The notes beneath the pieces are model-generated. The model had not been told where the DNA came from and did not search any database. It was given only the letters and a program-made list of their open reading frames with translations. Shown piece by piece: positions 1 through 64,000 of a stretch of DNA of 64,000 bases (positions are counted from its first letter, which is position 1; each line of letters begins with the position of its first letter). Both the position numbers and the translations under genes were made by a program. Origin of the DNA: Bacteroidota bacterium (GTDB lineage: Bacteria > Bacteroidota > Ignavibacteria > Tepidaquicellales > Tepidaquicellaceae); the NCBI GenBank assembly GCA_018266845.1, contig JAFDZO010000017.1, positions 1,426 to 65,425 of the forward strand. Direction: 5' to 3'.

Positions 1-1
1 C

Positions 2-2107
2 AAATCCGAATTTGATGACCCGTATTTATACCGCACCGAGATAACCGATATGGATGTGTATCTGCTCGGCGAGGGAAATCATTTTAAAAGCTGGGAAAAG
101 CTCGGCGCGCATAAAACAAGCATCAAAGGAGTTAAAGGAGTTGTGTTTAGAGTCTGGGCTCCCGATGTAAAAGCAGTAAGCATTACAGGAGAATTTACCG
201 ATTGGAAAGAAGGCCTTCTACCCATGGAAAACTGCCGCGGCACCGGATACTGGACTTTATTTCTTCCGGGCTTAAAAGAAGGCGACCTCTATAAGTACGC
301 TATTAAGCCGAAGACTTCCTCCAAAACACTTTTTAAATCCGACCCGTATGCTTTCAGCGCAGAAATGCGCCCGGGCAATGCTTCAAAGGTTGCCGTCATA
401 GATAAATATAAATGGAACGATAACGAATGGATGAAGAAACGAAAAAAATATGACTTCAAAAAAGCTCCGGTTAATATTTACGAAGTTCACCTCGGCTCAT
501 GGAAAAAAGATTACGACAATCCCGATTTTCATAATGAGTGGGGATTCAAAAGCTACAAGCAGCTTGCTTATGAATTAGTCGAGCATTGTAAAACATACGG
601 CTACACTCACATTGAACTGCTTCCTATTATGGAGCACCCTCTCGATGCTTCTTGGGGATATCAGGTCTGCGGATTTTTTGCGCCGACAAGCCGTTACGGC
701 TCACCCGAAGATTTTATGCACTTCGTTGATTACTGCCATCAGAATGAGATTGGCGTTATTTTAGACTGGGTGCCGGGACACTTCCCCACCGATGAACACG
801 GCTTGAATAATTTTACAGGAAAACAAATCTACGCATACACCAATCCTAAAAAAGGCTTTCATAAAGGATGGGGCACGCATATTTTTGATTACGCTAAAAC
901 AGAAGTAACAAATTTTTTAATAGCCAATGCTTTATTCTGGCTGAAGATGTATCATGTTGACGGGCTGCGTGTTGATGCAGTAGCATCTATGCTGTATCTT
1001 GATTATTCAAGGAATGAAGGAGAATGGGAACCGAACGAGCTTGGCGGAAGGGAAAATCTTGAAGCTATTGCTTTCTTAAAAAAGCTGAATGAAGTAACAC
1101 ATAAAAATCATCAGGGAATTATGATGATTGCAGAAGAGTCAACCGACTGGCAGGGAGTAACAAAGCCGGTATATCTCGGCGGACTTGGATTCGATATGAA
1201 ATGGAATATGGGCTGGATGCACGACGTACTTGAATATTTTTCCAAAGACCCGATTTACAGAAAATACTCGCATAATAAAATCACTTTTTCACTCTGGTAT
1301 TCTTTCAATGAAAATTATCTTCTTCCCATTTCTCACGATGAAGTTGTTCATCTAAAGAAAGCGCTGCTCAGTAAAATGCCGGGCTCGTTATATAATATGT
1401 TTGCAAATATGAGATTGTTTTTCGGATTTATGTTCGGGCATCCCGGAAAAAAACTGAACTTTATGACAAACGACATTGGACAATTTTACGAATGGAATTT
1501 TGAAACGGCTATGCAATGGGAAGTTTTGGATGAAGAATTAAATCCTAAGCTTCAAAAATTTTTTAAGGATTTAGGCGGTTTATATAATACGTACAGGGCA
1601 TTTCACGAAATTGATTTCAGAAGCGACGGATTTCACTGGCTTGATTTCACAGATGCAGATAACAGTGTGCTTTCGTTTGTAAGATACTCTGCCGATAAAA
1701 AACAGATGCTGCTTTTTACTTTTAATCTTACTCCGGTGCACAGGAAGGAATATGAATTCGGCACTCCGCGTTCCGGTTATTACCGTGAGATTCTGAACAG
1801 CGATGCAAAAGAATACGGCGGTTCGGGTGAAGGAAACCTTGGCGGAATTCACACTGAAGACAGATATAAATTTCAATGGCCATACACAATAAAAGTAAAT
1901 CTTCCGCCGCTTGCAGTAAATATTTTTATACATGAGCTGGAGGATATATCGGAAAAAAATATAGATGAAGTAATTTCGCAAGATGAAGTTAGTATTGAAA
2001 ACAACAAAGAAAATATGGAACCACAAGAGTTATCCAAAGAAGAAACTAATTCTGAAAATAATTTAAATCAAAACGAAGAAAACAATTTAACCCAACAGGA
2101 GAATTAA
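2..2107 (+). CDS. glgB: 1,4-alpha-glucan branching enzyme (5' partial)
   Basis: GlgB transfers alpha-1,4 glucan segments to alpha-1,6 branch points in glycogen. The frame is open from base 2, and the residues before the ATG at 50 read as family sequence (DPYLYRTEITD), so the gene starts outside the window. A CBM48-like N-terminal domain (from about residue 25 counted from base 50) precedes a GH13 barrel. Visible catalytic motifs are DGLRVDAV with the Asp nucleophile (about 309), IAEES with the acid/base Glu (about 362) and SHDEVVH with the third acid (about 429). The last 40 or so residues are a low-complexity Glu/Asn tail that the usual enzyme lacks. It is followed after 9 bases by a GH57 gene and then malQ, forming an alpha-glucan operon. 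Confidence 0.96.
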   Translation, partial: KSEFDDPYLYRTEITDMDVYLLGEGNHFKSWEKLGAHKTSIKGVKGVVFRVWAPDVKAVSITGEFTDWKEGLLPMENCRGTGYWTLFLPGLKEGDLYKYAIKPKTSSKTLFKSDPYAFSAEMRPGNASKVAVIDKYKWNDNEWMKKRKKYDFKKAPVNIYEVHLGSWKKDYDNPDFHNEWGFKSYKQLAYELVEHCKTYGYTHIELLPIMEHPLDASWGYQVCGFFAPTSRYGSPEDFMHFVDYCHQNEIGVILDWVPGHFPTDEHGLNNFTGKQIYAYTNPKKGFHKGWGTHIFDYAKTEVTNFLIANALFWLKMYHVDGLRVDAVASMLYLDYSRNEGEWEPNELGGRENLEAIAFLKKLNEVTHKNHQGIMMIAEESTDWQGVTKPVYLGGLGFDMKWNMGWMHDVLEYFSKDPIYRKYSHNKITFSLWYSFNENYLLPISHDEVVHLKKALLSKMPGSLYNMFANMRLFFGFMFGHPGKKLNFMTNDIGQFYEWNFETAMQWEVLDEELNPKLQKFFKDLGGLYNTYRAFHEIDFRSDGFHWLDFTDADNSVLSFVRYSADKKQMLLFTFNLTPVHRKEYEFGTPRSGYYREILNSDAKEYGGSGEGNLGGIHTEDRYKFQWPYTIKVNLPPLAVNIFIHELEDISEKNIDEVISQDEVSIENNKENMEPQELSKEETNSENNLNQNEENNLTQQEN

Positions 2108-2116
2108 GGAAACAAG

Positions 2117-3670
2117 ATGTCAGACGTATATTTATGTATTCACGGGCATTTCTATCAGCCCCCCCGTGAAAATCCATGGACAAATGAAATAGACGATGAG
2201 CCGAGCGCAGTGCCTTTCCCTAACTGGAACGAAAGAATTTATTCTGAGTGTTATCTGCCGAACTCAGAGGCAGGTATCTATGAAAACTACGATAAGCTTA
2301 TCCGCGAAGTAAATAATTATGAGTATCTGAATTTTAATTTCGGTCCTACTCTTTTAAACTGGATAAAAGAAAAACATAATAATTTATATCACAGAATAAT
2401 TGATGCTGATAAAAAGAGTGTTGAAAGGCATCACGGACACGGCAATGCAATAGCGCAGGTTTATAATCATCTTATTATGCCGCTTGCAAACCTGAGAGAT
2501 AAAATTACTCAAGTAAAATGGGGCATAAAAGATTTTGAAATGAACTTCGGACGCAGACCTGAGGGTATATGGCTGGCAGAAACCGGCTGCGATATGGAAA
2601 CAGTCGAAGTGCTTATTCATGAAGGAATAAAATATATTATACTCGATTCAAGCCAGGCAGAAAGTGTAAGAACAATTCACGAAAGAAGATGGCATGATGT
2701 ATCGAACAACAGCATTGATACAAAAAGACCTTACCGCTGCTTCTCGCACATCAACAATAAAAAATATATAGATATATTTTTTTACGACGGACCGCTTTCA
2801 AAGACAATTGCATTTGAGGATTTATTGAATGATGCGCACAAGCTGATGGACAGAATAAATTCGGTGAAAGATTACGACAGAAAAGAAGCGCAGATAATCA
2901 GTCTTGCCACAGATGGTGAGACATTCGGACATCACAAAAAATTTGCAGACAGAACAATTGCGTATTTATTAACGGAGCTCGCTCCGCAGAACGGATATAA
3001 AATCTGCAACTATGCAGAATATTTAAAATCACATACCCCTAAGTGGGAAGTAAAAATTAAAAAAGGTCCCGAAGGATTAGGAACATCATGGAGTTGTTTT
3101 CACGGAGTAAAAAGATGGAAGGAAGACTGCGGCTGCACAACGGGAGGAGATGAAGGATGGAATCAAAAATGGAGAACTCCTTTAAGAGCTTCATTAAATT
3201 GGCTGCGGGATGAGTGCGCCAAAGTTTTTGAATCCGAAGGAAGCAAATATTTAAAAGATGTATGGAGCGCTCGAAACGATTATATAGATATAATGCAAAG
3301 CAAAGACCATCACAGTATAATAAAGTTTTTTGCAAGGCATGGCAGGGTTAATCTTGAAAAAGGAGGAATTGACCTTGTGTTGAAAATGCTTGAGATGGAA
3401 AAATATTCCCTGCTTATGTTCACAAGCTGCGGATGGTTCTTCTCCGATATTGCGGGAATAGAAGCAAAGCAGATTTTAAAATACGCATGCAGAGCGCTTG
3501 AATTTATTCACGATATAACCGGCGCTGACTATGAAGAAACATTTTTATCAATTTTGAAAAATGCAGTTCCGAACGACAAAAAATATCCCGATGCTGCAAT
3601 TATGTACCTGAAGGAAATAAAACCTCTTTCAGGGAAAATCAAATTCGATTTTTTCAAAGGTATTATTTAA
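2117..3670 (+). CDS. GH57 family glycoside hydrolase (DUF3536-type)
   Basis: 517 aa. The N-terminal HGHFYQPPRENP, EGIWLAETG (about 149-157) and ATDGETFGHH (about 264-273) are the glycoside hydrolase family 57 signatures. By family analogy the Glu of the second motif is the nucleophile and the Asp of the third is the acid/base. The C-terminal part resembles the DUF3536 extension of alpha-amylase or branching-enzyme-like GH57 proteins, but it is shorter than in the roughly 800-aa versions I know. The gene lies 9 bases after glgB and 10 bases before malQ, so it probably acts on glycogen or maltodextrin. The exact reaction (amylase, glucanotransferase or branching) cannot be told from sequence. 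There is no signal peptide, so a cytoplasmic location is expected. Confidence 0.9.
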   Translation: MSDVYLCIHGHFYQPPRENPWTNEIDDEPSAVPFPNWNERIYSECYLPNSEAGIYENYDKLIREVNNYEYLNFNFGPTLLNWIKEKHNNLYHRIIDADKKSVERHHGHGNAIAQVYNHLIMPLANLRDKITQVKWGIKDFEMNFGRRPEGIWLAETGCDMETVEVLIHEGIKYIILDSSQAESVRTIHERRWHDVSNNSIDTKRPYRCFSHINNKKYIDIFFYDGPLSKTIAFEDLLNDAHKLMDRINSVKDYDRKEAQIISLATDGETFGHHKKFADRTIAYLLTELAPQNGYKICNYAEYLKSHTPKWEVKIKKGPEGLGTSWSCFHGVKRWKEDCGCTTGGDEGWNQKWRTPLRASLNWLRDECAKVFESEGSKYLKDVWSARNDYIDIMQSKDHHSIIKFFARHGRVNLEKGGIDLVLKMLEMEKYSLLMFTSCGWFFSDIAGIEAKQILKYACRALEFIHDITGADYEETFLSILKNAVPNDKKYPDAAIMYLKEIKPLSGKIKFDFFKGII

Positions 3671-3680
3671 GAAAAATTTT

Positions 3681-5519
3681 TTGGCATACAATTTATTCAA
3701 AAGCTCAAAAACTTCTGACAAATGGAAGGAAATCGGAGTTAAGCGGAGAGCCGGTACGGCTTTTCCGCTTTTTTATTTGTATTCAAGAAAAAGTACGGGC
3801 ATTGGGGAAATTCCTGATTTAAAAATTTTAATAGACTGGTGCAAGAAATCACGGCTGAGTATTATTCAGCTTCTTCCGATGAATGAAACGGGATATGACC
3901 ACTCGCCTTACAATTCGATTAGCACCTTTGCGCTTGAGCCAATGTATTTAAGAATTTATGATTTAAAGAATGTAGATGCTAAAAAATATGATTCAGAAAT
4001 AAAAAAATTGAAGAGAAAGTTTCCTAAGAATAATCTTAAAGTAGATTACAACATTAAAGATGAAAAAATAAATCTTCTCTGGGAAATTTTTCAGAACGAA
4101 TATAACGACGGAAAAGAATTTGAAAACTTCAGAAGAAAAAATTCTTTCTGGCTTAAGCAATATGCATTATATAAAGTATTAAAAGAAGTAAACAGGTTAA
4201 AAGGATTTGAAGAATGGCAGCCGAAACATAAACGCGCAGATGCAAAAGAACTGAAAAAAATCGAAGCGGAATACAAAGATAGAATCTTGTTTTTTATGTG
4301 GCTTCAGTGGCAGCTTTATGAACAGTTTATGGATGTAAAAAAATATGCTCATTCAAAAAAGATTTTTATAATGGGAGATATTCCGTTTCTTGTTTCCCGC
4401 GACAGCGCCGATGTGTGGTGTTTTCAGAAAAAGAAATATTTTAAGATGGATAAGCTTTCCGGCGCGCCGCCCGATATGTATTTTGCAAAAGGACAGAGAT
4501 GGGGTATGCCTGTTTACAACTGGGAAGTGATTGAAAAAGATAGGTTCAAATATTTAAAAGAGCGCTTAAAATACGCAGCTAATTTTTATGATATGTACCG
4601 CATTGACCACTTCGTGGGATTATTCAGAGTGTGGACGATCGATAAGGAAACTCCCGAAGAAATGGGCGGACTTGAAGGCAAATTTTATCCCGAAGAAGAA
4701 AACAAATGGCAGGAGCAGGCGGAGAAAATTCTCAATGCAATGCTCACCGAAAACGATATGCTTCCCGTGGCAGAAGATTTGGGGACAGTGCCCGATATGT
4801 CATACAAAGTGCTTGAAGACTACGGCATTCCCGGAACAAACGTTATGCGGTGGATGAGAAACTACAGCGGCAACTATGATTTTATAAATCCTTTCAAGTA
4901 CAGAAGAAATTCTGCGGCAATGATTTCTACTCACGATTCGAGCACGTTCTGCGACTGGTATGAAAACGAAGCAGGAAAAATAGACGCTGAAAATTTCATC
5001 GGCATTTGTAAAAATCGCGGCTACTCCGAGCAAAGCATAAAAAGAATTATTCAGATATTTTTTGATGAGTCAAAAAGCAGCGACCATAAACTATGCTGGA
5101 AGAAGGAAATCAGCAACGTTTATATAATGATTGGAATATTAAATCTTCAATGGCATGAGGCATGGAATTTTATTGATATATATCTTAGCTCTTTCGGCGA
5201 AAAAGAAAAATTCCTTGAAATGATAGGAAGCGATACGGAAAATATTGAACTTACGCCTGACGTTATAAGAAAAACTTTTGAAGCAATAGGTTACAGTTCG
5301 TCAATTTTTACAATACAACTATTGAATGAATATCTCAATCTTCACGAAGAATTATTCTCAAATAAAGAACTGCGTGAAAGCAGAATTAATTATCCCGGCT
5401 TGATGTCTGACAGCAACTGGAAATTAAGAATGCCATTCACATTGGAAAAACTTAAAATCTGCGGGCTGCATAGAACTATCAAAGAAATTAATAAAAAGAC
5501 TGAACGGAACGGGCTTTGA
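3681..5519 (+). CDS. malQ: 4-alpha-glucanotransferase (amylomaltase)
   Basis: 612 aa, GH77. The enzyme disproportionates maltodextrins released during glycogen turnover. Motifs seen are HSPYNS near the N-terminus, GDIPFLVSRDSADVW (about 231-245), RIDHFVGLFR with the Asp nucleophile (about 309), AEDLG with the catalytic Glu (about 365) and STHDSSTF with the third acid (about 418). The start is TTG, because no ATG is placed to preserve the N-terminal family sequence. It is longer than the roughly 500-aa bacterial amylomaltases, mainly through a charged Lys/Glu-rich insert around residues 110-200. Third gene of the glgB-GH57-malQ operon. Confidence 0.94.
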   Translation: MAYNLFKSSKTSDKWKEIGVKRRAGTAFPLFYLYSRKSTGIGEIPDLKILIDWCKKSRLSIIQLLPMNETGYDHSPYNSISTFALEPMYLRIYDLKNVDAKKYDSEIKKLKRKFPKNNLKVDYNIKDEKINLLWEIFQNEYNDGKEFENFRRKNSFWLKQYALYKVLKEVNRLKGFEEWQPKHKRADAKELKKIEAEYKDRILFFMWLQWQLYEQFMDVKKYAHSKKIFIMGDIPFLVSRDSADVWCFQKKKYFKMDKLSGAPPDMYFAKGQRWGMPVYNWEVIEKDRFKYLKERLKYAANFYDMYRIDHFVGLFRVWTIDKETPEEMGGLEGKFYPEEENKWQEQAEKILNAMLTENDMLPVAEDLGTVPDMSYKVLEDYGIPGTNVMRWMRNYSGNYDFINPFKYRRNSAAMISTHDSSTFCDWYENEAGKIDAENFIGICKNRGYSEQSIKRIIQIFFDESKSSDHKLCWKKEISNVYIMIGILNLQWHEAWNFIDIYLSSFGEKEKFLEMIGSDTENIELTPDVIRKTFEAIGYSSSIFTIQLLNEYLNLHEELFSNKELRESRINYPGLMSDSNWKLRMPFTLEKLKICGLHRTIKEINKKTERNGL

Positions 5520-5575
5520 AATTGAGAAAAGATTTGCATTTTTATTACTTTAAAATACAGCTATTTTAAAATGTT

Positions 5576-6679
5576 ATGATACTAGGAATTTCAAAAGAAC
5601 CACAATTCGATAACAGAGTATCTATCCTTCCTGAATTAATCGAACAAATCAAGAAATTAAATCTTCAGGTTATTTTTGAAAACGGCGCGGGCGAAAGGGC
5701 ATACGCAGATGACGGCATGTACGTAGCTGCAGGGGCTGAGGCAGTTTCAAAAGAAGATTTATATAAAAAAGCAGATTTAATTTTGCGAATCAATCCTCCC
5801 TCTGATGAGGAGATACAGCATCTGAGAGAGGGACAAACAATAATTTCATTTTTACATCCTTTAGTAAATCCGGCTTTAACCGAAAAGCTTGCAGCAAAAA
5901 AAGTTACCGGCTTAAGCTTTGAGATGGTGCCGCGTACAACACGCGCGCAGACGATGGACGTGCTTTCATCTCAGGCAACAATTGCGGGGTACAAATCAAT
6001 TTTGCTTGCAGCGTCGAATCTTCCGAAATTTTTCCCGATGCTTACAACTGCTGCGGGAAGCATTCCTCCGGCTAAAGTTTTAATTCTCGGCGCAGGTGTT
6101 GCAGGGCTTATGGCAATTGCAACTGCAAGAAGATTAGGCGGAGTAGTTGAGGCATTTGATACTCGACCTGCTGTTAAGGAAGAGGTAAAAAGTCTTGGCG
6201 CAAAGTTCGTTGAAGTAGAAGGCGCAGCCGATGCATCAAAAGCAGGCGGCTATGCGGTGGAGCAAACTGAAGAGTACAAGCAAAGGCAGGCAGAGCTTAT
6301 TCAGAAACATGCAATTGCCTCTGATGTAATTGTTACAACTGCGCAAATACCGGGCAGAAAAGCTCCTCTACTTATCACAAAAGATACTGTTGATAAAATG
6401 AAGAAAGGCTCGCTGATTGTTGACATGGCTTCTTCAACAGGCGGCAACTGCGAAGTTACGAAAGACAATGAGATGATAAATTATAACGGCGTTACCGTGA
6501 TAGGAAATTCAAATCTTCCTTCTACAATGCCCTATGATGCAAGCAAGATGTTCGGAAAAAATATTTTATCACTGCTGAAAATTTTGATAAAGGACGGAAA
6601 CATAGATGTAAACTTTAATGACGATATAATAAAAGGAATGTGTGTTACCCATAACGGGGAAAACTATCTTAAAAAATAA
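5576..6679 (+). CDS. pntAA: NAD(P) transhydrogenase subunit alpha, part 1
   Basis: 367 aa, the NAD(H)-binding cytosolic component (domain I) of the proton-translocating transhydrogenase. The alanine dehydrogenase/PNT N-terminal fold is followed by a Rossmann motif, LILGAGVAGLMA (about 173-184), and a mobile loop, TTAQIPGRKAP (about 259-269). The enzyme moves hydride from NADH to NADP+ using the proton gradient. The stop overlaps the next ATG (TAATG), so translation of the three subunits is probably coupled. The three-gene arrangement (alpha split into dI and the short membrane part) is the Rhodospirillum/Thermus type, unlike the two-gene E. coli form. Confidence 0.95.
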   Translation: MILGISKEPQFDNRVSILPELIEQIKKLNLQVIFENGAGERAYADDGMYVAAGAEAVSKEDLYKKADLILRINPPSDEEIQHLREGQTIISFLHPLVNPALTEKLAAKKVTGLSFEMVPRTTRAQTMDVLSSQATIAGYKSILLAASNLPKFFPMLTTAAGSIPPAKVLILGAGVAGLMAIATARRLGGVVEAFDTRPAVKEEVKSLGAKFVEVEGAADASKAGGYAVEQTEEYKQRQAELIQKHAIASDVIVTTAQIPGRKAPLLITKDTVDKMKKGSLIVDMASSTGGNCEVTKDNEMINYNGVTVIGNSNLPSTMPYDASKMFGKNILSLLKILIKDGNIDVNFNDDIIKGMCVTHNGENYLKK

Positions 6680-6993
6680 TGGAACAAGTAATAACCTTCA
6701 TCGGAGAGAATATAAAAGTTTTTTACATTTTAATTCTTTCCATCTTTCTCGGAGTAGAAGTCATTTCAAAAGTTCCTTCCATTCTTCATACACCGCTAAT
6801 GTCAGGGGCAAATGCAATTCATGGAGTAGTTATAGTAGGCGCAGTAATTGTGATGGGGCTTGCAGACAGCAATGATTATGTTTCATTGGTAATAGGTTTG
6901 CTTGCCGTGATACTCGGAACACTGAATGTTGTCGGCGGATTTGTTGTAACGGACAGAATGCTTGAAATGTTTAAGAAAAAACCAAAAAGCTAA
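6679..6993 (+). CDS. pntAB: NAD(P) transhydrogenase subunit alpha, part 2 (membrane)
   Basis: 104 aa with three to four hydrophobic helices (about 10-27, 38-58, 64-90). This is the short membrane segment of the alpha subunit that pairs with PntB to form the proton channel. It contains the family-typical TPLMSGANAIHG sequence near residue 38. It overlaps the upstream and downstream genes through TAATG junctions, which fixes both the start and the operon. Confidence 0.93.
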   Translation: MEQVITFIGENIKVFYILILSIFLGVEVISKVPSILHTPLMSGANAIHGVVIVGAVIVMGLADSNDYVSLVIGLLAVILGTLNVVGGFVVTDRMLEMFKKKPKS

Positions 6994-8402
6994 TGGCTCA
7001 ATACAGTTTAGAAATTTGCTACTTAATAGCATCTATAGCTTTCATTATAGGATTAAAATTTTTAGGGCACCCGGAATCGGCACGGAGGGGAAATTTAATA
7101 GCGGCAGCCGGAATGTTTATTGCCGTAATAGCTACAATATTTTTATATAAAAGTCCCGAAGGAAAACCTCTCGGAAATTACGTCTGGATATTCGGCGGAA
7201 TTATCATCGGAACAATCATCGGAACTCTGATGGCAAAAAAAGTTCAGATGACTGCAATGCCCCAGATGGTGTCGCTCTTCAATGGAGTCGGCGCTGCATG
7301 TGTGGCTTTGATTTCCGTCGTGGAGTTCTCGCATTATAACAATGCTCACACAGGGGGTTCATTATTCAACGGACTTACACTTACAATAATTTTAGGAACA
7401 ATTATCGGATGCGTTTCTTTTTCGGGGAGTATTATTGCATGGGGAAAACTTGAAGGAAAAATAAAAGATATTTACCTTCCTGCAAACCAGCTTATCAATA
7501 TTATATTGCTTTTGGCAATAGTAGGAATCTCCGGTTACATAATGAGTCTGCATACTGCTAACGTTAATATGCTTCTCATTATTTGCGGAGTCTCGTTGAT
7601 TTACGGAATTCTCTTCGTCTTCCCTATCGGCGGTGCAGATATGCCTGTTGTGATTTCACTGCTGAACTCATTCACCGGTGTCGCCGCAGCCTGCGGAGGT
7701 TTCCTCTACAATAATCAGGCAATGCTTACGGGAGGTATTCTTGTAGGTTCGTCAGGTACCATCCTTACTATATTAATGTGTAAGGCGATGAACAGGTCGC
7801 TCACGAATGTAATCATCGGCGCATTCTCAAATCCGAAAGCAAAGAAGGCAGACGGAAGCGCAGAGCAGAAAGTCGTAAAAGAAATTTCTGTTTCGGATTG
7901 CGCTGTGCTTATGAGCTACAGTAAAAAAGTTATTATTGTACCGGGTTACGGACTTGCAGTTGCACAGGCGCAGCATGCCTGCCATGAGCTTGAAAAAGTT
8001 CTTGAAGAAAAAGGTGTTGAAGTTTTATATGCTATTCACCCTGTAGCAGGAAGAATGCCGGGACACATGAACGTGCTTCTTGCCGAAGCTGACGTTCCTT
8101 ATCCGAAATTATTAGAGATGGATGAAATCAATCCTGAGTTTTCTACAACTGATGTTGCCCTGGTTATAGGTGCAAATGACGTTGTAAATCCGGCAGCTAA
8201 AAAGGATGAGTCTTCACCGATTTACGGTATGCCAATCTTAGACGTAGAAAACGCGAAGAATATTATCATTAATAAGAGAAGTATGAATGCAGGTTATGCG
8301 GGTATAGATAACGATTTATTCTATGATGATAAAACGAAGATGCTCTTCGGCGATGCAAAGAGCGTTCTTCAAAAGTTAGTTGCAGAAGTAAAAGCAAATT
8401 AA
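6993..8402 (+). CDS. pntB: NAD(P) transhydrogenase subunit beta
   Basis: 469 aa. The N-terminal 270 residues contain about nine transmembrane helices (domain II, proton pathway). The C-terminal 190 residues form the NADP(H)-binding domain III, with VPGYGLAVAQAQH (about 315-327), HPVAGRMPGHMNVLLAEA, GANDVVNPAAK and NKRSMNAGYAGIDN as the visible family signatures. With pntAA and pntAB it completes the enzyme, which supplies NADPH for biosynthesis. It ends 4 bases before the stop of the convergent hydroxylase gene, and no clear terminator fits in that gap. Confidence 0.96.
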   Translation: MAQYSLEICYLIASIAFIIGLKFLGHPESARRGNLIAAAGMFIAVIATIFLYKSPEGKPLGNYVWIFGGIIIGTIIGTLMAKKVQMTAMPQMVSLFNGVGAACVALISVVEFSHYNNAHTGGSLFNGLTLTIILGTIIGCVSFSGSIIAWGKLEGKIKDIYLPANQLINIILLLAIVGISGYIMSLHTANVNMLLIICGVSLIYGILFVFPIGGADMPVVISLLNSFTGVAAACGGFLYNNQAMLTGGILVGSSGTILTILMCKAMNRSLTNVIIGAFSNPKAKKADGSAEQKVVKEISVSDCAVLMSYSKKVIIVPGYGLAVAQAQHACHELEKVLEEKGVEVLYAIHPVAGRMPGHMNVLLAEADVPYPKLLEMDEINPEFSTTDVALVIGANDVVNPAAKKDESSPIYGMPILDVENAKNIIINKRSMNAGYAGIDNDLFYDDKTKMLFGDAKSVLQKLVAEVKAN

Positions 8403-8406
8403 AATT

Positions 8407-9339
8407 TTAATCGGGAGCGTGCTTCAGTTTTTTAGCCGCTCTCTGATTGTTTTTTTCCATTCCTTTCTCAGCCATATATTCTTTTATGGCATCCTGAGAA
8501 TCTCTTCTTCTGAAAGCAAAGTAATGCTGCTTTAAATATGAAATGGTATCAACCCATGAAACTTTAGCTATATGTACAGGGTGAAGCTTTTCATATTCAA
8601 TTTCTGAAAGCGGATAATCAGGGGTATCTCTCAAACCATACTGCTTCGGTTTTCTTACGCTTGGATTTGGTAAAAATCCCGTGCCGAATATCCAGTCCCA
8701 GAAAGCAAGTTTCGTTGCATAATTATTCTGATACTCTCTGCCTTCGTCATCCGAGTGATGCCAGCGGTGCATTTCGGGACCGTTGATAATATATTGCAGC
8801 TTACCTAATCTCACATCAATGTTACTGTGTATAAACATTCCCCATATCGCGCTTATCATTCCTTTATAAATTGCAACTTCAGGCGCTGCACCGAGGAGAA
8901 TAATCGGAGCGAACTCTACAGTCTGGTTAATTAAAATTTCCAGCGAGTGAGAACGCGAGCCGGAAAGCCAGTCAACCGTTCTGGGTGAATGATGCGCTTC
9001 GTGCAGCCGCCACAATGTTGCATTATTGTGCATCCATCTGTGGAACCAGTAGATATAAAAATCATGAGTTACTACGAAGAACACAACTTGTACCCATATA
9101 GGCCAATTTCCCACAAGAGAATAATTATATAAATCAGTATGAGTTTTTATGTAATTGAGAAATGCAAAGATGATAAGACCAAGAAGATAGCTCTGCGCTA
9201 TTGTGTAGAGAAAGAAATCATAAAAAAATCCTTCTCTGAAAAATTTTTGCCCCTTTGTGTATGGAAAAAGTCGTTCAAGAGTAATCATTAGCAGCCCGGC
9301 TAAGACGATAATGATGGTAGAAACTATTTGTAGTGACAT
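8407..9339 (-). CDS. Sterol desaturase / fatty acid hydroxylase family protein
   Basis: 310 aa integral membrane protein. Histidine clusters typical of the di-iron FA_hydroxylase superfamily are visible: HDFYIYWFHRWMHN (about 90-103), LHEAHHSPRTVDW (about 112-124) and EMHRWHHSDDEG (about 189-200). Four or so transmembrane helices surround them, and the C-terminal 70 residues are charged and soluble. The family hydroxylates or desaturates lipids with O2; the substrate here is unknown. It runs convergently with pntB and is alone on this strand, so it is probably a single-gene transcript. Confidence 0.9.
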   Translation of the reverse strand: MSLQIVSTIIIVLAGLLMITLERLFPYTKGQKFFREGFFYDFFLYTIAQSYLLGLIIFAFLNYIKTHTDLYNYSLVGNWPIWVQVVFFVVTHDFYIYWFHRWMHNNATLWRLHEAHHSPRTVDWLSGSRSHSLEILINQTVEFAPIILLGAAPEVAIYKGMISAIWGMFIHSNIDVRLGKLQYIINGPEMHRWHHSDDEGREYQNNYATKLAFWDWIFGTGFLPNPSVRKPKQYGLRDTPDYPLSEIEYEKLHPVHIAKVSWVDTISYLKQHYFAFRRRDSQDAIKEYMAEKGMEKNNQRAAKKLKHAPD

Positions 9340-9399
9340 AAGGCAAAATTATAGAGAATTGAATATCGGATAAATGCAAAAATGCGGATTTACTATATA

Positions 9400-9425
9400 C
9401 GTTACAAAGCAGGAGCATCGTAACG
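9400..9425. repeat. Dispersed palindrome, CGTTACGAAGC family (degenerate copy)
   Basis: An imperfect palindrome with arms CGTTAC and GTAACG. It lies in the 203-bp gap between the hydroxylase gene and the zinc-ribbon gene. Related copies occur at 36739-36764 and 40399-40424, and a variant is at 40663-40688. The function is unknown. Confidence 0.7.
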
Positions 9426-9542
9426 AGCCGGTTTTATTTACAATTTCTTAACATTTGTTTGGAACTGCCGGAGTCGTGTTTTTGTTGAGATATAAAACCA
9501 AAATTTATTTATTCAACCAAAAAATCGAAAGGAAATTACTAT

Positions 9543-9815
9543 ATGAATTGCCCAGTATGTAACGAGCAATTATTATTATCTGAAAAACAAGGAATTGAAA
9601 TTGATTACTGTCCTAAATGCCGCGGTATCTGGCTTGATAGGGGCGAACTTGAAAAGATTGTAGAAAGGTCAAATCAAATTTCAACTTCAGTTCAACCGGA
9701 AATAAGAGGTAGTAAAAGCTATGACGATGATGATTATCATTACCGATATAAAGATAAGGACTACAAATATAAAAAGAAGAAAGGATTTTTAGGCGACTTG
9801 TTTGATTTTGATTAA
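9543..9815 (+). CDS. Zinc-ribbon protein, zf-TFIIB family
   Basis: 90 aa. The N-terminus carries a zinc ribbon, MNCPVCNEQLL then YCPKCRGIWLDRGEL (Cys 3, 6, 25 and 28), which is the zf-TFIIB signature of small bacterial proteins. A short linker is followed by an Asp/Tyr/Lys-rich tail with DDDD- and KDKDYKYKKKK-like stretches and a hydrophobic GFLGDLFDFD end. The function of this family is not established. It has its own terminator at 9821-9847 and is probably monocistronic. Confidence 0.85.
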   Translation: MNCPVCNEQLLLSEKQGIEIDYCPKCRGIWLDRGELEKIVERSNQISTSVQPEIRGSKSYDDDDYHYRYKDKDYKYKKKKGFLGDLFDFD

Positions 9816-9820
9816 TATAC

Positions 9821-9847
9821 GGGCAGAATAAAATCTGCCCTTTTTAA
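9821..9847 (+). terminator. Intrinsic terminator after zinc-ribbon gene
   Basis: A 7-bp stem GGGCAGA/TCTGCCC with a 6-nt loop is followed by TTTTT. It lies between two convergent genes and may also serve the GNAT gene on the other strand, because its stop is inside the T/A tract. Confidence 0.8.
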
Positions 9848-10371
9848 AAAAGCATGTACCAGTCTAATGCAATTTCATCTTTCTCGTTATCAGATGATTT
9901 GTACCTGAATAAATCAACTCCGCCTAAAGTAAAACCGAGCCGTTCATAAAACTTGGCTGCATTTACATTTATATCCTGAGTTTCAACCTGAAGCCCGATA
10001 CAGTTTTTTTCTTTAGCCCATTCAATTGCTTTTTCAATCAGCAGCTTGCCAAAACCTTTGCCTCTAAATTTTTCTGCGACCCTAATATCATTTATATAAC
10101 AGTACCCGCTCCAGTATTTCAACAAAATTATCTGCCCCGCAAGTTCATCTCCTTTAAAAAGAAAATATATTTTTTTGTTTTCATCAGTAATGTAAACAGA
10201 ATAATCTATTTCATCATACAAGTAATTCTTAGTTCTTCCCTGTACAGGAATAACATCATAAGAAAATTTACCGTTTGAGAAATTCAATTGGAGCCTCGAA
10301 CTGATTTCAAATGAAGAGTTAATAGTATTGATTAAATTTACATTGGAGTGTGATAGCTCTCGAATTGTCAT
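9844..10371 (-). CDS. GNAT family N-acetyltransferase
   Basis: 175 aa. The acetyl-CoA binding motif A is visible as RVAEKFRGKGFGKLLIEKAIEWA (Arg-Gly-Lys-Gly-Phe-Gly-Lys around residue 103). Motif B is NVNAAKFYERLGF (about 146-158). The first 60 residues are a variable substrate-binding part. Aminoglycoside-type or protein-modifying GNATs look alike, so the substrate cannot be assigned. The gene stands alone between the zinc-ribbon gene and the divergent paralogue pair. Confidence 0.85.
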   Translation of the reverse strand: MTIRELSHSNVNLINTINSSFEISSRLQLNFSNGKFSYDVIPVQGRTKNYLYDEIDYSVYITDENKKIYFLFKGDELAGQIILLKYWSGYCYINDIRVAEKFRGKGFGKLLIEKAIEWAKEKNCIGLQVETQDINVNAAKFYERLGFTLGGVDLFRYKSSDNEKDEIALDWYMLF

Positions 10372-10496
10372 TTCGTTTTTAGATAATTCTAATTCAATTA
10401 ATCAAAACAATATATGCACTAAATTTTTTCTTTATTTTTATGGGAGGTATGCTATATTCAATTAGTTTACATTTCCGGCTGTAAATTATATTCTGC

Positions 10497-11954
10497 ATGC
10501 ACAACAACATTGCAATAGAGCTTTTAAAGACATTTAGCAAGGAAGAATATAAAAAATTTGAGCTTTTCATAAACTCTCCTTTTTTTAACTCTAACAATAC
10601 CATCGTCAGACTATATTCGATAATAAAAAAATATGCTCCTGATTTCACTCACAAATCATTGGAGCGCGAAGCTATTTTTAAAAAGATTTTCCCGGGGAAA
10701 GAGTATAACGAACTCTCTCTCCGGTCACGGTTTTCCGAACTCTCTGACTTACTGCGAAGATATATGTCAATCGTTCAATTAGAGCAAAACCAGTTCGAGA
10801 TGAAATTCAATTTTTCCAAGCAGATGAATAGCAGAGGCAAATATAAAATAGCAGAGAAAACACTTCTTGAGCTTATAAATGAAAATATGAACAATGAAGC
10901 TGCGGGTCCACCGGTTTATCTTCAGAGGGCAGAGCTTGTAAACGAATTAATGGCATCTTACAGAGCAGATGAATACGGCAAAGATTCGTCCGCTAAACTG
11001 ATTGAACTTGGGGACGCGCTTATTAATTATTTTTATGGATATTTTTTTCAGATAGCAAACGACATGCTTTACAACGAAGAAATTTTTAAATACAAGCCCG
11101 ATTTCAACATAGTAAAAGAATACGTGAACGCTTTTGATTTTGATAAATTTCTTTCACGGCTTGAAAAGTTCAAATACGGAAACCAGCCTGTTCTTGAAAT
11201 ATATTACAGAATGTATATGTCCCGTTTAGATAAAGAAAATCCAGAGCACTTTTACAGGCTTAAGGAACTCACATTTATTCACTATGAAAAATTTGACCGA
11301 GTTGGGCTGTTCAATCTGTGGGTTTTTCTATCGAATGCCGTTACGGCAAATCTTCAGTTTATTGATACTAAATTTAATTATGAAATATTTGAGGTAAATA
11401 AATTTTTTGTAAATTTGAAACTTCTTCCGCTATACCCGGGAGGTTATTTTTTTCAAAGCACATTCGATAATATTTTTATAAATGCTATTTACTGCAAAGA
11501 AATTTCATACGCGGAAAATTTCGTTAAAAACAACATTGACCTGCTTCCCCCTGACCTCAAGGAAAACATGCAGTTTTATTGCAGCGCAATAATTGAATTG
11601 AAAAAGGAGAATTATCAAAAATCTCTCCATTACTTGAGCAGGTTGAAACTGAATGATATAGTTCTGAAAACAAGGGTGAGGATTTATTATTTTATAAATT
11701 ATTATGAAACAGATGCGGTTGAATCAGCGTTATCTCTTGTAGATTCATTTAAAAATTTTCTCCGCTCAAATAAAAAAATTCCAGACTATCTTATGCAGCG
11801 CGTTCAAAGCTCGCTTAGATATTGTGAATATTTGATAAATGCCAAAGCTAATGGCAAAAAACTTGATTATACTATATACAAAGAAGCTAAGGAAAACAAA
11901 TCAGGATATTGGAGTAAAGAATGGATTCTTGAAAAAATGCAGGAGTTGTTGTAA
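10497..11954 (+). CDS. Hypothetical protein, helical repeat-like (paralogue 1)
   Basis: 485 aa, not recognised as a named family. It begins MHNNIAIELLKTFSKEEYKKFELFINSPFF, a beginning I associate with unnamed Bacteroidota/Chlorobi proteins. The rest is predicted almost entirely helical, with spaced Tyr/Leu patterns such as YYRMYMSRLDKENPEHFYRLKEL that resemble TPR-like solenoids. It has no signal peptide or membrane helix and is probably cytoplasmic. The next gene is a clear paralogue aligned from residue 1 to the C-terminus (ending KEWILEKMQELL versus REWILEKMEEII), so this is a tandem duplication. It is spaced 18 bases from its copy and is presumably co-transcribed. Confidence 0.85.
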   Translation: MHNNIAIELLKTFSKEEYKKFELFINSPFFNSNNTIVRLYSIIKKYAPDFTHKSLEREAIFKKIFPGKEYNELSLRSRFSELSDLLRRYMSIVQLEQNQFEMKFNFSKQMNSRGKYKIAEKTLLELINENMNNEAAGPPVYLQRAELVNELMASYRADEYGKDSSAKLIELGDALINYFYGYFFQIANDMLYNEEIFKYKPDFNIVKEYVNAFDFDKFLSRLEKFKYGNQPVLEIYYRMYMSRLDKENPEHFYRLKELTFIHYEKFDRVGLFNLWVFLSNAVTANLQFIDTKFNYEIFEVNKFFVNLKLLPLYPGGYFFQSTFDNIFINAIYCKEISYAENFVKNNIDLLPPDLKENMQFYCSAIIELKKENYQKSLHYLSRLKLNDIVLKTRVRIYYFINYYETDAVESALSLVDSFKNFLRSNKKIPDYLMQRVQSSLRYCEYLINAKANGKKLDYTIYKEAKENKSGYWSKEWILEKMQELL

Positions 11955-11972
11955 CTTAATTTCGGGGGAAAC

Positions 11973-13424
11973 TTGCACAACAATATTGCTATAGAATTAT
12001 TAAAAACACTTTCAAAGTCAGAGCTTAAAAAATTTGAGCTTTTTCTGAAATCGCCCTATCACAATACAAATAAAAGTATAATTTTATTATTTGATTCTAT
12101 TAAAAAATTCGCGCCTGAATTTACAGATAAAGCTCTTCACAGAGAAAATCTCTTTAAAAAAATATATCCCGGAAAAGAATATAACGAGCTAAGTCTTCGC
12201 ACCAGAATGTCCGAACTGACAGAACTTCTAAGGAAGTTTTTTGCGCAGATTCACTTTGAAAAAAATGACTTCTCTCTAAAAATAAATCTTATAGAAGAGC
12301 TTACCGAAAAGTTTAAGTATAAAATTTCGGAGAAGTATATTCATGAGCAGCTTGAAGAAAATGCCAAGTCAAAAGATACAAGCGTTGCTGTTTATCATCA
12401 AAAGGTAGAGTTGTACAAAGCTTTATTCTATGTAAAACTGCATGAACGCGAATCGTATTTAGACCAGCTAATTCAACTGGGTGATGCGTTGATAAATTAT
12501 TTTTTCGGCTACTTTTCAAAAATAATAAACAATATATATGTACAGGAGGATAATTTAAATGAACACGAGAAATTCAACATTGTTAAACTGTTTATTGAAA
12601 AATTTGATAACGAAGGCTTCCTTGAAAAGCTGAAAGAAAATAATTACCCTGATTATCCTCATCTGGCAATTTACTATTATATGTATATGACAAGAATAGA
12701 TAAATACAATGACAAGCATTTTTACAAATTACGGGATTTAATTTTCGAGCATTATCACAAATTTGATAAATTGACCCAGACAAACTTGTGGGGATTTTGC
12801 GCAAATGCTGTTGCAGCATCATTGCAGCTTGTTGACAAAAAATATATTCATGAAGTTGTTGATGTGCATAAGTTTTTTTTAAAGCTAAAAATTATGCCGG
12901 TTCGCGAAGGAGAGTATTTCATATTTCAGCTATTCGATAATATTTTTATAATGTCTCTTTCGGCGGGAGAAATTCAGTTCGCAGAAGAATTTCTCAACGA
13001 GTATGGCGCGCATCTTAGCCCTGAAATTAAAGATAACCAGCTTTTAATTTACAATGCTATTTTAAGCTTATACAAAAAAGATTACAATGCCTCTATGGAA
13101 GTGCTGGGAAAAATTCAGCATAGCGACATAGTTGTGAAGATGAGAATAAGAATGCTTTATTTTATGAACTACTATGAAACAGAAGCTTTTGAAAGCGCTC
13201 TCTCGCTTCTTGATTCATTCAAGCACTTTTTATCCGAGAATAAAAAATTACCGGGTTATCTCGCAGAGGCGATTTCACTTGCAGTAAAATATTGTTCAAA
13301 GTTATTGACTGCAAAAATGAATAATAAAAAACTTGATTATGCAGTTTATAAAGAAGCCAAAGATTTGAAAGTAATTTATTCTAATCGTGAATGGATTTTA
13401 GAGAAAATGGAAGAGATTATATAA
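11973..13424 (+). CDS. Hypothetical protein, helical repeat-like (paralogue 2)
   Basis: 483 aa, paralogue of the preceding gene. The start is TTG, supported by a GGGGGAA ribosome-binding site 5 bases upstream and by the N-terminal sequence HNNIAIELLKT, identical to that of its neighbour. Conserved blocks between the pair include FKKIFPGKEYNELSLRSR-like (about 60-77), LGDALINYFFGYF (about 170-182), YYMYMTRIDK and the C-terminal KKLDYAVYKEAK. The function is unknown; a solenoid scaffold is an inference from helical periodicity only. The downstream toroid gene begins about 20 bases after the stop. Confidence 0.85.
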   Translation: MHNNIAIELLKTLSKSELKKFELFLKSPYHNTNKSIILLFDSIKKFAPEFTDKALHRENLFKKIYPGKEYNELSLRTRMSELTELLRKFFAQIHFEKNDFSLKINLIEELTEKFKYKISEKYIHEQLEENAKSKDTSVAVYHQKVELYKALFYVKLHERESYLDQLIQLGDALINYFFGYFSKIINNIYVQEDNLNEHEKFNIVKLFIEKFDNEGFLEKLKENNYPDYPHLAIYYYMYMTRIDKYNDKHFYKLRDLIFEHYHKFDKLTQTNLWGFCANAVAASLQLVDKKYIHEVVDVHKFFLKLKIMPVREGEYFIFQLFDNIFIMSLSAGEIQFAEEFLNEYGAHLSPEIKDNQLLIYNAILSLYKKDYNASMEVLGKIQHSDIVVKMRIRMLYFMNYYETEAFESALSLLDSFKHFLSENKKLPGYLAEAISLAVKYCSKLLTAKMNNKKLDYAVYKEAKDLKVIYSNREWILEKMEEII

Positions 13425-13444
13425 TTACTCATAAAAATTCAGCA

Positions 13445-14467
13445 ATGAAATACACTAAAGCTATCAATGTTCTTCTTAAATCGGAAATTCCGTCAGTAAG
13501 ATGGAAGGTATTGGCAAATGTGCTTGAAGAAGATGCAGATTCGGCAAAAATGAAATCTTTGCAAAAAGAAATAAAAAATTCTCATCTTGTAAAATCCCTT
13601 TTAATTAACCAAAACCAAAAAGGGGAAATTGTTAGCTCCGGGGATATTTACGACAAATGGCAAGGAGGGCATTGGGTGCTCGCATCTCTTGCAGATTTAG
13701 GTTATCCTTCCGGTGAAAAAGAAATAAAGACAGCGGTAAAACAACTCCTCGTGTTTTGGTTAAATGAATTCTACAAAAAAGAATTTATTGCAAAGTCGAA
13801 AGCCGATGCGCGCAAAAAATATGGTGTGCCGATATTAAACGGCAGATACAGGCGCTGCTGCTCCCAGCAGGGAAACGCATTATATTCAGCTTTGAAACTG
13901 GGATTTAAAGAAGATGACCGCGTTCACGAGCTTAAAAAGCTTCTATTAAAATGGCAATGGCCCGATGGAGGTTGGAACTGCGATAAAAATCCCGATGCAG
14001 ATACTTCTTCGTTTATGGAATCTCTTATTCCTATGCGCTCTTTAATTTTATATTCGCAAACTTTTAAGGATAAGATTGCAGAAGAGGCATCAAAGAAAGC
14101 TGCGGAAGTTTTCCTTATTAGAAAATTGTTTAAAGAAAAATCAACGGGAAAAATAATTAACAGAGAATTTCCTCTGCTTCACTATCCGTTATACTGGCAT
14201 TATGATATTCTCGGATGCCTGAAGGTTCTTGCAGAAGGAAATTTTATCTGCGATAAAAGATGCAGTGAAGCGCTGGATTTATTGGAAGGTAAGCAATTAG
14301 AGGATGGGGGTTTTCCCGCTGAAAGTAAATACTACACAAAGGTTTCAAATCAAATTTCTCTCGGCGCAGATTACATAAACTGGGGCGGCACAAGCAAAAA
14401 GAAAATGAACGAATGGGTAACTGCCGATGCATTATTTGTTTTAAAGAAAGCGGGAAGATTGAATTAA
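13445..14467 (+). CDS. Alpha/alpha-toroid (prenyltransferase/squalene-oxidase-like) protein
   Basis: About 340 aa. Repeats such as KWQWPDGGWNCDKNPDADTSSF (about 178-199) and KQLEDGGFPAE (about 293-303) carry the QxxDGGW-type motif of terpenoid cyclase or protein prenyltransferase toroids. The catalytic DxDD of true cyclases is not visible, so an enzymatic role is doubtful. I chose the ATG at 13445: the upstream ATG at 13391 lies inside the preceding gene and would add 18 residues without family character. The stop overlaps that of the convergent neuB-like gene by 4 bases. Confidence 0.8.
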   Translation: MKYTKAINVLLKSEIPSVRWKVLANVLEEDADSAKMKSLQKEIKNSHLVKSLLINQNQKGEIVSSGDIYDKWQGGHWVLASLADLGYPSGEKEIKTAVKQLLVFWLNEFYKKEFIAKSKADARKKYGVPILNGRYRRCCSQQGNALYSALKLGFKEDDRVHELKKLLLKWQWPDGGWNCDKNPDADTSSFMESLIPMRSLILYSQTFKDKIAEEASKKAAEVFLIRKLFKEKSTGKIINREFPLLHYPLYWHYDILGCLKVLAEGNFICDKRCSEALDLLEGKQLEDGGFPAESKYYTKVSNQISLGADYINWGGTSKKKMNEWVTADALFVLKKAGRLN

Positions 14468-15336
14468 GAAACCCTTCTTAATTTTTTCCTCGGAGCTAAT
14501 TCCGAATCATAAAGTTTTTTCACTCCGTCTCCTAAACACATTTCTATATCTCTTATATTTTCTACAAGTCTGTGAAAGCCGCCGACTTCTACTGAAGCTG
14601 CCTGGTCTGTTCCCCACATTGCCCTGTCTAATGTAATATGTCTTTCTACAAATGTTGCGCCGATTGAAACCGCCGCCCAAGTGGGAGCAAGCCCTGTCTC
14701 ATGCCCGGAGTAACCTATCGGAACATCGGGATACATTTTTTTTAATGTTGATATACAATTTATATTCAGCTCTTCCAGCTTACAAGGGTATGTTGATGTT
14801 GCATGCGCAATCATTAAATTTTCTCTGCCGATTGCATCAACAGCTGCCTTAATCTCATCAACCGTTGACATACCCGTAGAAATCATTAAAGGTCTGCCTG
14901 TAGCTTTTTTCTTTTTTAACAAACTTATATCCGTAAGCGATGCCGAAGCTGCTTTATATAAAGGCGGATTAAACTGCTCCATAAAATCTACTGACTCCTC
15001 ATCCCAGCACGAAGCAAACCAGAAAATATCTTTCTCTTTGCAGTAGTCATCAATTATTTTATAGCCGTCATAGGTAAATTCAACTTTGTGCCTGTAATCA
15101 ATATAAGTCATTCTTCCCCACGGAGTATCGCGCTCTATATTCCATTGGTCTTTCGGTACACAAAGTTCCGGCGTTCTCTTCTGAAATTTTACAGCATCGC
15201 ATCCTGCTGCTTTTGCGCCGTCAATTAATTTCTTCGCATTATCAATAGAGCCGTTATGATTAATTCCTATCTCTGCAATTACAAAAACTTTTTCGCCATC
15301 GCCGATATATCTGTTACCAACTTTTACTTTTGCCAT
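14464..15336 (-). CDS. N-acetylneuraminate synthase family protein (NeuB-like)
   Basis: 290 aa. The NeuB/SpsE TIM barrel is recognisable: VIAEIGINHNG (about 19-29), DAVKFQKRTPE (about 47-57), MISTGMST, HATSTYPC and IGYSGHETG (about 210-218). Family members condense phosphoenolpyruvate with an N-acylhexosamine to give a nonulosonic acid. The C-terminal antifreeze-like (SAF) domain of canonical NeuB, which makes those proteins about 350 aa, is absent, as the protein stops at KKLRRVS. Last gene of a seven-gene minus-strand operon with a cytidylyltransferase and split transketolase. It probably makes a sialic-acid-like sugar for surface glycans; the exact product is unknown. Confidence 0.88.
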   Translation of the reverse strand: MAKVKVGNRYIGDGEKVFVIAEIGINHNGSIDNAKKLIDGAKAAGCDAVKFQKRTPELCVPKDQWNIERDTPWGRMTYIDYRHKVEFTYDGYKIIDDYCKEKDIFWFASCWDEESVDFMEQFNPPLYKAASASLTDISLLKKKKATGRPLMISTGMSTVDEIKAAVDAIGRENLMIAHATSTYPCKLEELNINCISTLKKMYPDVPIGYSGHETGLAPTWAAVSIGATFVERHITLDRAMWGTDQAASVEVGGFHRLVENIRDIEMCLGDGVKKLYDSELAPRKKLRRVS

Positions 15337-15379
15337 ATTTGTTTTTGAAATTTAAATCTTTTTAATTTTTTTAAAATTA

Positions 15380-16186
15380 CTACCATGCCGTCCAGCCGCC
15401 ATCAACAACTAAGTTTGCGCCCGTCATATATGATGAAGCATCGGAAGCAAGAAATACAACTGCGCCTTTGTAATCTGTTGGCGCTGCCATTCTGCCAAGA
15501 GGAGTTCTCTTAGAATAATTTTTTATAAAAAATTCATTCTGCGAATTTTCCACTCCGCCCGGAGTTAACGTATTCACTCTTACGCCTTTATTTCCCCAAT
15601 ATGCAGCAAGAAATTTTGTAAATGAAATGACCGCTCCTTTTGTTGCGGGATAAGCCGGCGACTTATAAAACGTCTGCTCAGCTTTTTCATTCTGATACAA
15701 CGATTGGTCAGGCGCAACCATTCCATAAGTTGAAGCAACATTTATTATGCTTCCATAATTTTTCTTTGCCATTTCAGTCCCTATTATCTGCGAACACAAA
15801 AACATTCCTGTAACATTCACCTCAAGTGATTTCTTCCACATCTCAAGCGGATAGTTTTCAAACATGGACTGCTCCAATGCAGCTAACGGATTTTCAAACA
15901 TATCGTTAATAGCCGCGTTATTTACAAGCACATCTATCTTACCAAATTTATTTAGAACTATATCTCTTAAATTTTTTAATGAATCAGAGTCAGTAATATC
16001 TACTCCAACTCCTACCGAATCACCCGGTAAATTTTTCGCGAACTCCTCACATCCTCCTTCGTTCAAATCGCATGCAACTACATTTGCGCCCGCCTCTGCA
16101 AGTGCAAAACAATGGTTTTTCCCTATTAGCCCCAGCGCGCCGGTTACAATTGCAGTTTTATTTTTTAATGAAAATAAATCGCTCAT
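15380..16186 (-). CDS. SDR family oxidoreductase (PtmA-like)
   Basis: 268 aa short-chain dehydrogenase. The Rossmann motif TGALGLIG (about 16-23), NNAAIND (about 90), the active-site Ser in INVASTYG and the YPATK pair (Tyr about 178) are all present, so it should be a competent NAD(P)-dependent enzyme. The C-terminal YMTGANLVVDGGWTAW is typical of the family. Its start overlaps the stop of the aminotransferase gene by 4 bases, indicating coupled translation. Related SDRs occur in flagellin and surface glycan (Ptm) loci, which fits the nonulosonic-acid context. Confidence 0.88.
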   Translation of the reverse strand: MSDLFSLKNKTAIVTGALGLIGKNHCFALAEAGANVVACDLNEGGCEEFAKNLPGDSVGVGVDITDSDSLKNLRDIVLNKFGKIDVLVNNAAINDMFENPLAALEQSMFENYPLEMWKKSLEVNVTGMFLCSQIIGTEMAKKNYGSIINVASTYGMVAPDQSLYQNEKAEQTFYKSPAYPATKGAVISFTKFLAAYWGNKGVRVNTLTPGGVENSQNEFFIKNYSKRTPLGRMAAPTDYKGAVVFLASDASSYMTGANLVVDGGWTAW

Positions 16187-17523
16187 TTATTTTTCGGTTT
16201 CATGTTAAAGTTAGTTGTCTTCCTGAATACAGGTTCAACAGGCTCGCCTTTTAAAAACTCTGCAACATTTTTTTCATCTACTGCTTTTTTCAAAATCGGA
16301 AGAACTTCCCTATATGCCTTCAGTGTATATTCTATGTCTTCATCTGTATGGGACAGACACATGTTATGAAATCCTCCCCATAATACTCCGCGCTTAATCA
16401 TCTCCTGCTGAACGAGTGATTTCATTTCAAGCGGATTACATCCTGAAACATCTCCGTTGAACGTCATTATCGTTCGGCAGTTATATCCGCCGCATGAAGT
16501 ATAGTTCATGCCAATCTCTTGCGCAATTTGGTTATAACCGTCTTTCAATTTCTTTCCCTGCCTGTCTAAAACTTCGGGAAGATTTTTTTCTATAATTTCA
16601 TTCAACGTTGCTTTTGTTGCAGCAAGTGAAAGAGCTTCACCGCCGAAAGTTGTAAAAAAGAAAACATCTTTTTCCAGCAGCTTCATTACATCGGTTCTTC
16701 CTGTTAAAATTGAAATCGGCATTCCGTTAGCAACTGCTTTTGAAAAGCATGCTAAGTCAGCGCGTACATTGAAATATTCCTGCGCGCCTCCTTTTGCGAT
16801 TCTGAATCCCGTCCACATCTCATCAAAAATCAAAAGCGTTCCGTATTCATCGCAGACTTTTCTTAGTTCCTGCAAAAAATTATTTTTCTCTAAATCAAAA
16901 ACAAACGGCTCAAGTATTACGCATGCGGTATCTTTATCAATTGAATCTTTTACCGATTCAATATCATTATAGCTGATTGTATATGTTAAATCTTTAACGG
17001 CTTCCGGTATGCCTTTGTTCCTGTCAGTTACCGAAATATACCAGTCATGCCAGCCGTGGTAACCGCAGCATAAAACTTTTTCTCTTCCTGTAAATGCTCT
17101 TGCTAGGCGGACTGCAGCCGTGGTAATATCGCATCCTGTTTTTGAGTAGCGGACGTTTTCTGTATTCGGCACAACCGATTTCACAAGCTCTGCAACTTCA
17201 ACTTCCAGCGGGTGCATCATAGAAAATGTAATGCCGTCTTCAAGCTGCTGCTTAATTGCATTATCAACTTTATCATAGCAATAGCCCAGTGAAATAGGAC
17301 CGATACCCATATTGTAATCAATATACTCGTTGCCGTCAACATCCCATACATGAGAACCTTTTCCTTTTACAAGATATTTCGGCGCAACACCTTTTATCCA
17401 TTGACCGGGACCTTTAGCAAGTGTCTGCGTATGCGCAGGAATTAATCCTTCGCTTCTCGAAAAAATTTCATTTGATTTGGTTATATCAGGATAGTTAGAA
17501 TTGAACTCTACTTTGTTTGGCAT
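16183..17523 (-). CDS. Class III PLP-dependent aminotransferase (glutamate-1-semialdehyde aminomutase-like)
   Basis: 446 aa. The fold type I class III signature is clear: GSHVWDVDGNEYIDYNMGIG (about 56-75), GYHGWHDWY (about 153-161), LLIFDEMWTGFRIAKGG (Asp that contacts the PLP ring nitrogen) and CFSKAVANGMP with the Schiff-base Lys (about 262). It resembles HemL. The genomic position, between transketolase and SDR genes of a sugar operon, argues for sugar or ketose transamination and against haem synthesis. It probably installs or shifts the amino group on the nonulosonic acid precursor, which is an inference. Confidence 0.88.
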   Translation of the reverse strand: MPNKVEFNSNYPDITKSNEIFSRSEGLIPAHTQTLAKGPGQWIKGVAPKYLVKGKGSHVWDVDGNEYIDYNMGIGPISLGYCYDKVDNAIKQQLEDGITFSMMHPLEVEVAELVKSVVPNTENVRYSKTGCDITTAAVRLARAFTGREKVLCCGYHGWHDWYISVTDRNKGIPEAVKDLTYTISYNDIESVKDSIDKDTACVILEPFVFDLEKNNFLQELRKVCDEYGTLLIFDEMWTGFRIAKGGAQEYFNVRADLACFSKAVANGMPISILTGRTDVMKLLEKDVFFFTTFGGEALSLAATKATLNEIIEKNLPEVLDRQGKKLKDGYNQIAQEIGMNYTSCGGYNCRTIMTFNGDVSGCNPLEMKSLVQQEMIKRGVLWGGFHNMCLSHTDEDIEYTLKAYREVLPILKKAVDEKNVAEFLKGEPVEPVFRKTTNFNMKPKNK

Positions 17524-17565
17524 AATTTATTCTAAAGAATTTAATATTCTAATGTTTTCAAATTG

Positions 17566-18462
17566 TTAAAAATTTTTTAAAATTTTTTCGGCAATTTGTC
17601 TGCCGGTAAATCCTTCATATTCAAGAAGATCATTCATCAATACAGGCTTGAACCATTTATTATCCATCGCAAACGGAAGAACCTTGGCAGTGATTTGATT
17701 TCGTAAAAATATTTCTGCGATAATCGAATACAATCCTCCTGATAAAAAATGATCTTCAACTGTTGCAATTATTTTACATTCTCTCGCAGCATTTAAAATC
17801 TGCTCTTCATCTATCGGCTTCGGAGTTCTGACATTAATTAATCTTACAGATTTTCCCTGCTCTTCCAGAATCCTTTTTGCTTCAACTGCCTGCGCAAGCA
17901 AAACTCCGTAAACTAAAATTGCTACGTCAGTGCCTTCTGAAATTACTTCCGCTTTTCCGATTTCAAAATTTTTATTGTGAGATATTGCAGGCTTAGAATT
18001 ATTGTAGCGGATATAAAAAGCTCTGTCATCTTTCAAAACTGTTTCAAGACCAAGAAGCATATCTTCTTCATCTGCCGGACACCAGACATTTATGTTCGGA
18101 ATGCCTCTCATCAAAGATACATCTTCAATTGACTGGTGAGTTGCGCCGTTGCCGTCGGATAAAAATCCGGGGAAGCCGCCTACAATTTTTACGTTCAAAT
18201 TTCCAATGCCTACATCAGTTCTTATAAATTCAAAAGCTCTCATAGTTAAGAAAGTTGCAAGAGCATGAATAACGGGAATGCGCCCTCTTAGCGCAAGCCC
18301 AGCGGCAGAGCCGACAAGTGTCTGCTCCGTAATTCCTGTATCTATAAATCTGTCGCCTATCTGATTCGGAAGATTTCTTATTGCTGCGCGGTTTTCAGCC
18401 GTCATTACAATAAATCTTTCATCTTCTTCTACTAATTTTTTTAAAATTTCTTCGTATGTCAT
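17566..18462 (-). CDS. Transketolase, C-terminal (Pyr plus C-terminal) subunit
   Basis: 298 aa, the pyrimidine-binding and C-terminal domains of a split transketolase. IDTGITEQTLVGSAAGLALRG (about 40-60) contains the conserved Glu that activates thiamine diphosphate. GGFPGFLSDGNGATHQSIED (about 94-113) is the typical substrate-side motif. The partner half is encoded at 20620-21477, separated by a histidine kinase gene. Together they should transfer a two-carbon ketol unit. In this operon they probably build the carbon skeleton used by the NeuB-like synthase, which is an inference. Confidence 0.9.
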   Translation of the reverse strand: MTYEEILKKLVEEDERFIVMTAENRAAIRNLPNQIGDRFIDTGITEQTLVGSAAGLALRGRIPVIHALATFLTMRAFEFIRTDVGIGNLNVKIVGGFPGFLSDGNGATHQSIEDVSLMRGIPNINVWCPADEEDMLLGLETVLKDDRAFYIRYNNSKPAISHNKNFEIGKAEVISEGTDVAILVYGVLLAQAVEAKRILEEQGKSVRLINVRTPKPIDEEQILNAARECKIIATVEDHFLSGGLYSIIAEIFLRNQITAKVLPFAMDNKWFKPVLMNDLLEYEGFTGRQIAEKILKNF

Positions 18463-18480
18463 TTATAATTATAAAGTATT

Positions 18481-20604
18481 TTATTTTTTTGATGGTGTAA
18501 GCGGAACTTCTACTGTGAACTTTGTTCCTTTGCCCGGCTCTGATTCGCAAATAATAACTCCTCCTATTATATCGGTGAGTTTTTTTACGATTGATAAGCC
18601 AAGCCCTGTTGATGATTCGCCGGCAGTAGGCTGAGCGGATAGTTTTGCAAATTTTACAAATAGCTTTTCTTTGTCTTCTGGGGTTAAGCCGGGTCCCTCA
18701 TCTTTCACTTCAATAAATGTAGATGATTTATTTTCATTGTGATAAATATTCAGATAAACATTTGAACCGGGCATGGAAAACTTTATAGCATTAGAAAATA
18801 AATTGCTTACTATCTGCTTTAAAATATTGCCGTCGCTGAACAGATGCGAGGAAGAGCTTTCCTCAAAAACCACCTTAATTTCTTTGTGCTTCAGCTGGAA
18901 TTTATTCATTCCGATAAGTGAATTTATAATTGAGTTTAAATCCACCAGTTCATTTTTGACCTTATACCTGCCGGAATCCATTAAATCCGAATTCAGAATT
19001 TCATTTATCAAATCAAGCATTGCCATCGAGCTAATATTAATATTCGCAGCAAAATCAGAAACCTCTTCTTTTGAAAGCATTGCTGCATCTTCAACAAGAA
19101 GAGTTGAAAAGCCGAAAATTGAATTAAGCGGATTTTTTAAATCGTGCGAAACAAGATTGAGAAATTCGTTCTTCTCCTGATTCATTACCTCAAGTTTTTT
19201 ATTTGCTTCGGCTAAATCAATATTCTTTAGTTTATAAATTTCCGATTCTCTCTGAGCCTGCTCTACTTCAAAACGCGCCTGTATTACTCTGATTTTATTC
19301 TGTGAGTCTTCATCAAACACAATATCTCTTAATCCGACAAATTTTTTAAGGTTATCAAGAGCTTTTTTGTAATCGTTTTTCTTTTCGTAATAAGCGGAAA
19401 GTTTGGAATAAATAAACAGGAGGTCTTTTTTAAGCCCTGTATAAGTTCCTACGTCTATAGCTTTTTCAAAAAAATGAAGAGCCTCGTCTGCTCTATCAAG
19501 TTCAATTAAAATTTCTCCTATGGAACCGCATATTTCTATTACTCCGGGTTTGTGCCCTATTTCATTGCGAAGCTCATAACATTTCAAAGCATATTCAAGC
19601 GCCTGATTATATTTTTTTTCTACAAAAAGCAGATTCATTATTTCCTGATATGCAAACGCAATAACTTTTTTGTCTCCGAGTTTACTAGCTGTTTCGTAGC
19701 TTTCGTTGGCGTATTTAAAAGCTTCAGCATATCTATGAAGTATTCTGAGAATAAGCGCAATATTCACAAGGCACTCACCGATTCCCTTTTGATAACCGGA
19801 GGATTTATATGCTTCGAGCGCCTTATACAAAAAGTTCTCTGCTTTCAAAGGCTCGCCTAAACGTTCGTAAATAAGAGCAATATTCATATACAATATTCCG
19901 ATGCCTTTTTTCTCGTCAAACCTTTCTACTATGCTAAATGCTTCCTGATATGCTTCAAGCGCATTTAGATAGTCGCCCATAGCATTGTAAACAAGCCCGA
20001 GATTGTTCAGCGATTTTGCAATATCCAGCGGGTCGCCTTTCTCTCTTTTATACTTCAGGCTTTTGGAAATGTACTCGTATGCTTTTATATTCTCGCCAAG
20101 ATTCCAGTAAGTTAATCCGGTATTGCTTAAAAGCGTAGTAATGTTTTCAATATTTTTATCTTCTTCGGCAGCTTTTAATCCTTCCAAATTGTACTCAAGA
20201 GCTTTCTGAAACTCTCCCTTTAAAACATAAACGCTGCCATAAACAACCATCAGCTTTGCAAAAGCATCCTTATCATTTACTTCCTTAAAAATCTCTTTGG
20301 CATAAACCAGACTTAAAATTGCATTATCATATCTTGAAAACTCAATATCAAGCCAAGCAAGCAGATGCAGGCAGTTGCCCAACAGTTTTTTATCTTTTAT
20401 AGGAGAATATGATTTTTCGCTAAGAGCTTTATAAATATCTGCATCAAGGCTTAGTCCCAATGCCATACGGACTGCTTTCTCAATGTAGTGCATCGCAAGT
20501 TTAGAATCGCTTGACCTTACATCAAAAGCCATACGGTGCAGTTCTGCTATGCTCTCGTCAGATGCAGGATATGTGGAATCAATATTTAGGGGATATTTAT
20601 CCAA
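18481..20604 (-). CDS. TPR-repeat sensor histidine kinase (cytosolic)
   Basis: 707 aa. About ten tetratricopeptide repeats (residues 50-420, for example NNLGLVYNAMGDYLNALEAY) lead to a coiled coil (about 440-480). A HisKA domain follows with LVSHDLKNPLNS (phospho-His about 489). The HATPase domain shows the N box NLFSNAIKFS, G1 DEGPGLTPE and G2 GLGLSIVK, so the kinase looks intact. There is no membrane helix, so it should sense an internal or protein signal through the TPRs. No response regulator gene is present in the window. It lies between the two transketolase genes with gaps of 15-18 bases and is clearly part of the same transcript. Confidence 0.9.
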   Translation of the reverse strand: MDKYPLNIDSTYPASDESIAELHRMAFDVRSSDSKLAMHYIEKAVRMALGLSLDADIYKALSEKSYSPIKDKKLLGNCLHLLAWLDIEFSRYDNAILSLVYAKEIFKEVNDKDAFAKLMVVYGSVYVLKGEFQKALEYNLEGLKAAEEDKNIENITTLLSNTGLTYWNLGENIKAYEYISKSLKYKREKGDPLDIAKSLNNLGLVYNAMGDYLNALEAYQEAFSIVERFDEKKGIGILYMNIALIYERLGEPLKAENFLYKALEAYKSSGYQKGIGECLVNIALILRILHRYAEAFKYANESYETASKLGDKKVIAFAYQEIMNLLFVEKKYNQALEYALKCYELRNEIGHKPGVIEICGSIGEILIELDRADEALHFFEKAIDVGTYTGLKKDLLFIYSKLSAYYEKKNDYKKALDNLKKFVGLRDIVFDEDSQNKIRVIQARFEVEQAQRESEIYKLKNIDLAEANKKLEVMNQEKNEFLNLVSHDLKNPLNSIFGFSTLLVEDAAMLSKEEVSDFAANINISSMAMLDLINEILNSDLMDSGRYKVKNELVDLNSIINSLIGMNKFQLKHKEIKVVFEESSSSHLFSDGNILKQIVSNLFSNAIKFSMPGSNVYLNIYHNENKSSTFIEVKDEGPGLTPEDKEKLFVKFAKLSAQPTAGESSTGLGLSIVKKLTDIIGGVIICESEPGKGTKFTVEVPLTPSKK

Positions 20605-20619
20605 ATTTTTAATAAGATA

Positions 20620-21477
20620 TTATCTTGCTACAATTGTTTCAGAAGTAAGCTTTGCCTCTTCTTCGCCTTTTAATTCTTTCAGAAGCATTTCTATTTCTTC
20701 GTGCTTGAAATTTACAAACCATCTGTCTGCTCTTGCTTCGATACTCGGCAGCCCTTTGCCTCTTACCGTATCGGCAATTACAACATTAGGCTTTCCTTCG
20801 TTTAGCTTTACTGATTTGAATGTTTCATCTAATTTTTCAAAATCATGTCCGTCAACTCTATGCGTAAGCCATCCGAACGCCTCAAATTTTTTCTCTATCG
20901 GCTCTAGCGGAATTAAATCTTCCGTTCTTATATTTGCCTGAAAATGATTCCTGTCAACTATTGCAACTAAGTTATCGAGCTTTTTTGCTGCAGCAACAAG
21001 CGCGCCTTCCCATATTGTTCCCTCATCTAACTCTCCGTCCCCAAGAACGACAACGACTTTATTTTTTTGCCCGCGCAGCTTGCAATCCATTGCAATACCG
21101 ATAGAAACACTTAACAGATGCCCCAGCGAGCCGGAATGAAACTCAATGCCCGGAATGTTTCTGTTCGGATGCCAGTAAATAAAATCGTTCGGCTTTAAAT
21201 GATTTTTTAATCTCTCTTTTTCTATCCATCCTATTTCGGCAAATGTTCCATAAAGAGCAGGAACGTCATGTCCCTTCGACAAAAGAAAATAATCCCTGTT
21301 CGGGTCTTTCAAAGTATCCTTTGTAACATTTAAATATGAATCATACAGATACACAATCAAATCCGCGCATGAAAGCGATGCGCCGATGAAGCATCCTCCG
21401 TCAGTGGACATTCTTATTATATGCTCACGCACATTAAAAGCGCGCTGCTTTAATTCTTTTAATTTGTTTGAATCCAT
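20620..21477 (-). CDS. Transketolase, N-terminal (TPP-binding) subunit
   Basis: 285 aa. It is the thiamine-diphosphate-binding half of transketolase. LSKGHDVPALYGTFAEIGW (about 67-85) and the Mg/TPP motif GDGELDEGTIWEGA (about 145-158), which ends at VDRNHFQ, are visible. It pairs with the product of 17566-18462. The gene begins 12 bases after the cytidylyltransferase stop. Split transketolases are common in Bacteroidota and Archaea, but usually the two genes are adjacent; here a kinase gene separates them. Confidence 0.9.
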   Translation of the reverse strand: MDSNKLKELKQRAFNVREHIIRMSTDGGCFIGASLSCADLIVYLYDSYLNVTKDTLKDPNRDYFLLSKGHDVPALYGTFAEIGWIEKERLKNHLKPNDFIYWHPNRNIPGIEFHSGSLGHLLSVSIGIAMDCKLRGQKNKVVVVLGDGELDEGTIWEGALVAAAKKLDNLVAIVDRNHFQANIRTEDLIPLEPIEKKFEAFGWLTHRVDGHDFEKLDETFKSVKLNEGKPNVVIADTVRGKGLPSIEARADRWFVNFKHEEIEMLLKELKGEEEAKLTSETIVAR

Positions 21478-21488
21478 TAATTATAATT

Positions 21489-22304
21489 TTAAATAAGGCG
21501 CGTATCTTCGGGAGAAATTGTTTTCAAGTCATCGAGATGATTTCTGTACCAGTTAACCCCAAGATACTTTTCGTTTATTTTTTTTATTTCAGGTTTTTCT
21601 TCGAGCAGCTTCAGTATGTCATCAAGTCCGAATAAATTATTTTTTTCGTATAGCTCATCATAAACAGTTTTAATAAATTCGTAATCTTCTTTATAATCTA
21701 TTGTAAAGCGGTAAGTCATTGAATAATCCAAACCTGTTTCCCACTGGACATTTCCTATTCTAAACTCATCGGGGCGCTCCCAGATGTAAGGAGTTGTATG
21801 TTCAAGCTCCATATTCATCAAGGCATTTTCATAGGTAATTTTCAGAATATGCATAGGAATCACCTCCACATCATTTCCATCGGGATAAGTCGGCGGATGA
21901 AGATTGCTTACGTAGTCAAACTTATCCTTATTCTGAATATAAAAATTAATAACCTTGTCAATTATAGCAGGGTCAATTAAAGGGCAGTCGGAAGGAATTT
22001 TCACAACAACATCGGCTTTGTATTCTAATCCTGCAAGGTAATGACGCTCCAAAAGGTTTTCGAGGCTGCCTCTGAAACAGTTGTAACCGTAGTCTTCGCA
22101 AAGCTCTTCAACTGCATCATCATCTTCTTCAGTTGAGGTTGCAACAACAACAGTTGCTGCCGTTTTTGCTGCCAGAATTCTTTCCATCATTCTGACTAAG
22201 AGAGGTTCGCCGGATAGGGGAAGAAAAATTTTATTAGGCAGGCGCGATGAACTTGTTCTTGCCTGTACAACTATCACTATATTTATACTACCGTCGGAAT
22301 CCAA
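21489..22304 (-). CDS. SpsF-like acylneuraminate cytidylyltransferase family protein
   Basis: 271 aa. The N-terminal nucleotide-binding signature IVVQARTSSSRLPNK (about 11-25) and LLERHYLAGLEYKADVVVKIPSDCPLIDP (about 84-112) identify the SpsF/NeuA-like group. These enzymes activate nonulosonic acids or KDO-like sugars with CTP. It is the first gene of the seven-gene operon that ends with the NeuB-like gene. A CMP-activated sugar is therefore the likely pathway product, to be used by the nearby glycosyltransferase-like gene. Upstream is a MITE-like element (22394-22670), so any promoter lies in or right beside it. Confidence 0.88.
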   Translation of the reverse strand: MDSDGSINIVIVVQARTSSSRLPNKIFLPLSGEPLLVRMMERILAAKTAATVVVATSTEEDDDAVEELCEDYGYNCFRGSLENLLERHYLAGLEYKADVVVKIPSDCPLIDPAIIDKVINFYIQNKDKFDYVSNLHPPTYPDGNDVEVIPMHILKITYENALMNMELEHTTPYIWERPDEFRIGNVQWETGLDYSMTYRFTIDYKEDYEFIKTVYDELYEKNNLFGLDDILKLLEEKPEIKKINEKYLGVNWYRNHLDDLKTISPEDTRLI

Positions 22305-22714
22305 TTAATATTTATCTGAGTAAAAACCTAAAGGCGTAAAATTAATAATTTATTACTACATTAAAAATGTAAAGAGAAATATAAGTCTTTCCTGCTTATC
22401 ACACGACAAAAATTTTTCTTAAAAAATTGAATTTAACCGCAAAGATGCAAAGTTTTTGCAAAGCACGCAAAAAATTTAAAATATTTTTTCTAAATATCTC
22501 AAGCATAAAACTAACTGCGCTTTAATGTCTGTTTTGGCTGAACAATTTCGAGTTGAGAAATCATATTTTGAGTTCGTTTTTAAGGTCTTTGCGGGCTTTG
22601 CTGTCATATTTTGCGTTCTTTGCGGTTAAATACATATTTACAAGTTATAAAAATTTTTTGCCGTGTGGTGAGTCTTTCCTATCCCTTATTAAATAAGGTA
22701 AAATCAAAACATTG
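22305..22714. other. Intergenic, 410 bp, mostly one MITE-like element
   Basis: Apart from the MITE-like copy at 22394-22670 I see only short AT-rich flanks. The upstream region of the cytidylyltransferase gene is confined to about 90 bp. No open reading frame is credible. Confidence 0.7.
22394..22670 (+). mobile_element. MITE-like element, copy A
   Basis: The element has imperfect terminal inverted repeats of about 20 bp (TCACACGACAAAAATTTTT at the left; the right end reads inverted as CCACACGGCAAAAAATTTTT). Subterminal inverted repeats AACCGCAAAGATGCAAA and TTTGCGTTCTTTGCGGTT lie inside. It is flanked by a perfect 10-bp direct repeat AGTCTTTCCT at 22384-22393 and 22671-22680, consistent with a target duplication. 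Similar copies are at 23866-24145 (same orientation) and 54548-55021 (inverted, with an insertion). No coding capacity; a transposase would have to act in trans. Confidence 0.75.
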
Positions 22715-23728
22715 CTAAACAGTTTTTACCGTTCCAAGCGAATCCATATATTCAGGGCATATATCCGGGCTTTGGTGCACAATTCTCTTTCTGAAAATAT
22801 CGGCAATATTTCTGTGCGAATTTCCTCCGTTCTGCATAGGGGTCAGTCTTCGCAGCATATTAATATCAAAATAAGAGTAAACTTCCTTGCCCAATGCCAT
22901 ACCTACATAAACAACAGTTGAGTATCGGGTAACCAGCACATCGCAATTCGCAATCATCTCGTTAGTATTACCGGAAGAAAAGACTAATGCTCCCGGAGCA
23001 TATTTATTTATCTCCCGTGTTGCGCGTTCAACTTTTTCATTGGGGTGCAGCTTGAATATCATTGGCCTGCCGTTTGCAATTTTCACTGCGTCTAAAATTG
23101 TTTTCTTCCTGTTCTCAAAACTTATCGTTTCACGGGTATCGGATGTGCAGACTAAAACATAATTTTTGTGCGGGAAATTATTATTAAGATGCTCTTTGCA
23201 GTTATCAAAATTTGGAATTCCTGTAACAACAATCTTATCGGGATTACATCCTTTTCTGATAAAAAGGTCTTTGTATCCTTCGGAGGCAACGCAGAACAAA
23301 TCATAAGCATGTGAAAGCCCCGTCATTGAAGTAGCCGCTAAGTACCTTGGTAAACCTAAGTATTTTACAATGTAATAGTTCAGCTTTTCCGGGTCAGTCA
23401 TGCCCTCCTGAACTAATACAAGTTTTTTCTTTCTGATGTTTTTAGGTATAACGAGATCGCTGCAGGTAAATACATAGTCATATTCATGCTGCTGCCCTTT
23501 ATAATCAATTTTAAGATTTTTTTCGTTCAGAAATTTTTCTGTGGCTGCCCTGAATTTTCCTCCCATGACAGTGAACTCAAACATTCCTTTGCCGACAAAA
23601 AAACCCAGCAAGCCATCGGCATAATAAGGTGTGAAGTATTGGTCAAACTCGGTAAGCTGCTGCGAAATCTTGTACATCATGGTAGTCTGATTTAAAGAGC
23701 CGCAGATGAATAGAATTTTTTTCTTCAT
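22715..23728 (-). CDS. Glycosyltransferase-like protein (GT-B / epimerase-like fold)
   Basis: 337 aa. The N-terminal KKKILFICGSLNQTTMMYKI and the C-terminal half with IVVTGIPNFDN (about 170), MIFKLHPNEKVERA (about 218-231) and CDVLVTRYSTVVYVGMALGK (about 261-280) suggest a GT-B fold. The HP and TRYST motifs recall CDP-glycerol glycerophosphotransferases, capsule transferases and UDP-GlcNAc 2-epimerases. The sequence alone cannot separate a transferase from an epimerase. Its position after the nonulosonic-acid operon suggests it uses or supplies that sugar. It is bracketed by two same-orientation MITE-like copies. Confidence 0.65.
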   Translation of the reverse strand: MKKKILFICGSLNQTTMMYKISQQLTEFDQYFTPYYADGLLGFFVGKGMFEFTVMGGKFRAATEKFLNEKNLKIDYKGQQHEYDYVFTCSDLVIPKNIRKKKLVLVQEGMTDPEKLNYYIVKYLGLPRYLAATSMTGLSHAYDLFCVASEGYKDLFIRKGCNPDKIVVTGIPNFDNCKEHLNNNFPHKNYVLVCTSDTRETISFENRKKTILDAVKIANGRPMIFKLHPNEKVERATREINKYAPGALVFSSGNTNEMIANCDVLVTRYSTVVYVGMALGKEVYSYFDINMLRRLTPMQNGGNSHRNIADIFRKRIVHQSPDICPEYMDSLGTVKTV

Positions 23729-24399
23729 AAAAACTAATGAGGGTTACACAAAATACAAATTTTGTATTAAGTAAATATTAATTGCCAGAGTTTTAAAAAT
23801 AGATACGATTACAACTTAATAATAGTTTTCACAATTTTCAATTAATTACACGATAATAAAGGCGCGCTTTTCACATAACAAAAATTTTTCTTAAAAAATT
23901 GAATTTAACCGCAAAGATGCAAAATTTTTGGCAAAGCACGCAAAAAATATAAAATATTTTTCCTAAATATCTCAAACATAAAACTAATTGCGATTTAATG
24001 TCTGTTTGGGCTAAACAATTTCGAGTTTGAGAAATCATATTTTGAGTTCGTTTTTAAGGTCTTTGCGAACTTTGCCGTCATATTTTGCGTTCTTTGCGGT
24101 TAAATACATATTTACAAGTTATAAAAAATTTTTGTCGTGTAGCGAGAGGCACGCTAAAAATGTAAACAAATGCTAAATAGAATTGTTCCTTTTGGGGCAG
24201 GGTATAAAAATTTACCTTTAATATTGCAGCAAAATTTAAGTAAGTTTATATAAATCAATCATCATATAGCTTATCTATACATAATTCAAAAAAGAATTAT
24301 AATCTCAATTTTTACCTCACAAAGCTAAAAACCATACACAAAACTTCTACATTTTAGTTTTATTCTTTGTCTTATTTTTTTAACCCAAATAAAATTAAA
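23729..24399. other. Intergenic region, 671 bp, between divergent genes
   Basis: Holds MITE-like copy B (23866-24145) and about 250 bp of AT-rich sequence upstream of the T9SS cargo gene. Promoters for both flanking genes must lie here. I could not identify one with confidence. Confidence 0.6.
23866..24145 (+). mobile_element. MITE-like element, copy B
   Basis: About 280 bp, closely similar along its length to copy A and in the same orientation, with the same TIR-like ends (TCACATAACAAAAATTTTT; right end AAATTTTTGTCGTGTAGC). The flanks carry an imperfect direct repeat AGGCGCGCT (23860-23868) and AGGCACGCT (24147-24155), with the left one overlapping the proposed end, so the exact boundary is uncertain by a few bases. 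Together with copy A it brackets the glycosyltransferase-like gene. Confidence 0.7.
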
Positions 24400-25725
24400 A
24401 TGAAATCAATTAGAATTATCACTGTACTATTCCTGTTTGCAAGTCAGTGCTTTCCGCAAACAGGATGGTATCAGGTAAGTTCGGGAACGAACAATCTTTT
24501 AAAAAGCGTCTGCTTTGCAAATGCAAATACAGGGTTTGCCGTAGGCGATGGAGTTGTTATAAAATCAACAAATGCCGGAGAATCTTGGAGTTCTATCCCC
24601 TTCCCTAATTTGGCTATGATGATGCGAAATATTTATTTTAAAAACCAGCTTACGGGATACATTTTAGGCAATCATTATGTAATCCCAAACACAAATGATT
24701 CGTTCTATACAACAATTTTCAAAACCACAGACGGCGGAAGCAGCTGGTTTATAGATATTCCAAGAATGACAAATGTTATGATGAGAGAAATGGAATTTCT
24801 TGATGATAATACGGGGTATATGACTGGTACTTTATACGTTTATGGCGGACCAAATAAAGTTTTTAAAACAATCAATGGCGGGGCTAACTGGGTACAAGTC
24901 CCTTTTATTGAAACAGAAGCAGCGCTTACACAAAAATTTATTAATTCAGAAACCGGTTTCGTCAGTTCTTTGAACAAAATTTACAAAACAACAAATTCAG
25001 GGACTAACTGGAACATTGTATATACTAACAACCCTTCTGACTTTAACTGTGTACATTCAATTTCTTTTATCAATTCGAATACGGGATTTGCCTGCGGGGG
25101 AATGTCAACTATTACGCTTTCGCCTTACCGTTTTATAATTAAAACAACCGATGGTGGAAACAACTGGCAATACGTAATGAATGATTCATCCAACTCTATG
25201 TTAGGCAGTATAACCGCAGTTAATGAAAATAATATTTTTGCATGCGGTTCAGTTTGCTTTGACGGTCCAATCACTGGAAGTGGAAAAATACTCAAAAGCA
25301 CAAATGCAGGTGTAACGTGGATTGAAGAAACTCTTCCGCTCGATAAAGCGCTTAGCAAAGTAATTACAAAAAATAATTTAGGGTTTGCTGTAGGAGCAGA
25401 CGGCTTAATTTACAAAAATGGAGACGCTGTTTCAGTAACACAAACCGGCAGCAGCATTCCTTCTTCTATAAAACTTCATCAGAATTACCCGAATCCGTTT
25501 AATCCTTCTACAACTATAAACTTCGATATTCCGAAGCAAAGCTTTGTATCTTTGAAAGTATTTGATATGACTGGAAAGGAAGTGCAGAATTTATTTGAAG
25601 GTGTAAAACAAGCAGGAAGCTACCAGGTGAAATTTGACGGAGTAAATTTAAACAGCGGAGTTTATTTCTATAAGCTTATGACTGACGGCGCATCAATAAC
25701 TAAATCAATGGTGCTGGTAAAGTAA
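24400..25725 (+). CDS. Secreted YCF48/BNR-repeat protein with T9SS C-terminal sorting domain
   Basis: About 441 aa from the ATG at 24400, which gives a clean signal peptide (MKSIRIITVLFLFASQCFPQ); the in-frame TTG at 24367 would place 11 residues before it. The body has six or so repeats with NTGFAVG and FKTTDGGSSW/INGGANW motifs, typical of photosystem assembly YCF48-like or BNR beta-propeller blades. The last 80 residues contain LHQNYPNPFNPSTTINF, LKVFDMTGKEV and SGVYFYKL, the Por secretion (type A) sorting domain. The protein is therefore probably exported by the type IX system to the surface. Ligand unknown. Confidence 0.92.
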   Translation: MKSIRIITVLFLFASQCFPQTGWYQVSSGTNNLLKSVCFANANTGFAVGDGVVIKSTNAGESWSSIPFPNLAMMMRNIYFKNQLTGYILGNHYVIPNTNDSFYTTIFKTTDGGSSWFIDIPRMTNVMMREMEFLDDNTGYMTGTLYVYGGPNKVFKTINGGANWVQVPFIETEAALTQKFINSETGFVSSLNKIYKTTNSGTNWNIVYTNNPSDFNCVHSISFINSNTGFACGGMSTITLSPYRFIIKTTDGGNNWQYVMNDSSNSMLGSITAVNENNIFACGSVCFDGPITGSGKILKSTNAGVTWIEETLPLDKALSKVITKNNLGFAVGADGLIYKNGDAVSVTQTGSSIPSSIKLHQNYPNPFNPSTTINFDIPKQSFVSLKVFDMTGKEVQNLFEGVKQAGSYQVKFDGVNLNSGVYFYKLMTDGASITKSMVLVK

Positions 25726-25931
25726 AGTATTGTAACCCTCCTTTGCTTAAGCATATGCCTCAGGGCATAGTTCAACGCCAGGGGACTATGCCCTCCTCTT
25801 TAATATAAAAACCCGTCAAGGTAATAATAAAAAATCGCACCACTAATAGGAGAAATAAAAAAGTTATATTTGAAAATTCCTTTCTGCTCATTATTTTTAT
25901 GAACGTTCTTTATTATATAAATATGCAATCT

Positions 25932-26749
25932 TGTAGATACGCAATACATTGCGTCTCGAAAATAATTGATACATCACGTTCGTAGAGACGCAATACTTTG
26001 CGTCTCGAAAAAATTGATGCACCGCGTTCGTTGAGATGCAATACTTTGCATCTCGAAAATAATTGATACACCGCGTTCGTTGAGATGCAATACGTCGCAT
26101 CTCGAAAATAATTGATAAACCGTGTTCGTAGAGACGCAATACGTTGTGTCTCGAAAAAATTGACGCACTGTGTCCGTAGAGACGCAATACTTTGCGTCTC
26201 GAAAAAATTGATGCATCGCGTCCGTAGATACGCAATACATTGCGCCTCGAAAATAATTGATACATCGTGTCCGTAGAAACGCAATACATTGCGTTTCGAA
26301 AAAATTGATGCATCGCGTTCGTTGAGATGCAATACGTCGCATCTCGAAAATAATTGATACACCGCGTTCATAGAGACGCAATACTTTGCATCTCGAAAAT
26401 AATTGATACATCACGTTCGTAGAGACGCAATACTTTGCGTCTCGAAAAAATTGATGCACCGCGTTCGTAGAAACGCAATACTTTGCATCTCGAAAATAAT
26501 TGATACACCACGTTCGTAGAGATGCAATACGTTGTGCCTCGAAAAAATTGACGCACTGTGTCCGTAGAGACGCAATACATTGCGTCTCGAAAATAATTGA
26601 TACATCGCGTTCGTAGAGACGCAATACTTTGCGCCTCGAAAAAATTGATACACCGCGTTCGTAGAGACGCAATACATTACGTCTCGAAAAAATTAATACA
26701 CCGCGTTCGTAGAGACGCAATACATTGCATCTCCAAGAAAATTCTAAAC
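25932..26749. repeat. Tandem hairpin array, 17 units of 48-49 bp
   Basis: Each unit has the form CGTAGAGACGCAATACTTTGC followed by GTCTCGAAAAAATTGATGCACCGCGTT. Units of 48 bp (with GAAAAAATTG) mix with units of 49 bp (GAAAATAATTG). Every unit contains a 22-nt hairpin, GAGACGCAA-TACT-TTGCGTCTC. Units 3 and 8 have coordinated changes in both arms (GAGATGCAA with TTGCATCTC; GAAACGCAA with TTGCGTTTC), and units 2, 6, 11 and 14 are also perfect. Several other units carry one or more unpaired changes. The spacer between hairpins is conserved, so it is not a CRISPR array. The same hairpin module occurs alone elsewhere in the window. Confidence 0.9.
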
Positions 26750-26820
26750 TAAAAAAATGTATCTTCATTTGACCTTATTGTTCGCTCCGCAGCAACCTTA
26801 ATAAATCAATAACTTAACCG

Positions 26821-26846
26821 AAAACTTACGAGGGAGCGTAAGTTTT
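26821..26846 (+). terminator. Perfect 10-bp hairpin, possible terminator
   Basis: AAAACTTACG and CGTAAGTTTT enclose a 6-nt loop. It lies after the array and upstream of dnaG, with a T-run (TTTTTT) about 8 bases downstream. It could stop readthrough from the T9SS gene. Confidence 0.5.
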
Positions 26847-26992
26847 GCTATATGTTTTTTCTGCATTTATCCTCTCAAAAAAACGACCGAAATCTATGAA
26901 ATGTACCTTAGAAAATTGATTTTAAAAGGTGGTAACTTTCAAGTCTTAATTTATACATTAGAAAAAATTTCTAATAAATGTTAAATTAAGCT

Positions 26993-28858
26993 ATGCGAAT
27001 CCCATCGGAAAAAATTGACGAGATAAATAATGCCAACGATATAGTAGATGTAATCTCAACCTACGTTCAGGTAAAAAGGCGCGGAAAAAATTTTCTAGCA
27101 CTCTGCCCTTTCCACCCCGATAAAAATCCTTCAATGAATATCTCACAGGAAAAAAAAGTTTATCACTGTTTTTCCTGCGGGGCAAGCGGAAACATGTTCC
27201 GCTTCGTTCAGGATATAGAAAAAATTTCTTTCTTTGAAGCCGCGCAAAAACTTGCCTCCCGCGCCGGAATAGACATCAAGTACAATAAAAAAGAAATTGC
27301 CAACTATGACGAATATGTAAAGCTCTATGATATTAATACCCGCGCTGCAAGATATTTTGTTGACTCATTAAAAAATGTCGGCGGAAATGAAGGAAAAGTG
27401 GTAAAAGATTATATCAAGAAACGTAATCTCAAGCCCGGCACACTTACCCGATTTGGAATCGGTTATGCGTTCAACCGCTGGGACGGCTTGCTGAATTTTT
27501 TCCGCGAAGATGATTTATTTACCAATGAAGAACTCGAAGCAGCAGGGCTGATAAAAAAAAGAGATACGGAGGATGAAACCGCAGCGCCATCATATTATGA
27601 CCGCTTCAGAGGAAGGCTTATCTTTCCTATTTTTAATGAGGCAGGAAAAGTTGTTGCCTTCGGCGGCAGGCAGCTGTTTGAAGATGATAAGAGTGCTAAG
27701 TACCTGAATTCACCTGAGACAAAAGTTTACAGCAAAAGCAAAATCCTTTATGGATTAAATTTCGCCAAGGATAGCATCATTGCCAATAACTATGTTATTT
27801 TTGTAGAAGGTTATATGGATATGATTTCGCTCTTTCAGGCGGGAGTGGAAAATGTTGTTGCTACCAGCGGCACGGCAATGACTGAGGAGCAGGTAAAGCT
27901 AATTTCCCGCTATACAAAGAATGTGATTTTTCTCTTTGATGCCGATAGCGCCGGAATAAAAGCAGCCAAGCGAGGCATTGAGCTAATTCTGGAAGGCGGG
28001 CTTGACCTTGATATTGTAACTCTTCCCGAAGGGGATGACCCTGATAGTTTTATTTCAAAGAAGGGCGTTGAAGAGTTTAAGAATGTTTTGTTTGATAAGA
28101 AATCAATTATAAATTTCATTGGGGAAATTTATAATAAAGAGAATAAGCTTAATACAATTTCCCAGAAGACTGATTTCATAAAAGAAATAATTTCCTATAT
28201 AGGAAAAATTCCCGATACGATAAAACGTGCTCTATACCTTAAAGAAATTGCATCACTCTATGGCTTATCGGAAAGCGAACTGCAAAACGAACTGAACAGA
28301 TTTATAAAAAATGTAAAAAAGCCAAGATTCCCTCAGTCATCGGTTGTACTTCCTGAAAGGCAGAAAATAAAAACCGATGTCGAAAGAAAAAGAATTCCGC
28401 AGGAAGAGCTTGAGTTGATAGAAATTTTTGTCAGAGGCGGAGATGATGTAATAGGCTATCTGGAATCAAATCTTGAAATAGATTTTCTCACAACTGACCC
28501 TATATTAAAAGCTGTTCACTATTTTCTTGATGAATATATTCACGAAGGAAGAGTTGACCCTTCAAAAGCTCTGAATGAGATTGAAGATGAGGACGCTCAA
28601 TTTTTAATCACTAATGCAGTACTTGAGAGAGACGAAATCAGCCCTCTTCTCAAAGCTGATAAAAACAGCCTGATTGCCCGTAACTCCAACATAAAAATAA
28701 ATTATATGGAGAAGGCAATCGGTGTAATAAAGAAATTTAAAATCAAACAGCTTGAACGTGAGCTGGAGGAAATAAAAAAAGACAGGGAACGCTTGTCAGA
28801 ATACATCGAGCTAAAGCGAAGATTAGACCAGATGATAAAATTGGATGTTGTAAACTAA
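26993..28858 (+). CDS. dnaG: DNA primase
   Basis: 621 aa. The N-terminal zinc-binding domain shows CPFHPDKNPS and CFSCGASG (about 38-65). The catalytic core follows, with the TOPRIM motif FVEGYMDMISL (about 267-277) and FLFDADSAGIKAAKRG (about 309-324) carrying the acidic metal ligands. The C-terminal 180 residues form the DnaB-helicase-binding region. It synthesises RNA primers for replication. It is separated from rpoD/dnaE neighbours that often accompany it. The stop codons of dnaG and the convergent rsgA overlap by 4 bases. Confidence 0.96.
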   Translation: MRIPSEKIDEINNANDIVDVISTYVQVKRRGKNFLALCPFHPDKNPSMNISQEKKVYHCFSCGASGNMFRFVQDIEKISFFEAAQKLASRAGIDIKYNKKEIANYDEYVKLYDINTRAARYFVDSLKNVGGNEGKVVKDYIKKRNLKPGTLTRFGIGYAFNRWDGLLNFFREDDLFTNEELEAAGLIKKRDTEDETAAPSYYDRFRGRLIFPIFNEAGKVVAFGGRQLFEDDKSAKYLNSPETKVYSKSKILYGLNFAKDSIIANNYVIFVEGYMDMISLFQAGVENVVATSGTAMTEEQVKLISRYTKNVIFLFDADSAGIKAAKRGIELILEGGLDLDIVTLPEGDDPDSFISKKGVEEFKNVLFDKKSIINFIGEIYNKENKLNTISQKTDFIKEIISYIGKIPDTIKRALYLKEIASLYGLSESELQNELNRFIKNVKKPRFPQSSVVLPERQKIKTDVERKRIPQEELELIEIFVRGGDDVIGYLESNLEIDFLTTDPILKAVHYFLDEYIHEGRVDPSKALNEIEDEDAQFLITNAVLERDEISPLLKADKNSLIARNSNIKINYMEKAIGVIKKFKIKQLERELEEIKKDRERLSEYIELKRRLDQMIKLDVVN

Positions 28859-29949
28859 TCCCACTTCCCTCCCTTATTATTTTTCTTAAAATCTTTCATT
28901 GATTTGTGAATCTGCTTCCATTTTTTTTTATTATCTATAGCTGTTTTTACATTTTGCTTTGATTCTATATATTTCACTTCCTTCTTTAATTTCAAATAGC
29001 TCTTTAATCTTGATTCATCCACTTCACCGTTCTTTATAGCTAACTGAATCGCGCAGCCGGGTTCGTTCTTATGGAGGCAGTCTGAAAATTTACATTGCAG
29101 CGCAAGCTCTTCAAGGTCATCAAATGTTTCTGCAACTCCCTCGCCCCCTTCCCAGATTTGAAGCTCGCGCATTCCGGGCGTATCAATAATAAGCCCGCCA
29201 TTGGGAAGCAAAATCATTTCGCGGTGCGTTGTTGTGTGCTTTCCCTTATTGGAAAAATCACTGATTTCCTGAACGAAAAATTTTTCTTCTCCGGCAAGAA
29301 CGTTTATCAGAGTTGATTTGCCTACACCGGATGAACCGAGTACGGCAACTGTATTATTATTTGCAAAATATTGGTCAAGCTGTTCAAGCCCTATTTTATT
29401 TTTAGCGCAGATGGCATGCACAGGTACAGCACCTGCAACGTCTTTAACCTGCTCGATTTTTTCATTTAGTTCATTAGTTAAATCGGATTTGCTCAAAATG
29501 ATAACAGGTTGAATTTCATTATCCATTGCCGTCATTAAGTAGCGTTCTATTCTTCGCAGATTAAAATCCTGATTAAGCGCGCTGACAATAAAAACAATAT
29601 CTATGTTTGCCGCAACAACCTGCTCGCGCGTAACTGCGCCTGCTTCCTTACGCGAAAACTTATTTTTACGCGGCAAAGTTTTATCTATAATTGCTTTTTT
29701 TTCTGATGCGTTCGAACGAATGATTACCCAGTCACCCACAACGGGAAAGCCCTTTACTTCGGCAGTATCGTTTTCTACTTCAAAGCGCAGCTTCCCCGAA
29801 ACCTCCCCGGTAAGTTCGCCGAGTTCTGTATATATGGTATAATTTGATAAATTATGTATTGCTATCCTTCCGGGAATTTGTCCCTCTGAAGCATATTCGT
29901 TAAAGTATGCTTCAAAGAAAGAATTGTAACCAAATTGTTTTAAATTCAT
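28855..29949 (-). CDS. rsgA: Small ribosomal subunit biogenesis GTPase RsgA
   Basis: 364 aa circularly permuted GTPase. An OB-fold N-terminus is followed by G4 ILSKSD (about 150), then G1 LGSSGVGKST (about 204-213) and G3 DTPGMRE (about 258). The zinc-finger region reads CKFSDCLHKNEPGC (about 288-301). The order G4-G1-G3 is diagnostic. It assists late 30S assembly. A Lys-rich C-terminal tail (KKWKQIHKSMKDFKKNNKGGK) is somewhat longer than in E. coli. Confidence 0.95.
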   Translation of the reverse strand: MNLKQFGYNSFFEAYFNEYASEGQIPGRIAIHNLSNYTIYTELGELTGEVSGKLRFEVENDTAEVKGFPVVGDWVIIRSNASEKKAIIDKTLPRKNKFSRKEAGAVTREQVVAANIDIVFIVSALNQDFNLRRIERYLMTAMDNEIQPVIILSKSDLTNELNEKIEQVKDVAGAVPVHAICAKNKIGLEQLDQYFANNNTVAVLGSSGVGKSTLINVLAGEEKFFVQEISDFSNKGKHTTTHREMILLPNGGLIIDTPGMRELQIWEGGEGVAETFDDLEELALQCKFSDCLHKNEPGCAIQLAIKNGEVDESRLKSYLKLKKEVKYIESKQNVKTAIDNKKKWKQIHKSMKDFKKNNKGGKWD

Positions 29950-29980
29950 TAAGTGAATTAAATTTTTAAAATTAAGTCAG

Positions 29981-30757
29981 CTATCTTGTACATTCAGTTA
30001 CAAAATCGTTTGACTTATTTGATAGCGGAGAATAATTATAATCTCCGTACATATTTTTTATTTTCATTCCGCTTTCTTTTATCAGATGCTCTAACTCATA
30101 GCGGAAATAATATCTCATGCTGAATTTATTATCTACAATGTTCAGACCGTTATCATCTTCCCATTTTATTTTCATATTGATGTAATTTGTCTGATTGATA
30201 TAATCCGTTTTCACGGAAGCAAATCGTTGGAGCAATTTTCCTTCCTCGTGTTCTCCATCGAAATCAATAAACTCATCAATGTCTTTTGAAATCATATAAG
30301 GATTGGGCACAAATAAATCAAAAATAAAAACCCCGTCATCATCAAGATGATTTTTAATGCAGCTCAATGCTGCAAGCTGGTCTTCAATTGTGTACATGTG
30401 AGAAAACACTCTGAACGGAGAAATAATTAATTTGAATTTTTTATTCAGCTCAAAATCTCTCATATCAGCTCTTGATACTCTGTAATGCTCAGATACCTCG
30501 AGCTTACTTTTTAATACATTCAACATATTGTCGCTTATATCTATACCATAGACATCTGCGCCTTGCTTCAGAGCATCAAGAAATAATCTTCCTGTTCCAG
30601 TACCGACTTCCAGCACCGGTCCGCCTGCACTTAACATTCTATCAATATAGAATTTTTTATCAACAGCATCACGGATTTTTGCATAAACAATATCATAAAA
30701 CTTTGCCATCGTCTCAGGATACTCATTGTAGTTTCTTTCGTTGTAGTTTTCCAGCAT
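29981..30757 (-). CDS. Class I SAM-dependent methyltransferase
   Basis: 258 aa. The SAM-binding motif VLEVGTGTGRLFLDALKQG (about 49-67) and YGIDISDNML identify a Rossmann methyltransferase of the Methyltransf_25/11 type. The C-terminal half (EHLIKESGMKIKNMYGDYNYSP) is typical of small-molecule methyltransferases. The substrate is unknown. It is transcribed in the same direction as rsgA but has its own 31-bp gap, and it follows a dispersed palindrome at 30791-30809. Confidence 0.85.
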   Translation of the reverse strand: MLENYNERNYNEYPETMAKFYDIVYAKIRDAVDKKFYIDRMLSAGGPVLEVGTGTGRLFLDALKQGADVYGIDISDNMLNVLKSKLEVSEHYRVSRADMRDFELNKKFKLIISPFRVFSHMYTIEDQLAALSCIKNHLDDDGVFIFDLFVPNPYMISKDIDEFIDFDGEHEEGKLLQRFASVKTDYINQTNYINMKIKWEDDNGLNIVDNKFSMRYYFRYELEHLIKESGMKIKNMYGDYNYSPLSNKSNDFVTECTR

Positions 30758-30790
30758 GATACCTCCTTTGTATTTTGAACCACTCCTAAC

Positions 30791-30809
30791 CCCTCCTTAA
30801 AAAGGAGGG
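30791..30809. repeat. Dispersed palindrome, CCCTCCTT family
   Basis: An 8-bp stem CCCTCCTT/AAGGAGGG with a 3-nt loop. Longer relatives, followed by an AGGGGGTGGTTTA tail, are at 36620-36657 and 40336-40372. It lies between the ABC transporter and methyltransferase genes. No T-run follows on the minus strand, so it is not a standard terminator. Confidence 0.7.
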
Positions 30810-30829
30810 AAACAGAGTGTTGAATAATT

Positions 30830-32656
30830 TTATTGCTGTTCCATCATTTCGAATTCTTTTTCCTTCTCATCCCTCAATTGCTTTGTGTAAAGCTGGTAAT
30901 AATAACCTTTCTTTTTCATTAGCTCCTTATGCGTTCCGTCTTCGACAATTTTACCTTTTTTGATTACAAGAATTCTATCGCAGTTCTTAATTGTTGAAAG
31001 TCGGTGCGCAATAATAAGCGACGTTCTTCCCTCCATAATTCCATGAATACCGCTCTGGATTTTTGCCTCTGTCAATGTATCAACCGAAGAAGTTGCTTCA
31101 TCCATAATGAATATTCTCGGATTGGCAAGTATCGCTCTTGCAAAAGATATCAACTGCTTCTGACCAAGTGAAAGATTTTCTCCTGCTTCACCGACTTCAT
31201 CATCAAGCTGTTCAATAAATTCTTCGCCTCCTGCAAGCGTAAGTGCATTTATCACTTCGGCTTCAGTTGCTTCATCCCTACCGTATTTTACATTCTCGCG
31301 GATTGTACCGGAAAATAAATGCGGAGTCTGAAGTACAACTCCCAGCTGGCTGCGAAGAGATTCCACCGTCATATCCATATAATCAATACCGTCAATTTTT
31401 ATTGCTCCGCCTTTCGGCTCATAGAATCTGCAGATAAGATTTATGAATGTTGACTTACCGCCGCCTGTTTCTCCTACCAATGCAACAGACTGCCCCGCTT
31501 TTATTTTCAGATTTATATTTTCCAGCACGGGCTTATCTTTTTCATAGTAGAAGGTAACGCTATCAAATTCTATGTCGCCCTTTATCCTGCTAAATTCTTT
31601 CGCGTCTTTCTTATCAAGAATTTCCGGCTGCGTATCAAGCAAAGTGAAAATTCTTTCACCTGCCGACATACATGCCTGCGCCTGTGAATAAAAGCGAGAT
31701 AAATCAGTAATCGGTTCATATATCAAAGTTGCATAACCAAAGAACGCTGCAAGAATACCTACAGTTACACCTGACTCAGGAGTAAGCACCATAAATCCCC
31801 CGTAGTAAATTATCAGCGCAGCTGCTATAGAACCGATAAATATTACAAGCGGCAGAAACATAGCGTTGTAGTAAGCTGATTTATATGAAGCTACTTTCAT
31901 TCTTTCAGTCAGCACTTCAAACTCCCTGCCTGCTCTTTCTTCCTGTACAAGTGATTTGTTTACCTCTACTCCGTTTATGTGCTCGTTATACGCAGCGGTA
32001 ATGATAGAATTTTCTCTACGCGACTCACGTGAATACTTTAAAATCAATTCTCTGATTTTAGTTGAGACAATTACAAGCACAGGAATTGTAACTGCAACTA
32101 TCAATGCAAGTTTCCAATTGTAAATAAACATTGCAGTGAGGCAGAAAATTATCATAAATGTACCCCAGACCATTTCGATAAAATTCCACGAGATTAGCTC
32201 CGTTATTTTTATTGTATCGGAAGTTATTCTCGTCATCAGCCATCCGAGCGCAGACTTATCATAGTACGAAAACGAAAGCTCCTGAAATTTTCTGAATATA
32301 TCCTGTCTTACATCGAACATAACATTCTCCTGTATCTTACCGCAGTTCTTTATAAAAATATGAACAAACGTTGATAAGGCTAATGCTAAAAGCATATATA
32401 TCCCAAAAAATTTCAACAAGCCCGTGTTATCGAACGGACTCCCTGTTTGACGGCTTTCTATTCCCGGCACAATTACTGTATCAAGAAAATTCATCCATAC
32501 TACAGGATAAAGCGCTTCAATGCCGGCTACCAGCGCAACAAAAATGATGAACATATACAAATTCTTTTTGTAGCGCATGCTGTATTTCAAAAGCCGCATT
32601 ATAAACGGAAACACTGACTCTTTCTTTTCAAACTTTGCTTCTTTTAGTTTACTCAT
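30830..32656 (-). CDS. ABC exporter subunit (canonical Walker B)
   Basis: 608 aa, six transmembrane helices (about 30-330) and a nucleotide-binding domain. Walker A GETGGGKST, signature LSLGQ (non-canonical, the family norm is LSGGQ) and Walker B FIMDEATSSVD with the catalytic Glu are visible. The partner at 33917-35827 has a Walker B lacking that Glu. This complementary pattern is what heterodimeric exporters such as TM287/288 show: one consensus and one degenerate ATP site. The two genes probably form one exporter. The rtcB gene sits between them. Confidence 0.93.
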   Translation of the reverse strand: MSKLKEAKFEKKESVFPFIMRLLKYSMRYKKNLYMFIIFVALVAGIEALYPVVWMNFLDTVIVPGIESRQTGSPFDNTGLLKFFGIYMLLALALSTFVHIFIKNCGKIQENVMFDVRQDIFRKFQELSFSYYDKSALGWLMTRITSDTIKITELISWNFIEMVWGTFMIIFCLTAMFIYNWKLALIVAVTIPVLVIVSTKIRELILKYSRESRRENSIITAAYNEHINGVEVNKSLVQEERAGREFEVLTERMKVASYKSAYYNAMFLPLVIFIGSIAAALIIYYGGFMVLTPESGVTVGILAAFFGYATLIYEPITDLSRFYSQAQACMSAGERIFTLLDTQPEILDKKDAKEFSRIKGDIEFDSVTFYYEKDKPVLENINLKIKAGQSVALVGETGGGKSTFINLICRFYEPKGGAIKIDGIDYMDMTVESLRSQLGVVLQTPHLFSGTIRENVKYGRDEATEAEVINALTLAGGEEFIEQLDDEVGEAGENLSLGQKQLISFARAILANPRIFIMDEATSSVDTLTEAKIQSGIHGIMEGRTSLIIAHRLSTIKNCDRILVIKKGKIVEDGTHKELMKKKGYYYQLYTKQLRDEKEKEFEMMEQQ

Positions 32657-32708
32657 TTTATATTGAGATTATGCAGAGATACAATCTGTATCTCTGCGAA
32701 TTTACTAA

Positions 32709-33905
32709 TTAGTCTTTATATGGGTCGAATACATCATCACCCGCCATTGCAACACCTATCGGTTTTAACCTGTGAAGAACTTTAATTGTATCTTTATGAT
32801 ACTTTAAAACTTCATCAAGTTTTTTATAGACCTCAGGAGCTTCATCTGCTCCTCCTCCTCGTAAAACGATTCCTTTTGCCTTCATCTCTTCCTTCACTCT
32901 TTTGAAGTTCACTTCTCCGCGGGTAACGTGAACTTTCTTTCCGTTTCTCCACTTCGTTTTTCCTGCTGCCTTAGTGCGGGACATTATTCTTCCCGAACCG
33001 TGCACAGTAGAATAAAGTGATTTTTTAGAAAGCCCGCTGTCAACTCCTTCAAGAATTACCGAATCATCTCCCATTGTTGCTCCCACGAATGATTGCTGCT
33101 TTGGGAATGCAGGAGTACATCCTTTTCTTACAACCCAGTAATCTTCACCGAAGTGATTTTCTTTCCATGCGAAGTTGTGATGATTATGAACTTCAAATAA
33201 CGATTGTGCTCCGAGTATTTCCAGCACTTTATTCACAACCATATCTCTTCCGGCATAAGCATAATCTCCTGCAAGATGCATTGCCTGAATATAATCCTGT
33301 CCAAGCGGCATATTTACATCCAGAAGTACAGGAGGAGAATCCATTTTATTTGCCTTTTCCGGTTTAGCACCGAATTCTTTTCCTTCAGCTAATGCCAGGA
33401 ATCCCATTGCCGTATCGTGTCCGAATCCCCGCGAACCAAAGTGGACTCCAATCCAAAGCCTTCCTTCTTCATCGGAGAATAAATCAACATAGTGATTTCC
33501 GCTTCCGACTGTTCCTAATTGTTTGGATGCTTTCTTAAGCATTTCCCTTTGCGGTATGAAATCCGTCTTAGCAATTTCATCAAGCACAGGGTGATCTACC
33601 GGAGAAGGATTTGGTCTCCCGAGCCCGAAACCAATCTGCTTAACTATTTCATCCATTATGTTGGAAGTATCTATTTCATCTGCCATAAGGTTAGTCATCA
33701 CTGCTTTGTTTCCGCAGGCGATATCGAACCCTACTCCCGAAGGAGATATATAATTTTTATAAGCTACCGCTCCTCCGATTGGCATTGAATACCCTACGTG
33801 ATGATCGGCGCAGAGAACTCCGTACTGACCATCTTCAGTACAATTTTTTATCTGCTTTAAAGCTATTTCGTCTAATTCACCGAATACTGTAATTTTCTTT
33901 TCCAT
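32709..33905 (-). CDS. rtcB: RNA-splicing ligase RtcB family protein
   Basis: 398 aa. Metal-site motifs GVGFDIACGNKAV (about 57-69; the Asp and Cys of the DxxC pattern are kept), TVGSGNHYVDL, GVHFGSRGFGHD (about 154-165) and HNHHNFAW (about 240-247) are present. The HGSGRIMSR sequence (about 306-314) and a shortened C-terminus (ending DDVFDPYKD) follow. RtcB joins 2',3'-cyclic phosphate or 3'-phosphate RNA ends with 5'-OH ends using GTP and Mn2+. The gap to the upstream ABC gene is only 11 bases, so they share a transcript. The motif GVDIGCGM of better-known RtcBs is replaced here by GFDIACGNK, suggesting a divergent subgroup. Confidence 0.92.
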   Translation of the reverse strand: MEKKITVFGELDEIALKQIKNCTEDGQYGVLCADHHVGYSMPIGGAVAYKNYISPSGVGFDIACGNKAVMTNLMADEIDTSNIMDEIVKQIGFGLGRPNPSPVDHPVLDEIAKTDFIPQREMLKKASKQLGTVGSGNHYVDLFSDEEGRLWIGVHFGSRGFGHDTAMGFLALAEGKEFGAKPEKANKMDSPPVLLDVNMPLGQDYIQAMHLAGDYAYAGRDMVVNKVLEILGAQSLFEVHNHHNFAWKENHFGEDYWVVRKGCTPAFPKQQSFVGATMGDDSVILEGVDSGLSKKSLYSTVHGSGRIMSRTKAAGKTKWRNGKKVHVTRGEVNFKRVKEEMKAKGIVLRGGGADEAPEVYKKLDEVLKYHKDTIKVLHRLKPIGVAMAGDDVFDPYKD

Positions 33906-33916
33906 TATTTTTTAAA

Positions 33917-35827
33917 TCATACAAGTTCCTTTTCATATTCTTCTTTCCCGCTGTTAAAATCATCAATATCGTTTTCGTCGTTCTTTACTTCGTTGATTTC
34001 ATCAGTAATATCTTCTTCAAGTGTAACCTGTATGTCATGAATTTTTTTGTAAAATCCATTATTGCGAATGAGTTGTTCGTGATTTCCCATTTCAACAATA
34101 TGGCCCTTGTTTAATACTATTATTTTATCGCAAGTCATTGCAGCATTAATCCTGTGTGTAATTATAAATGTAGTTTTCTTTTTCATAATCTTATCAAGCG
34201 CTGAGCGTATCTCGTATTCCGTTTCCGTATCTACTGCCGAAGTTGAATCATCCAGCACAAGAATATCGGGATTTGTAAGTAATGTTCTTGCAATTGTTAC
34301 CCGCTGCTTCTGTCCGCCGGAAAGATTAATGCCTTTTTCTCCTATGACAGTTTTGTAAGCATCAGGGAAAATATCGTTTATGATTCCGTGAATGCTCGCA
34401 GCTTTTGCCGATTCAATAATTTCATCCGAGTGCGCATCGCGGTTGCCGTATGCAATGTTCTCTTTTATCGAAGTTGAAAACAAGAACGGCTTTTGCAATA
34501 CTACGCCGATTCTTTTCCTAAGCAATTCTTTAGAGTAGCTTTTAATATCTTTGCCGTCTAAAAGAATTTTTCCTTTCTGAATATCAAAGAACCTTGTAAG
34601 CAGTGAAATTATTGTGGTTTTTCCTGCCCCTGTAGGACCAAGCAATGCAATTTTTTCACCGGGCTTAGCTGTGAACGAAACGTTTTCCAGAGAATTTTTT
34701 TCATTGTTACCGTATTTAAAAGAAACATTTTCAAAAACAATTTCGCCCTTCAGCTTTTCGCTTTCCTTTACTTCGCCTTTGTTTTCTTCAAGCTCGCTGC
34801 CGAGAATTGAATAAATCCTGTCAATTGCTACTGAAGTCATTCCCATTTCACTTACAAGCTGCCCGAGCCTTCTCAAAGGCCAGATAACATAAAGCGAATA
34901 AACATTGAAAGCTGTCAATTCACCGATTGAAATTTTTCCATTAAGCGTAAAATACGCTCCGACAAAAACACAGACTGCAAGCTGAACATACATCACAATA
35001 TCTGAGTAGGGCCAGAAATAAGAGTGAAGTTTAAGAAGCTTAAAGCCCCATTGTCTTTTCTCTTCGTTCTGCTCGGTAAATTTTTCAATCTCAAATTTTT
35101 CCTTTGCGAACGCTTTTACAACTCTTATGCCCGAAAGATTTTCCTGCACTGTTACGGCTAATCTGTCCTGTCTTTTTTCATGCTCGTCCCAGATGACCAT
35201 TTCTTTTCTGAAGAAAACAATCGCGCCGATAATTACAAACGGACAAAGCCCGATAGAAATAAAAGCGAACGGAACATTAATTGAGAGCATCATTGCAAAT
35301 GCTCCGATAAATATCACTGCCATTCTAAGCGCTTCAACGACCTGCATTGAAGCAAATTTTCTTATCGTCTCAACATCTCCAGTGCATCGCTGTATAAGCT
35401 GACCGGTTGAAATCTGCGAATGATATGTCATTGGCAGAAACTGGATATGGCTGAACAAATCATCTTTTAATTTTTTAACCGCATTCTCTGTTGAAGATGC
35501 AGTAATCGTGCTTGAAACGAACCACGTTCCTGCGCGGAGAAAAGAAAAAATTAAATAGATAGCTCCGATTATCATTAAAACGTTGAGAACATTTTCATTA
35601 TTCATTTCGGGCAAAAGCCCGAACAGATATTTCGAAATTGCATCCGTTGAGATTTTTATGTTTCCACCTGTGCCCTGAAGCAAGAATACAAGCTTGTCAA
35701 CTGTAATCTGCAGAACTTTTGGTTCAAGCATCCTGATTAAAGTTGATACGATAAGCAATATCGCAGAAAGCACGTAGTACATCTTCCACTTGCCTAAAAT
35801 TCCGAATAGTCTTTTGAGGTTTTTCAT
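33917..35827 (-). CDS. ABC exporter subunit (degenerate Walker B)
   Basis: 636 aa, with six transmembrane helices (about 15-330) and an ATPase domain. Walker A GPTGAGKTT, signature LSGGQKQR and Walker B VLDDSTSAVD are seen. The residue after the Walker B Asp is Asp where the catalytic Glu is expected. This makes one composite ATP site degenerate if it pairs with the product of 30830-32656, whose signature motif is LSLGQ. The C-terminal tail (about 600-636) is acidic. First gene of the exporter-rtcB operon. Substrate unknown. Confidence 0.93.
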   Translation of the reverse strand: MKNLKRLFGILGKWKMYYVLSAILLIVSTLIRMLEPKVLQITVDKLVFLLQGTGGNIKISTDAISKYLFGLLPEMNNENVLNVLMIIGAIYLIFSFLRAGTWFVSSTITASSTENAVKKLKDDLFSHIQFLPMTYHSQISTGQLIQRCTGDVETIRKFASMQVVEALRMAVIFIGAFAMMLSINVPFAFISIGLCPFVIIGAIVFFRKEMVIWDEHEKRQDRLAVTVQENLSGIRVVKAFAKEKFEIEKFTEQNEEKRQWGFKLLKLHSYFWPYSDIVMYVQLAVCVFVGAYFTLNGKISIGELTAFNVYSLYVIWPLRRLGQLVSEMGMTSVAIDRIYSILGSELEENKGEVKESEKLKGEIVFENVSFKYGNNEKNSLENVSFTAKPGEKIALLGPTGAGKTTIISLLTRFFDIQKGKILLDGKDIKSYSKELLRKRIGVVLQKPFLFSTSIKENIAYGNRDAHSDEIIESAKAASIHGIINDIFPDAYKTVIGEKGINLSGGQKQRVTIARTLLTNPDILVLDDSTSAVDTETEYEIRSALDKIMKKKTTFIITHRINAAMTCDKIIVLNKGHIVEMGNHEQLIRNNGFYKKIHDIQVTLEEDITDEINEVKNDENDIDDFNSGKEEYEKELV

Positions 35828-35905
35828 TTTGAAACTCTATTAATATATTGAAAAATAACCAGTTATATACTGTGTTTATTACTAGAGCCGCGGAAAGGTA
35901 AAAAA

Positions 35906-35939
35906 AAACCGCGGTCACTTTTTTAAAATGCCGCGGTTT
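35906..35939 (-). terminator. Hairpin AAACCGCGG/CCGCGGTTT with T-runs on both strands
   Basis: A perfect 9-bp stem with a 16-nt loop. It is preceded by a run of eight A and followed by AAACTTTTTTT, so it could terminate in either direction. It lies 79 bases upstream of the ABC gene start and may insulate that operon from the DUF4175 transcript. Confidence 0.55.
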
Positions 35940-36422
35940 AAACTTTTTTTCGGGTATGTTAAGGAAACTTTATTTTTCCAATTTCCTCCTGTTTAACCAC
36001 GGACACTTGGCATCAACTGCTCCAAACTGAGGGGTATTATCCCATGCTGAAGCCAAAATGCCTGAGACGATATGTAATCTATATTGCATCATTTTTAAAG
36101 GTTAATATCTCCGTGATTAAATTTTCATGGTTTACAAAATTAAAAAAAAAATTTTGTAATGTCAAATTCAGCTTTGATTTTTTTTTCTATAAAAACGAAA
36201 TTGAAGGGGAAAAGTTTCGAAAGTAAAATAAATTCAAAAGAATTTTTAATTTTATTTTTATGAATTAATAAGTCATTAATACAGAGCATGCAAGCACAGA
36301 ATGCGCTTCTACTTAAAAAAGGTCAGGGGATGGTTTTAAAAAAAAACTGACCGGAAAAACTTCTGGCAGGTCTGGCTTGATACCCCCTGCTTCTTTAAGG
36401 TGTGGTTCTCAAACAAAATGGT

Positions 36423-36529
36423 GGTGCCCGTCCGTTCCGATGAAATCGGAACAAAACACAAACAGAAAAATTGAGAATTCAATTTTTCTGTTTGTGTTTA
36501 CGACTGCCTTGCAGTCGTGGACGGGCGCC
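36423..36529. repeat. 107-nt branched palindromic element (predicted four-way junction)
   Basis: The outer arms GGTGCCCGTCC (36423-36433) and GGACGGGCGCC (36519-36529) pair over 11 positions with one G-U. Inside lie three hairpins. GTTCCGAT-GAA-ATCGGAAC is at 36434-36452. A 21-bp perfect stem with a GAAT loop spans 36454-36499, and CGACTGC-CTT-GCAGTCG is at 36501-36517. Almost every base is paired. It could be a structured RNA, a cruciform-forming DNA element, or nested palindrome insertions. No match to a named RNA family was recognised. Confidence 0.85.
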
Positions 36530-36619
36530 CCCCCCCATTTTATTTTGTAACAATTATTCTTTCAATTTATCTGCTGCATCTTAATAATCAAAAATTTCTT
36601 GAAAGTTTATGCCGGCAAA

Positions 36620-36657
36620 CCCCCTCCTCTTTTGAGGAGGGGGTAGGGGGTGGTTTA
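36620..36657. repeat. Dispersed palindrome, CCCCCTCC family with G-rich tail
   Basis: A 10-bp stem CCCCCTCCTC/GAGGAGGGGG with a 4-nt loop is followed by TAGGGGGTGGTTTA. The same module with the same tail is at 40336-40372. The G-runs could also form a quadruplex. Confidence 0.85.
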
Positions 36658-36675
36658 TTATCGCACCAAAACAAA

Positions 36676-36722
36676 AAGACCTGCCAGGATTAATTCGCCG
36701 CGGCGAACTGACAGGTCTGAAT
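36676..36722 (-). terminator. Terminator of the DUF4175 gene
   Basis: Read on the minus strand, AGACCTGTCAG pairs with CTGGCAGGTCT (one mismatch). An inner perfect palindrome TTCGCCGCGGCGAA lies between them, and TTTTTGTTTTG follows. It lies about 65 bases after the stop of the gene ending at 36787. Confidence 0.75.
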
Positions 36723-36738
36723 TACAAAATTATTTTTA

Positions 36739-36764
36739 CGTTACGAATCAGGAGCTTCGTAACG
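36739..36764. repeat. Dispersed palindrome, CGTTACGAAGC family
   Basis: CGTTACGAATCAGGAGCTTC followed by GTAACG; the outer seven bases on each side pair. Related to the perfect copy at 40399-40424. Confidence 0.75.
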
Positions 36765-36786
36765 AGAGAAACCAGTGATTCAAAAT

Positions 36787-39700
36787 TTACTTTTGCGCGT
36801 TCACCTTTTCCAAATACTTCATTATTAAAACCTCATAGTCATCAGTATAGCCTTCTTTCTGCAATTTCAAAATATCTTCCTTTAATGCGTTATAAGAATT
36901 CGGTCCTGATAAAACTATTTCCGGCGGCGACTGCCGCACCATATTGTTTCCCGGCTTCGATTCCCTCTTAGGCTCAAAATCTTTTTCCCTCTGCAATAGC
37001 TGCGCATCAAGCATTCTCGATAAAATCCTGTTCTGCTTCTCAACTGTCTTATCAGTAACTTTGTTTTGCTGCATATCCTTTATTACTTCCTGCATATCCT
37101 TCTGCACTTGATTCAGGTCGCCCAAAATTTTCTCACCGCTTCTTTCCTGTTCTTTTTTCAATTCCTCGTTTAACTGCTCCAGCGATTTGCTGATTTGCTG
37201 CTGCTCCATTTGCAGCCTCTGCATATTCGCCTTTTGCTCTTCACTCAGACCGTTCTCACTTCCCTCCTGTCCCTCTTTACCTTCCTTGCCGCTCTTTCCC
37301 ATTTTGCTCATCTGTCCGTTCACGCCCTGCTGCTGCTGAATCATCTGCGCAAGCTGCTGCATCAGCTCGCCCATTCTGCCAGAGTTTCCTTTACCGCTTT
37401 TTCCGTCCTTACCATCTTTTCCCTGCTGACCCATTTTCTTCATCATGTCTCCCATCATCTGCCCCGCTTTATCAAGTGATGTTTTTGCATCGCCCTGATT
37501 ATCCGCTGCGCCGTCTTTATTCTGTTTACCAAGCTCCTGCCCCGCCTTATCCATTTTATTGAAAGCATTGCCAAGCTCTTTGCCCATTTCGGGAGGAATC
37601 TGCATTCCGCTTTTGGATAGGTTCATCACATCGTCAATTGTCTGCGCCAAATCATTTTGCAGCTTGTTTTGCTCCTGTTTATTTTTATCAAACTCCTTTT
37701 TCTCGTCCTTTGAAAGCTCTTCAGTTTTATCTTTCAGTTCCTTTTGCCTCTTGCTCAGTTCTTCCAAATCCTTTTTTATATTGCCCATCTTCTCCATCAT
37801 TTTTTTCTGCTGGCTCTGCGCATCCATCATATTTTGCAATGCGTCCTGCATTTCGTTGTTCAAATCGTTCAAATCTTGAGATAATTCTTCCTGCGTATCT
37901 TCAGATGAATTTTTATCGCCCTTCTGCATCTGGTCGGAGGACTTATTCATTTTATTTTCGATGTTCTTTTGCTCCATCTTTTTACGGATTTTATCAAGGT
38001 CTTCCGCAGTTGCGTTCTCTTTCAGATTTTTTAAATCATCAATTAATTTTTTCAGCTGCTCCTGAAAATCTTTTGTCTCGTTCTTAATATCTTTCTGCTT
38101 ATCGGAAAGCTGGTTTAATTTATTCTGGTCGTTCTTATCCGAGTTCTTTGTTTCATTTTTTAAATCGTTTTGTTTTTTTGTAATGTCATCAAGCTTCTGA
38201 GTAAGCTCGCCAAACTTCTGCATGTTCTCAATCTTCTTCATTAGCTCCATTACTTTTTCAAGATATTTCTTGAAAGCTTCTTCATCAAACTTAAAATTCT
38301 TCAGAGCATCTTTCAGTTCATCGGTATTATTTTTCTTCATCGCCTCCTGAAGTTTTTTCAGCATTTCCTGAAGCTCGGGAGTATTAATTTTATTGTACAT
38401 CTTCTGAAGCTCCATATACTGCTCAAGAGTTTTTTCCGAAAGTTCATTCCTCTGCTTCATTTCGTTTATTGACTGGTCAAGCTTCTGCTGAGTAGAGTTC
38501 AAATTCTGCTGAAGATTGTTCAGCTTATTTTCAAGCTCCTGTTTTTGCTTCGGGTCGTTCAGTCCGAGGTCTTCATTCCTCTGCGCATCTTTTTTTAATT
38601 CCTGTAAATCTTTCTGAACATCCTGAAGCTGCTGCAAAGATGAATTCAGATCCGACTTCAATTCTTTGTTAACTTTATCTGTATTCTTTAAAGCGTCGGA
38701 AAAAGATTTATATGTGATTGTCCGTGTATCGGATTTTACAGAGTGCCCCGTGTTATCGGTAACTTCAAGAAAGTATTCAACCGTCTGTCCCGATGAAATT
38801 CCCGGAAGATTCCAGACGTAAGGAACTTCAACCGAGCGGGCATTGAGATTTTGTATGGGAATATTTATGAATGTATAATTAGCCGAGCTTGATGTAATGT
38901 TTCCGCCTGTAACTTTTTTATAACCAAGTTTTAAGGACGAAAATCCATAGTCATCCGAAATTCTTGCGCGAAGCAGAATATCTTTTTGACCTGTTAAGAT
39001 AAAATTCGATTCGTTCGGCTCCATAATTGTAATGGAAGGCGGCTCATCTGCAATTACTTTTATGTTATATGTTACAGGATTTTTATTGACCGCTCTGTTT
39101 TTATCCTTTAAATAAAATTTGTACGAGCCGTCTGCACTGGCAGTGATTGTTCCCGAAGCATTATCACCGTTAACATTGAAGTTAATTGATTTCCCTTCTA
39201 GGATAATTCCTGCTGCCGATAAAACTTTGTTTGATTTTACATCGAAGAAAATACTGCTTCCCTGCATACAAAAAATTTCCCCTTCGTTTTCTGCAAGAAT
39301 TTTCGGAGGAAGATTTGTGAACGCAGGCGGTGTAATTGTTATCTTAAAATTTTTTACGAGGGGATTATCGTTAGTTTTTATTCTGAATTCGTCAGAACGC
39401 ACTCCCTCATACTCGGCATAATAAATAATATCATTGTTTATATTTTCAATAACTGCATTAAAAGATTTATCGGAAGAAATTTTAATGTCTTTTTTATCCG
39501 ATAAAATTTCCGAGCCGTCTTTTGTGATTTCTTTTTTTACAAGAGTAATTTCATTCACATCAACGGGCTTTGTTGAACTTATTAAAACCTTAATGTTTAC
39601 ATTTTCTCCCTTTGAAACTTCCGTATTTCCGGGAGTTACAATGAAAGCAATTCCTAAATCATTCAGTAAAAAATTATAGTTATAATTTACAAGACGGTTA

Positions 39701-40260
39701 ACAGAGCCGAACATTGCTGTTGGAAAAACGGCAAACGAAATTCCCCATATAAAAATCGCAGTCAGCAAAATCAAAAATAATTTTCTCAGGGTTTTAAATG
39801 AAACGTAATCTTCAAAGTTTATTTTTTCCGAGCTTGAATAAACTTCTTCGATGTTTGCAGTAATAAGCTCATTTGAAAAAACCGTTCCGCTGCTGCTCTC
39901 CACAAGGAAAAGTGAATTTGAAAGACGGTCTTTTACTTCGGGAAAATTCTCGCCGACTTTTTTGGAATATGGAATAATTTCAAGCGGCTTTATAACACCT
40001 AACTTTTTTAAAAGATAATTTACAAGTATGTAAACGAAAGTAGTAACGGATGTGGATAAAAATCCCCAGTAAAAAATTTTGCGCGCAGCAATGCCGAAAT
40101 GAAAAACGGATTCAAGAAGGACAATAAGAAATCCGAGAGAAAGAAAAAAAATGGAGGCGAAAAGAACACCCTTTGCTAAATTGAAAAGAAGCTCCTTGCC
40201 GTAAACTTTTTGTATGCGCTGCTCGAGGGAATTGACAATTTGTAAGACCGCTGATGACAT
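36787..40260 (-). CDS. DUF4175-type membrane protein with long coiled coil
   Basis: 1157 aa. Three N-terminal transmembrane helices (about 25-50, 62-84, 158-182) precede an extracytoplasmic part with beta-rich, Ig-like segments (about 210-510). About 500 residues of Gln/Lys/Glu/Met-rich coiled coil follow (for example LQDVQKDLQELKKDAQRNED), with Gly/Lys-rich stretches such as GKDGKDGKSGKGNSG near 960-1000. The C-terminus is a short conserved segment with YTDDYEVLIMKYLEKV. This architecture matches the DUF4175 family of Bacteroidota and Proteobacteria, whose function is not established. It is alone on the strand with its own terminator. Confidence 0.82.
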   Translation of the reverse strand: MSSAVLQIVNSLEQRIQKVYGKELLFNLAKGVLFASIFFLSLGFLIVLLESVFHFGIAARKIFYWGFLSTSVTTFVYILVNYLLKKLGVIKPLEIIPYSKKVGENFPEVKDRLSNSLFLVESSSGTVFSNELITANIEEVYSSSEKINFEDYVSFKTLRKLFLILLTAIFIWGISFAVFPTAMFGSVNRLVNYNYNFLLNDLGIAFIVTPGNTEVSKGENVNIKVLISSTKPVDVNEITLVKKEITKDGSEILSDKKDIKISSDKSFNAVIENINNDIIYYAEYEGVRSDEFRIKTNDNPLVKNFKITITPPAFTNLPPKILAENEGEIFCMQGSSIFFDVKSNKVLSAAGIILEGKSINFNVNGDNASGTITASADGSYKFYLKDKNRAVNKNPVTYNIKVIADEPPSITIMEPNESNFILTGQKDILLRARISDDYGFSSLKLGYKKVTGGNITSSSANYTFINIPIQNLNARSVEVPYVWNLPGISSGQTVEYFLEVTDNTGHSVKSDTRTITYKSFSDALKNTDKVNKELKSDLNSSLQQLQDVQKDLQELKKDAQRNEDLGLNDPKQKQELENKLNNLQQNLNSTQQKLDQSINEMKQRNELSEKTLEQYMELQKMYNKINTPELQEMLKKLQEAMKKNNTDELKDALKNFKFDEEAFKKYLEKVMELMKKIENMQKFGELTQKLDDITKKQNDLKNETKNSDKNDQNKLNQLSDKQKDIKNETKDFQEQLKKLIDDLKNLKENATAEDLDKIRKKMEQKNIENKMNKSSDQMQKGDKNSSEDTQEELSQDLNDLNNEMQDALQNMMDAQSQQKKMMEKMGNIKKDLEELSKRQKELKDKTEELSKDEKKEFDKNKQEQNKLQNDLAQTIDDVMNLSKSGMQIPPEMGKELGNAFNKMDKAGQELGKQNKDGAADNQGDAKTSLDKAGQMMGDMMKKMGQQGKDGKDGKSGKGNSGRMGELMQQLAQMIQQQQGVNGQMSKMGKSGKEGKEGQEGSENGLSEEQKANMQRLQMEQQQISKSLEQLNEELKKEQERSGEKILGDLNQVQKDMQEVIKDMQQNKVTDKTVEKQNRILSRMLDAQLLQREKDFEPKRESKPGNNMVRQSPPEIVLSGPNSYNALKEDILKLQKEGYTDDYEVLIMKYLEKVNAQK

Positions 40261-40335
40261 ATTAGTTATAACTATTTATAATTATAAATGTTTCAATCGG
40301 CATGAACAATTGAAAAATTTTTTGCTTAACATATA

Positions 40336-40372
40336 CCCCCTCCTTCATAAGGAGGGGGGCAGGGGGTGGTTT
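40336..40372. repeat. Dispersed palindrome, CCCCCTCC family with G-rich tail
   Basis: Stem CCCCCTCCTT/AAGGAGGGGG with a CAT loop, then GGCAGGGGGTGGTTTA. Second full copy of the 36620-36657 module. Confidence 0.85.
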
Positions 40373-40398
40373 ACCATCAAGTTCTATCAACTAGTACT

Positions 40399-40424
40399 CG
40401 TTACGAAGCTCCAGCTTCGTAACG
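40399..40424. repeat. Dispersed palindrome, CGTTACGAAGC family (perfect copy)
   Basis: A 12-bp perfect stem CGTTACGAAGCT/AGCTTCGTAACG around CC. This is the best conserved member of the family. Confidence 0.85.
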
Positions 40425-40615
40425 TATATTTCTCAAGCAAGTTATTCATATTCTAAAATCTTTAGCTGACCATTAAAAATTTGCGTGAAGAAAATCACGA
40501 GAATAATTGCAAGCGAGAAGTCTGTTTGAGCCGAGCGTTAGCGAAGGCGAGTTTACTTCGAGCGCGATTTTCGTAGTGATTTTTAGCAAATTTTTATCTG
40601 GTCTTGATTTTTTTG

Positions 40616-40643
40616 GTTCTTTTTGTATTAAGACAAAAAGAAC
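40616..40643. repeat. Hairpin GTTCTTTTTGT/ACAAAAAGAAC
   Basis: An 11-bp perfect stem with a 6-nt loop (ATTAAG). Similar GGTTCTTTTTGT-type hairpins recur in Bacteroidota intergenic regions in my experience. Function unknown. Confidence 0.7.
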
Positions 40644-40662
40644 AATAAAACGAAGTTTTTCT

Positions 40663-40688
40663 CCTTGCGAAGCTCCTGCTTCGCAAGG
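40663..40688. repeat. Dispersed palindrome, CCTTGCGAAGC variant
   Basis: CCTTGCGAAGC and GCTTCGCAAGG form an 11-bp perfect stem. The core GAAGCTCC-type sequence is shared with the CGTTACGAAGC family, but the outer arms differ in a coordinated way. A degenerate relative is at about 55110-55137. Confidence 0.75.
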
Positions 40689-40743
40689 AATATGTTTTAT
40701 GAAGCTCTGCTTCATTACAAAACAGGGTTTTGTGGACACTTCC

Positions 40744-41178
40744 CGGCTTGGGAAAGAAAAATTATATGCGCTAACATATTCGTAAATACCTGACAGGTTT
40801 TTAATCCCGTCAGGCAGATACGATGCGTATGTAGAGACGCAATACATTGCGTCTCTAACAAAAACAAGTTACCCTCTTTCCTAAGCTCCGGCTTGGGAAA
40901 GAAAAATTATATGCGCTAACATATTCGTAAATACCTGATAGGTTTTTAATCCTGTCAGGCAGACACGATACGTATGTAGAGACGCAATACATTGCGTCTC
41001 TAACAAAAATAAATTACCCTTTTTCCAAAACTCCGGCTTGGGAAAGAAAAATTATATGCGTTAGTATACTCGTTAAGACCTGACTGGTTTTTAATCCCGT
41101 CAGGCAGACACGATACGTATGTAGAGACGCAATACATTGCGTCTCTAACAAAAACAAATTACCATCTTTCCTAAGCTC
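40744..41178. repeat. 145-bp tandem cassette, three copies
   Basis: CGGCTTGGGAAAGAAAAATT recurs at 40744, 40889 and 41034, with a truncated fourth start at 41179, so the period is exactly 145 bp. Each unit contains a CCTGAC...GTCAGG hairpin and the GAGACGCAATACATTGCGTC hairpin also found in the 25932-26749 array. Copies differ at only a few positions, so the duplication is recent or homogenised. Confidence 0.9.
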
Positions 41179-41520
41179 CGGCTTGGGAAAGAAAAAAACA
41201 ATTAATTTTATTCCAATATGAAACAAAATGGCTTCAAAATGGTATTCAAAAAACGTAATATCTTCCAAAACTAAACTGCAAATCAACGCCTTCTATTCAA
41301 AACAGGATTAACGCAAATTTTTGGGAAATTATCTTTTGTTTAAACAACAACATAAAGCCAGCTTTACATAATCCGAAAATAAAGTCCGCATTAACAATAT
41401 TTTATTTCAGCATTTCCAGATTAAGCGTAAGTTTTCCGAAACCCTTCCTTTTCCTATTAAATTTAATAGATAAAATGAGTATTTTTATAGCAATCTAAAA
41501 ATAAACCTCAACTATAATAT

Positions 41521-42486
41521 ATGTCTGCTGAAACAATGTCTCCTCCAAAAGGAGCAAAACTTTGGCTGATGGCAAGTCGCGCATATTCGTTTCCGGCATC
41601 CATCATACCCGTGCTTTTCGGTTCAACCTTAGCTTTGATTTTTGACCCAGCCGTAAAATTTAACTGGCTCGTTTTTGCTTTGACGCTTGTTGGCTCAGTC
41701 CTTGCTCAGGTTGGCGCAAACCTTATAAACGATATATATGATTATAAAATAGGAATAGACAAAGAAGATAAAAAGAACGGCATTCCCCACGGCGGCTCGA
41801 TGGTGCTTTCTATGAACTTCATGACGCTCGACCAAATGAAAATGGGCGCGACAGTTGCGCTAGTCATTGGCTCGCTCATAGGATTTTATCTTTTCTTAGT
41901 AGCAGGACCAATAGTAATCTACCTGACGCTCTTCGGCGTATTATCTTCCATAATCTATACTGCTACTCCTGCGGCTTTTAAATATAAAGCATTGGGAGAT
42001 ATACAGGTTTTTGTTTCTTTCGGATGCGTTATTACTCTTGGCGCTTACGTTGTTCAGACACATGAATTCTCATGGCTGCCGGTGCTTCTTTCATTGCCAT
42101 TGGGATTTTTAATTGATGCGATTCTTCACAGCAATAACATAAGGGATATAAGCTTTGATGGAAAGTTTAAAGTTAAAACTCTGCCGATTCTTATAGGAGA
42201 AAATGCTTCCGTTAAGTTCTATTATTTCTTAATAATCGGCGCTTATATAGCGGTAGGAATTTTTGCAGCGCTTAAGCTTCTGCCATGGACAGCTTTATTA
42301 TGTGTTGTAACTTTACCGATTGGTTTAAAGCTTTGCAAAATGGCAAACCATTTCCCGAAAGAAACTCATGCAAGATATGAATACGGCGCTAAGCACATTA
42401 TGATGACTGCGCAGTTAAATATGCAGTTCGGTTTAACAATGATAATAGGAATTCTTGTTTATTTCTTCTTCTTAATGCCGAAATAG
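41521..42486 (+). CDS. menA: 1,4-dihydroxy-2-naphthoate prenyltransferase (MenA family)
   Basis: 321 aa UbiA-family membrane protein with about eight helices. The two Asp-rich motifs are NLINDIYDYKIGIDKED (about 67-83) and SNNIRDISFDGKFKVKT (about 203-219), which bind the prenyl diphosphate through Mg2+. The enzyme joins a polyprenyl chain to dihydroxynaphthoate in menaquinone synthesis. The motif form NDxxDxxxGID with GIPHGGSMV is close to MenA rather than UbiA. No other men gene is in the window. A bidirectional terminator follows. Confidence 0.88.
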   Translation: MSAETMSPPKGAKLWLMASRAYSFPASIIPVLFGSTLALIFDPAVKFNWLVFALTLVGSVLAQVGANLINDIYDYKIGIDKEDKKNGIPHGGSMVLSMNFMTLDQMKMGATVALVIGSLIGFYLFLVAGPIVIYLTLFGVLSSIIYTATPAAFKYKALGDIQVFVSFGCVITLGAYVVQTHEFSWLPVLLSLPLGFLIDAILHSNNIRDISFDGKFKVKTLPILIGENASVKFYYFLIIGAYIAVGIFAALKLLPWTALLCVVTLPIGLKLCKMANHFPKETHARYEYGAKHIMMTAQLNMQFGLTMIIGILVYFFFLMPK

Positions 42487-42503
42487 TTTTTTTTACCTAC
42501 TAA

Positions 42504-42529
42504 AAAGCCGGTACATGCCGGCTTTTAGT
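42504..42529. terminator. Bidirectional terminator between menA and toxin gene
   Basis: AAAAGCCGG and CCGGCTTTT form a 9-bp stem around TACATG, with A/T runs on each side. It lies between convergent genes and separates the housekeeping menA from the accessory minus-strand block. Confidence 0.85.
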
Positions 42530-42821
42530 TAAGTTTTAAATCCATAGGGTTTCGTCTATTATCCCAGATAGTTACTATTTGTATAACCTTCTTTTCGTTT
42601 TTGTAAAAAATTAAATAATCTTTAACAACAATAAATCTGATTTCTTTTACAGAAGTGAGTTTACCAATACTATTGAATTTTAAAACACTCTGTATTTTTT
42701 TACGGATTTCTGAATATAACTTTCTCGAATATTTTCTATCGCCTGTTCTTTCGTTCCAGTAAGTAAAAATGTCAATAAGCTCTTTTCTTGATCTTGCCGA
42801 CCAAACTAATCGTTGAGCCAT
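42525..42821 (-). CDS. RelE/ParE family toxin
   Basis: 98 aa. AQRLVWSARSRKELIDIFTYW at the N-terminus and EIRFIVVKDYLIFYKNEKKVIQIVTIWDNRRNP at the C-terminus fit the ParE/RelE toxin fold. The C-terminal WDNRRNP is the family ending. It probably inhibits gyrase (ParE) or cleaves ribosome-bound mRNA (RelE); the sequence does not decide which. It overlaps its antitoxin gene by 16 bases. It is the last gene of the accessory block. Confidence 0.88.
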   Translation of the reverse strand: MAQRLVWSARSRKELIDIFTYWNERTGDRKYSRKLYSEIRKKIQSVLKFNSIGKLTSVKEIRFIVVKDYLIFYKNEKKVIQIVTIWDNRRNPMDLKLN

Positions 42822-43033
42822 TGATTAATTTCTTTGTTAAGAACTTCATCGGGTATGTATTTTCCTTCTTCGATATCTTTCAATCCTTCATTTATTGCAC
42901 TTTCCTGTTCTTTTGATAAAATGTAAATTTCATCTTTGTCTTTTACCAATTGATTTAATCCTTCTAAATATTCTATGTCCTCTATATTATTAATAGAGTT
43001 TATAAGTTGTTTTTTTAAACTTTGAATATTCAT
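42806..43033 (-). CDS. Antitoxin of the RelE/ParE module
   Basis: 75 aa acidic protein. The C-terminal part EQESAINEGLKDIEEGKYIPDEVLNKEINQWL resembles the toxin-wrapping segment of small addiction antitoxins. The first 40 residues are helical and presumably mediate dimerisation. The gene precedes and overlaps the toxin gene, the usual antitoxin-first order. Confidence 0.82.
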   Translation of the reverse strand: MNIQSLKKQLINSINNIEDIEYLEGLNQLVKDKDEIYILSKEQESAINEGLKDIEEGKYIPDEVLNKEINQWLND

Positions 43034-43073
43034 CTTCTATTTTTTTGAAATTACCCATAATAAGTAAACTTTT

Positions 43074-43934
43074 TCAATCCATTATTTCACGATATATTTT
43101 CCATTTATCCCCTGTCTCTTTTCCTCTGAATAAACGCAAAGTTTTTACCCCGATTTCTTCGTACTTATCCGAAACATAGCTTTGCCTAAATGTAACCTTT
43201 AAATCATTTGTAGAGGTTGAATCTTTATAAATCTTGAAATCAGAGAAGTGCAGCTTAATGAATTTGTATTTTTCAAACGTGCCCTTTATATCGGTAACTC
43301 TTTCGCTATAATTTTTCATCTTCCCGTCTTTGCCATAATATTCATAATCCGAAGCCAGCATAAATGATTTAAACTTATCTATATTTTTTTCTTCCCACGC
43401 ATCTTTCCAGTCATAAACCGTTTCTTTTATCTGATAGTCAACAGAGTTGTAATAATCGGAAATTTTTGAAATTGCGAAATATGAAATAGTTACAACAAAT
43501 AAAAAGAGAAAAGTCCATCCGGCAGATTTTAGCAAAAATGTATTTCTTGCCAGATTTTTTTTCTCACCGTATTTCCTTTTAAACTCTTCATCAAAAGTTT
43601 CTTCGTCGTCAAACTTGCCTTCAACTAAATTATACCCGCAGTACTTGCAATAGTTTGAATTTTCCTCAACTTCTCTTTCGCAATTCGGGCATTGAATAAA
43701 TTTTTGCTGAACAACAAGCTCCCTTGCTCCCGCAACGGTTAATCCGCCCACATCTACTCTTTCATTTTTTATCGTACCCGGATTATTTTTACATCCGTAA
43801 GTTGTACAGCCCCCGTTTTCTTCGTAGCATTCTTTGTGGTGAGGAGTTCCGCATAACGGACAAACAATTACATCAAGGTCATCCTTTATCTTTGACTGGC
43901 AATAAGGGCATATTTTATTCTTAAGGGTGTGCAC
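43074..43934 (-). CDS. RING-like zinc protein with membrane anchor and NTF2-like C-terminus
   Basis: 286 aa, starting with GTG that overlaps the E1-like gene stop (TAGTG). The N-terminus has a binuclear RING-type Cys/His array: Cys9, Cys12, Cys25, Cys28, His32/His33, Cys36, Cys43 and Cys48 (PLCGTPHHKECYEENGGC). This matches prokaryotic RING (Prok-RING) proteins. A second zinc ribbon, CPNCEREVEEN then YCKYCG, lies at about 81-99. One transmembrane helix (about 135-158) leads to an NTF2/SnoaL-like domain (WKDAWEEKNIDKFKSFM to GDKWKIYREIMD). It is a candidate E3-like factor for the Ubl system, anchored to the membrane; this is inference from context. Confidence 0.8.
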   Translation of the reverse strand: MHTLKNKICPYCQSKIKDDLDVIVCPLCGTPHHKECYEENGGCTTYGCKNNPGTIKNERVDVGGLTVAGARELVVQQKFIQCPNCEREVEENSNYCKYCGYNLVEGKFDDEETFDEEFKRKYGEKKNLARNTFLLKSAGWTFLFLFVVTISYFAISKISDYYNSVDYQIKETVYDWKDAWEEKNIDKFKSFMLASDYEYYGKDGKMKNYSERVTDIKGTFEKYKFIKLHFSDFKIYKDSTSTNDLKVTFRQSYVSDKYEEIGVKTLRLFRGKETGDKWKIYREIMD

Positions 43935-45094
43935 TATTTAAAAATCTCTATATTATTAAAACTGACATGAATTTCCTTATTTCCTTTTCTTAAAGTAACT
44001 ATATCGTTAAAAGGAATTTTTAAGTCAATCAATCTTTTGCTTTTGATTTTTTCAAATAAATCCGAATGAGTATTCACCCTATGAAAACTTTTCATCTTTA
44101 AAAGTTTTTCATCTTTTTTAATATCTTTCACACTTAATAAATTCATGTTCGCGAAGAATTCTGATTCAGAATTCTCACCTTCATCAAATAATGCAAACAC
44201 AACCTCGTTATTAAACTCTATTTCAAAATTTTCATCTGCAAAAGAATTTTTACCAAAACTATACAAATCATTAACTATTGCTTCATCGAAAGATTTCCCT
44301 GACTTTTGTATGTTCTCAAATAAATAATGAGAAGGGCATTCATCATTTCCGGTATATTCAACAATATACGAATCGTTAGTTATTCCGTTATATATAAACC
44401 CTTTGCCCGCAAGCAAATCTTTCTGCCCATGAAGATACTTCACAGCTTCCTGAACCTGAATGCCCGCAATTATTGACGAGATTGTGGGCGTGGTAGGAAC
44501 TTTTCCTTGATCAATTTCGTCTATACCCAGCATAAGACAAGATTTTCTTTTATTCAATAATTTGTAATCAAGCTCCGTCATAGTGCACTCGTAACAAATT
44601 CCCATCGAAGGAATGAACATTCTTGCAACCCCGCTAAGAATTTCTATAGCTCCGTCTATCCAGGGCTTATTAACTTTGTAACAGGATTGATTAACAAATA
44701 ATCGCGCCTCTCTATTATCAAGACCGCAAATAATAATATCCATATCAGCAAAGACACCAAGACCAAGATTGAAAATATTTACCGTGAAATATTTTACGTT
44801 AACATCGGGATTAATTTCCATTGCCCTCACGGCAGCAGCTTGCGCTTTCGGTTTGCCCTCATCTTCCGTTCTGAATAAAACACTTCGCGTTAAATTACTG
44901 CGCTCAACTTTATCCATATCTACAACAAAAATATTCCCGGCTCCAAGCATACTAAGATTTTTTATAATCTCATTTCCCAATGCTCCACAGCCGACGACCA
45001 ATACTTTTGCGTTTTTTAAAACAGACTGGTCCCACCAAGAAATTAATTCAAGCCGGGAATATTTATTTTCGTTTAAATCTGAAAGATTTATCAT
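43934..45094 (-). CDS. E1-like (ThiF family) ubiquitin-activating enzyme homologue
   Basis: About 386 aa from the ATG at 45094. Nucleotide-binding GCGALG (about 34-39), VERSNLTRSVLF with the adenylation Arg, GKPKA, and GLDNREAR (about 122-129) form a complete ThiF/MoeB/UBA catalytic core. GICYECTMTE (about 163-172) and KRKSCLML (Cys about 186) reproduce the layout of UBA3 (CxxC, then the catalytic Cys). About 100 residues follow the core and may be a Ub-fold or E2-binding part. An upstream ATG at 45163 is rejected because the 23 extra residues translate the terminator hairpin. It should adenylate and thioester-link the neighbouring ubiquitin-like protein. Confidence 0.87.
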   Translation of the reverse strand: MINLSDLNENKYSRLELISWWDQSVLKNAKVLVVGCGALGNEIIKNLSMLGAGNIFVVDMDKVERSNLTRSVLFRTEDEGKPKAQAAAVRAMEINPDVNVKYFTVNIFNLGLGVFADMDIIICGLDNREARLFVNQSCYKVNKPWIDGAIEILSGVARMFIPSMGICYECTMTELDYKLLNKRKSCLMLGIDEIDQGKVPTTPTISSIIAGIQVQEAVKYLHGQKDLLAGKGFIYNGITNDSYIVEYTGNDECPSHYLFENIQKSGKSFDEAIVNDLYSFGKNSFADENFEIEFNNEVVFALFDEGENSESEFFANMNLLSVKDIKKDEKLLKMKSFHRVNTHSDLFEKIKSKRLIDLKIPFNDIVTLRKGNKEIHVSFNNIEIFK

Positions 45095-45111
45095 TTGATA
45101 ATTAAAAGAAA

Positions 45112-45143
45112 AAACCTGACAAGTAATTAAACCTGTCAGGTTT
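45112..45143 (-). terminator. Intrinsic terminator/attenuator between Ubl and E1 genes
   Basis: Read on the minus strand, AAACCTGACA and TGTCAGGTTT (perfect 10 bp) enclose a 12-nt loop and are followed by TTTCTTTT. It lies inside the operon, 27 bases after the Ubl stop and 18 bases before the E1-like start. Partial termination would make more Ubl than E1 mRNA. The stem sequence belongs to the CCTGACAGG palindrome family. Confidence 0.75.
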
Positions 45144-45169
45144 GAACACAAAAATTTAGTCAAAAAATT

Positions 45170-45439
45170 TTAACCCGCTGTAATTTCGGGGTGAAGCCGG
45201 AGAACATCTCCGTCTTTTACTCCGGCTTCTGCCAGAGTCTGATTTTCAGTTAGCTGCTTTCCGCTTGCCTTGTGATGAAATTTATATGAAAGAGGTTCAC
45301 CATCAGGACCCGTCAGCGGCATTTTCATTTTCGGGAGCAGAGCTTCCATTATTCTTTTTATTTGTGCATCATCGGGCAGCGTTGCTTCCTGCTGCTTGTT
45401 TCCTGTTGCATCAATTATTGTTACGTTTATTCTTGCCAT
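45170..45439 (-). CDS. Ubiquitin-like protein (YukD/EsaB type)
   Basis: 89 aa beta-grasp protein. It begins MARINVTIIDATGNKQQEATLP and ends with the ubiquitin-like core YKFHHKASGKQLTENQTLAE followed by AGVKDGDVLRLHPEITAG. The pattern K(x)G-xxL-xxxxTL-xxxGV-xxGDxLRL is typical of YukD/WXG-associated ubiquitin-like proteins. The C-terminus is a bare Gly (TAG-Gly), so it could be adenylated and conjugated without processing. It lies directly upstream of the E1-like gene. Whether it is conjugated or acts as a stand-alone regulator is not decided by sequence. Confidence 0.85.
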   Translation of the reverse strand: MARINVTIIDATGNKQQEATLPDDAQIKRIMEALLPKMKMPLTGPDGEPLSYKFHHKASGKQLTENQTLAEAGVKDGDVLRLHPEITAG

Positions 45440-45498
45440 TTGTAAAATTAAATATTCCGCACCACTTGTTAAATAGAATTGCTCATCTCTTATTAGCG

Positions 45499-45897
45499 TT
45501 AACCTTTGTTTTGAATTAATTTTTCACTTATCCAGTTTTTTATTTCAGAATAGTCCATTTTTCCTGAGGCAGCTGAAATAACAAAAGAATATTTATCGTC
45601 GGCAGAAGCCTTAATATCAAAATTATCGTTAAGAAGAACCCTCCTTAACATCACATAAGCAATTCTTTTATTCCCATCAACAAATGGATGATTGCTTATA
45701 AGACTTTCAAAAATTGCTGCAGCTTTTTCAGCCGGAGAAGGGTATAATTCTTTCCCCTCAAATGTTTGATAAACTCTGTTAACTGATGACTCTAAAAGAC
45801 CCATATCTCTCACGCCCTTTATTCCGCCAAACTGTTCAATTAAAATTTCGTGAATAGAAATTACTTCCCCGATAGTTATTGTGAATTCGTTCTTCAC
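45499..45897 (-). CDS. Fic/Doc family toxin (death-on-curing type)
   Basis: 132 aa. The Fic catalytic loop HPFVDGNKR (about 70-78) contains the essential His and the DGN-KR phosphate-binding residues. The short length and the upstream small antitoxin gene indicate the Doc subgroup, which phosphorylates EF-Tu; other Fic proteins AMPylate targets. It overlaps its antitoxin by 4 bases (ATGA). Located between the antitoxin gene and the Ubl gene. Confidence 0.9.
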   Translation of the reverse strand: MKNEFTITIGEVISIHEILIEQFGGIKGVRDMGLLESSVNRVYQTFEGKELYPSPAEKAAAIFESLISNHPFVDGNKRIAYVMLRRVLLNDNFDIKASADDKYSFVISAASGKMDYSEIKNWISEKLIQNKG

Positions 45898-46082
45898 CTG
45901 GCGAGTCTTTGTAAAAGTTCTCTGTCTTCCTTAAAAATTTTTTTTAAGTCAGAGCTAATCTGAATTTCATGGTGTGATAAATTGCGGATTGATTTCATAT
46001 ACTCCAGTATATCTTCCAAAATTTCTTCCGGCATTTCATCCAGCACATGCTGTATTTCTGTTTTTAATTCCTGACCAGACAT
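45894..46082 (-). CDS. Antitoxin of the Doc module
   Basis: 62 aa. A helical, acidic protein (MSGQELKTEIQHVLDEMPEE at the start, ending KKIFKEDRELLQRLAR). The C-terminal basic/helical segment is the likely toxin-neutralising part. It overlaps the Doc gene start and is first in the minus-strand accessory block. Confidence 0.78.
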   Translation of the reverse strand: MSGQELKTEIQHVLDEMPEEILEDILEYMKSIRNLSHHEIQISSDLKKIFKEDRELLQRLAR

Positions 46083-46190
46083 ATTTTATTTTCTTTAAAT
46101 CTAATCAATATATAAAAATTATTCAACAAGAATAAACTCTTCAATACGCTTTTGCCCTGAAACTTATTTGGCATTTATTGATATTACGAA

Positions 46191-47078
46191 ATGATAAAAG
46201 ATACCAAATGCGGAATAGTAACAATTTTCGGAAGACCAAACGCGGGGAAATCCACGCTTACAAATAAATTGATGAGATATGATTTATCTATCGTAAATAA
46301 AAAAGCGCAGACAACAAGAAATAAAATTCTTGGTGTCTTAACTGAAGATAATTACCAGATAATTTTTACCGATACGCCGGGAATACTTGAACCCAAGTAT
46401 GAGTTGCAGCAATTTATGATAAAAGAAATTTCTTTCTCCCTTAAAGATGCTGATGTTCTTCTTCATGTTGTTGATGTAAACAGGTTTGACATAAACGATT
46501 TGGAACTGATTCATTCCAGCTATGGGAAACAAATAGAAGGGAAGCCAAAAATTCTTGCTTTCAACAAAAGTGACTTGGCAAAGGATAATATTCCTCTGCA
46601 AACTTTGGAAAAGCTGGAGAAATATGATTACAAAGAAGTGGTTTTTATCTCAGCGTTAAAAAATAAAAATGTTGATGTGCTAAAATCATCAATTGTAAAT
46701 TACTTGCCGGATGCTGCCTTCCTTTATGATGAAGATTATCTTACCGACCGCCCTGAAAAATTTTTTATTGCAGAAATTATAAGAGAAAAAATACTTTCCT
46801 TTTATTCCGATGAAATACCATATAGTACTTTTGTAAATATACTCCAGTTTAAAGAACGGGATAGCGGAAAAATATATATAAACGCAGAAATAATAATTGA
46901 GAGAGAAACACAGAAAAAAATTATTATAGGAAGAAACGGTGAAGGAATAAAAAAGCTTGGACAGCAGTCCCGGAAAGCAATAGAGAACTTTCTTGAACGC
47001 TCGGTTTACTTAGAGCTGTTTGTTAAAATCAGAAAAGGATGGAGAGATAGTGAAGGATTTATAAAAGGAAATATGTAA
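46191..47078 (+). CDS. era: GTPase Era
   Basis: 295 aa. G1 GRPNAGKST (about 14-22), the G2 Thr in KAQTTRNKILG, G3 DTPG (about 61-64), G4 NKSD (about 125-128) and a C-terminal KH domain (GRNGEGIKKLGQQSR, about 245-259). Era binds the 3' end of 16S rRNA and supports 30S assembly. It is a chromosomal housekeeping gene that marks the right border of the accessory block. Confidence 0.96.
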   Translation: MIKDTKCGIVTIFGRPNAGKSTLTNKLMRYDLSIVNKKAQTTRNKILGVLTEDNYQIIFTDTPGILEPKYELQQFMIKEISFSLKDADVLLHVVDVNRFDINDLELIHSSYGKQIEGKPKILAFNKSDLAKDNIPLQTLEKLEKYDYKEVVFISALKNKNVDVLKSSIVNYLPDAAFLYDEDYLTDRPEKFFIAEIIREKILSFYSDEIPYSTFVNILQFKERDSGKIYINAEIIIERETQKKIIIGRNGEGIKKLGQQSRKAIENFLERSVYLELFVKIRKGWRDSEGFIKGNM

Positions 47079-47129
47079 CCCTCTCCATTGATAAATGCTT
47101 CAAATAAACCCGCCTAAACTATATAACAT

Positions 47130-47477
47130 TCACTCAAACTTTTCATAATCTACAGTAATCTCTTCATCAGCTGCAATTTCTCTCAGCGCATAAAAATGAT
47201 AATCTTCGGTACAATACGCATTCGGTGTATCGGAATGATTCAGATACCAGCCGATAGACATACGATGAAAATTTTTGGGACCGGAATACCCTTCGTCTCC
47301 CATAATAGAATACTTCTCAATAATTTTTTCGGGAAACTTTGAAGCTGCTACCTGCTCAAATGGAATGAAGTGGTCATCACCGGCTTCAAAAAGGTCCAGC
47401 AGTTCCCCTTGTTTTATATCTACCACAGCAAAGACACCTACTCCGTGAATAGGTGAAGGACGTAATTCAAATATCAT
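47130..47477 (-). CDS. SET domain protein
   Basis: 115 aa. The short protein consists of one SET domain: SPIHGVGVFAVVDIKQGELL (about 8-27) with the SAM-binding G-x-G, WYLNHSDTPNAYC (about 78-90) with the pseudoknot NHS motif and EEITVDYE at the end with the catalytic Tyr. The post-SET Cys cluster is absent. SET proteins methylate lysines in eukaryotes; the targets of the small bacterial ones are mostly unknown. It is alone on this strand, 109 bases upstream of the next gene stop. Confidence 0.8.
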   Translation of the reverse strand: MIFELRPSPIHGVGVFAVVDIKQGELLDLFEAGDDHFIPFEQVAASKFPEKIIEKYSIMGDEGYSGPKNFHRMSIGWYLNHSDTPNAYCTEDYHFYALREIAADEEITVDYEKFE

Positions 47478-47586
47478 TTATAATGGATTTTTTGTTACGG
47501 GAGTAAAAGACGTAATTTAAAACTTTTTAGAATAAATTTTAATATATAATATTTTACATTGCAATGCCTGTTCAGATTAATTAACG

Positions 47587-48804
47587 CTACCACATAGTTT
47601 TGAAGGTGTAAGTCTTTGAATAGGAGATTGCCTGATAGCTATACTCATTATTAAACTGCTTTGGCTTTACCAAATCATCTACAGTAAAATAAGGAATGTA
47701 TTTTGAAACATTCCAAACGAAATTGGCGTTTTTCGGAATTCCTGCCTGTGGACCTCCGGGCATATAAAGCTCTCTGGAATTCGTTACAACATAAACATTG
47801 CTTTCAGGATAAAGACAGCGAAAGTTTACAACAAACGTTCCCGCTCCGCTGCCTTCTGTGTAACTGAAAATCGTTTTGCTTGTAACGCTTTTGAAATCAT
47901 TAGAGGGCGATGCTATCTCAGGCGGAGTTTCATAAGTAAGATTAACCACAGAACCCGGATACGTATAAGTGTAATTCACAAAGCCGTCGCCTTTGCCATT
48001 AAAGCACTCCGCTCTTACCTTTAGAGTAAAACTAATAGGCAGTATTGTAGGCACATAAGTATCGGCAGATACATTCGCAAAACCTTCAGAGATTATTCTC
48101 ATATCAGAATTTCTATTGTACCCCAAAAAATCCCCCCATATAGTGAAGCCCTTTGAGGCATATTCCTTTGCCGGAAGATAAACTGTAAGAGGAGAAGTAT
48201 TAAAATTAGCCGTTGAAAAAAATCCGGTGATTCTAATATCCTGAGGAAAAAAATCATTATAAAGAATTACGCTTCTGGAAGCAAAACGAGTGTATGCTGC
48301 GCCGTTTTTTTCAAGATATATTATCATGCCGTTAATGCTTCTTTCGCCTTCGGGCCATTTTACGGCAATTTGCTTTCTGCTTTCACCTGAAGTAATTTCT
48401 TCTTCTTTGCAATAACTTGTATTTTGTGAAATAAATTTTATTATACCTCTGGATGAATTCGGAATAGAATCAACCAGAATATTTACATAAGCTGTATTTG
48501 CATTTTTTCCAAACTGCCTGCCGAATAAAATAAAATTCGGATTTGTAATTGAAATTTTATCATAGTAAACTGTAGTATTTGTAGAAGCATCATATATAGT
48601 TGCAGCAAACGGAGTCTCGGCATCTTTAACAGCAAAATTTCCATTCTTATCTGTTGTTACGCTTGCCCCCGCAATACTCACTGAAACTCCCGATACGGGA
48701 AAAGATTTTTCATCTACAACTCTGCCCGAAATTGTAGTCTTCCCTATAGCTAAAATGCTTGTGGTTAATACAAACATAATTACCAGAAGAATACTTTTTT
48801 TCAT
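47587..48804 (-). CDS. Secreted protein with carboxypeptidase-regulatory-like domain
   Basis: 405 aa. A signal peptide (MKKSILLVIMFVLTTSILAIG) precedes a CarboxypepD_reg-like beta-sandwich, TISGRVVDEKSFPVSGVSVS to TDKNGNFAV (about 23-65). The remaining 330 residues are rich in beta-strands and aromatic residues but match no named domain I recognise. There is no T9SS sorting signal at the C-terminus (ending YSKTYTFKTMW). Periplasmic or outer-membrane location is expected. Confidence 0.75.
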   Translation of the reverse strand: MKKSILLVIMFVLTTSILAIGKTTISGRVVDEKSFPVSGVSVSIAGASVTTDKNGNFAVKDAETPFAATIYDASTNTTVYYDKISITNPNFILFGRQFGKNANTAYVNILVDSIPNSSRGIIKFISQNTSYCKEEEITSGESRKQIAVKWPEGERSINGMIIYLEKNGAAYTRFASRSVILYNDFFPQDIRITGFFSTANFNTSPLTVYLPAKEYASKGFTIWGDFLGYNRNSDMRIISEGFANVSADTYVPTILPISFTLKVRAECFNGKGDGFVNYTYTYPGSVVNLTYETPPEIASPSNDFKSVTSKTIFSYTEGSGAGTFVVNFRCLYPESNVYVVTNSRELYMPGGPQAGIPKNANFVWNVSKYIPYFTVDDLVKPKQFNNEYSYQAISYSKTYTFKTMW

Positions 48805-48822
48805 GATTGTTATTTTTTAACT

Positions 48823-50847
48823 TTACGATTCCAAACGGGAAATTTCATCCCTTAGCTCTGCTGCCCTTTCAAATTCCAAATCCTTTGCTGCGTTAACCAT
48901 TTCTTTGCGAAGCTGCTCTATTAATTCCTTGCGCTGCTCTTTGTTTATTTTTCTTTCAAGCGGGTCTGTAATTATTCTCAGCGCTGATTTTTTCTCTTCT
49001 TTCTTTTTTCCTTTTCGCTCATCGTATTTGGTTTTATTGTCTGCAACAATAGTTGCTGACATAATTTCTTCATAGGTTTTTAGAATTGTAGCAGGTTCAA
49101 TGCCATGCTCTTTGTTATATGCTGTTTGCACCTCTCTTCTGCGCTCAGTTTCTTTAATTACTTTATCCATAGATTCCGTTACTTTATCCGCATACATAAT
49201 TACAAGCCCGTTAGCATTTCTTGCTGTTCTTCCTGCCGTCTGCATAAGCGATTTTTCAGAGCGGAGAAATCCTTCCTTATCGGCATCAAGAATTGCCACA
49301 AGTGATACTTCGGGCAAATCCAATCCTTCTCTTAATAGGTTCACCCCGACTAGCACATCGTACTCACCAAGGCGGAGACTTCTAAGCAAAGTAATTCTTT
49401 CAAGTGAATCAACTTCCGAGTGCATATATTTTACTCTTATACCTATACCGACAAGATAATCGGTAAGGTCTTCACTCATTCTTTTGGTAAGAGTGGTAAC
49501 AAGAACTCTTTCTTTTTTCTCGGAGCGGATTCTGATTTCATTTATTAAATCATCAATCTGGTTTTTTACGGGACGCACTTCAATCTTCGGGTCAAGCAAT
49601 CCTGTAGGTCTGATAATCTGCTCAACTACAACTCCTTCACTTTTTGTAAGCTCATAATCTCCGGGAGTTGCGCTTACATATATTGCTTGATTAACCATTG
49701 ATTCCCACTCCTGAAATGTCATTGGACGGTTATCTAAAGCAGAAGGAAGACGGAAGCCGTAATCAACGAGTGTTGTCTTTCGCATCCTGTCGCCGTTGTA
49801 CATTCCGCCGATTTGGGGAATCGTAACGTGAGACTCATCAACTACAAGAAGAAAATCTTTCGGAAAGTAATCAAACAGACACGATGGACGTGAACCGGGC
49901 GCTCTGCCGTCAAGATGGCGGGAATAGTTTTCTATTCCATTGCAGTAACCGATTTCCTGAATCATTTCTATATCAAAATTAGTGCGCTGCTCTATTCTCT
50001 GCGCCTCGATAAATTTTCCCTGCTGTTTAAAAAACTCTATTCTTTCCTCAAGCTCCTGTCTTATATTTACGATAGAGTTTTCAAGCTTTTCTTTATTTGT
50101 AACAAAGTATTTAGCAGGATAAAGAACGCAGCTTTCATCTGTTCCTATTACTTTTCCGTCTTTTCGGTTTATATAGGAGATTTTATCTATTTCATCATCA
50201 AACATCTCGACCCTTATTCCAGTCTCATCTTCATAAGCTGGGATTATTTCAACCGTATCACCGCGTACTCTAAAAGTTCCGCGCTTAAACTCCATGTCAT
50301 TTCTTACATAGTGAATATCTATCAGCTTTGAAAGCAGTCTTTTACGGGAAATCTTTTGTCCTCTTTTCAAAACAATCATCTGCTCGGCATATTCTTCCGG
50401 CGCGCCAATGCCGTAAATACAGCTTACAGAAGAAACAACAATAACATCTTTTCTCCCTTCAAGAATGGATGCCGTTGCTCTTAATCTTAAGCGGTCAATT
50501 TCTTCGTTTATGGATAAATCTTTTTGTATGTAAGTATCTGATGAGGGAACGTAAGCTTCCGGCTGATAGTAATCATAGTACGATATAAAAAACTCAACGC
50601 GGTTATCGGGAAAGAACTTTTTAAACTCCCCGTAAAGCTGCGCAGCCAGAGTTTTATTATGCGACATTACGAGCACGGGTCTGCCGATATTTTGGATTAC
50701 ATTTGAAACTGAAAAAGTTTTTCCTGAACCGGTTACACCAAGAAAAGTCTGATGTTTATCACCACGCTTTACGCCTTCGGTTAGTTCTTTTATTGCCTGC
50801 GGCTGGTCGCCGGTAGGTTTATATGATGAAATTAAATTATACTTCAT
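48823..50847 (-). CDS. uvrB: UvrABC system protein B
   Basis: 674 aa helicase-like damage-verification subunit of nucleotide excision repair. Walker [11 protein letters not shown] (about 39-48), the beta-hairpin region [18 protein letters not shown] (about 91-108), DESH (about 338), and helicase motifs V/VI (QTAGRTARN) are visible. The C-terminal UVR domain, [13 protein letters not shown], is intact. Full length for the family. Monocistronic as far as spacing shows. Confidence 0.97.
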
Positions 50848-50876
50848 TGATTAATCAAAACAGAAAATAAAAAATA

Positions 50877-51662
50877 TTACTCACAAACGGCTGTAATTTC
50901 AAGATAATCCGCTATCTTAACAAAGCCCAGATTTTCATAGCAATGGATTGCCGGTAAGTTTTCGGAATGTACGTTTAATCCTATAACTTCGATATTCTGA
51001 AATAGTTCCTTGCACAAACAAGCAGTTACTTTAGTGGCATAGCCTTTTCCGCGCGCATTCGGATGAGTGGTAATATTTCCGAGAGCCGCTGCTTTATACT
51101 GCGGTGAGTAAACATGTATGCCTGCGGCGGCAGCTATTTTTCCTGTTTCGCGGATGCCAAAATACATGCCCGTTTCAAGCATTCGAAGATTAAAGCTATT
51201 GTGCGGATATGCTTCAGAATAAAAACCGGATAACTCAATTTTATCTTTTACGGAAAAATTAATCACGTTATCAGTGTTATATCTTATCAATTTTTCCCCG
51301 TGATTAAGGCACATTTTCCAATACAAACCCTCTAAATGAAGATTGTATTTTTGCATAAGAGCATCTTCCGCGCCGGGTGTAATATGAAGATAAAGCTTTT
51401 CGGGAAGAACGTCTAACAGATTTATCAAAGCCTTTTTAAGAAAATCTATCTCATCTGGAACGCTTAGAGCAATTAAGACATTCGGAGAAACTTCTTTATA
51501 AAGCATTACAACCGATTTCAATTCGTCGCTTTCAAAATACCCGAAGAAATCTGTCTGATGCCAGTAAAATTCATCAAGGTCGCCAAGCTGGTAAATATTT
51601 AATGCAGTATTTCTCCGAAAGAAACCTTCTAAAATACTTTTTTCTTTAATTTGCTTTATCAT
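50877..51662 (-). CDS. GNAT family N-acetyltransferase
   Basis: About 261 aa from the ATG at 51662. I prefer this to the ATG at 51734, whose 24 extra residues are Arg-rich and do not resemble the family. The C-terminal acetyl-CoA site is visible as LGNITTHPNARGKGYATKVTACL (about 189-211), with CYENLGFVKI at the end. The N-terminal 120 residues form a second, degenerate half as in GNAT proteins of the FeeM/YkkB type. Substrate unknown. Confidence 0.8.
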   Translation of the reverse strand: MIKQIKEKSILEGFFRRNTALNIYQLGDLDEFYWHQTDFFGYFESDELKSVVMLYKEVSPNVLIALSVPDEIDFLKKALINLLDVLPEKLYLHITPGAEDALMQKYNLHLEGLYWKMCLNHGEKLIRYNTDNVINFSVKDKIELSGFYSEAYPHNSFNLRMLETGMYFGIRETGKIAAAAGIHVYSPQYKAAALGNITTHPNARGKGYATKVTACLCKELFQNIEVIGLNVHSENLPAIHCYENLGFVKIADYLEITAVCE

Positions 51663-51738
51663 AAGTTTTTGAGGCGGGGAATTTATACTTCTCAACCGGT
51701 TCCGGTAAAAACCTAAACCTGCGCGCGCTAACACAATC

Positions 51739-52005
51739 TCACACTATCTCAGTAACTAAATTTATTTCTTTCAGAACGGAGTTAATTTTGTTTAGCTCTT
51801 CTATCTCACCTGATTTTACAACTGCCTTTCCCTTAGTATGCGCAATGATGGCAATTTGTTCACATTGAATAATATCAAAGCCGGTTGCTTTCTGAAGCTG
51901 ATTAATAACATCGTCATAAAAGTGATTTGAGTTGTATAAAATCAGGCTTCGTAATTCATCCGTATCGCCAAAGTGAATTTCTCTTTCTAATTCTTTTACA
52001 GCCAT
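51739..52005 (-). CDS. clpS: ATP-dependent Clp protease adaptor ClpS
   Basis: 88 aa. ILYNSNHFYDDVINQLQKATGFDIIQCEQIAIIAHTKGKAVV (about 22-63) is the ClpS core, with the Asn/Asp pair that recognises N-degrons and the HTKG motif that contacts ClpA. It delivers N-end-rule substrates to ClpAP. The family sequence usually reads LxNDDxT; here it is LYNSNHF, so the specificity pocket is somewhat different. Confidence 0.88.
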   Translation of the reverse strand: MAVKELEREIHFGDTDELRSLILYNSNHFYDDVINQLQKATGFDIIQCEQIAIIAHTKGKAVVKSGEIEELNKINSVLKEINLVTEIV

Positions 52006-52012
52006 TACAATC

Positions 52013-53236
52013 TCACTTTCTTGAAAACTGGCAGATTATCTCGCAAATATCATCCTGCTTTTGCCTTGGCATACCATTGCCGCCGCCGAACCCATTCATA
52101 GCAATGTAGAAAATAATTAATTCATTTTCCCTTGAAACAGCATACCCTGCCAGACAGCTGACTGAGTTTATCGTACCCGTTTTTGCATGTATATTTCCTT
52201 CGGCTTCAGTACCAATCATCCTTTTAGAAAGAGTGCCGTCTTTTCCGGCAATGGCAAGAGTGCGGTAAAAGAAATCAAAATTCTTTTCATCATCATACAT
52301 ATATTTCAGCATTCTTATATACATATCCGATGTTACCATATTGTAGCGGGTCAACCCTGAACCTTCCAATATCTCAAACGAACTGCGTGAGTTACCCATG
52401 CCGACAAGCAAATCATTAACGGCTTCCTGCCCTTTTTCCAGTGTGCCCGGCGCGCCTTTATATTTTGCGCCTATCACCTTGAACATAGTTATAGCAGAGT
52501 GATTGTCGCTGGTTTTATTCATAAATGCCATCACGTCAAACATCGAATGAGAAATATCTGTAATTTGTTTAGCTCCCGTCGGAGTAACTCCTGCAACAAC
52601 AATTCCGCCGAACTGGACATTTCCTGACTGAAGTTCGCCGGCAAGAAGTTCCGCCGCCGAAGAAGCCGGATTATATCTTCCCGAGTTTTTATCTAAAGCA
52701 AGAGCGTTTACATAGGGCCAGTATTGTTTCTTTGTATCGTTGGAATAATATTCTGCAAGGCTATAGTAAGAGTTGTCAAGAAAAGACTCATCATAAATTA
52801 CATTGCCCGTAATTGAAGTAATTCCTTTTCCAAGAATATTTTTTGCAAGATAACGAATGTCGTTTGAGTTCAAGTCGGGGTCGCCATAACCTTTTATATA
52901 CAAATTGCCGTTAATTACTCCATCGGAAATATTTATGTCATCGGTATAAATTATCGTTTTAAACTCGTACCCCGGTCCGAGATATGCAAGTCCGGCAACC
53001 GAAGTAACAAGTTTTGATATTGATGCCGGTATCATTTTAGTTTGAGGCTTGTATGAGTAAAGCACATCATATTTATCTGCGCTGACAATCTGAATTGATG
53101 TCGAATAGTTAACCGTCGCAACAATAGAATCAATTTTAGCCTGAAATATCTCAAGCTTGCTTTTTGAAAAGACTGCGCCTGAAATAAAAAAGAGAAGAAG
53201 AGCTAAACTAATCTGCCTTTTGATTTTTATGTTCAT
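52013..53236 (-). CDS. dacB: D-alanyl-D-alanine carboxypeptidase/endopeptidase (PBP4, DacB family)
   Basis: About 407 aa. The start ATG at 53236 gives a good signal peptide (MNIKIKRQISLALLLFFISG); another in-frame ATG at 53254 adds six residues. Peptidase S13 motifs are SISK (about 74-77, Ser nucleophile), SDN (in NKTSDNHSA) and KTGT near the C-terminus. It trims cell-wall peptides. The gene start lies inside the 3' end of the Nudix gene (about 29-bp overlap), suggesting coupled expression. Confidence 0.9.
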   Translation of the reverse strand: MNIKIKRQISLALLLFFISGAVFSKSKLEIFQAKIDSIVATVNYSTSIQIVSADKYDVLYSYKPQTKMIPASISKLVTSVAGLAYLGPGYEFKTIIYTDDINISDGVINGNLYIKGYGDPDLNSNDIRYLAKNILGKGITSITGNVIYDESFLDNSYYSLAEYYSNDTKKQYWPYVNALALDKNSGRYNPASSAAELLAGELQSGNVQFGGIVVAGVTPTGAKQITDISHSMFDVMAFMNKTSDNHSAITMFKVIGAKYKGAPGTLEKGQEAVNDLLVGMGNSRSSFEILEGSGLTRYNMVTSDMYIRMLKYMYDDEKNFDFFYRTLAIAGKDGTLSKRMIGTEAEGNIHAKTGTINSVSCLAGYAVSRENELIIFYIAMNGFGGGNGMPRQKQDDICEIICQFSRK

Positions 53237-53657
53237 ATATGATTTTAAACGCATTATTAATTAATTTTAATGTTTCAGAGTGAATTAGATATTCAAATGA
53301 TTCTTCCAATGTGCACCATTTATGCTCGGATATTTCTTGTCCGTCAACTACTACTTCACCGTTTTCAACCTCTCCAATATAATAATAAACTGTTTTGTGT
53401 ATCAGTTCCCCTTTGTTGCCGGTGAACTTATACCTGTCTTCGAGAAGAATTTTATCGGAAATTAATTCAACATTGTTAATCCCCGTTTCTTCCCGCAGCT
53501 CTCTCCGTGCTGTTTGTATTTCGGTTTCATGTTTATCGGGATGACCCTTTGGGAAAGCCCAATGTCCTCCTGCATGTTTTACAAGCAGAAAGAGAATCTC
53601 ATTATCCTTATAAATGAAAACAATAACACCGATTGACTTATCGTTAACTATCTTCAC
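53208..53657 (-). CDS. Nudix hydrolase
   Basis: 149 aa. The Nudix box GHPDKHETEIQTARRELREE followed by TGI (about 38-60) is complete, with the metal-binding Glu residues. The preceding HAGGHWAFPKGH fits diadenosine tetraphosphate or nucleotide-cleaning enzymes of the MutT type. The ATG overlaps the mazG stop by 4 bases, so the two form an operon, consistent with nucleotide house-cleaning. Confidence 0.9.
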   Translation of the reverse strand: MKIVNDKSIGVIVFIYKDNEILFLLVKHAGGHWAFPKGHPDKHETEIQTARRELREETGINNVELISDKILLEDRYKFTGNKGELIHKTVYYYIGEVENGEVVVDGQEISEHKWCTLEESFEYLIHSETLKLINNAFKIIYEHKNQKAD

Positions 53658-54430
53658 TTATTCTTTTTTATTTTGTTCCACCTGTCATCCATTTCATCCA
53701 AGGTTAACGAGTGAACATCTCTCCCTTCGTCAACAAAACTTTTTTCCATTTGCCTGAAACGTTTAGAAAATTTTTCTATTGTTCTTCGCAAAGCATCTTC
53801 CGGGTTTACATTTATGAATCTCGCATAGTTTACAATTGAGAACAACACATCTCCGAACTCGTCTTCTATATCATCATGCGGCTTGCCGCTTTCTATGTTA
53901 TGTTTTAACTCATTTACTTCCTCGAGAATTTTATTGTAAACAGGCTCCTTTTCTTTCCAGTCGAACCCTATCTTTGATGCTTTTTCCTGAACACGATACG
54001 CTTTAAATAACGCAGGAAGCTCTGAAGGTATTCCGTCTATTACGGATTTCCGCCCTTCTTTCATTTTGAGCTTTTCCCAATTCGTTTTCACTGATGCGCT
54101 GTCCGTTATTTTCATTTCTCCAAATACATGAGGATGCCTGTAAATCAATTTTTCCGTCTCACCTTCTAAAACATCTTTTAAAGTAAAATCACCTGTTTCC
54201 TCACCTAAAATTGAATGAAATATCACCTGCAATATTAAATCGCCTAATTCTTTTTTTAATTCATTTTTATCATTGTTATCAATTGCTTCTAAAACTTCAT
54301 AGCTCTCTTCAAGAAGGCACCGCCTCAACGAAAAGTGCGTTTGTTCCCTATCCCATGGACATTCTTTGCGCAATTTGTAAACCACGTTTACAAACTCCCT
54401 GAACTTCTCCAAAGTTTCTTCATTTGTCAT
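53654..54430 (-). CDS. mazG: Nucleoside triphosphate pyrophosphohydrolase MazG
   Basis: 258 aa with two MazG helical repeats. The first shows CPWDREQTHFSLRRCLLEESYEVLEAID (about 19-46) and ELGDLILQVIFHS (about 61-73) with the metal-binding acids. The second shows EEVNELKHNIE and EDEFGDVLFSIVNYARF (about 168-184). It degrades non-canonical or excess NTPs. Followed by Nudix and dacB genes on the same strand with overlaps. Confidence 0.94.
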   Translation of the reverse strand: MTNEETLEKFREFVNVVYKLRKECPWDREQTHFSLRRCLLEESYEVLEAIDNNDKNELKKELGDLILQVIFHSILGEETGDFTLKDVLEGETEKLIYRHPHVFGEMKITDSASVKTNWEKLKMKEGRKSVIDGIPSELPALFKAYRVQEKASKIGFDWKEKEPVYNKILEEVNELKHNIESGKPHDDIEDEFGDVLFSIVNYARFINVNPEDALRRTIEKFSKRFRQMEKSFVDEGRDVHSLTLDEMDDRWNKIKKNK

Positions 54431-54547
54431 GATGGGAAAATAATTATTTTGTTTTTGTAATTCAGTGCAATCTCAACACATGAAAAGACCCGGTTCAAAA
54501 TGCGTGTTTAACCGTGTTCTGCTAAAAACAAATTAGGTTGTTTGAAC

Positions 54548-55021
54548 TCATCACACGAGAAAAAATTAGTGTTTATATTTATTCATTAGAAAAATTTAAA
54601 AGACGCAAGGTATTGCTGCTTGTCCCGTTATTGCGGGATCTCTACGAGTGTTTTGTAGAGACACAATACCTTGTGTCTCTTATTTCAGACTTAGTTGAAC
54701 TTATGTCTTAGTCAGATGTAATTTTTCATCAAAATGTTCTTTTTTTAGAGTAGAATAAAAACTAGTGTTTTGATTAAAAGCATTTGTCTTTTATGTATTT
54801 AACCGCAAAGAACGCAAAATATGACTGCAAAGTTCGCAAAGATCTTAAAATATGATTTCGCAAACTCTAAATTGTTCAGCCAAAGCAGACATTAAAGCGT
54901 AGTTAGTTTTATGTTTGAGACATTTAGGAAAATGTTTTACATTTTTTGCGTACTTTGCCGGTAACTTTGCATCTTTGCGGTTAAATTCAATTTTTGAGAA
55001 AAATTTTTGTCGTGTGATAAG
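54548..55021 (-). mobile_element. MITE-like element, copy C, interrupted by a nested insertion
   Basis: Inverted relative to copies A and B. The right end AAAAATTTTTGTCGTGTGAT plus AAG (to 55021) and the subterminal AACCGCAAAGAACGCAAA (54800-54817) match the family. The left end is ATCACACGAGAAAAAATT at 54549, separated from the rest by about 200 bp that contain a GAGACACAA/TTGTGTCTC hairpin and other palindromes. Flanks carry an imperfect 10-bp direct repeat, TTGTTTGAAC (54538-54547) and TTGTTTGGAT (55022-55031). Confidence 0.6.
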
Positions 55022-55257
55022 TTGTTTGGATAGGTATAAATTAATGGCTTTCTGTTTTCAAAAATTTACCATAATTTATTATGGATTACAAACACCTTGT
55101 GCATTTTTACCCTTGCAATGCTTTGGCTTCGCAAGGAAATGTATTTTATAAAACTCCGTTTCTTGAAATTAATTTCTCAATTTTTCACATAGCTTGCAGA
55201 GCATTGCGCGGCTGCCGTGTACCTGTATGACTTTTTTGAATTGCAAGTTATTTTGCA

Positions 55258-55432
55258 GAAATGTTACTATAGTTTACGAATGTAACATTTCCAAAAACAG
55301 AGAAACATTGTAAAATCAAAACTTAAAATTCAAAATGTTACAATAATGTTACTTTTTATGTCGTTAGAAATAAAGTAACAAAACCTCAAAACGGCTCAAA
55401 AACAAGGAATGTTACAATAATGTTACTTTTAT
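55258..55432. repeat. TGTTAC motif cluster
   Basis: AAATGTTAC and GTAACATTT (about 55258-55290) form a 9-bp inverted repeat. The sequence AATGTTACAATAATGTTACT recurs at about 55336 and 55408. It lies 135 to 310 bases upstream of the MltR-like gene. It may be an operator cluster or another repeat family. Confidence 0.6.
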
Positions 55433-55566
55433 AAGAATCGTTCCGGCAAGCAACCCAAACTCAGCTGCCGAAAGATTCAAAATGCGAATTTTTTTATCGT
55501 GTGATGATACGAGTTTAATTTTACGATTAAAATAGTGATATTTGTATAACCCTAAATTACAGCACA

Positions 55567-56154
55567 ATGCTCGAAACAAACATCAGTTCATTAAATGAGC
55601 GCGAAGAAAAATTCGCCTACAGAATGTCGGAGAGAATTCTTGATGAGTTTAAAGAATTCTACCATGAATATTCTAAAGAAAGCGATAAGGCTGCTGTAAT
55701 CATGGGGATTGAAAAGCTTGACAATCTTCTTTTTCAGATTTTAAATAAAATACTCATTCCAAATCCGTCCCAAAAAGATGATTTATTCGATACTGATGCT
55801 CCGCTTTCGACATTCAGTTCGAAAATAAACCTCTGTTACAGGCTTGGAATTTTGGATAACCTGACGACGAAGAGCCTGAATTTAATGAAAAGAATTAAAG
55901 CAGATATGATTAGCGAAAAAGCAAATGCAAGTTTAACTTCAGGCGCCGCAGCCGATAGAGTCCGTGAGCTTCTTTCAAACTTAAATTATAATCAGGAGCT
56001 GATAGAGTTTGTTCAGGTTTTTGAAGTGGATAGCGATGACCCCGGAGTGCGGTACAGGCTTCTTCTGGTTTTTTTCATTACAAAGCTGACTATAATAAGA
56101 GATACAATTTCTCCCCTATACTACAAAGACCCTAAATTCAATCTGTCGTATTAA
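55567..56154 (+). CDS. MltR-like (mannitol repressor family) protein
   Basis: 195 aa. SDKAAVIMGIEKLDNLLFQILNKIL (about 38-62) and DAPLSTFSSKINLCYRLGILD (about 77-97) resemble the MltR-type helical domain, followed by LMKRIKADM, where relatives often have an IRKIRNxFAH motif that is not conserved here. Not a DNA-binding repressor by visible motifs; relatives are called repressors from E. coli MltR, whose direct DNA binding is unclear. The stop abuts the start of the RidA gene (TAAATG). Confidence 0.6.
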   Translation: MLETNISSLNEREEKFAYRMSERILDEFKEFYHEYSKESDKAAVIMGIEKLDNLLFQILNKILIPNPSQKDDLFDTDAPLSTFSSKINLCYRLGILDNLTTKSLNLMKRIKADMISEKANASLTSGAAADRVRELLSNLNYNQELIEFVQVFEVDSDDPGVRYRLLLVFFITKLTIIRDTISPLYYKDPKFNLSY

Positions 56155-56574
56155 ATGAGTGAAGAACGAATCAATTCATCCAAAGCTCCAGAGCCAGTAG
56201 GGTTATATCCCCATGCGAGAAGAGCAGGAAATCTGCTTTTTCTTTCAGGGGTAGGTCCAAGAGAAAGAGGCTCAAAAAAAATTCCGGGAGTTGAGCTTGA
56301 TGAAAACGGAAATATTGTTTCATACGATATTGAAACACAATGTCATTCGGTTTTTAAAAATATTAGATATATTCTTGAAGATGCCGGAGCGTCATGGAAT
56401 AGCCTTGTTGATGTAACGGTTTTTTTAACCAATATGAAAGACGATTTCCCCGTCTATAATAAAATTTACGCAGAGTACTTTAAGGATAATCAGCCCTGCC
56501 GTACAACCATAGAGATAAAATCTCTTCCCACGCCAATTGCTATCGAGCTGAAGTGCATAGCTGTTATTGATTAA
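56155..56574 (+). CDS. RidA family protein (YjgF/YER057c/UK114)
   Basis: 139 aa. PEPVGLYPHARRAGNLLFLSGVGPRE at the N-terminus and CRTTIEIKSLPTPIAIELKCIAV at the C-terminus match the Rid fold; the Arg in CRTT corresponds to the substrate-binding Arg of active imine deaminases. Family members hydrolyse reactive enamines/imines from PLP enzymes. This one looks closer to 2-aminomuconate deaminase-like Rid proteins than to archetypal RidA, because of the GPRERGSKKIPG segment. It directly follows the MltR-like gene. Confidence 0.88.
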   Translation: MSEERINSSKAPEPVGLYPHARRAGNLLFLSGVGPRERGSKKIPGVELDENGNIVSYDIETQCHSVFKNIRYILEDAGASWNSLVDVTVFLTNMKDDFPVYNKIYAEYFKDNQPCRTTIEIKSLPTPIAIELKCIAVID

Positions 56575-56673
56575 TAAATTTCTCTTGAAATATATTTTTT
56601 TACCATTTAACTTTGAGACACAAAGCACTTTTTAAAAACTCGTTTTTAAGATTCTGAACCATAAAACAAAAAA

Positions 56674-56919
56674 ATGAAACAGACTTGGTTTAAAAAAGCC
56701 GGATTTGTATTTGTGCCGGTTTCCCTCATCGGCGCAATTCTTTATCTAACTGCAATAAGTTTTTGCGTAATTATCTTTACCGCCATTGACAGAAACTCTC
56801 ACTCTGCCAGCGACACATTATACGGAATTTTTCCTTACTTCGTATCTGCATTTACTATTCTCTTTTGGATTGCAGCAAACACTTCAGGTAAAAAGCAGAC
56901 AAACAATTTACCGGAATAA
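56674..56919 (+). CDS. Small hypothetical membrane protein
   Basis: 81 aa with two hydrophobic helices (about 10-35 and 51-69). No family recognised. The ATG follows AACAAAAA with no clear ribosome-binding site. Its 3' end overlaps the convergent metallophosphoesterase gene by 12 bases. Coding status is plausible but not certain. Confidence 0.55.
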   Translation: MKQTWFKKAGFVFVPVSLIGAILYLTAISFCVIIFTAIDRNSHSASDTLYGIFPYFVSAFTILFWIAANTSGKKQTNNLPE

Positions 56920-57567
56920 CTTTGGATTTATCTCAAAGATGTGGTTATCCGCAACTGCAAAAACCCTGTCGCTTTCTTTGGGACGCACCTTGTAGGTGCC
57001 TGTAAAATTTCCGAACGCAGGAAGCACTGCAAAATTTTTCGTAAAGAAAAAGCAGTGAGCTTTTAAAGAAGTATCGCCTTTGCCGTGAAGGCTAATGGAA
57101 GGATGAATATGCCCGCAAAGGACATATCCATCGCCGGATTTTTCAGGCTCATGCTTTAAGATAAACGGTGAAAGCATGTAAGGCTCATCAAAACATGATA
57201 TGCTAAGCTCATCATCAGGGTCTCCTGAATGGTAATCATGATTACCACGTATCAAGTTCATCTCAATACTCTCATAGGCTGTTCTCCATTCGAGAACTGC
57301 TTCAAGCACAGAGGGAGTTTTTCCCATACGGGAATGGAAAAAATCACCAAGAAAAAAAATTTTTTCAGCTTTAGATTTTTCTATTACCATTGAGAGCTTT
57401 TTTAAATCATTCGATAGCCCGCCTTCGGGAACCGGTATCCCGGACATTCTGAATGTGGAAGATTTTCCGAAATGTGTATCGGAAACAAACAAAATTTTCT
57501 TTCTTTGCCAGTAAATTGCCTTTTCAGGCAAAAGCAGGAGATTTTCATTCGCAATATTAACTAACAT
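56908..57567 (-). CDS. pdeM: Ligase-associated metallophosphoesterase (PdeM-like)
   Basis: 219 aa. Calcineurin-like motifs: FVSDTHFGKSS (about 28-38), FLGDFFHSR (about 72-80), IRGNHDYH (about 104-111) and LCGHIHPS (about 149-156). This short form belongs to the group found next to Lhr-like helicases and ATP-dependent ligases in predicted DNA-repair operons. It is 8 bases downstream of the helicase gene. Likely a DNA or nucleotide phosphoesterase. Confidence 0.88.
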   Translation of the reverse strand: MLVNIANENLLLLPEKAIYWQRKKILFVSDTHFGKSSTFRMSGIPVPEGGLSNDLKKLSMVIEKSKAEKIFFLGDFFHSRMGKTPSVLEAVLEWRTAYESIEMNLIRGNHDYHSGDPDDELSISCFDEPYMLSPFILKHEPEKSGDGYVLCGHIHPSISLHGKGDTSLKAHCFFFTKNFAVLPAFGNFTGTYKVRPKESDRVFAVADNHIFEINPKLFR

Positions 57568-57575
57568 TCTTCAAA

Positions 57576-60017
57576 TTAATTTTCTTTTTCGTATTGCTCA
57601 ATTAACTTTCTTATTCTTTCACTGAATTGCTCCGTAGTCATTTTCTCTCTGAATATTTCCGCAAGCAAAGGGAAACACATAGGTGTAGGTCTATCAGGAC
57701 TGGTAATCGTAATTTTACTTTTATTCATCCGCTTTAAAGTCGCAACTAATCTTGTCTGTTCAAGCTGGCTTTCAAGAACTTCTTTATGCGTTTGATGAAT
57801 CAACAGATTCTCAGGGTCGTATTTTGTAAAAATATCGTAGAATAATCCCGTTGATGCCTGAATTTGTCTTACAGATTTATTACTCCCCGGGTATCCTTGA
57901 AAAATTAAGCCCGCTATTCTTGCAATTTGCCTGAACTGCCTTTTCGCAAGCTCGGATGTATTTAAGCTTTCGTTTATATCCTCAATAATATTTTCCGGTG
58001 AAAATAACCCGTTACGGATTGCTTCCTCAATGGGTATTTCTTCATCACTCAAAAGCTCAAGCCCGTAATCACTAGATGCCATTGAAAAACTCACCGGCTT
58101 TATTTTTGAAATTCTGTAGCCGAAAAGAGCATTCAATCCTTCGTTAACAAGTTTGCCCTCAAAAGTATAAATAAAAACGTGGAAGCCCTCGCGGGTATTT
58201 ATTTTCTCAATAAGCACTTCATTATAGGAAGGAAGCGCAGAAAGCTCATTCTGGTATTCAAGCAGCGACTCCACTGCCTGCATTTCCCGGGACTCATAAA
58301 TTCCATGTTTTGCGCTTGTGATATTTTTTCTTATTCCTTCACTTAACATATGTGAAAGAGGAAGCCTTCCTCCATCCCATCGCGGGACTATCCCGGTTTT
58401 TCGCGGGGATTTTTTTACATAGGCAGTCATGTCTTTCGCTTTTACAAACTCCAATGTTCTTCCTGAAAAAACGAAAACATCACCGGGCTTTAACCGGGAT
58501 ATAAATGACTCTTCTATACTTCCCAATCTGCTTCCTCCCATAAACTGAACAATCATCGAAGCATCACTTACAATTGTGCCGATTGACATTCTGTGTCTTT
58601 GGGCAATCCTTCTATTCTCCACAAAATATTTTCCGTTATCCTTCACAACTTTATGAAACTCAGGGTATGCGCCAAGTGTCGTTCCGCCTTTAGTAACAAA
58701 ATCTATTACCCATAAAAATTCTTTTTCAGAAAGCTTCTTATAAGAGAATGCATTCCGAATTTCCCTGTAAACTTTATCAAGTTCATATCCGTCACCAAGG
58801 GCAAGCGTTACGAGATGCTGCGAGAGTAAGTCCAGCGGCTTTTCAACAGGAACTCTCGGTTCAACATTATTTTGCAGCGCTGCATCCCGAACAGCGGAAA
58901 TTTCAATCAATTCAAATGCGTTTGTCGGAACACATGTTACCCTGCTTACTGCGCCCGGCTGATGTCCGCTTCTTCCTGCTCTCTGCAAAAGACGCGCTAC
59001 CCCTTTAGGGCTGCCAATCTGCAATACTCTTTCGACAGGCGAAAAATCCACCCCTAAGTCAAGCGATGAAGTGCTCACCACGCATTTCATCTTTCCTACT
59101 CTTAATTCATTTTCGACAAACTCTCTTACTTCTTTGCCTATAGAGCCGTGATGCAGAGCTATCTGCCCCGCCCAATCGGGACGTTCATTCAAAATTGCCT
59201 GAAACCAAATTTCTGTTTGTGAACGGGTATTCGTAAACACAATTGTGCTGCGAGATTTTTCAATCTCCTTTATTACATCAGGCAACAGCTTTAACCCTAT
59301 ATGCCCCGCCCACGGAAACCTTTCTATTTTATTGGGAATGATTGAGTCAATTACTATCTTCTTGCTTTGAACACCTCTGACAATCTTTGATTTATTATTT
59401 TTCTTTGCGCCGTTTAACACGTGCAGCGCTTCATCAAGATTTCCGATTGTTGCCGAAACTCCCCAAACTTTCAATTTTTTATTCCACCGCCTTAATCTCG
59501 CAAGAGCTAATTCCGTCATTACTCCGCGCTTTGAGGAAAGAAGCTCGTGCCATTCATCAATAACAATACATCTTAAATCATTAAACCTTGCCTTACTGTC
59601 CTTTTGTGATATTAACAAAGTTAAACTTTCAGGAGTTGTAACCAAAACATCGGGCATTGATTTTATCTGTTTAGCTCTCTGCGATGTAGTCGTATCGCCC
59701 GTGCGGGATTCCACTTTCCACTCAATTTCCATTTCTGTTATAGGGAGTTTCAAGGATTTTACAATATCATTTGCCAGAGCGCGCATAGGCGTTATCCATA
59801 GTACTTTAAGCGAGGTTTTTTTCTTTGGATGATTTTCATTTAAGAATTCAATAACAGAGCCAAGAAAAGCCGAGTAAGTTTTTCCTGTTCCTGTTGCTGA
59901 GTGAATCAAGCCTGAATATCCCTGCCGGAACAAACTCCAAACCTCTTCCTGAAACTCAAACGGCTTCCATCCCTTTGATAAAAACCAATCTCTTATTTTT
60001 CTTAAACCTTCATCCAT
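57576..60017 (-). CDS. Ligase-associated DEXH-box helicase (Lhr-like)
   Basis: 813 aa. Motif I SATGTGKTYSA (about 40-50), Ia TPMRALA, motif II VIDEWHELLSS (about 150-160), motif III VSATIGN and motif VI LQRAGRSGH (about 345-353) are all seen, followed by the Lhr winged-helix and C-terminal DUF4175-unrelated beta domain. It matches the family of Lhr-Core helicases encoded with a metallophosphoesterase, a beta-lactamase-fold exonuclease and an ATP-dependent ligase. Only the metallophosphoesterase partner is present here. Confidence 0.93.
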   Translation of the reverse strand: MDEGLRKIRDWFLSKGWKPFEFQEEVWSLFRQGYSGLIHSATGTGKTYSAFLGSVIEFLNENHPKKKTSLKVLWITPMRALANDIVKSLKLPITEMEIEWKVESRTGDTTTSQRAKQIKSMPDVLVTTPESLTLLISQKDSKARFNDLRCIVIDEWHELLSSKRGVMTELALARLRRWNKKLKVWGVSATIGNLDEALHVLNGAKKNNKSKIVRGVQSKKIVIDSIIPNKIERFPWAGHIGLKLLPDVIKEIEKSRSTIVFTNTRSQTEIWFQAILNERPDWAGQIALHHGSIGKEVREFVENELRVGKMKCVVSTSSLDLGVDFSPVERVLQIGSPKGVARLLQRAGRSGHQPGAVSRVTCVPTNAFELIEISAVRDAALQNNVEPRVPVEKPLDLLSQHLVTLALGDGYELDKVYREIRNAFSYKKLSEKEFLWVIDFVTKGGTTLGAYPEFHKVVKDNGKYFVENRRIAQRHRMSIGTIVSDASMIVQFMGGSRLGSIEESFISRLKPGDVFVFSGRTLEFVKAKDMTAYVKKSPRKTGIVPRWDGGRLPLSHMLSEGIRKNITSAKHGIYESREMQAVESLLEYQNELSALPSYNEVLIEKINTREGFHVFIYTFEGKLVNEGLNALFGYRISKIKPVSFSMASSDYGLELLSDEEIPIEEAIRNGLFSPENIIEDINESLNTSELAKRQFRQIARIAGLIFQGYPGSNKSVRQIQASTGLFYDIFTKYDPENLLIHQTHKEVLESQLEQTRLVATLKRMNKSKITITSPDRPTPMCFPLLAEIFREKMTTEQFSERIRKLIEQYEKEN

Positions 60018-60084
60018 AAAATAAAAAAGGTTTCCGGGAAAACCGAAAACCTTCTAATATCAAAAAAATATTTTTAATAATAAA

Positions 60085-62355
60085 TTAAATGCGAAGCTCT
60101 TTTCTTCTTCTGAAAATTGAAATTACAAATCCTAAAACCAATATCACAGTGCCCGCCCATAGAATATTTATAAAAGGTTTTATTGAGGCGGTTATAACCA
60201 GCGTTTCTTCCTGAGTGTTTTGATTTTGATTTGCATTTCTCTTATCCACAATTGCAATTGTTGCAAGCGCATCACCCTGAACATTCATCTTTGTAAAATA
60301 AAATTCATAGTTGCCGTTGCCTGTCATCATGGCAGGAATATATTCCGGCTCGCCGTTTGTATATTTAACTTTAGGGGAAACCGTTTCGGTATATTTGCTA
60401 TCGGTTACTTTTAATGTAGCGCCAATCATAAAATTGCCTGACTGCATTTCTTTACCGCCCTGTTCTACTCCGCCAAAATCAAAATCAACAAATTGCACTT
60501 TCATATCTCCGACCTTTACCTCTTCTCCCTTTTTCATTTCATGTATATCTTCAGGCTTAAACTGCGAGGGTTGTTCAAGTCCCATTGGAGAAAGATATAA
60601 ATCTCTCGTCGGGAAATTCGCAATATCAGGGTTTTTCATAACACCATTCGAAAACTGGCTGAAATACATAATCGGTTTCATTGTCATTTCTTTGCCGTCT
60701 TTTTCAACCTTCACATTAAAATGATATTTCGTGTCCGTTTTATTATTCGGGTCTTCAAAAGGAGTTGCGCCAACATATGTAAAAGTATAGCCAAGCTCAG
60801 GAACGTTTACGGGTTTATTCAACTGAAGAGAAATATTTTCTTCTTTGCTGTATTTAGATGAGGCAATTATTCCCAAAAACACAAGCGCTAACCCCATATG
60901 GGCAACATAAGCCCCCGCCTGATTCCTGTTCTTCCTTAAAATATTAATCGCGATTTCGGCGTTAATAAAGAAAGCAAAAAATGAAGCAAGTGCAAACAAA
61001 GCGATTAGAAAATCCTGAACACCGATAAACACTAATCCTAAAGTAACAACAATCGAAAGTATAAGAGGGAAAAGCAATCCTTTAAAAAACTGTTTTTCAT
61101 CCGTATTCTTCCATTTAAGCAGCAGACTAATTCCGTTTATGAATGCAATCAAAACCGCAATCGGAAGATTCATCCTGTTGTAAAAGGCTGCATCTACCGA
61201 GCCTTTAGAGAGAATGGGCCAGCTTGTACCGGCAGTAATTACGAGAGCCGCTGCGCATAAAGTAATAGTGCCTAAAAAAAGTGAAGATTCGCGTGAGAGT
61301 AATTTATTCGGCTGAAGATTTAATGCCTTTAACTCTTTATATCTGTAAATTAATGCGGCAATAGCAATCAAAATAAAAATTCCGATAAAAGCAACTAAAG
61401 CTATATAAACCTCGTGTCCCGGATCAACGAAAGAGTGAACCGAAGAATCTCCCAGTATTCCGCTTCTGGTAAGAAATGTTGAATATAAAACCAATAAGAA
61501 CGAAAGAATACAAAGAATTAGATTTGTCTTTTTATATCCCCCTGTTCTTTTTTGCGCAATCATTGTATGAACTGCCGCGACCGTAATCAACCATGGAATA
61601 AAGGAAGAGTTTTCAACAGGATCCCATGCCCAGTAGCCGCCCCAGCCTAAAACTCCGTAAGCCCAATAGCCGCCCATCATAATTCCCAAACCGAGAATTC
61701 CGCCTGAGAACAACAGCCATGGAAGTGAAAATTTTATCCAATCCTCGTATTTGTTTTTCATCAAAGTTGCGATAGCAAAACAAAATGGAACGGCAAGCGA
61801 GGCAAACCCTGCAAACAATGTCGGAGGGTGTATTGACATCCAAAAATTTTGAAGCAGAGGATTTAAGCCTTTGCCCTTATCAGGAATAAATCCCGCTTCT
61901 ACATCGCCGGGCCATTTTTCCCATACATATATAAAAGGGGATTTCAAAACTAAAATCAAACCAAGAAATGCGAGCACTAAGCCAAAAACCGACATGACCT
62001 GCGGTTCAAGCCTGTCCCCTTTCGATACATAATTTAAGAGGAAGATTCCAATAACCGCCGTCATAAAAGTCCAAAGCATGAAACTGCCTTCCTGCCCTGC
62101 ATAGAAAGTAGAAATCAAAAGCGGAAGCTGAAGCTCGCCGTTACTATGCTCCCACACATACGCAAACTCATAATGATGGTTTAGTATGAGATATAAAAGA
62201 TATATAGTTGCAGATATTACGCTTATTGCGGTTACGTGAAAAAATAACCTTCCGAATTTTAAGTATTTTTCTTTTCCAAGATGCACCATGAAAAATGCCA
62301 TCATGGAGATGATTGAAGCAAAAAATGCTGCGTATATTAAAATTTTGCCTGCCAT
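60085..62355 (-). CDS. ccmF: Cytochrome c maturation haem lyase (CcmF/CcsA family)
   Basis: 756 aa, about 14 transmembrane helices. The WWD haem-handling motif WGGYWAWDPVENSSFIPW (about 234-251) is intact. A large periplasmic segment (about 520-710) precedes the last helix. CcmF transfers haem from CcmE to apocytochrome c. The N-terminal part resembles CcmF/NrfE; a fused CcmH-like portion is not visible. It follows ccmE by 43 bases in a minus-strand ccm operon. Such operons usually include ccmA and ccmB, which would lie beyond the window. Confidence 0.93.
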   Translation of the reverse strand: MAGKILIYAAFFASIISMMAFFMVHLGKEKYLKFGRLFFHVTAISVISATIYLLYLILNHHYEFAYVWEHSNGELQLPLLISTFYAGQEGSFMLWTFMTAVIGIFLLNYVSKGDRLEPQVMSVFGLVLAFLGLILVLKSPFIYVWEKWPGDVEAGFIPDKGKGLNPLLQNFWMSIHPPTLFAGFASLAVPFCFAIATLMKNKYEDWIKFSLPWLLFSGGILGLGIMMGGYWAYGVLGWGGYWAWDPVENSSFIPWLITVAAVHTMIAQKRTGGYKKTNLILCILSFLLVLYSTFLTRSGILGDSSVHSFVDPGHEVYIALVAFIGIFILIAIAALIYRYKELKALNLQPNKLLSRESSLFLGTITLCAAALVITAGTSWPILSKGSVDAAFYNRMNLPIAVLIAFINGISLLLKWKNTDEKQFFKGLLFPLILSIVVTLGLVFIGVQDFLIALFALASFFAFFINAEIAINILRKNRNQAGAYVAHMGLALVFLGIIASSKYSKEENISLQLNKPVNVPELGYTFTYVGATPFEDPNNKTDTKYHFNVKVEKDGKEMTMKPIMYFSQFSNGVMKNPDIANFPTRDLYLSPMGLEQPSQFKPEDIHEMKKGEEVKVGDMKVQFVDFDFGGVEQGGKEMQSGNFMIGATLKVTDSKYTETVSPKVKYTNGEPEYIPAMMTGNGNYEFYFTKMNVQGDALATIAIVDKRNANQNQNTQEETLVITASIKPFINILWAGTVILVLGFVISIFRRRKELRI

Positions 62356-62398
62356 AATAAATAATTTTTTAGTTCTAAATTTGCTGTAAGGTAAAACA

Positions 62399-62788
62399 TT
62401 AGTTCTTTACATCGGTTCCTTTAGCTTCATATTTAGACGGACACTTTGTTAAGATTTCTTTAGCGTGAAAATTGCCGTCTTTTACTTTGCCTTTTACAAC
62501 AACAGCTTCTGCGACTTCAAAGTTATTTGGTTTTGCCCCGTCGTAAACAACTTTCATTTCTGTGGCATTATCGTCTTTCATAAAAAATGTAAAAGTATTA
62601 GTATTAACATCAAACTTTGCATCTTTATCTTTCACCCACTGTCCTTTTACCTCAACGGTTCTCTGCCTGTTTTGGGCTTCTTTGAAGTTTACATACTCGA
62701 TTTTACTGTCCATAAATGACATAAAACCTACTACAAGGAATACTACTACAATAACTATTCCTACGATTATTCTTGCCTTTTTTGACAT
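62399..62788 (-). CDS. ccmE: Cytochrome c maturation protein CcmE, Cys-type
   Basis: 129 aa with one N-terminal membrane anchor (about 6-28) and an OB-fold periplasmic domain (VEVKGQWVKDKDAKFDV to VVVKGKVKDGNFHAKEI). CcmE carries haem covalently. In the canonical protein the haem ligand is His in a HxxxY motif. Here the position reads KCPSKYE, a Cys followed by Tyr four residues later (CxxxY). This is the alternative CcmE known from Desulfovibrio and archaea. It lies between the ccmD-like and ccmF genes. Confidence 0.9.
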   Translation of the reverse strand: MSKKARIIVGIVIVVVFLVVGFMSFMDSKIEYVNFKEAQNRQRTVEVKGQWVKDKDAKFDVNTNTFTFFMKDDNATEMKVVYDGAKPNNFEVAEAVVVKGKVKDGNFHAKEILTKCPSKYEAKGTDVKN

Positions 62789-62806
62789 AGCGTATTATTT
62801 TAATTT

Positions 62807-62944
62807 TTATTCCTGTTCCTCTAACTTTTGAACTTTCTTGTCCAGTTTCCATAAGTAGCCGAAAATCCCTATCCATATTATCAAAACTACAAGCATTACG
62901 AGTATTCTGGAATTATCCAGAAGAAATTTCACAATTGATTCCAT
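62807..62944 (-). CDS. ccmD: Small membrane protein, CcmD-like
   Basis: 45 aa, read from the minus strand: ATG at 62944, stop TAA at 62807-62809. The sequence MESIVKFLLDNSRI is followed by a single hydrophobic helix (LVMLVVLIIWIGIFGYLW, about 15-32) and a charged tail KLDKKVQKLEEQE. Size, topology and position between ccmC and ccmE match CcmD, which releases holo-CcmE from CcmC. The start overlaps the ccmC stop (TAATG), so translation is coupled. Confidence 0.8.
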   Translation of the reverse strand: MESIVKFLLDNSRILVMLVVLIIWIGIFGYLWKLDKKVQKLEEQE

Positions 62945-63633
62945 TATATTGCAACACTCCTTAATTTTTTGATTGATAACTTTTCTATTCTAACGCGAAG
63001 ATTATAAATCCATACATACAGCATTACAAATCCTATCGAGGAAGTATAAAAAATAATTCTCATTGTTGTATTCATTTCATTTTTTACAACCGGTCCGCCG
63101 CCGGGACTTTGGGTATCATCGGCAGAGCCAGGATGAAGCCCGGGAAATACTCTCGGCATAATGAAGATAAAAAACGGAACAGTAAGGAAAGCAATAATCA
63201 AATACACTGCCGAAAGCCTCGCCTTTTTTTCTTCTTCGTCAATCGAAGAGCGTAAAATCAGGTAAGCGGCATATATAAGCATAAGCAAAAGAATAGACAT
63301 CATTCTCGGTTCATCAATCTTAAAAAATGTTCCCCAGTCAACCCTTGCCCATATAGTCCCCGTTACATAGCCCAATATACAGAATACTAAACCAATCTCT
63401 GCTGCGCAGTGCGCCTTTATATCAAAATCAATATTCTTTGAAATCAGATAGCGTATTGAAAAAACCATAGACATTAAAAAGGCAACCGAAGCTACCCAGC
63501 TCATAGGCACGTGAAAGAAAAGATTTCTTGCGCGCTCGCCAAGCCCGGGAATAAAATCAATAGGAACAAGCAAACCCGCAACACATACACTGCTGATAAT
63601 AAAAAAGACTAATATTTTATAATAAGCTTTCAT
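62944..63633 (-). CDS. ccmC: Cytochrome c biogenesis haem transporter CcmC-like
   Basis: 229 aa with six transmembrane helices. The family sequence GERARNLFFHVPMSWVAS (about 31-48) and GLVFCILGYVTGTIWARVDWG (about 82-102) identify CcmC. The tryptophan-rich WWD region, normally WGTxWxWD, reads WGTFFKIDEPRM here: two aromatic positions are Phe and the third Trp is Ile, so haem handling may differ. It overlaps the ccmD-like start and the upstream TPR gene stop by one base each. Confidence 0.88.
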   Translation of the reverse strand: MKAYYKILVFFIISSVCVAGLLVPIDFIPGLGERARNLFFHVPMSWVASVAFLMSMVFSIRYLISKNIDFDIKAHCAAEIGLVFCILGYVTGTIWARVDWGTFFKIDEPRMMSILLLMLIYAAYLILRSSIDEEEKKARLSAVYLIIAFLTVPFFIFIMPRVFPGLHPGSADDTQSPGGGPVVKNEMNTTMRIIFYTSSIGFVMLYVWIYNLRVRIEKLSIKKLRSVAI

Positions 63634-63998
63634 TATTGCGGAACAGGAAGTCCCATTTGATTATAAATTTCCTCAATTTTATTTTTATTAGCAATTGCTT
63701 CCTCATTCTTTGGGTCAAGAGCTAAAACTTTGCGGTAGTATTTCAGCGCCGGACGATATTTTTCTTTCGGAGGAACATTAGCTTCAAACATCATGTAATT
63801 ACCCGCTGTAAGATTTTTTTCTATAGCAAGTTTCTTGCTTGCATCAGATTTATCTTTTTCATATTTAGCATCGGCATCTTCTGCATCTTTTTTCACTTTA
63901 GCTACATTTTCATCTTTGCCGGACTCCGTCTGGCTATCCATCTGTTGAGAATTGTTTTTATCTCCGGTGATAGGCGGGTGATTCGGAGGAAGCTGTCC
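63633..63998 (-). CDS. TPR-containing protein (5' partial)
   Basis: The open frame continues to the window edge without a start; the ATG at 63941 lies within it, and the upstream codons read GQLPPNHPPITGDKNNSQQ, so the N-terminus is outside. The visible 122 residues hold a charged coiled coil (EDADAKYEKDKSDASKK) and one clear TPR, YRPALKYYRKVLALDPKNEEA. It overlaps ccmC by one base. It is probably a c-type cytochrome assembly chaperone or a protein with a similar helper role; this is inferred from context only. Confidence 0.7.
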   Translation of the reverse strand, partial: GQLPPNHPPITGDKNNSQQMDSQTESGKDENVAKVKKDAEDADAKYEKDKSDASKKLAIEKNLTAGNYMMFEANVPPKEKYRPALKYYRKVLALDPKNEEAIANKNKIEEIYNQMGLPVPQ

Positions 63999-64000
63999 CT

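Follow-up and report, generated by a model that had tools for sequence, protein, structure and literature searches.

An intergenic family of four-armed repeat elements in which the fold is conserved and the stem sequences are free

A 107-nt element of the window, by which we mean the whole stretch of 64,000 nucleotides analysed here (contig JAFDZO010000017.1 of the Bacteroidota bacterium assembly GCA_018266845.1), belongs to a family of about 30 copies that share an architecture and not a sequence. Pairing statistics indicate that the upkeep of their stems most likely acts on DNA, either through template switching, in which one arm is copied from its partner, or through selection on the folded DNA. 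We consider that the family probably represents a dispersed, intergenic, non-autonomous REP/MITE-like element, the unit of which is a single DNA strand folded as a four-armed cross.

Computational folding of the + strand closed exactly positions 36423-36529 into a four-way junction of -71.8 kcal/mol (Table 1). The mean for 200 dinucleotide shuffles of the same segment was -24.5 (sd 3.1), which places the native fold at z = -15.1, and none of the 200 equalled it. The coordinates and layout that a preliminary description had given for this junction were thus correct, as were its 11-bp outer stem, its 8-bp hairpin and its perfect 21-bp hairpin; the last hairpin, described there as 7 bp, has 8. 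The outer stem (36423-36433 with 36519-36529) includes one T-G pair, and a single unpaired A lies at the junction, between the 8-bp side hairpin 1 and the 21-bp central hairpin.

Table 1. Positions of the features discussed in the text. Coordinates are those of the window, except for the second family.
Feature	Position	Strand	Basis and remarks
Flanking gene, 636 aa, putative ABC transporter	33917..35827	-	Motifs read by eye in translation
Outer stem, left arm GGTGCCCGTCC	36423..36433	+	Fold; 9 of 11 family pairs changed on both sides
Side hairpin 1, 8 bp, loop GAA, GTTCCGAT..ATCGGAAC	36434..36452	+	Fold, copy alignment, covariation; by copy alignment, counterpart of the GTCCCGA..TCGGGAC hairpin in most other copies
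Central hairpin, 21 perfect bp, loop 4	36454..36499	+	Fold, copy alignment, covariation; apex AAATTGA..TCAATTT is the most conserved part, the remainder varies among copies with pairing retained
Side hairpin 2, 8 bp, loop CTT, ACGACTGC..GCAGTCGT	36500..36518	+	Fold, copy alignment, covariation; counterpart of the GAACC..GGTTC hairpin in many other copies
Outer stem, right arm GGACGGGCGCC	36519..36529	+	Followed by a C run, 36530-36536
Flanking gene, 1157 aa, coiled-coil-rich by eye	36787..40260	-	
Second-family copies	L125:2269-2356; L115:208-297; L133:19357-19444		In G000 C40, C44 and C22
Second-family copies, circularly permuted	G000 C22:137728-137828; C11:46268-46372		

The element sits in a 959-bp gap between two minus-strand genes, and the 636-aa translation of one of them contains a Walker A motif (GPTGAGKTT) and the signature LSGGQKQR. 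Other repeats were noted in the window: a palindrome ACCCCCTCCTCTTTTGAGGAGGGGGTAGGGGGT, a CCTGCCAGG..CTGACAGG pair and a REP-like CGTTACGAATCAGGAGCTTCGTAACG directly past the element (36613-36740), a dense array of GAGACGCAATACATTGCGTCTC-type palindromes with a spacing of about 48 nt (25926-26733), and three occurrences of TAGAGACGCAATACATTGCGTCTCTA spaced exactly 145 nt apart (40832-41147).

Sequence-only searches returned two clear relatives: a second copy in the own genome, which is 82% identical to the window element and has the same fold, and, in a congeneric genome, a third copy of 107 nt that has the same layout and little sequence in common with the window element. Other weak matches of these searches do not fold into the element. 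A first covariance model (R1), made from these three copies, matched further copies in both genomes and nearly nothing in other genomes, and its matches in the two-genome sequence were bimodal, all lying at E <= 4e-7 and none between 4e-7 and 1. A second, more sensitive model (R2), made from 20 copies, raised the count to about 17 members in the own genome and 13 in the congeneric species, and added a few weak or reduced copies. Given this bimodality and the little that R2 added, decayed copies are few.

Across 391 genomes of the class, with ten candidates scored per genome, strong R2 matches were confined to the two genomes and no convincing relative was found in the other 389. Six weak matches lay outside the two genomes: L231 folds only loosely, L227 looks like chance, and L226, L228, L229 and L230 fold instead into other multi-hairpin composite repeats with a GTCCCGA..TCGGGAC hairpin, at least some of which occur in many partial copies per genome. 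Because such composite repeats with that hairpin exist elsewhere in the class, a layout of four arms may extend beyond the window family. A motif scan of 85,000 GTDB genomes gave 11 matches and one of viral contigs gave a single match, none of which folds into the element, and plasmid and phage records held no match. Within the searches made, the family is restricted to one genus. It is real and, as far as these searches reach, undescribed.

We also scanned 2.3 Mb from both genomes for structure only, using no sequence motif, and recovered the same elements as with the covariance model. At a threshold of at least 80% paired, the scan gave 14 elements with three inner helices and one each with two and with four; the four-helix element overlaps a family member. 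The same scan of three Markov-resampled versions of the 2.3 Mb gave none. The early judgement that such a layout is improbable by chance is therefore upheld, by the shuffles as well as by the resampled DNA, and the second copy, the family-wide matches and the empty resampled scans rule out a unique chance palindrome.

The copies have an outer stem of about 8-13 bp, side hairpins of 7-9 bp in most cases and a central stem that is usually 16-22 bp long, and the order of the three hairpins is identical in every full copy. When the copies were oriented and aligned, the outer arms were mostly of the GGGGCGC type, the side hairpins read GTCCCGA..TCGGGAC in most and GAACC..GGTTC in many, and the apex of the central stem was AAATTGA..TCAATTT in most. 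The fold scores well and similarly on both strands because the element is nearly symmetric. Of the parts, the GTCCCG hairpin occurred 10 times inside listed elements and three times outside them, namely in one further member, one reduced copy and one unrelated place. The reduced copy (G000 C22:43242-43286) is a 45-nt derivative with only the outer stem and one side hairpin (GTCCCG); two hairpins seem to have been cleanly lost from it at the junction, as slippage across the folded single strand would be expected to produce.

Analysis of 20 aligned copies on the consensus structure revealed that 41 of 48 pairs had changed on both sides. In this alignment 90.4% of the cells were paired, a level biased upward by the partial selection of copies for folding, compared with 66% after shuffling and 35-47% with slid partners; double-changed cells numbered 225, against 67 expected from shuffling. 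The second copy of the own genome, which was found by sequence similarity alone, is free of this bias: its central stem differs from that of the window element at seven pairs, and all seven changed on both arms, with no one-sided change. These results strongly support the conclusion that the shape is conserved and the letters are free. Genome search and covariation analysis, two of the checks that the preliminary description had proposed, confirm that the fold is conserved as a single unit to a degree far beyond chance.

An RNA drifting under selection is expected to pass via G-U intermediates, and a structured RNA should tolerate G-U above A-C. The helices of 22 copies, drawn from single loci and from 1.5 Mb of own-genome and 0.8 Mb of relative sequence, comprised 1011 Watson-Crick pairs, 3 G-T, 9 A-C and 5 other mismatches. 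In contrast, tRNAs from the sequence of the same genomes had 38 G-T (5.4%), no A-C and 2 other mismatches in 710 pairs. When G-T was permitted in the folding, it still made up only 9 of 1020 pairs (about 1%) in the family elements. Fisher tests of elements against tRNAs gave p ~2e-8 for the frequency of G-T and p ~9e-8 for G-T versus A-C, and the mismatches showed no preference for the strand on which they would be G-U. Because G-T is rare and no commoner than A-C, the stems appear to be kept at the level of DNA and not as a structured RNA. As ways of keeping the stems, selection on a DNA cruciform and arm copying fit the present data equally and cannot be told apart by them. In a search of the window, Rfam returned nothing at gathering score, and a relaxed threshold gave weak matches only, far below it.

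The examined copies lie in intergenic DNA or nearly so; three overlap unverified frames. Among 19 copies, 12 lie between tandem, 5 between divergent and 2 between convergent genes, and 8 have a stop codon no more than 20 nt away, against an expectation of 2.1 (p = 7e-5); orientation and gene context differ among copies. The flanks have no common T run and 5 of the 19 copies stand between divergent genes, so an intrinsic terminator was rejected. Dispersed single intergenic copies argue against an identity as integron attC sites.

Comparison of orthologous sites in the two species, with genes aligned on both sides, showed that three of four comparable sites carry no element in the other species. 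These empty sites rest on diverged intergenic alignments with junctions not fixed to the base, and loss is as possible as gain. At one orthologous site (G000 C22:137337 / G001 C2:843039) both species have an element in the same orientation, which is 49% identical inside, with its stems rewritten, compared with 71-81% in the flanks. No near-identical copies were seen at different sites; the most similar ones within one genome share 82%, and the data therefore do not demonstrate recent movement. Target-site duplication was absent, a 4-nt flank repeat occurring in 3 of 22 copies against 1.6 expected. IS200/IS605 elements likewise insert without target duplication. HUH/Y1 (PF01797) genes are present in the genome. 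At the six Y1 loci of the two genomes there was no four-armed copy, and the hairpins there differ; around each gene of four of them (L246, L247, L248 and L249) we observed REP hairpins of its own, several per locus, with CAGGAG/CTCCTG-type loops. The flanks of 21 copies held no conserved tag, including any of the GTAG/GTGG type at the foot of the outer stem. On the attachment or recombination site that the preliminary description also considered, the analysis covered target-site duplication and adjacent Y1 transposases, and found neither.

The own genome contains a second, unrelated family of four-armed repeats, with about 20 copies in the 2.3 Mb. These measure about 105 nt with their flanking arms, and the outer arms CTCCCTTGAGGGAG / CTCCCCTCAAGGGGAG are each self-complementary. 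In two copies, which are circularly permuted (Table 1), the usual inner-hairpin stem lies outside and the usual ends are joined in the middle. Such copies hint at circular intermediates, since integration from a circle would give them; the remnant of a tandem pair would do so too. Joined-end copies of the window family were not found in the examined sequence of the two genomes.

The reading that we prefer, a non-autonomous element whose unit is the folded single strand, would work as follows. Complementarity of the arms would be maintained in the DNA itself, most simply through template switching: a polymerase on the folded single strand would use one arm as template for its partner, and a block would thereby change along with its complement. 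The element would spread as single-stranded DNA exposed at replication, without target-site duplication, probably with the action of a host or HUH/Y1-type enzyme encoded elsewhere in the genome, and would settle between genes, often just past a stop codon, where harm is least. Our results suggest that the folded DNA strand itself is the thing kept, and it is probably also what moves. We infer, with moderate confidence, both the spread as single-stranded DNA and the rewriting of arms by template switching; because the Y1 genes carry REP hairpins of their own, the step from the folded strand to a new site is the one we infer. A bolder version is possible, though doubtful: selfish elements of bacterial chromosomes would persist and spread as closed, four-armed molecules of single-stranded DNA, of which the fold and not the letters is inherited, folding and arm copying rewriting the sequence continually while repairing the shape. 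Any arm might then open for insertion, which would account for the circular permutation in the second family.

The same observations bear on readings in which the fold serves the host. The preliminary description had proposed a non-coding RNA. A structured RNA or 3'-UTR element, with the RNA fold selected and the stems drifting by compensatory mutation, would fit the very strong covariation of all helices, the conserved apical AAATTGA..TCAATTT and, given a role at mRNA 3' ends, the excess near stop codons. However, the compensatory changes found in the helices are also expected from DNA arm copying, and a G-T share of about 1%, no commoner than A-C and unlike that of the tRNAs of the same genomes, makes this proposal unlikely, together with the good fold score on both strands, the 5 of 19 copies between divergent genes, presence or absence at orthologous sites and the lack of an Rfam match at gathering score. 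We regard as similarly unlikely a double-stranded cruciform or four-way junction that binds a host nucleoid or junction-binding protein and is selected site by site, domesticated and not selfish. Perfect Watson-Crick arms of fixed length, the scarcity of decayed copies and the orthologous site that retains its element with every stem rewritten all speak for it, but most comparable sites are not common to both species, the family is restricted to one genus, and orientation and gene context vary.

Movement of a REP/BIME-type repeat by the genome's own Y1 (RAYT) protein is decidedly unlikely. The genome does have Y1 genes, the copies are palindromic, intergenic and near stop codons, and REP dimers with spacer stem-loops have been described (PMC3733652); yet the foot of the outer stem has no GTAG/GTGG-type tag, no Y1 locus is flanked by a copy, and the stems of a REP family keep their sequence whereas those of the four-armed family do not. 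Palindromes inserting separately into palindromes without function as a unit, also suggested early on, are strongly disfavoured and conceivable only as the origin of the ancestral copy. The genome is rich in other palindromic repeats and one reduced copy holds an outer stem and one side hairpin, but every full copy has the same three-hairpin order, the inner hairpins almost never occur without the remainder of the element, and the structural scan gave no series of partial combinations. Copies with the inner hairpins in other combinations, which nested insertion would leave behind, were looked for and hardly any were found, the 45-nt derivative being the exception.

Among known systems, the family resembles REP, BIME and REPIN repeats in being short, palindromic and intergenic, with many copies that often lie near gene ends (PMC3733652, PMC6006769). 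REP inverted pairs can form one large structure, and some dimers have spacer stem-loops (PMC3733652, PMC6006769). A REP, however, is a single hairpin that carries a GTAG/CGTC-type tag and whose stem is conserved in sequence (PMC3733652, PMC6006769), whereas the four-armed unit lacks a tag, closes into a four-way junction and has its stems rewritten. Like bacterial MITEs and the stem-loop families ERIC, NEMIS and YPAL, the elements are about 100 bp long, non-coding and dispersed, with terminal inverted repeats (PMC2267715), here the mostly GGGGCGC-type outer stem. ERIC is predicted to form one long hairpin (PMC2267715). Unlike MITEs (PMC2267715), the four-armed family has no target-site duplication and no sequence-conserved body, and no parent transposon was found in a search that covered Y1 genes. 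The Y1 elements IS200/IS605, which use single-stranded circles (PMC6006769), share with our proposal a hairpin-bearing folded single-stranded DNA as the working form; in the four-armed family there is no transposase gene, the arms close into a cross, and no tetranucleotide tag was recognised. Small, folded, intergenic double-hairpin or repetitive hairpin elements of mitochondria are thought to be mobile since related species differ in their insertions, according to Paquin et al. 2000 as cited in PMC2800124. The likeness is one of behaviour and not of membership: structure is conserved and presence differs between relatives. The mitochondrial elements have one or two hairpins, occasionally something more elaborate, and reside in organelles, whereas the four-armed family occurs in bacterial chromosomes as a closed cross of constant layout, for which covariation and a scarcity of G-T pairs were measured. 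Perfect hairpins can arise and be preserved through template switching (PMC8794818), a process that would explain perfect stems whose two sides change jointly in a single event; unlike our family, it was described as a mutational process in RNA genes and not as a dispersed family (PMC8794818).

Covariation is normally accepted as proof that an RNA is functional, and the overwhelming covariation in every helix of this family, combined with base-pair statistics of DNA, cautions against calling such families RNAs. The family also offers a clean setting in which palindromes can be watched as they rewrite and mend themselves. That two unrelated families of one genome share the four-armed layout, and that one of them includes circular permutations, provides a testable case for movement as a folded single-stranded circle.
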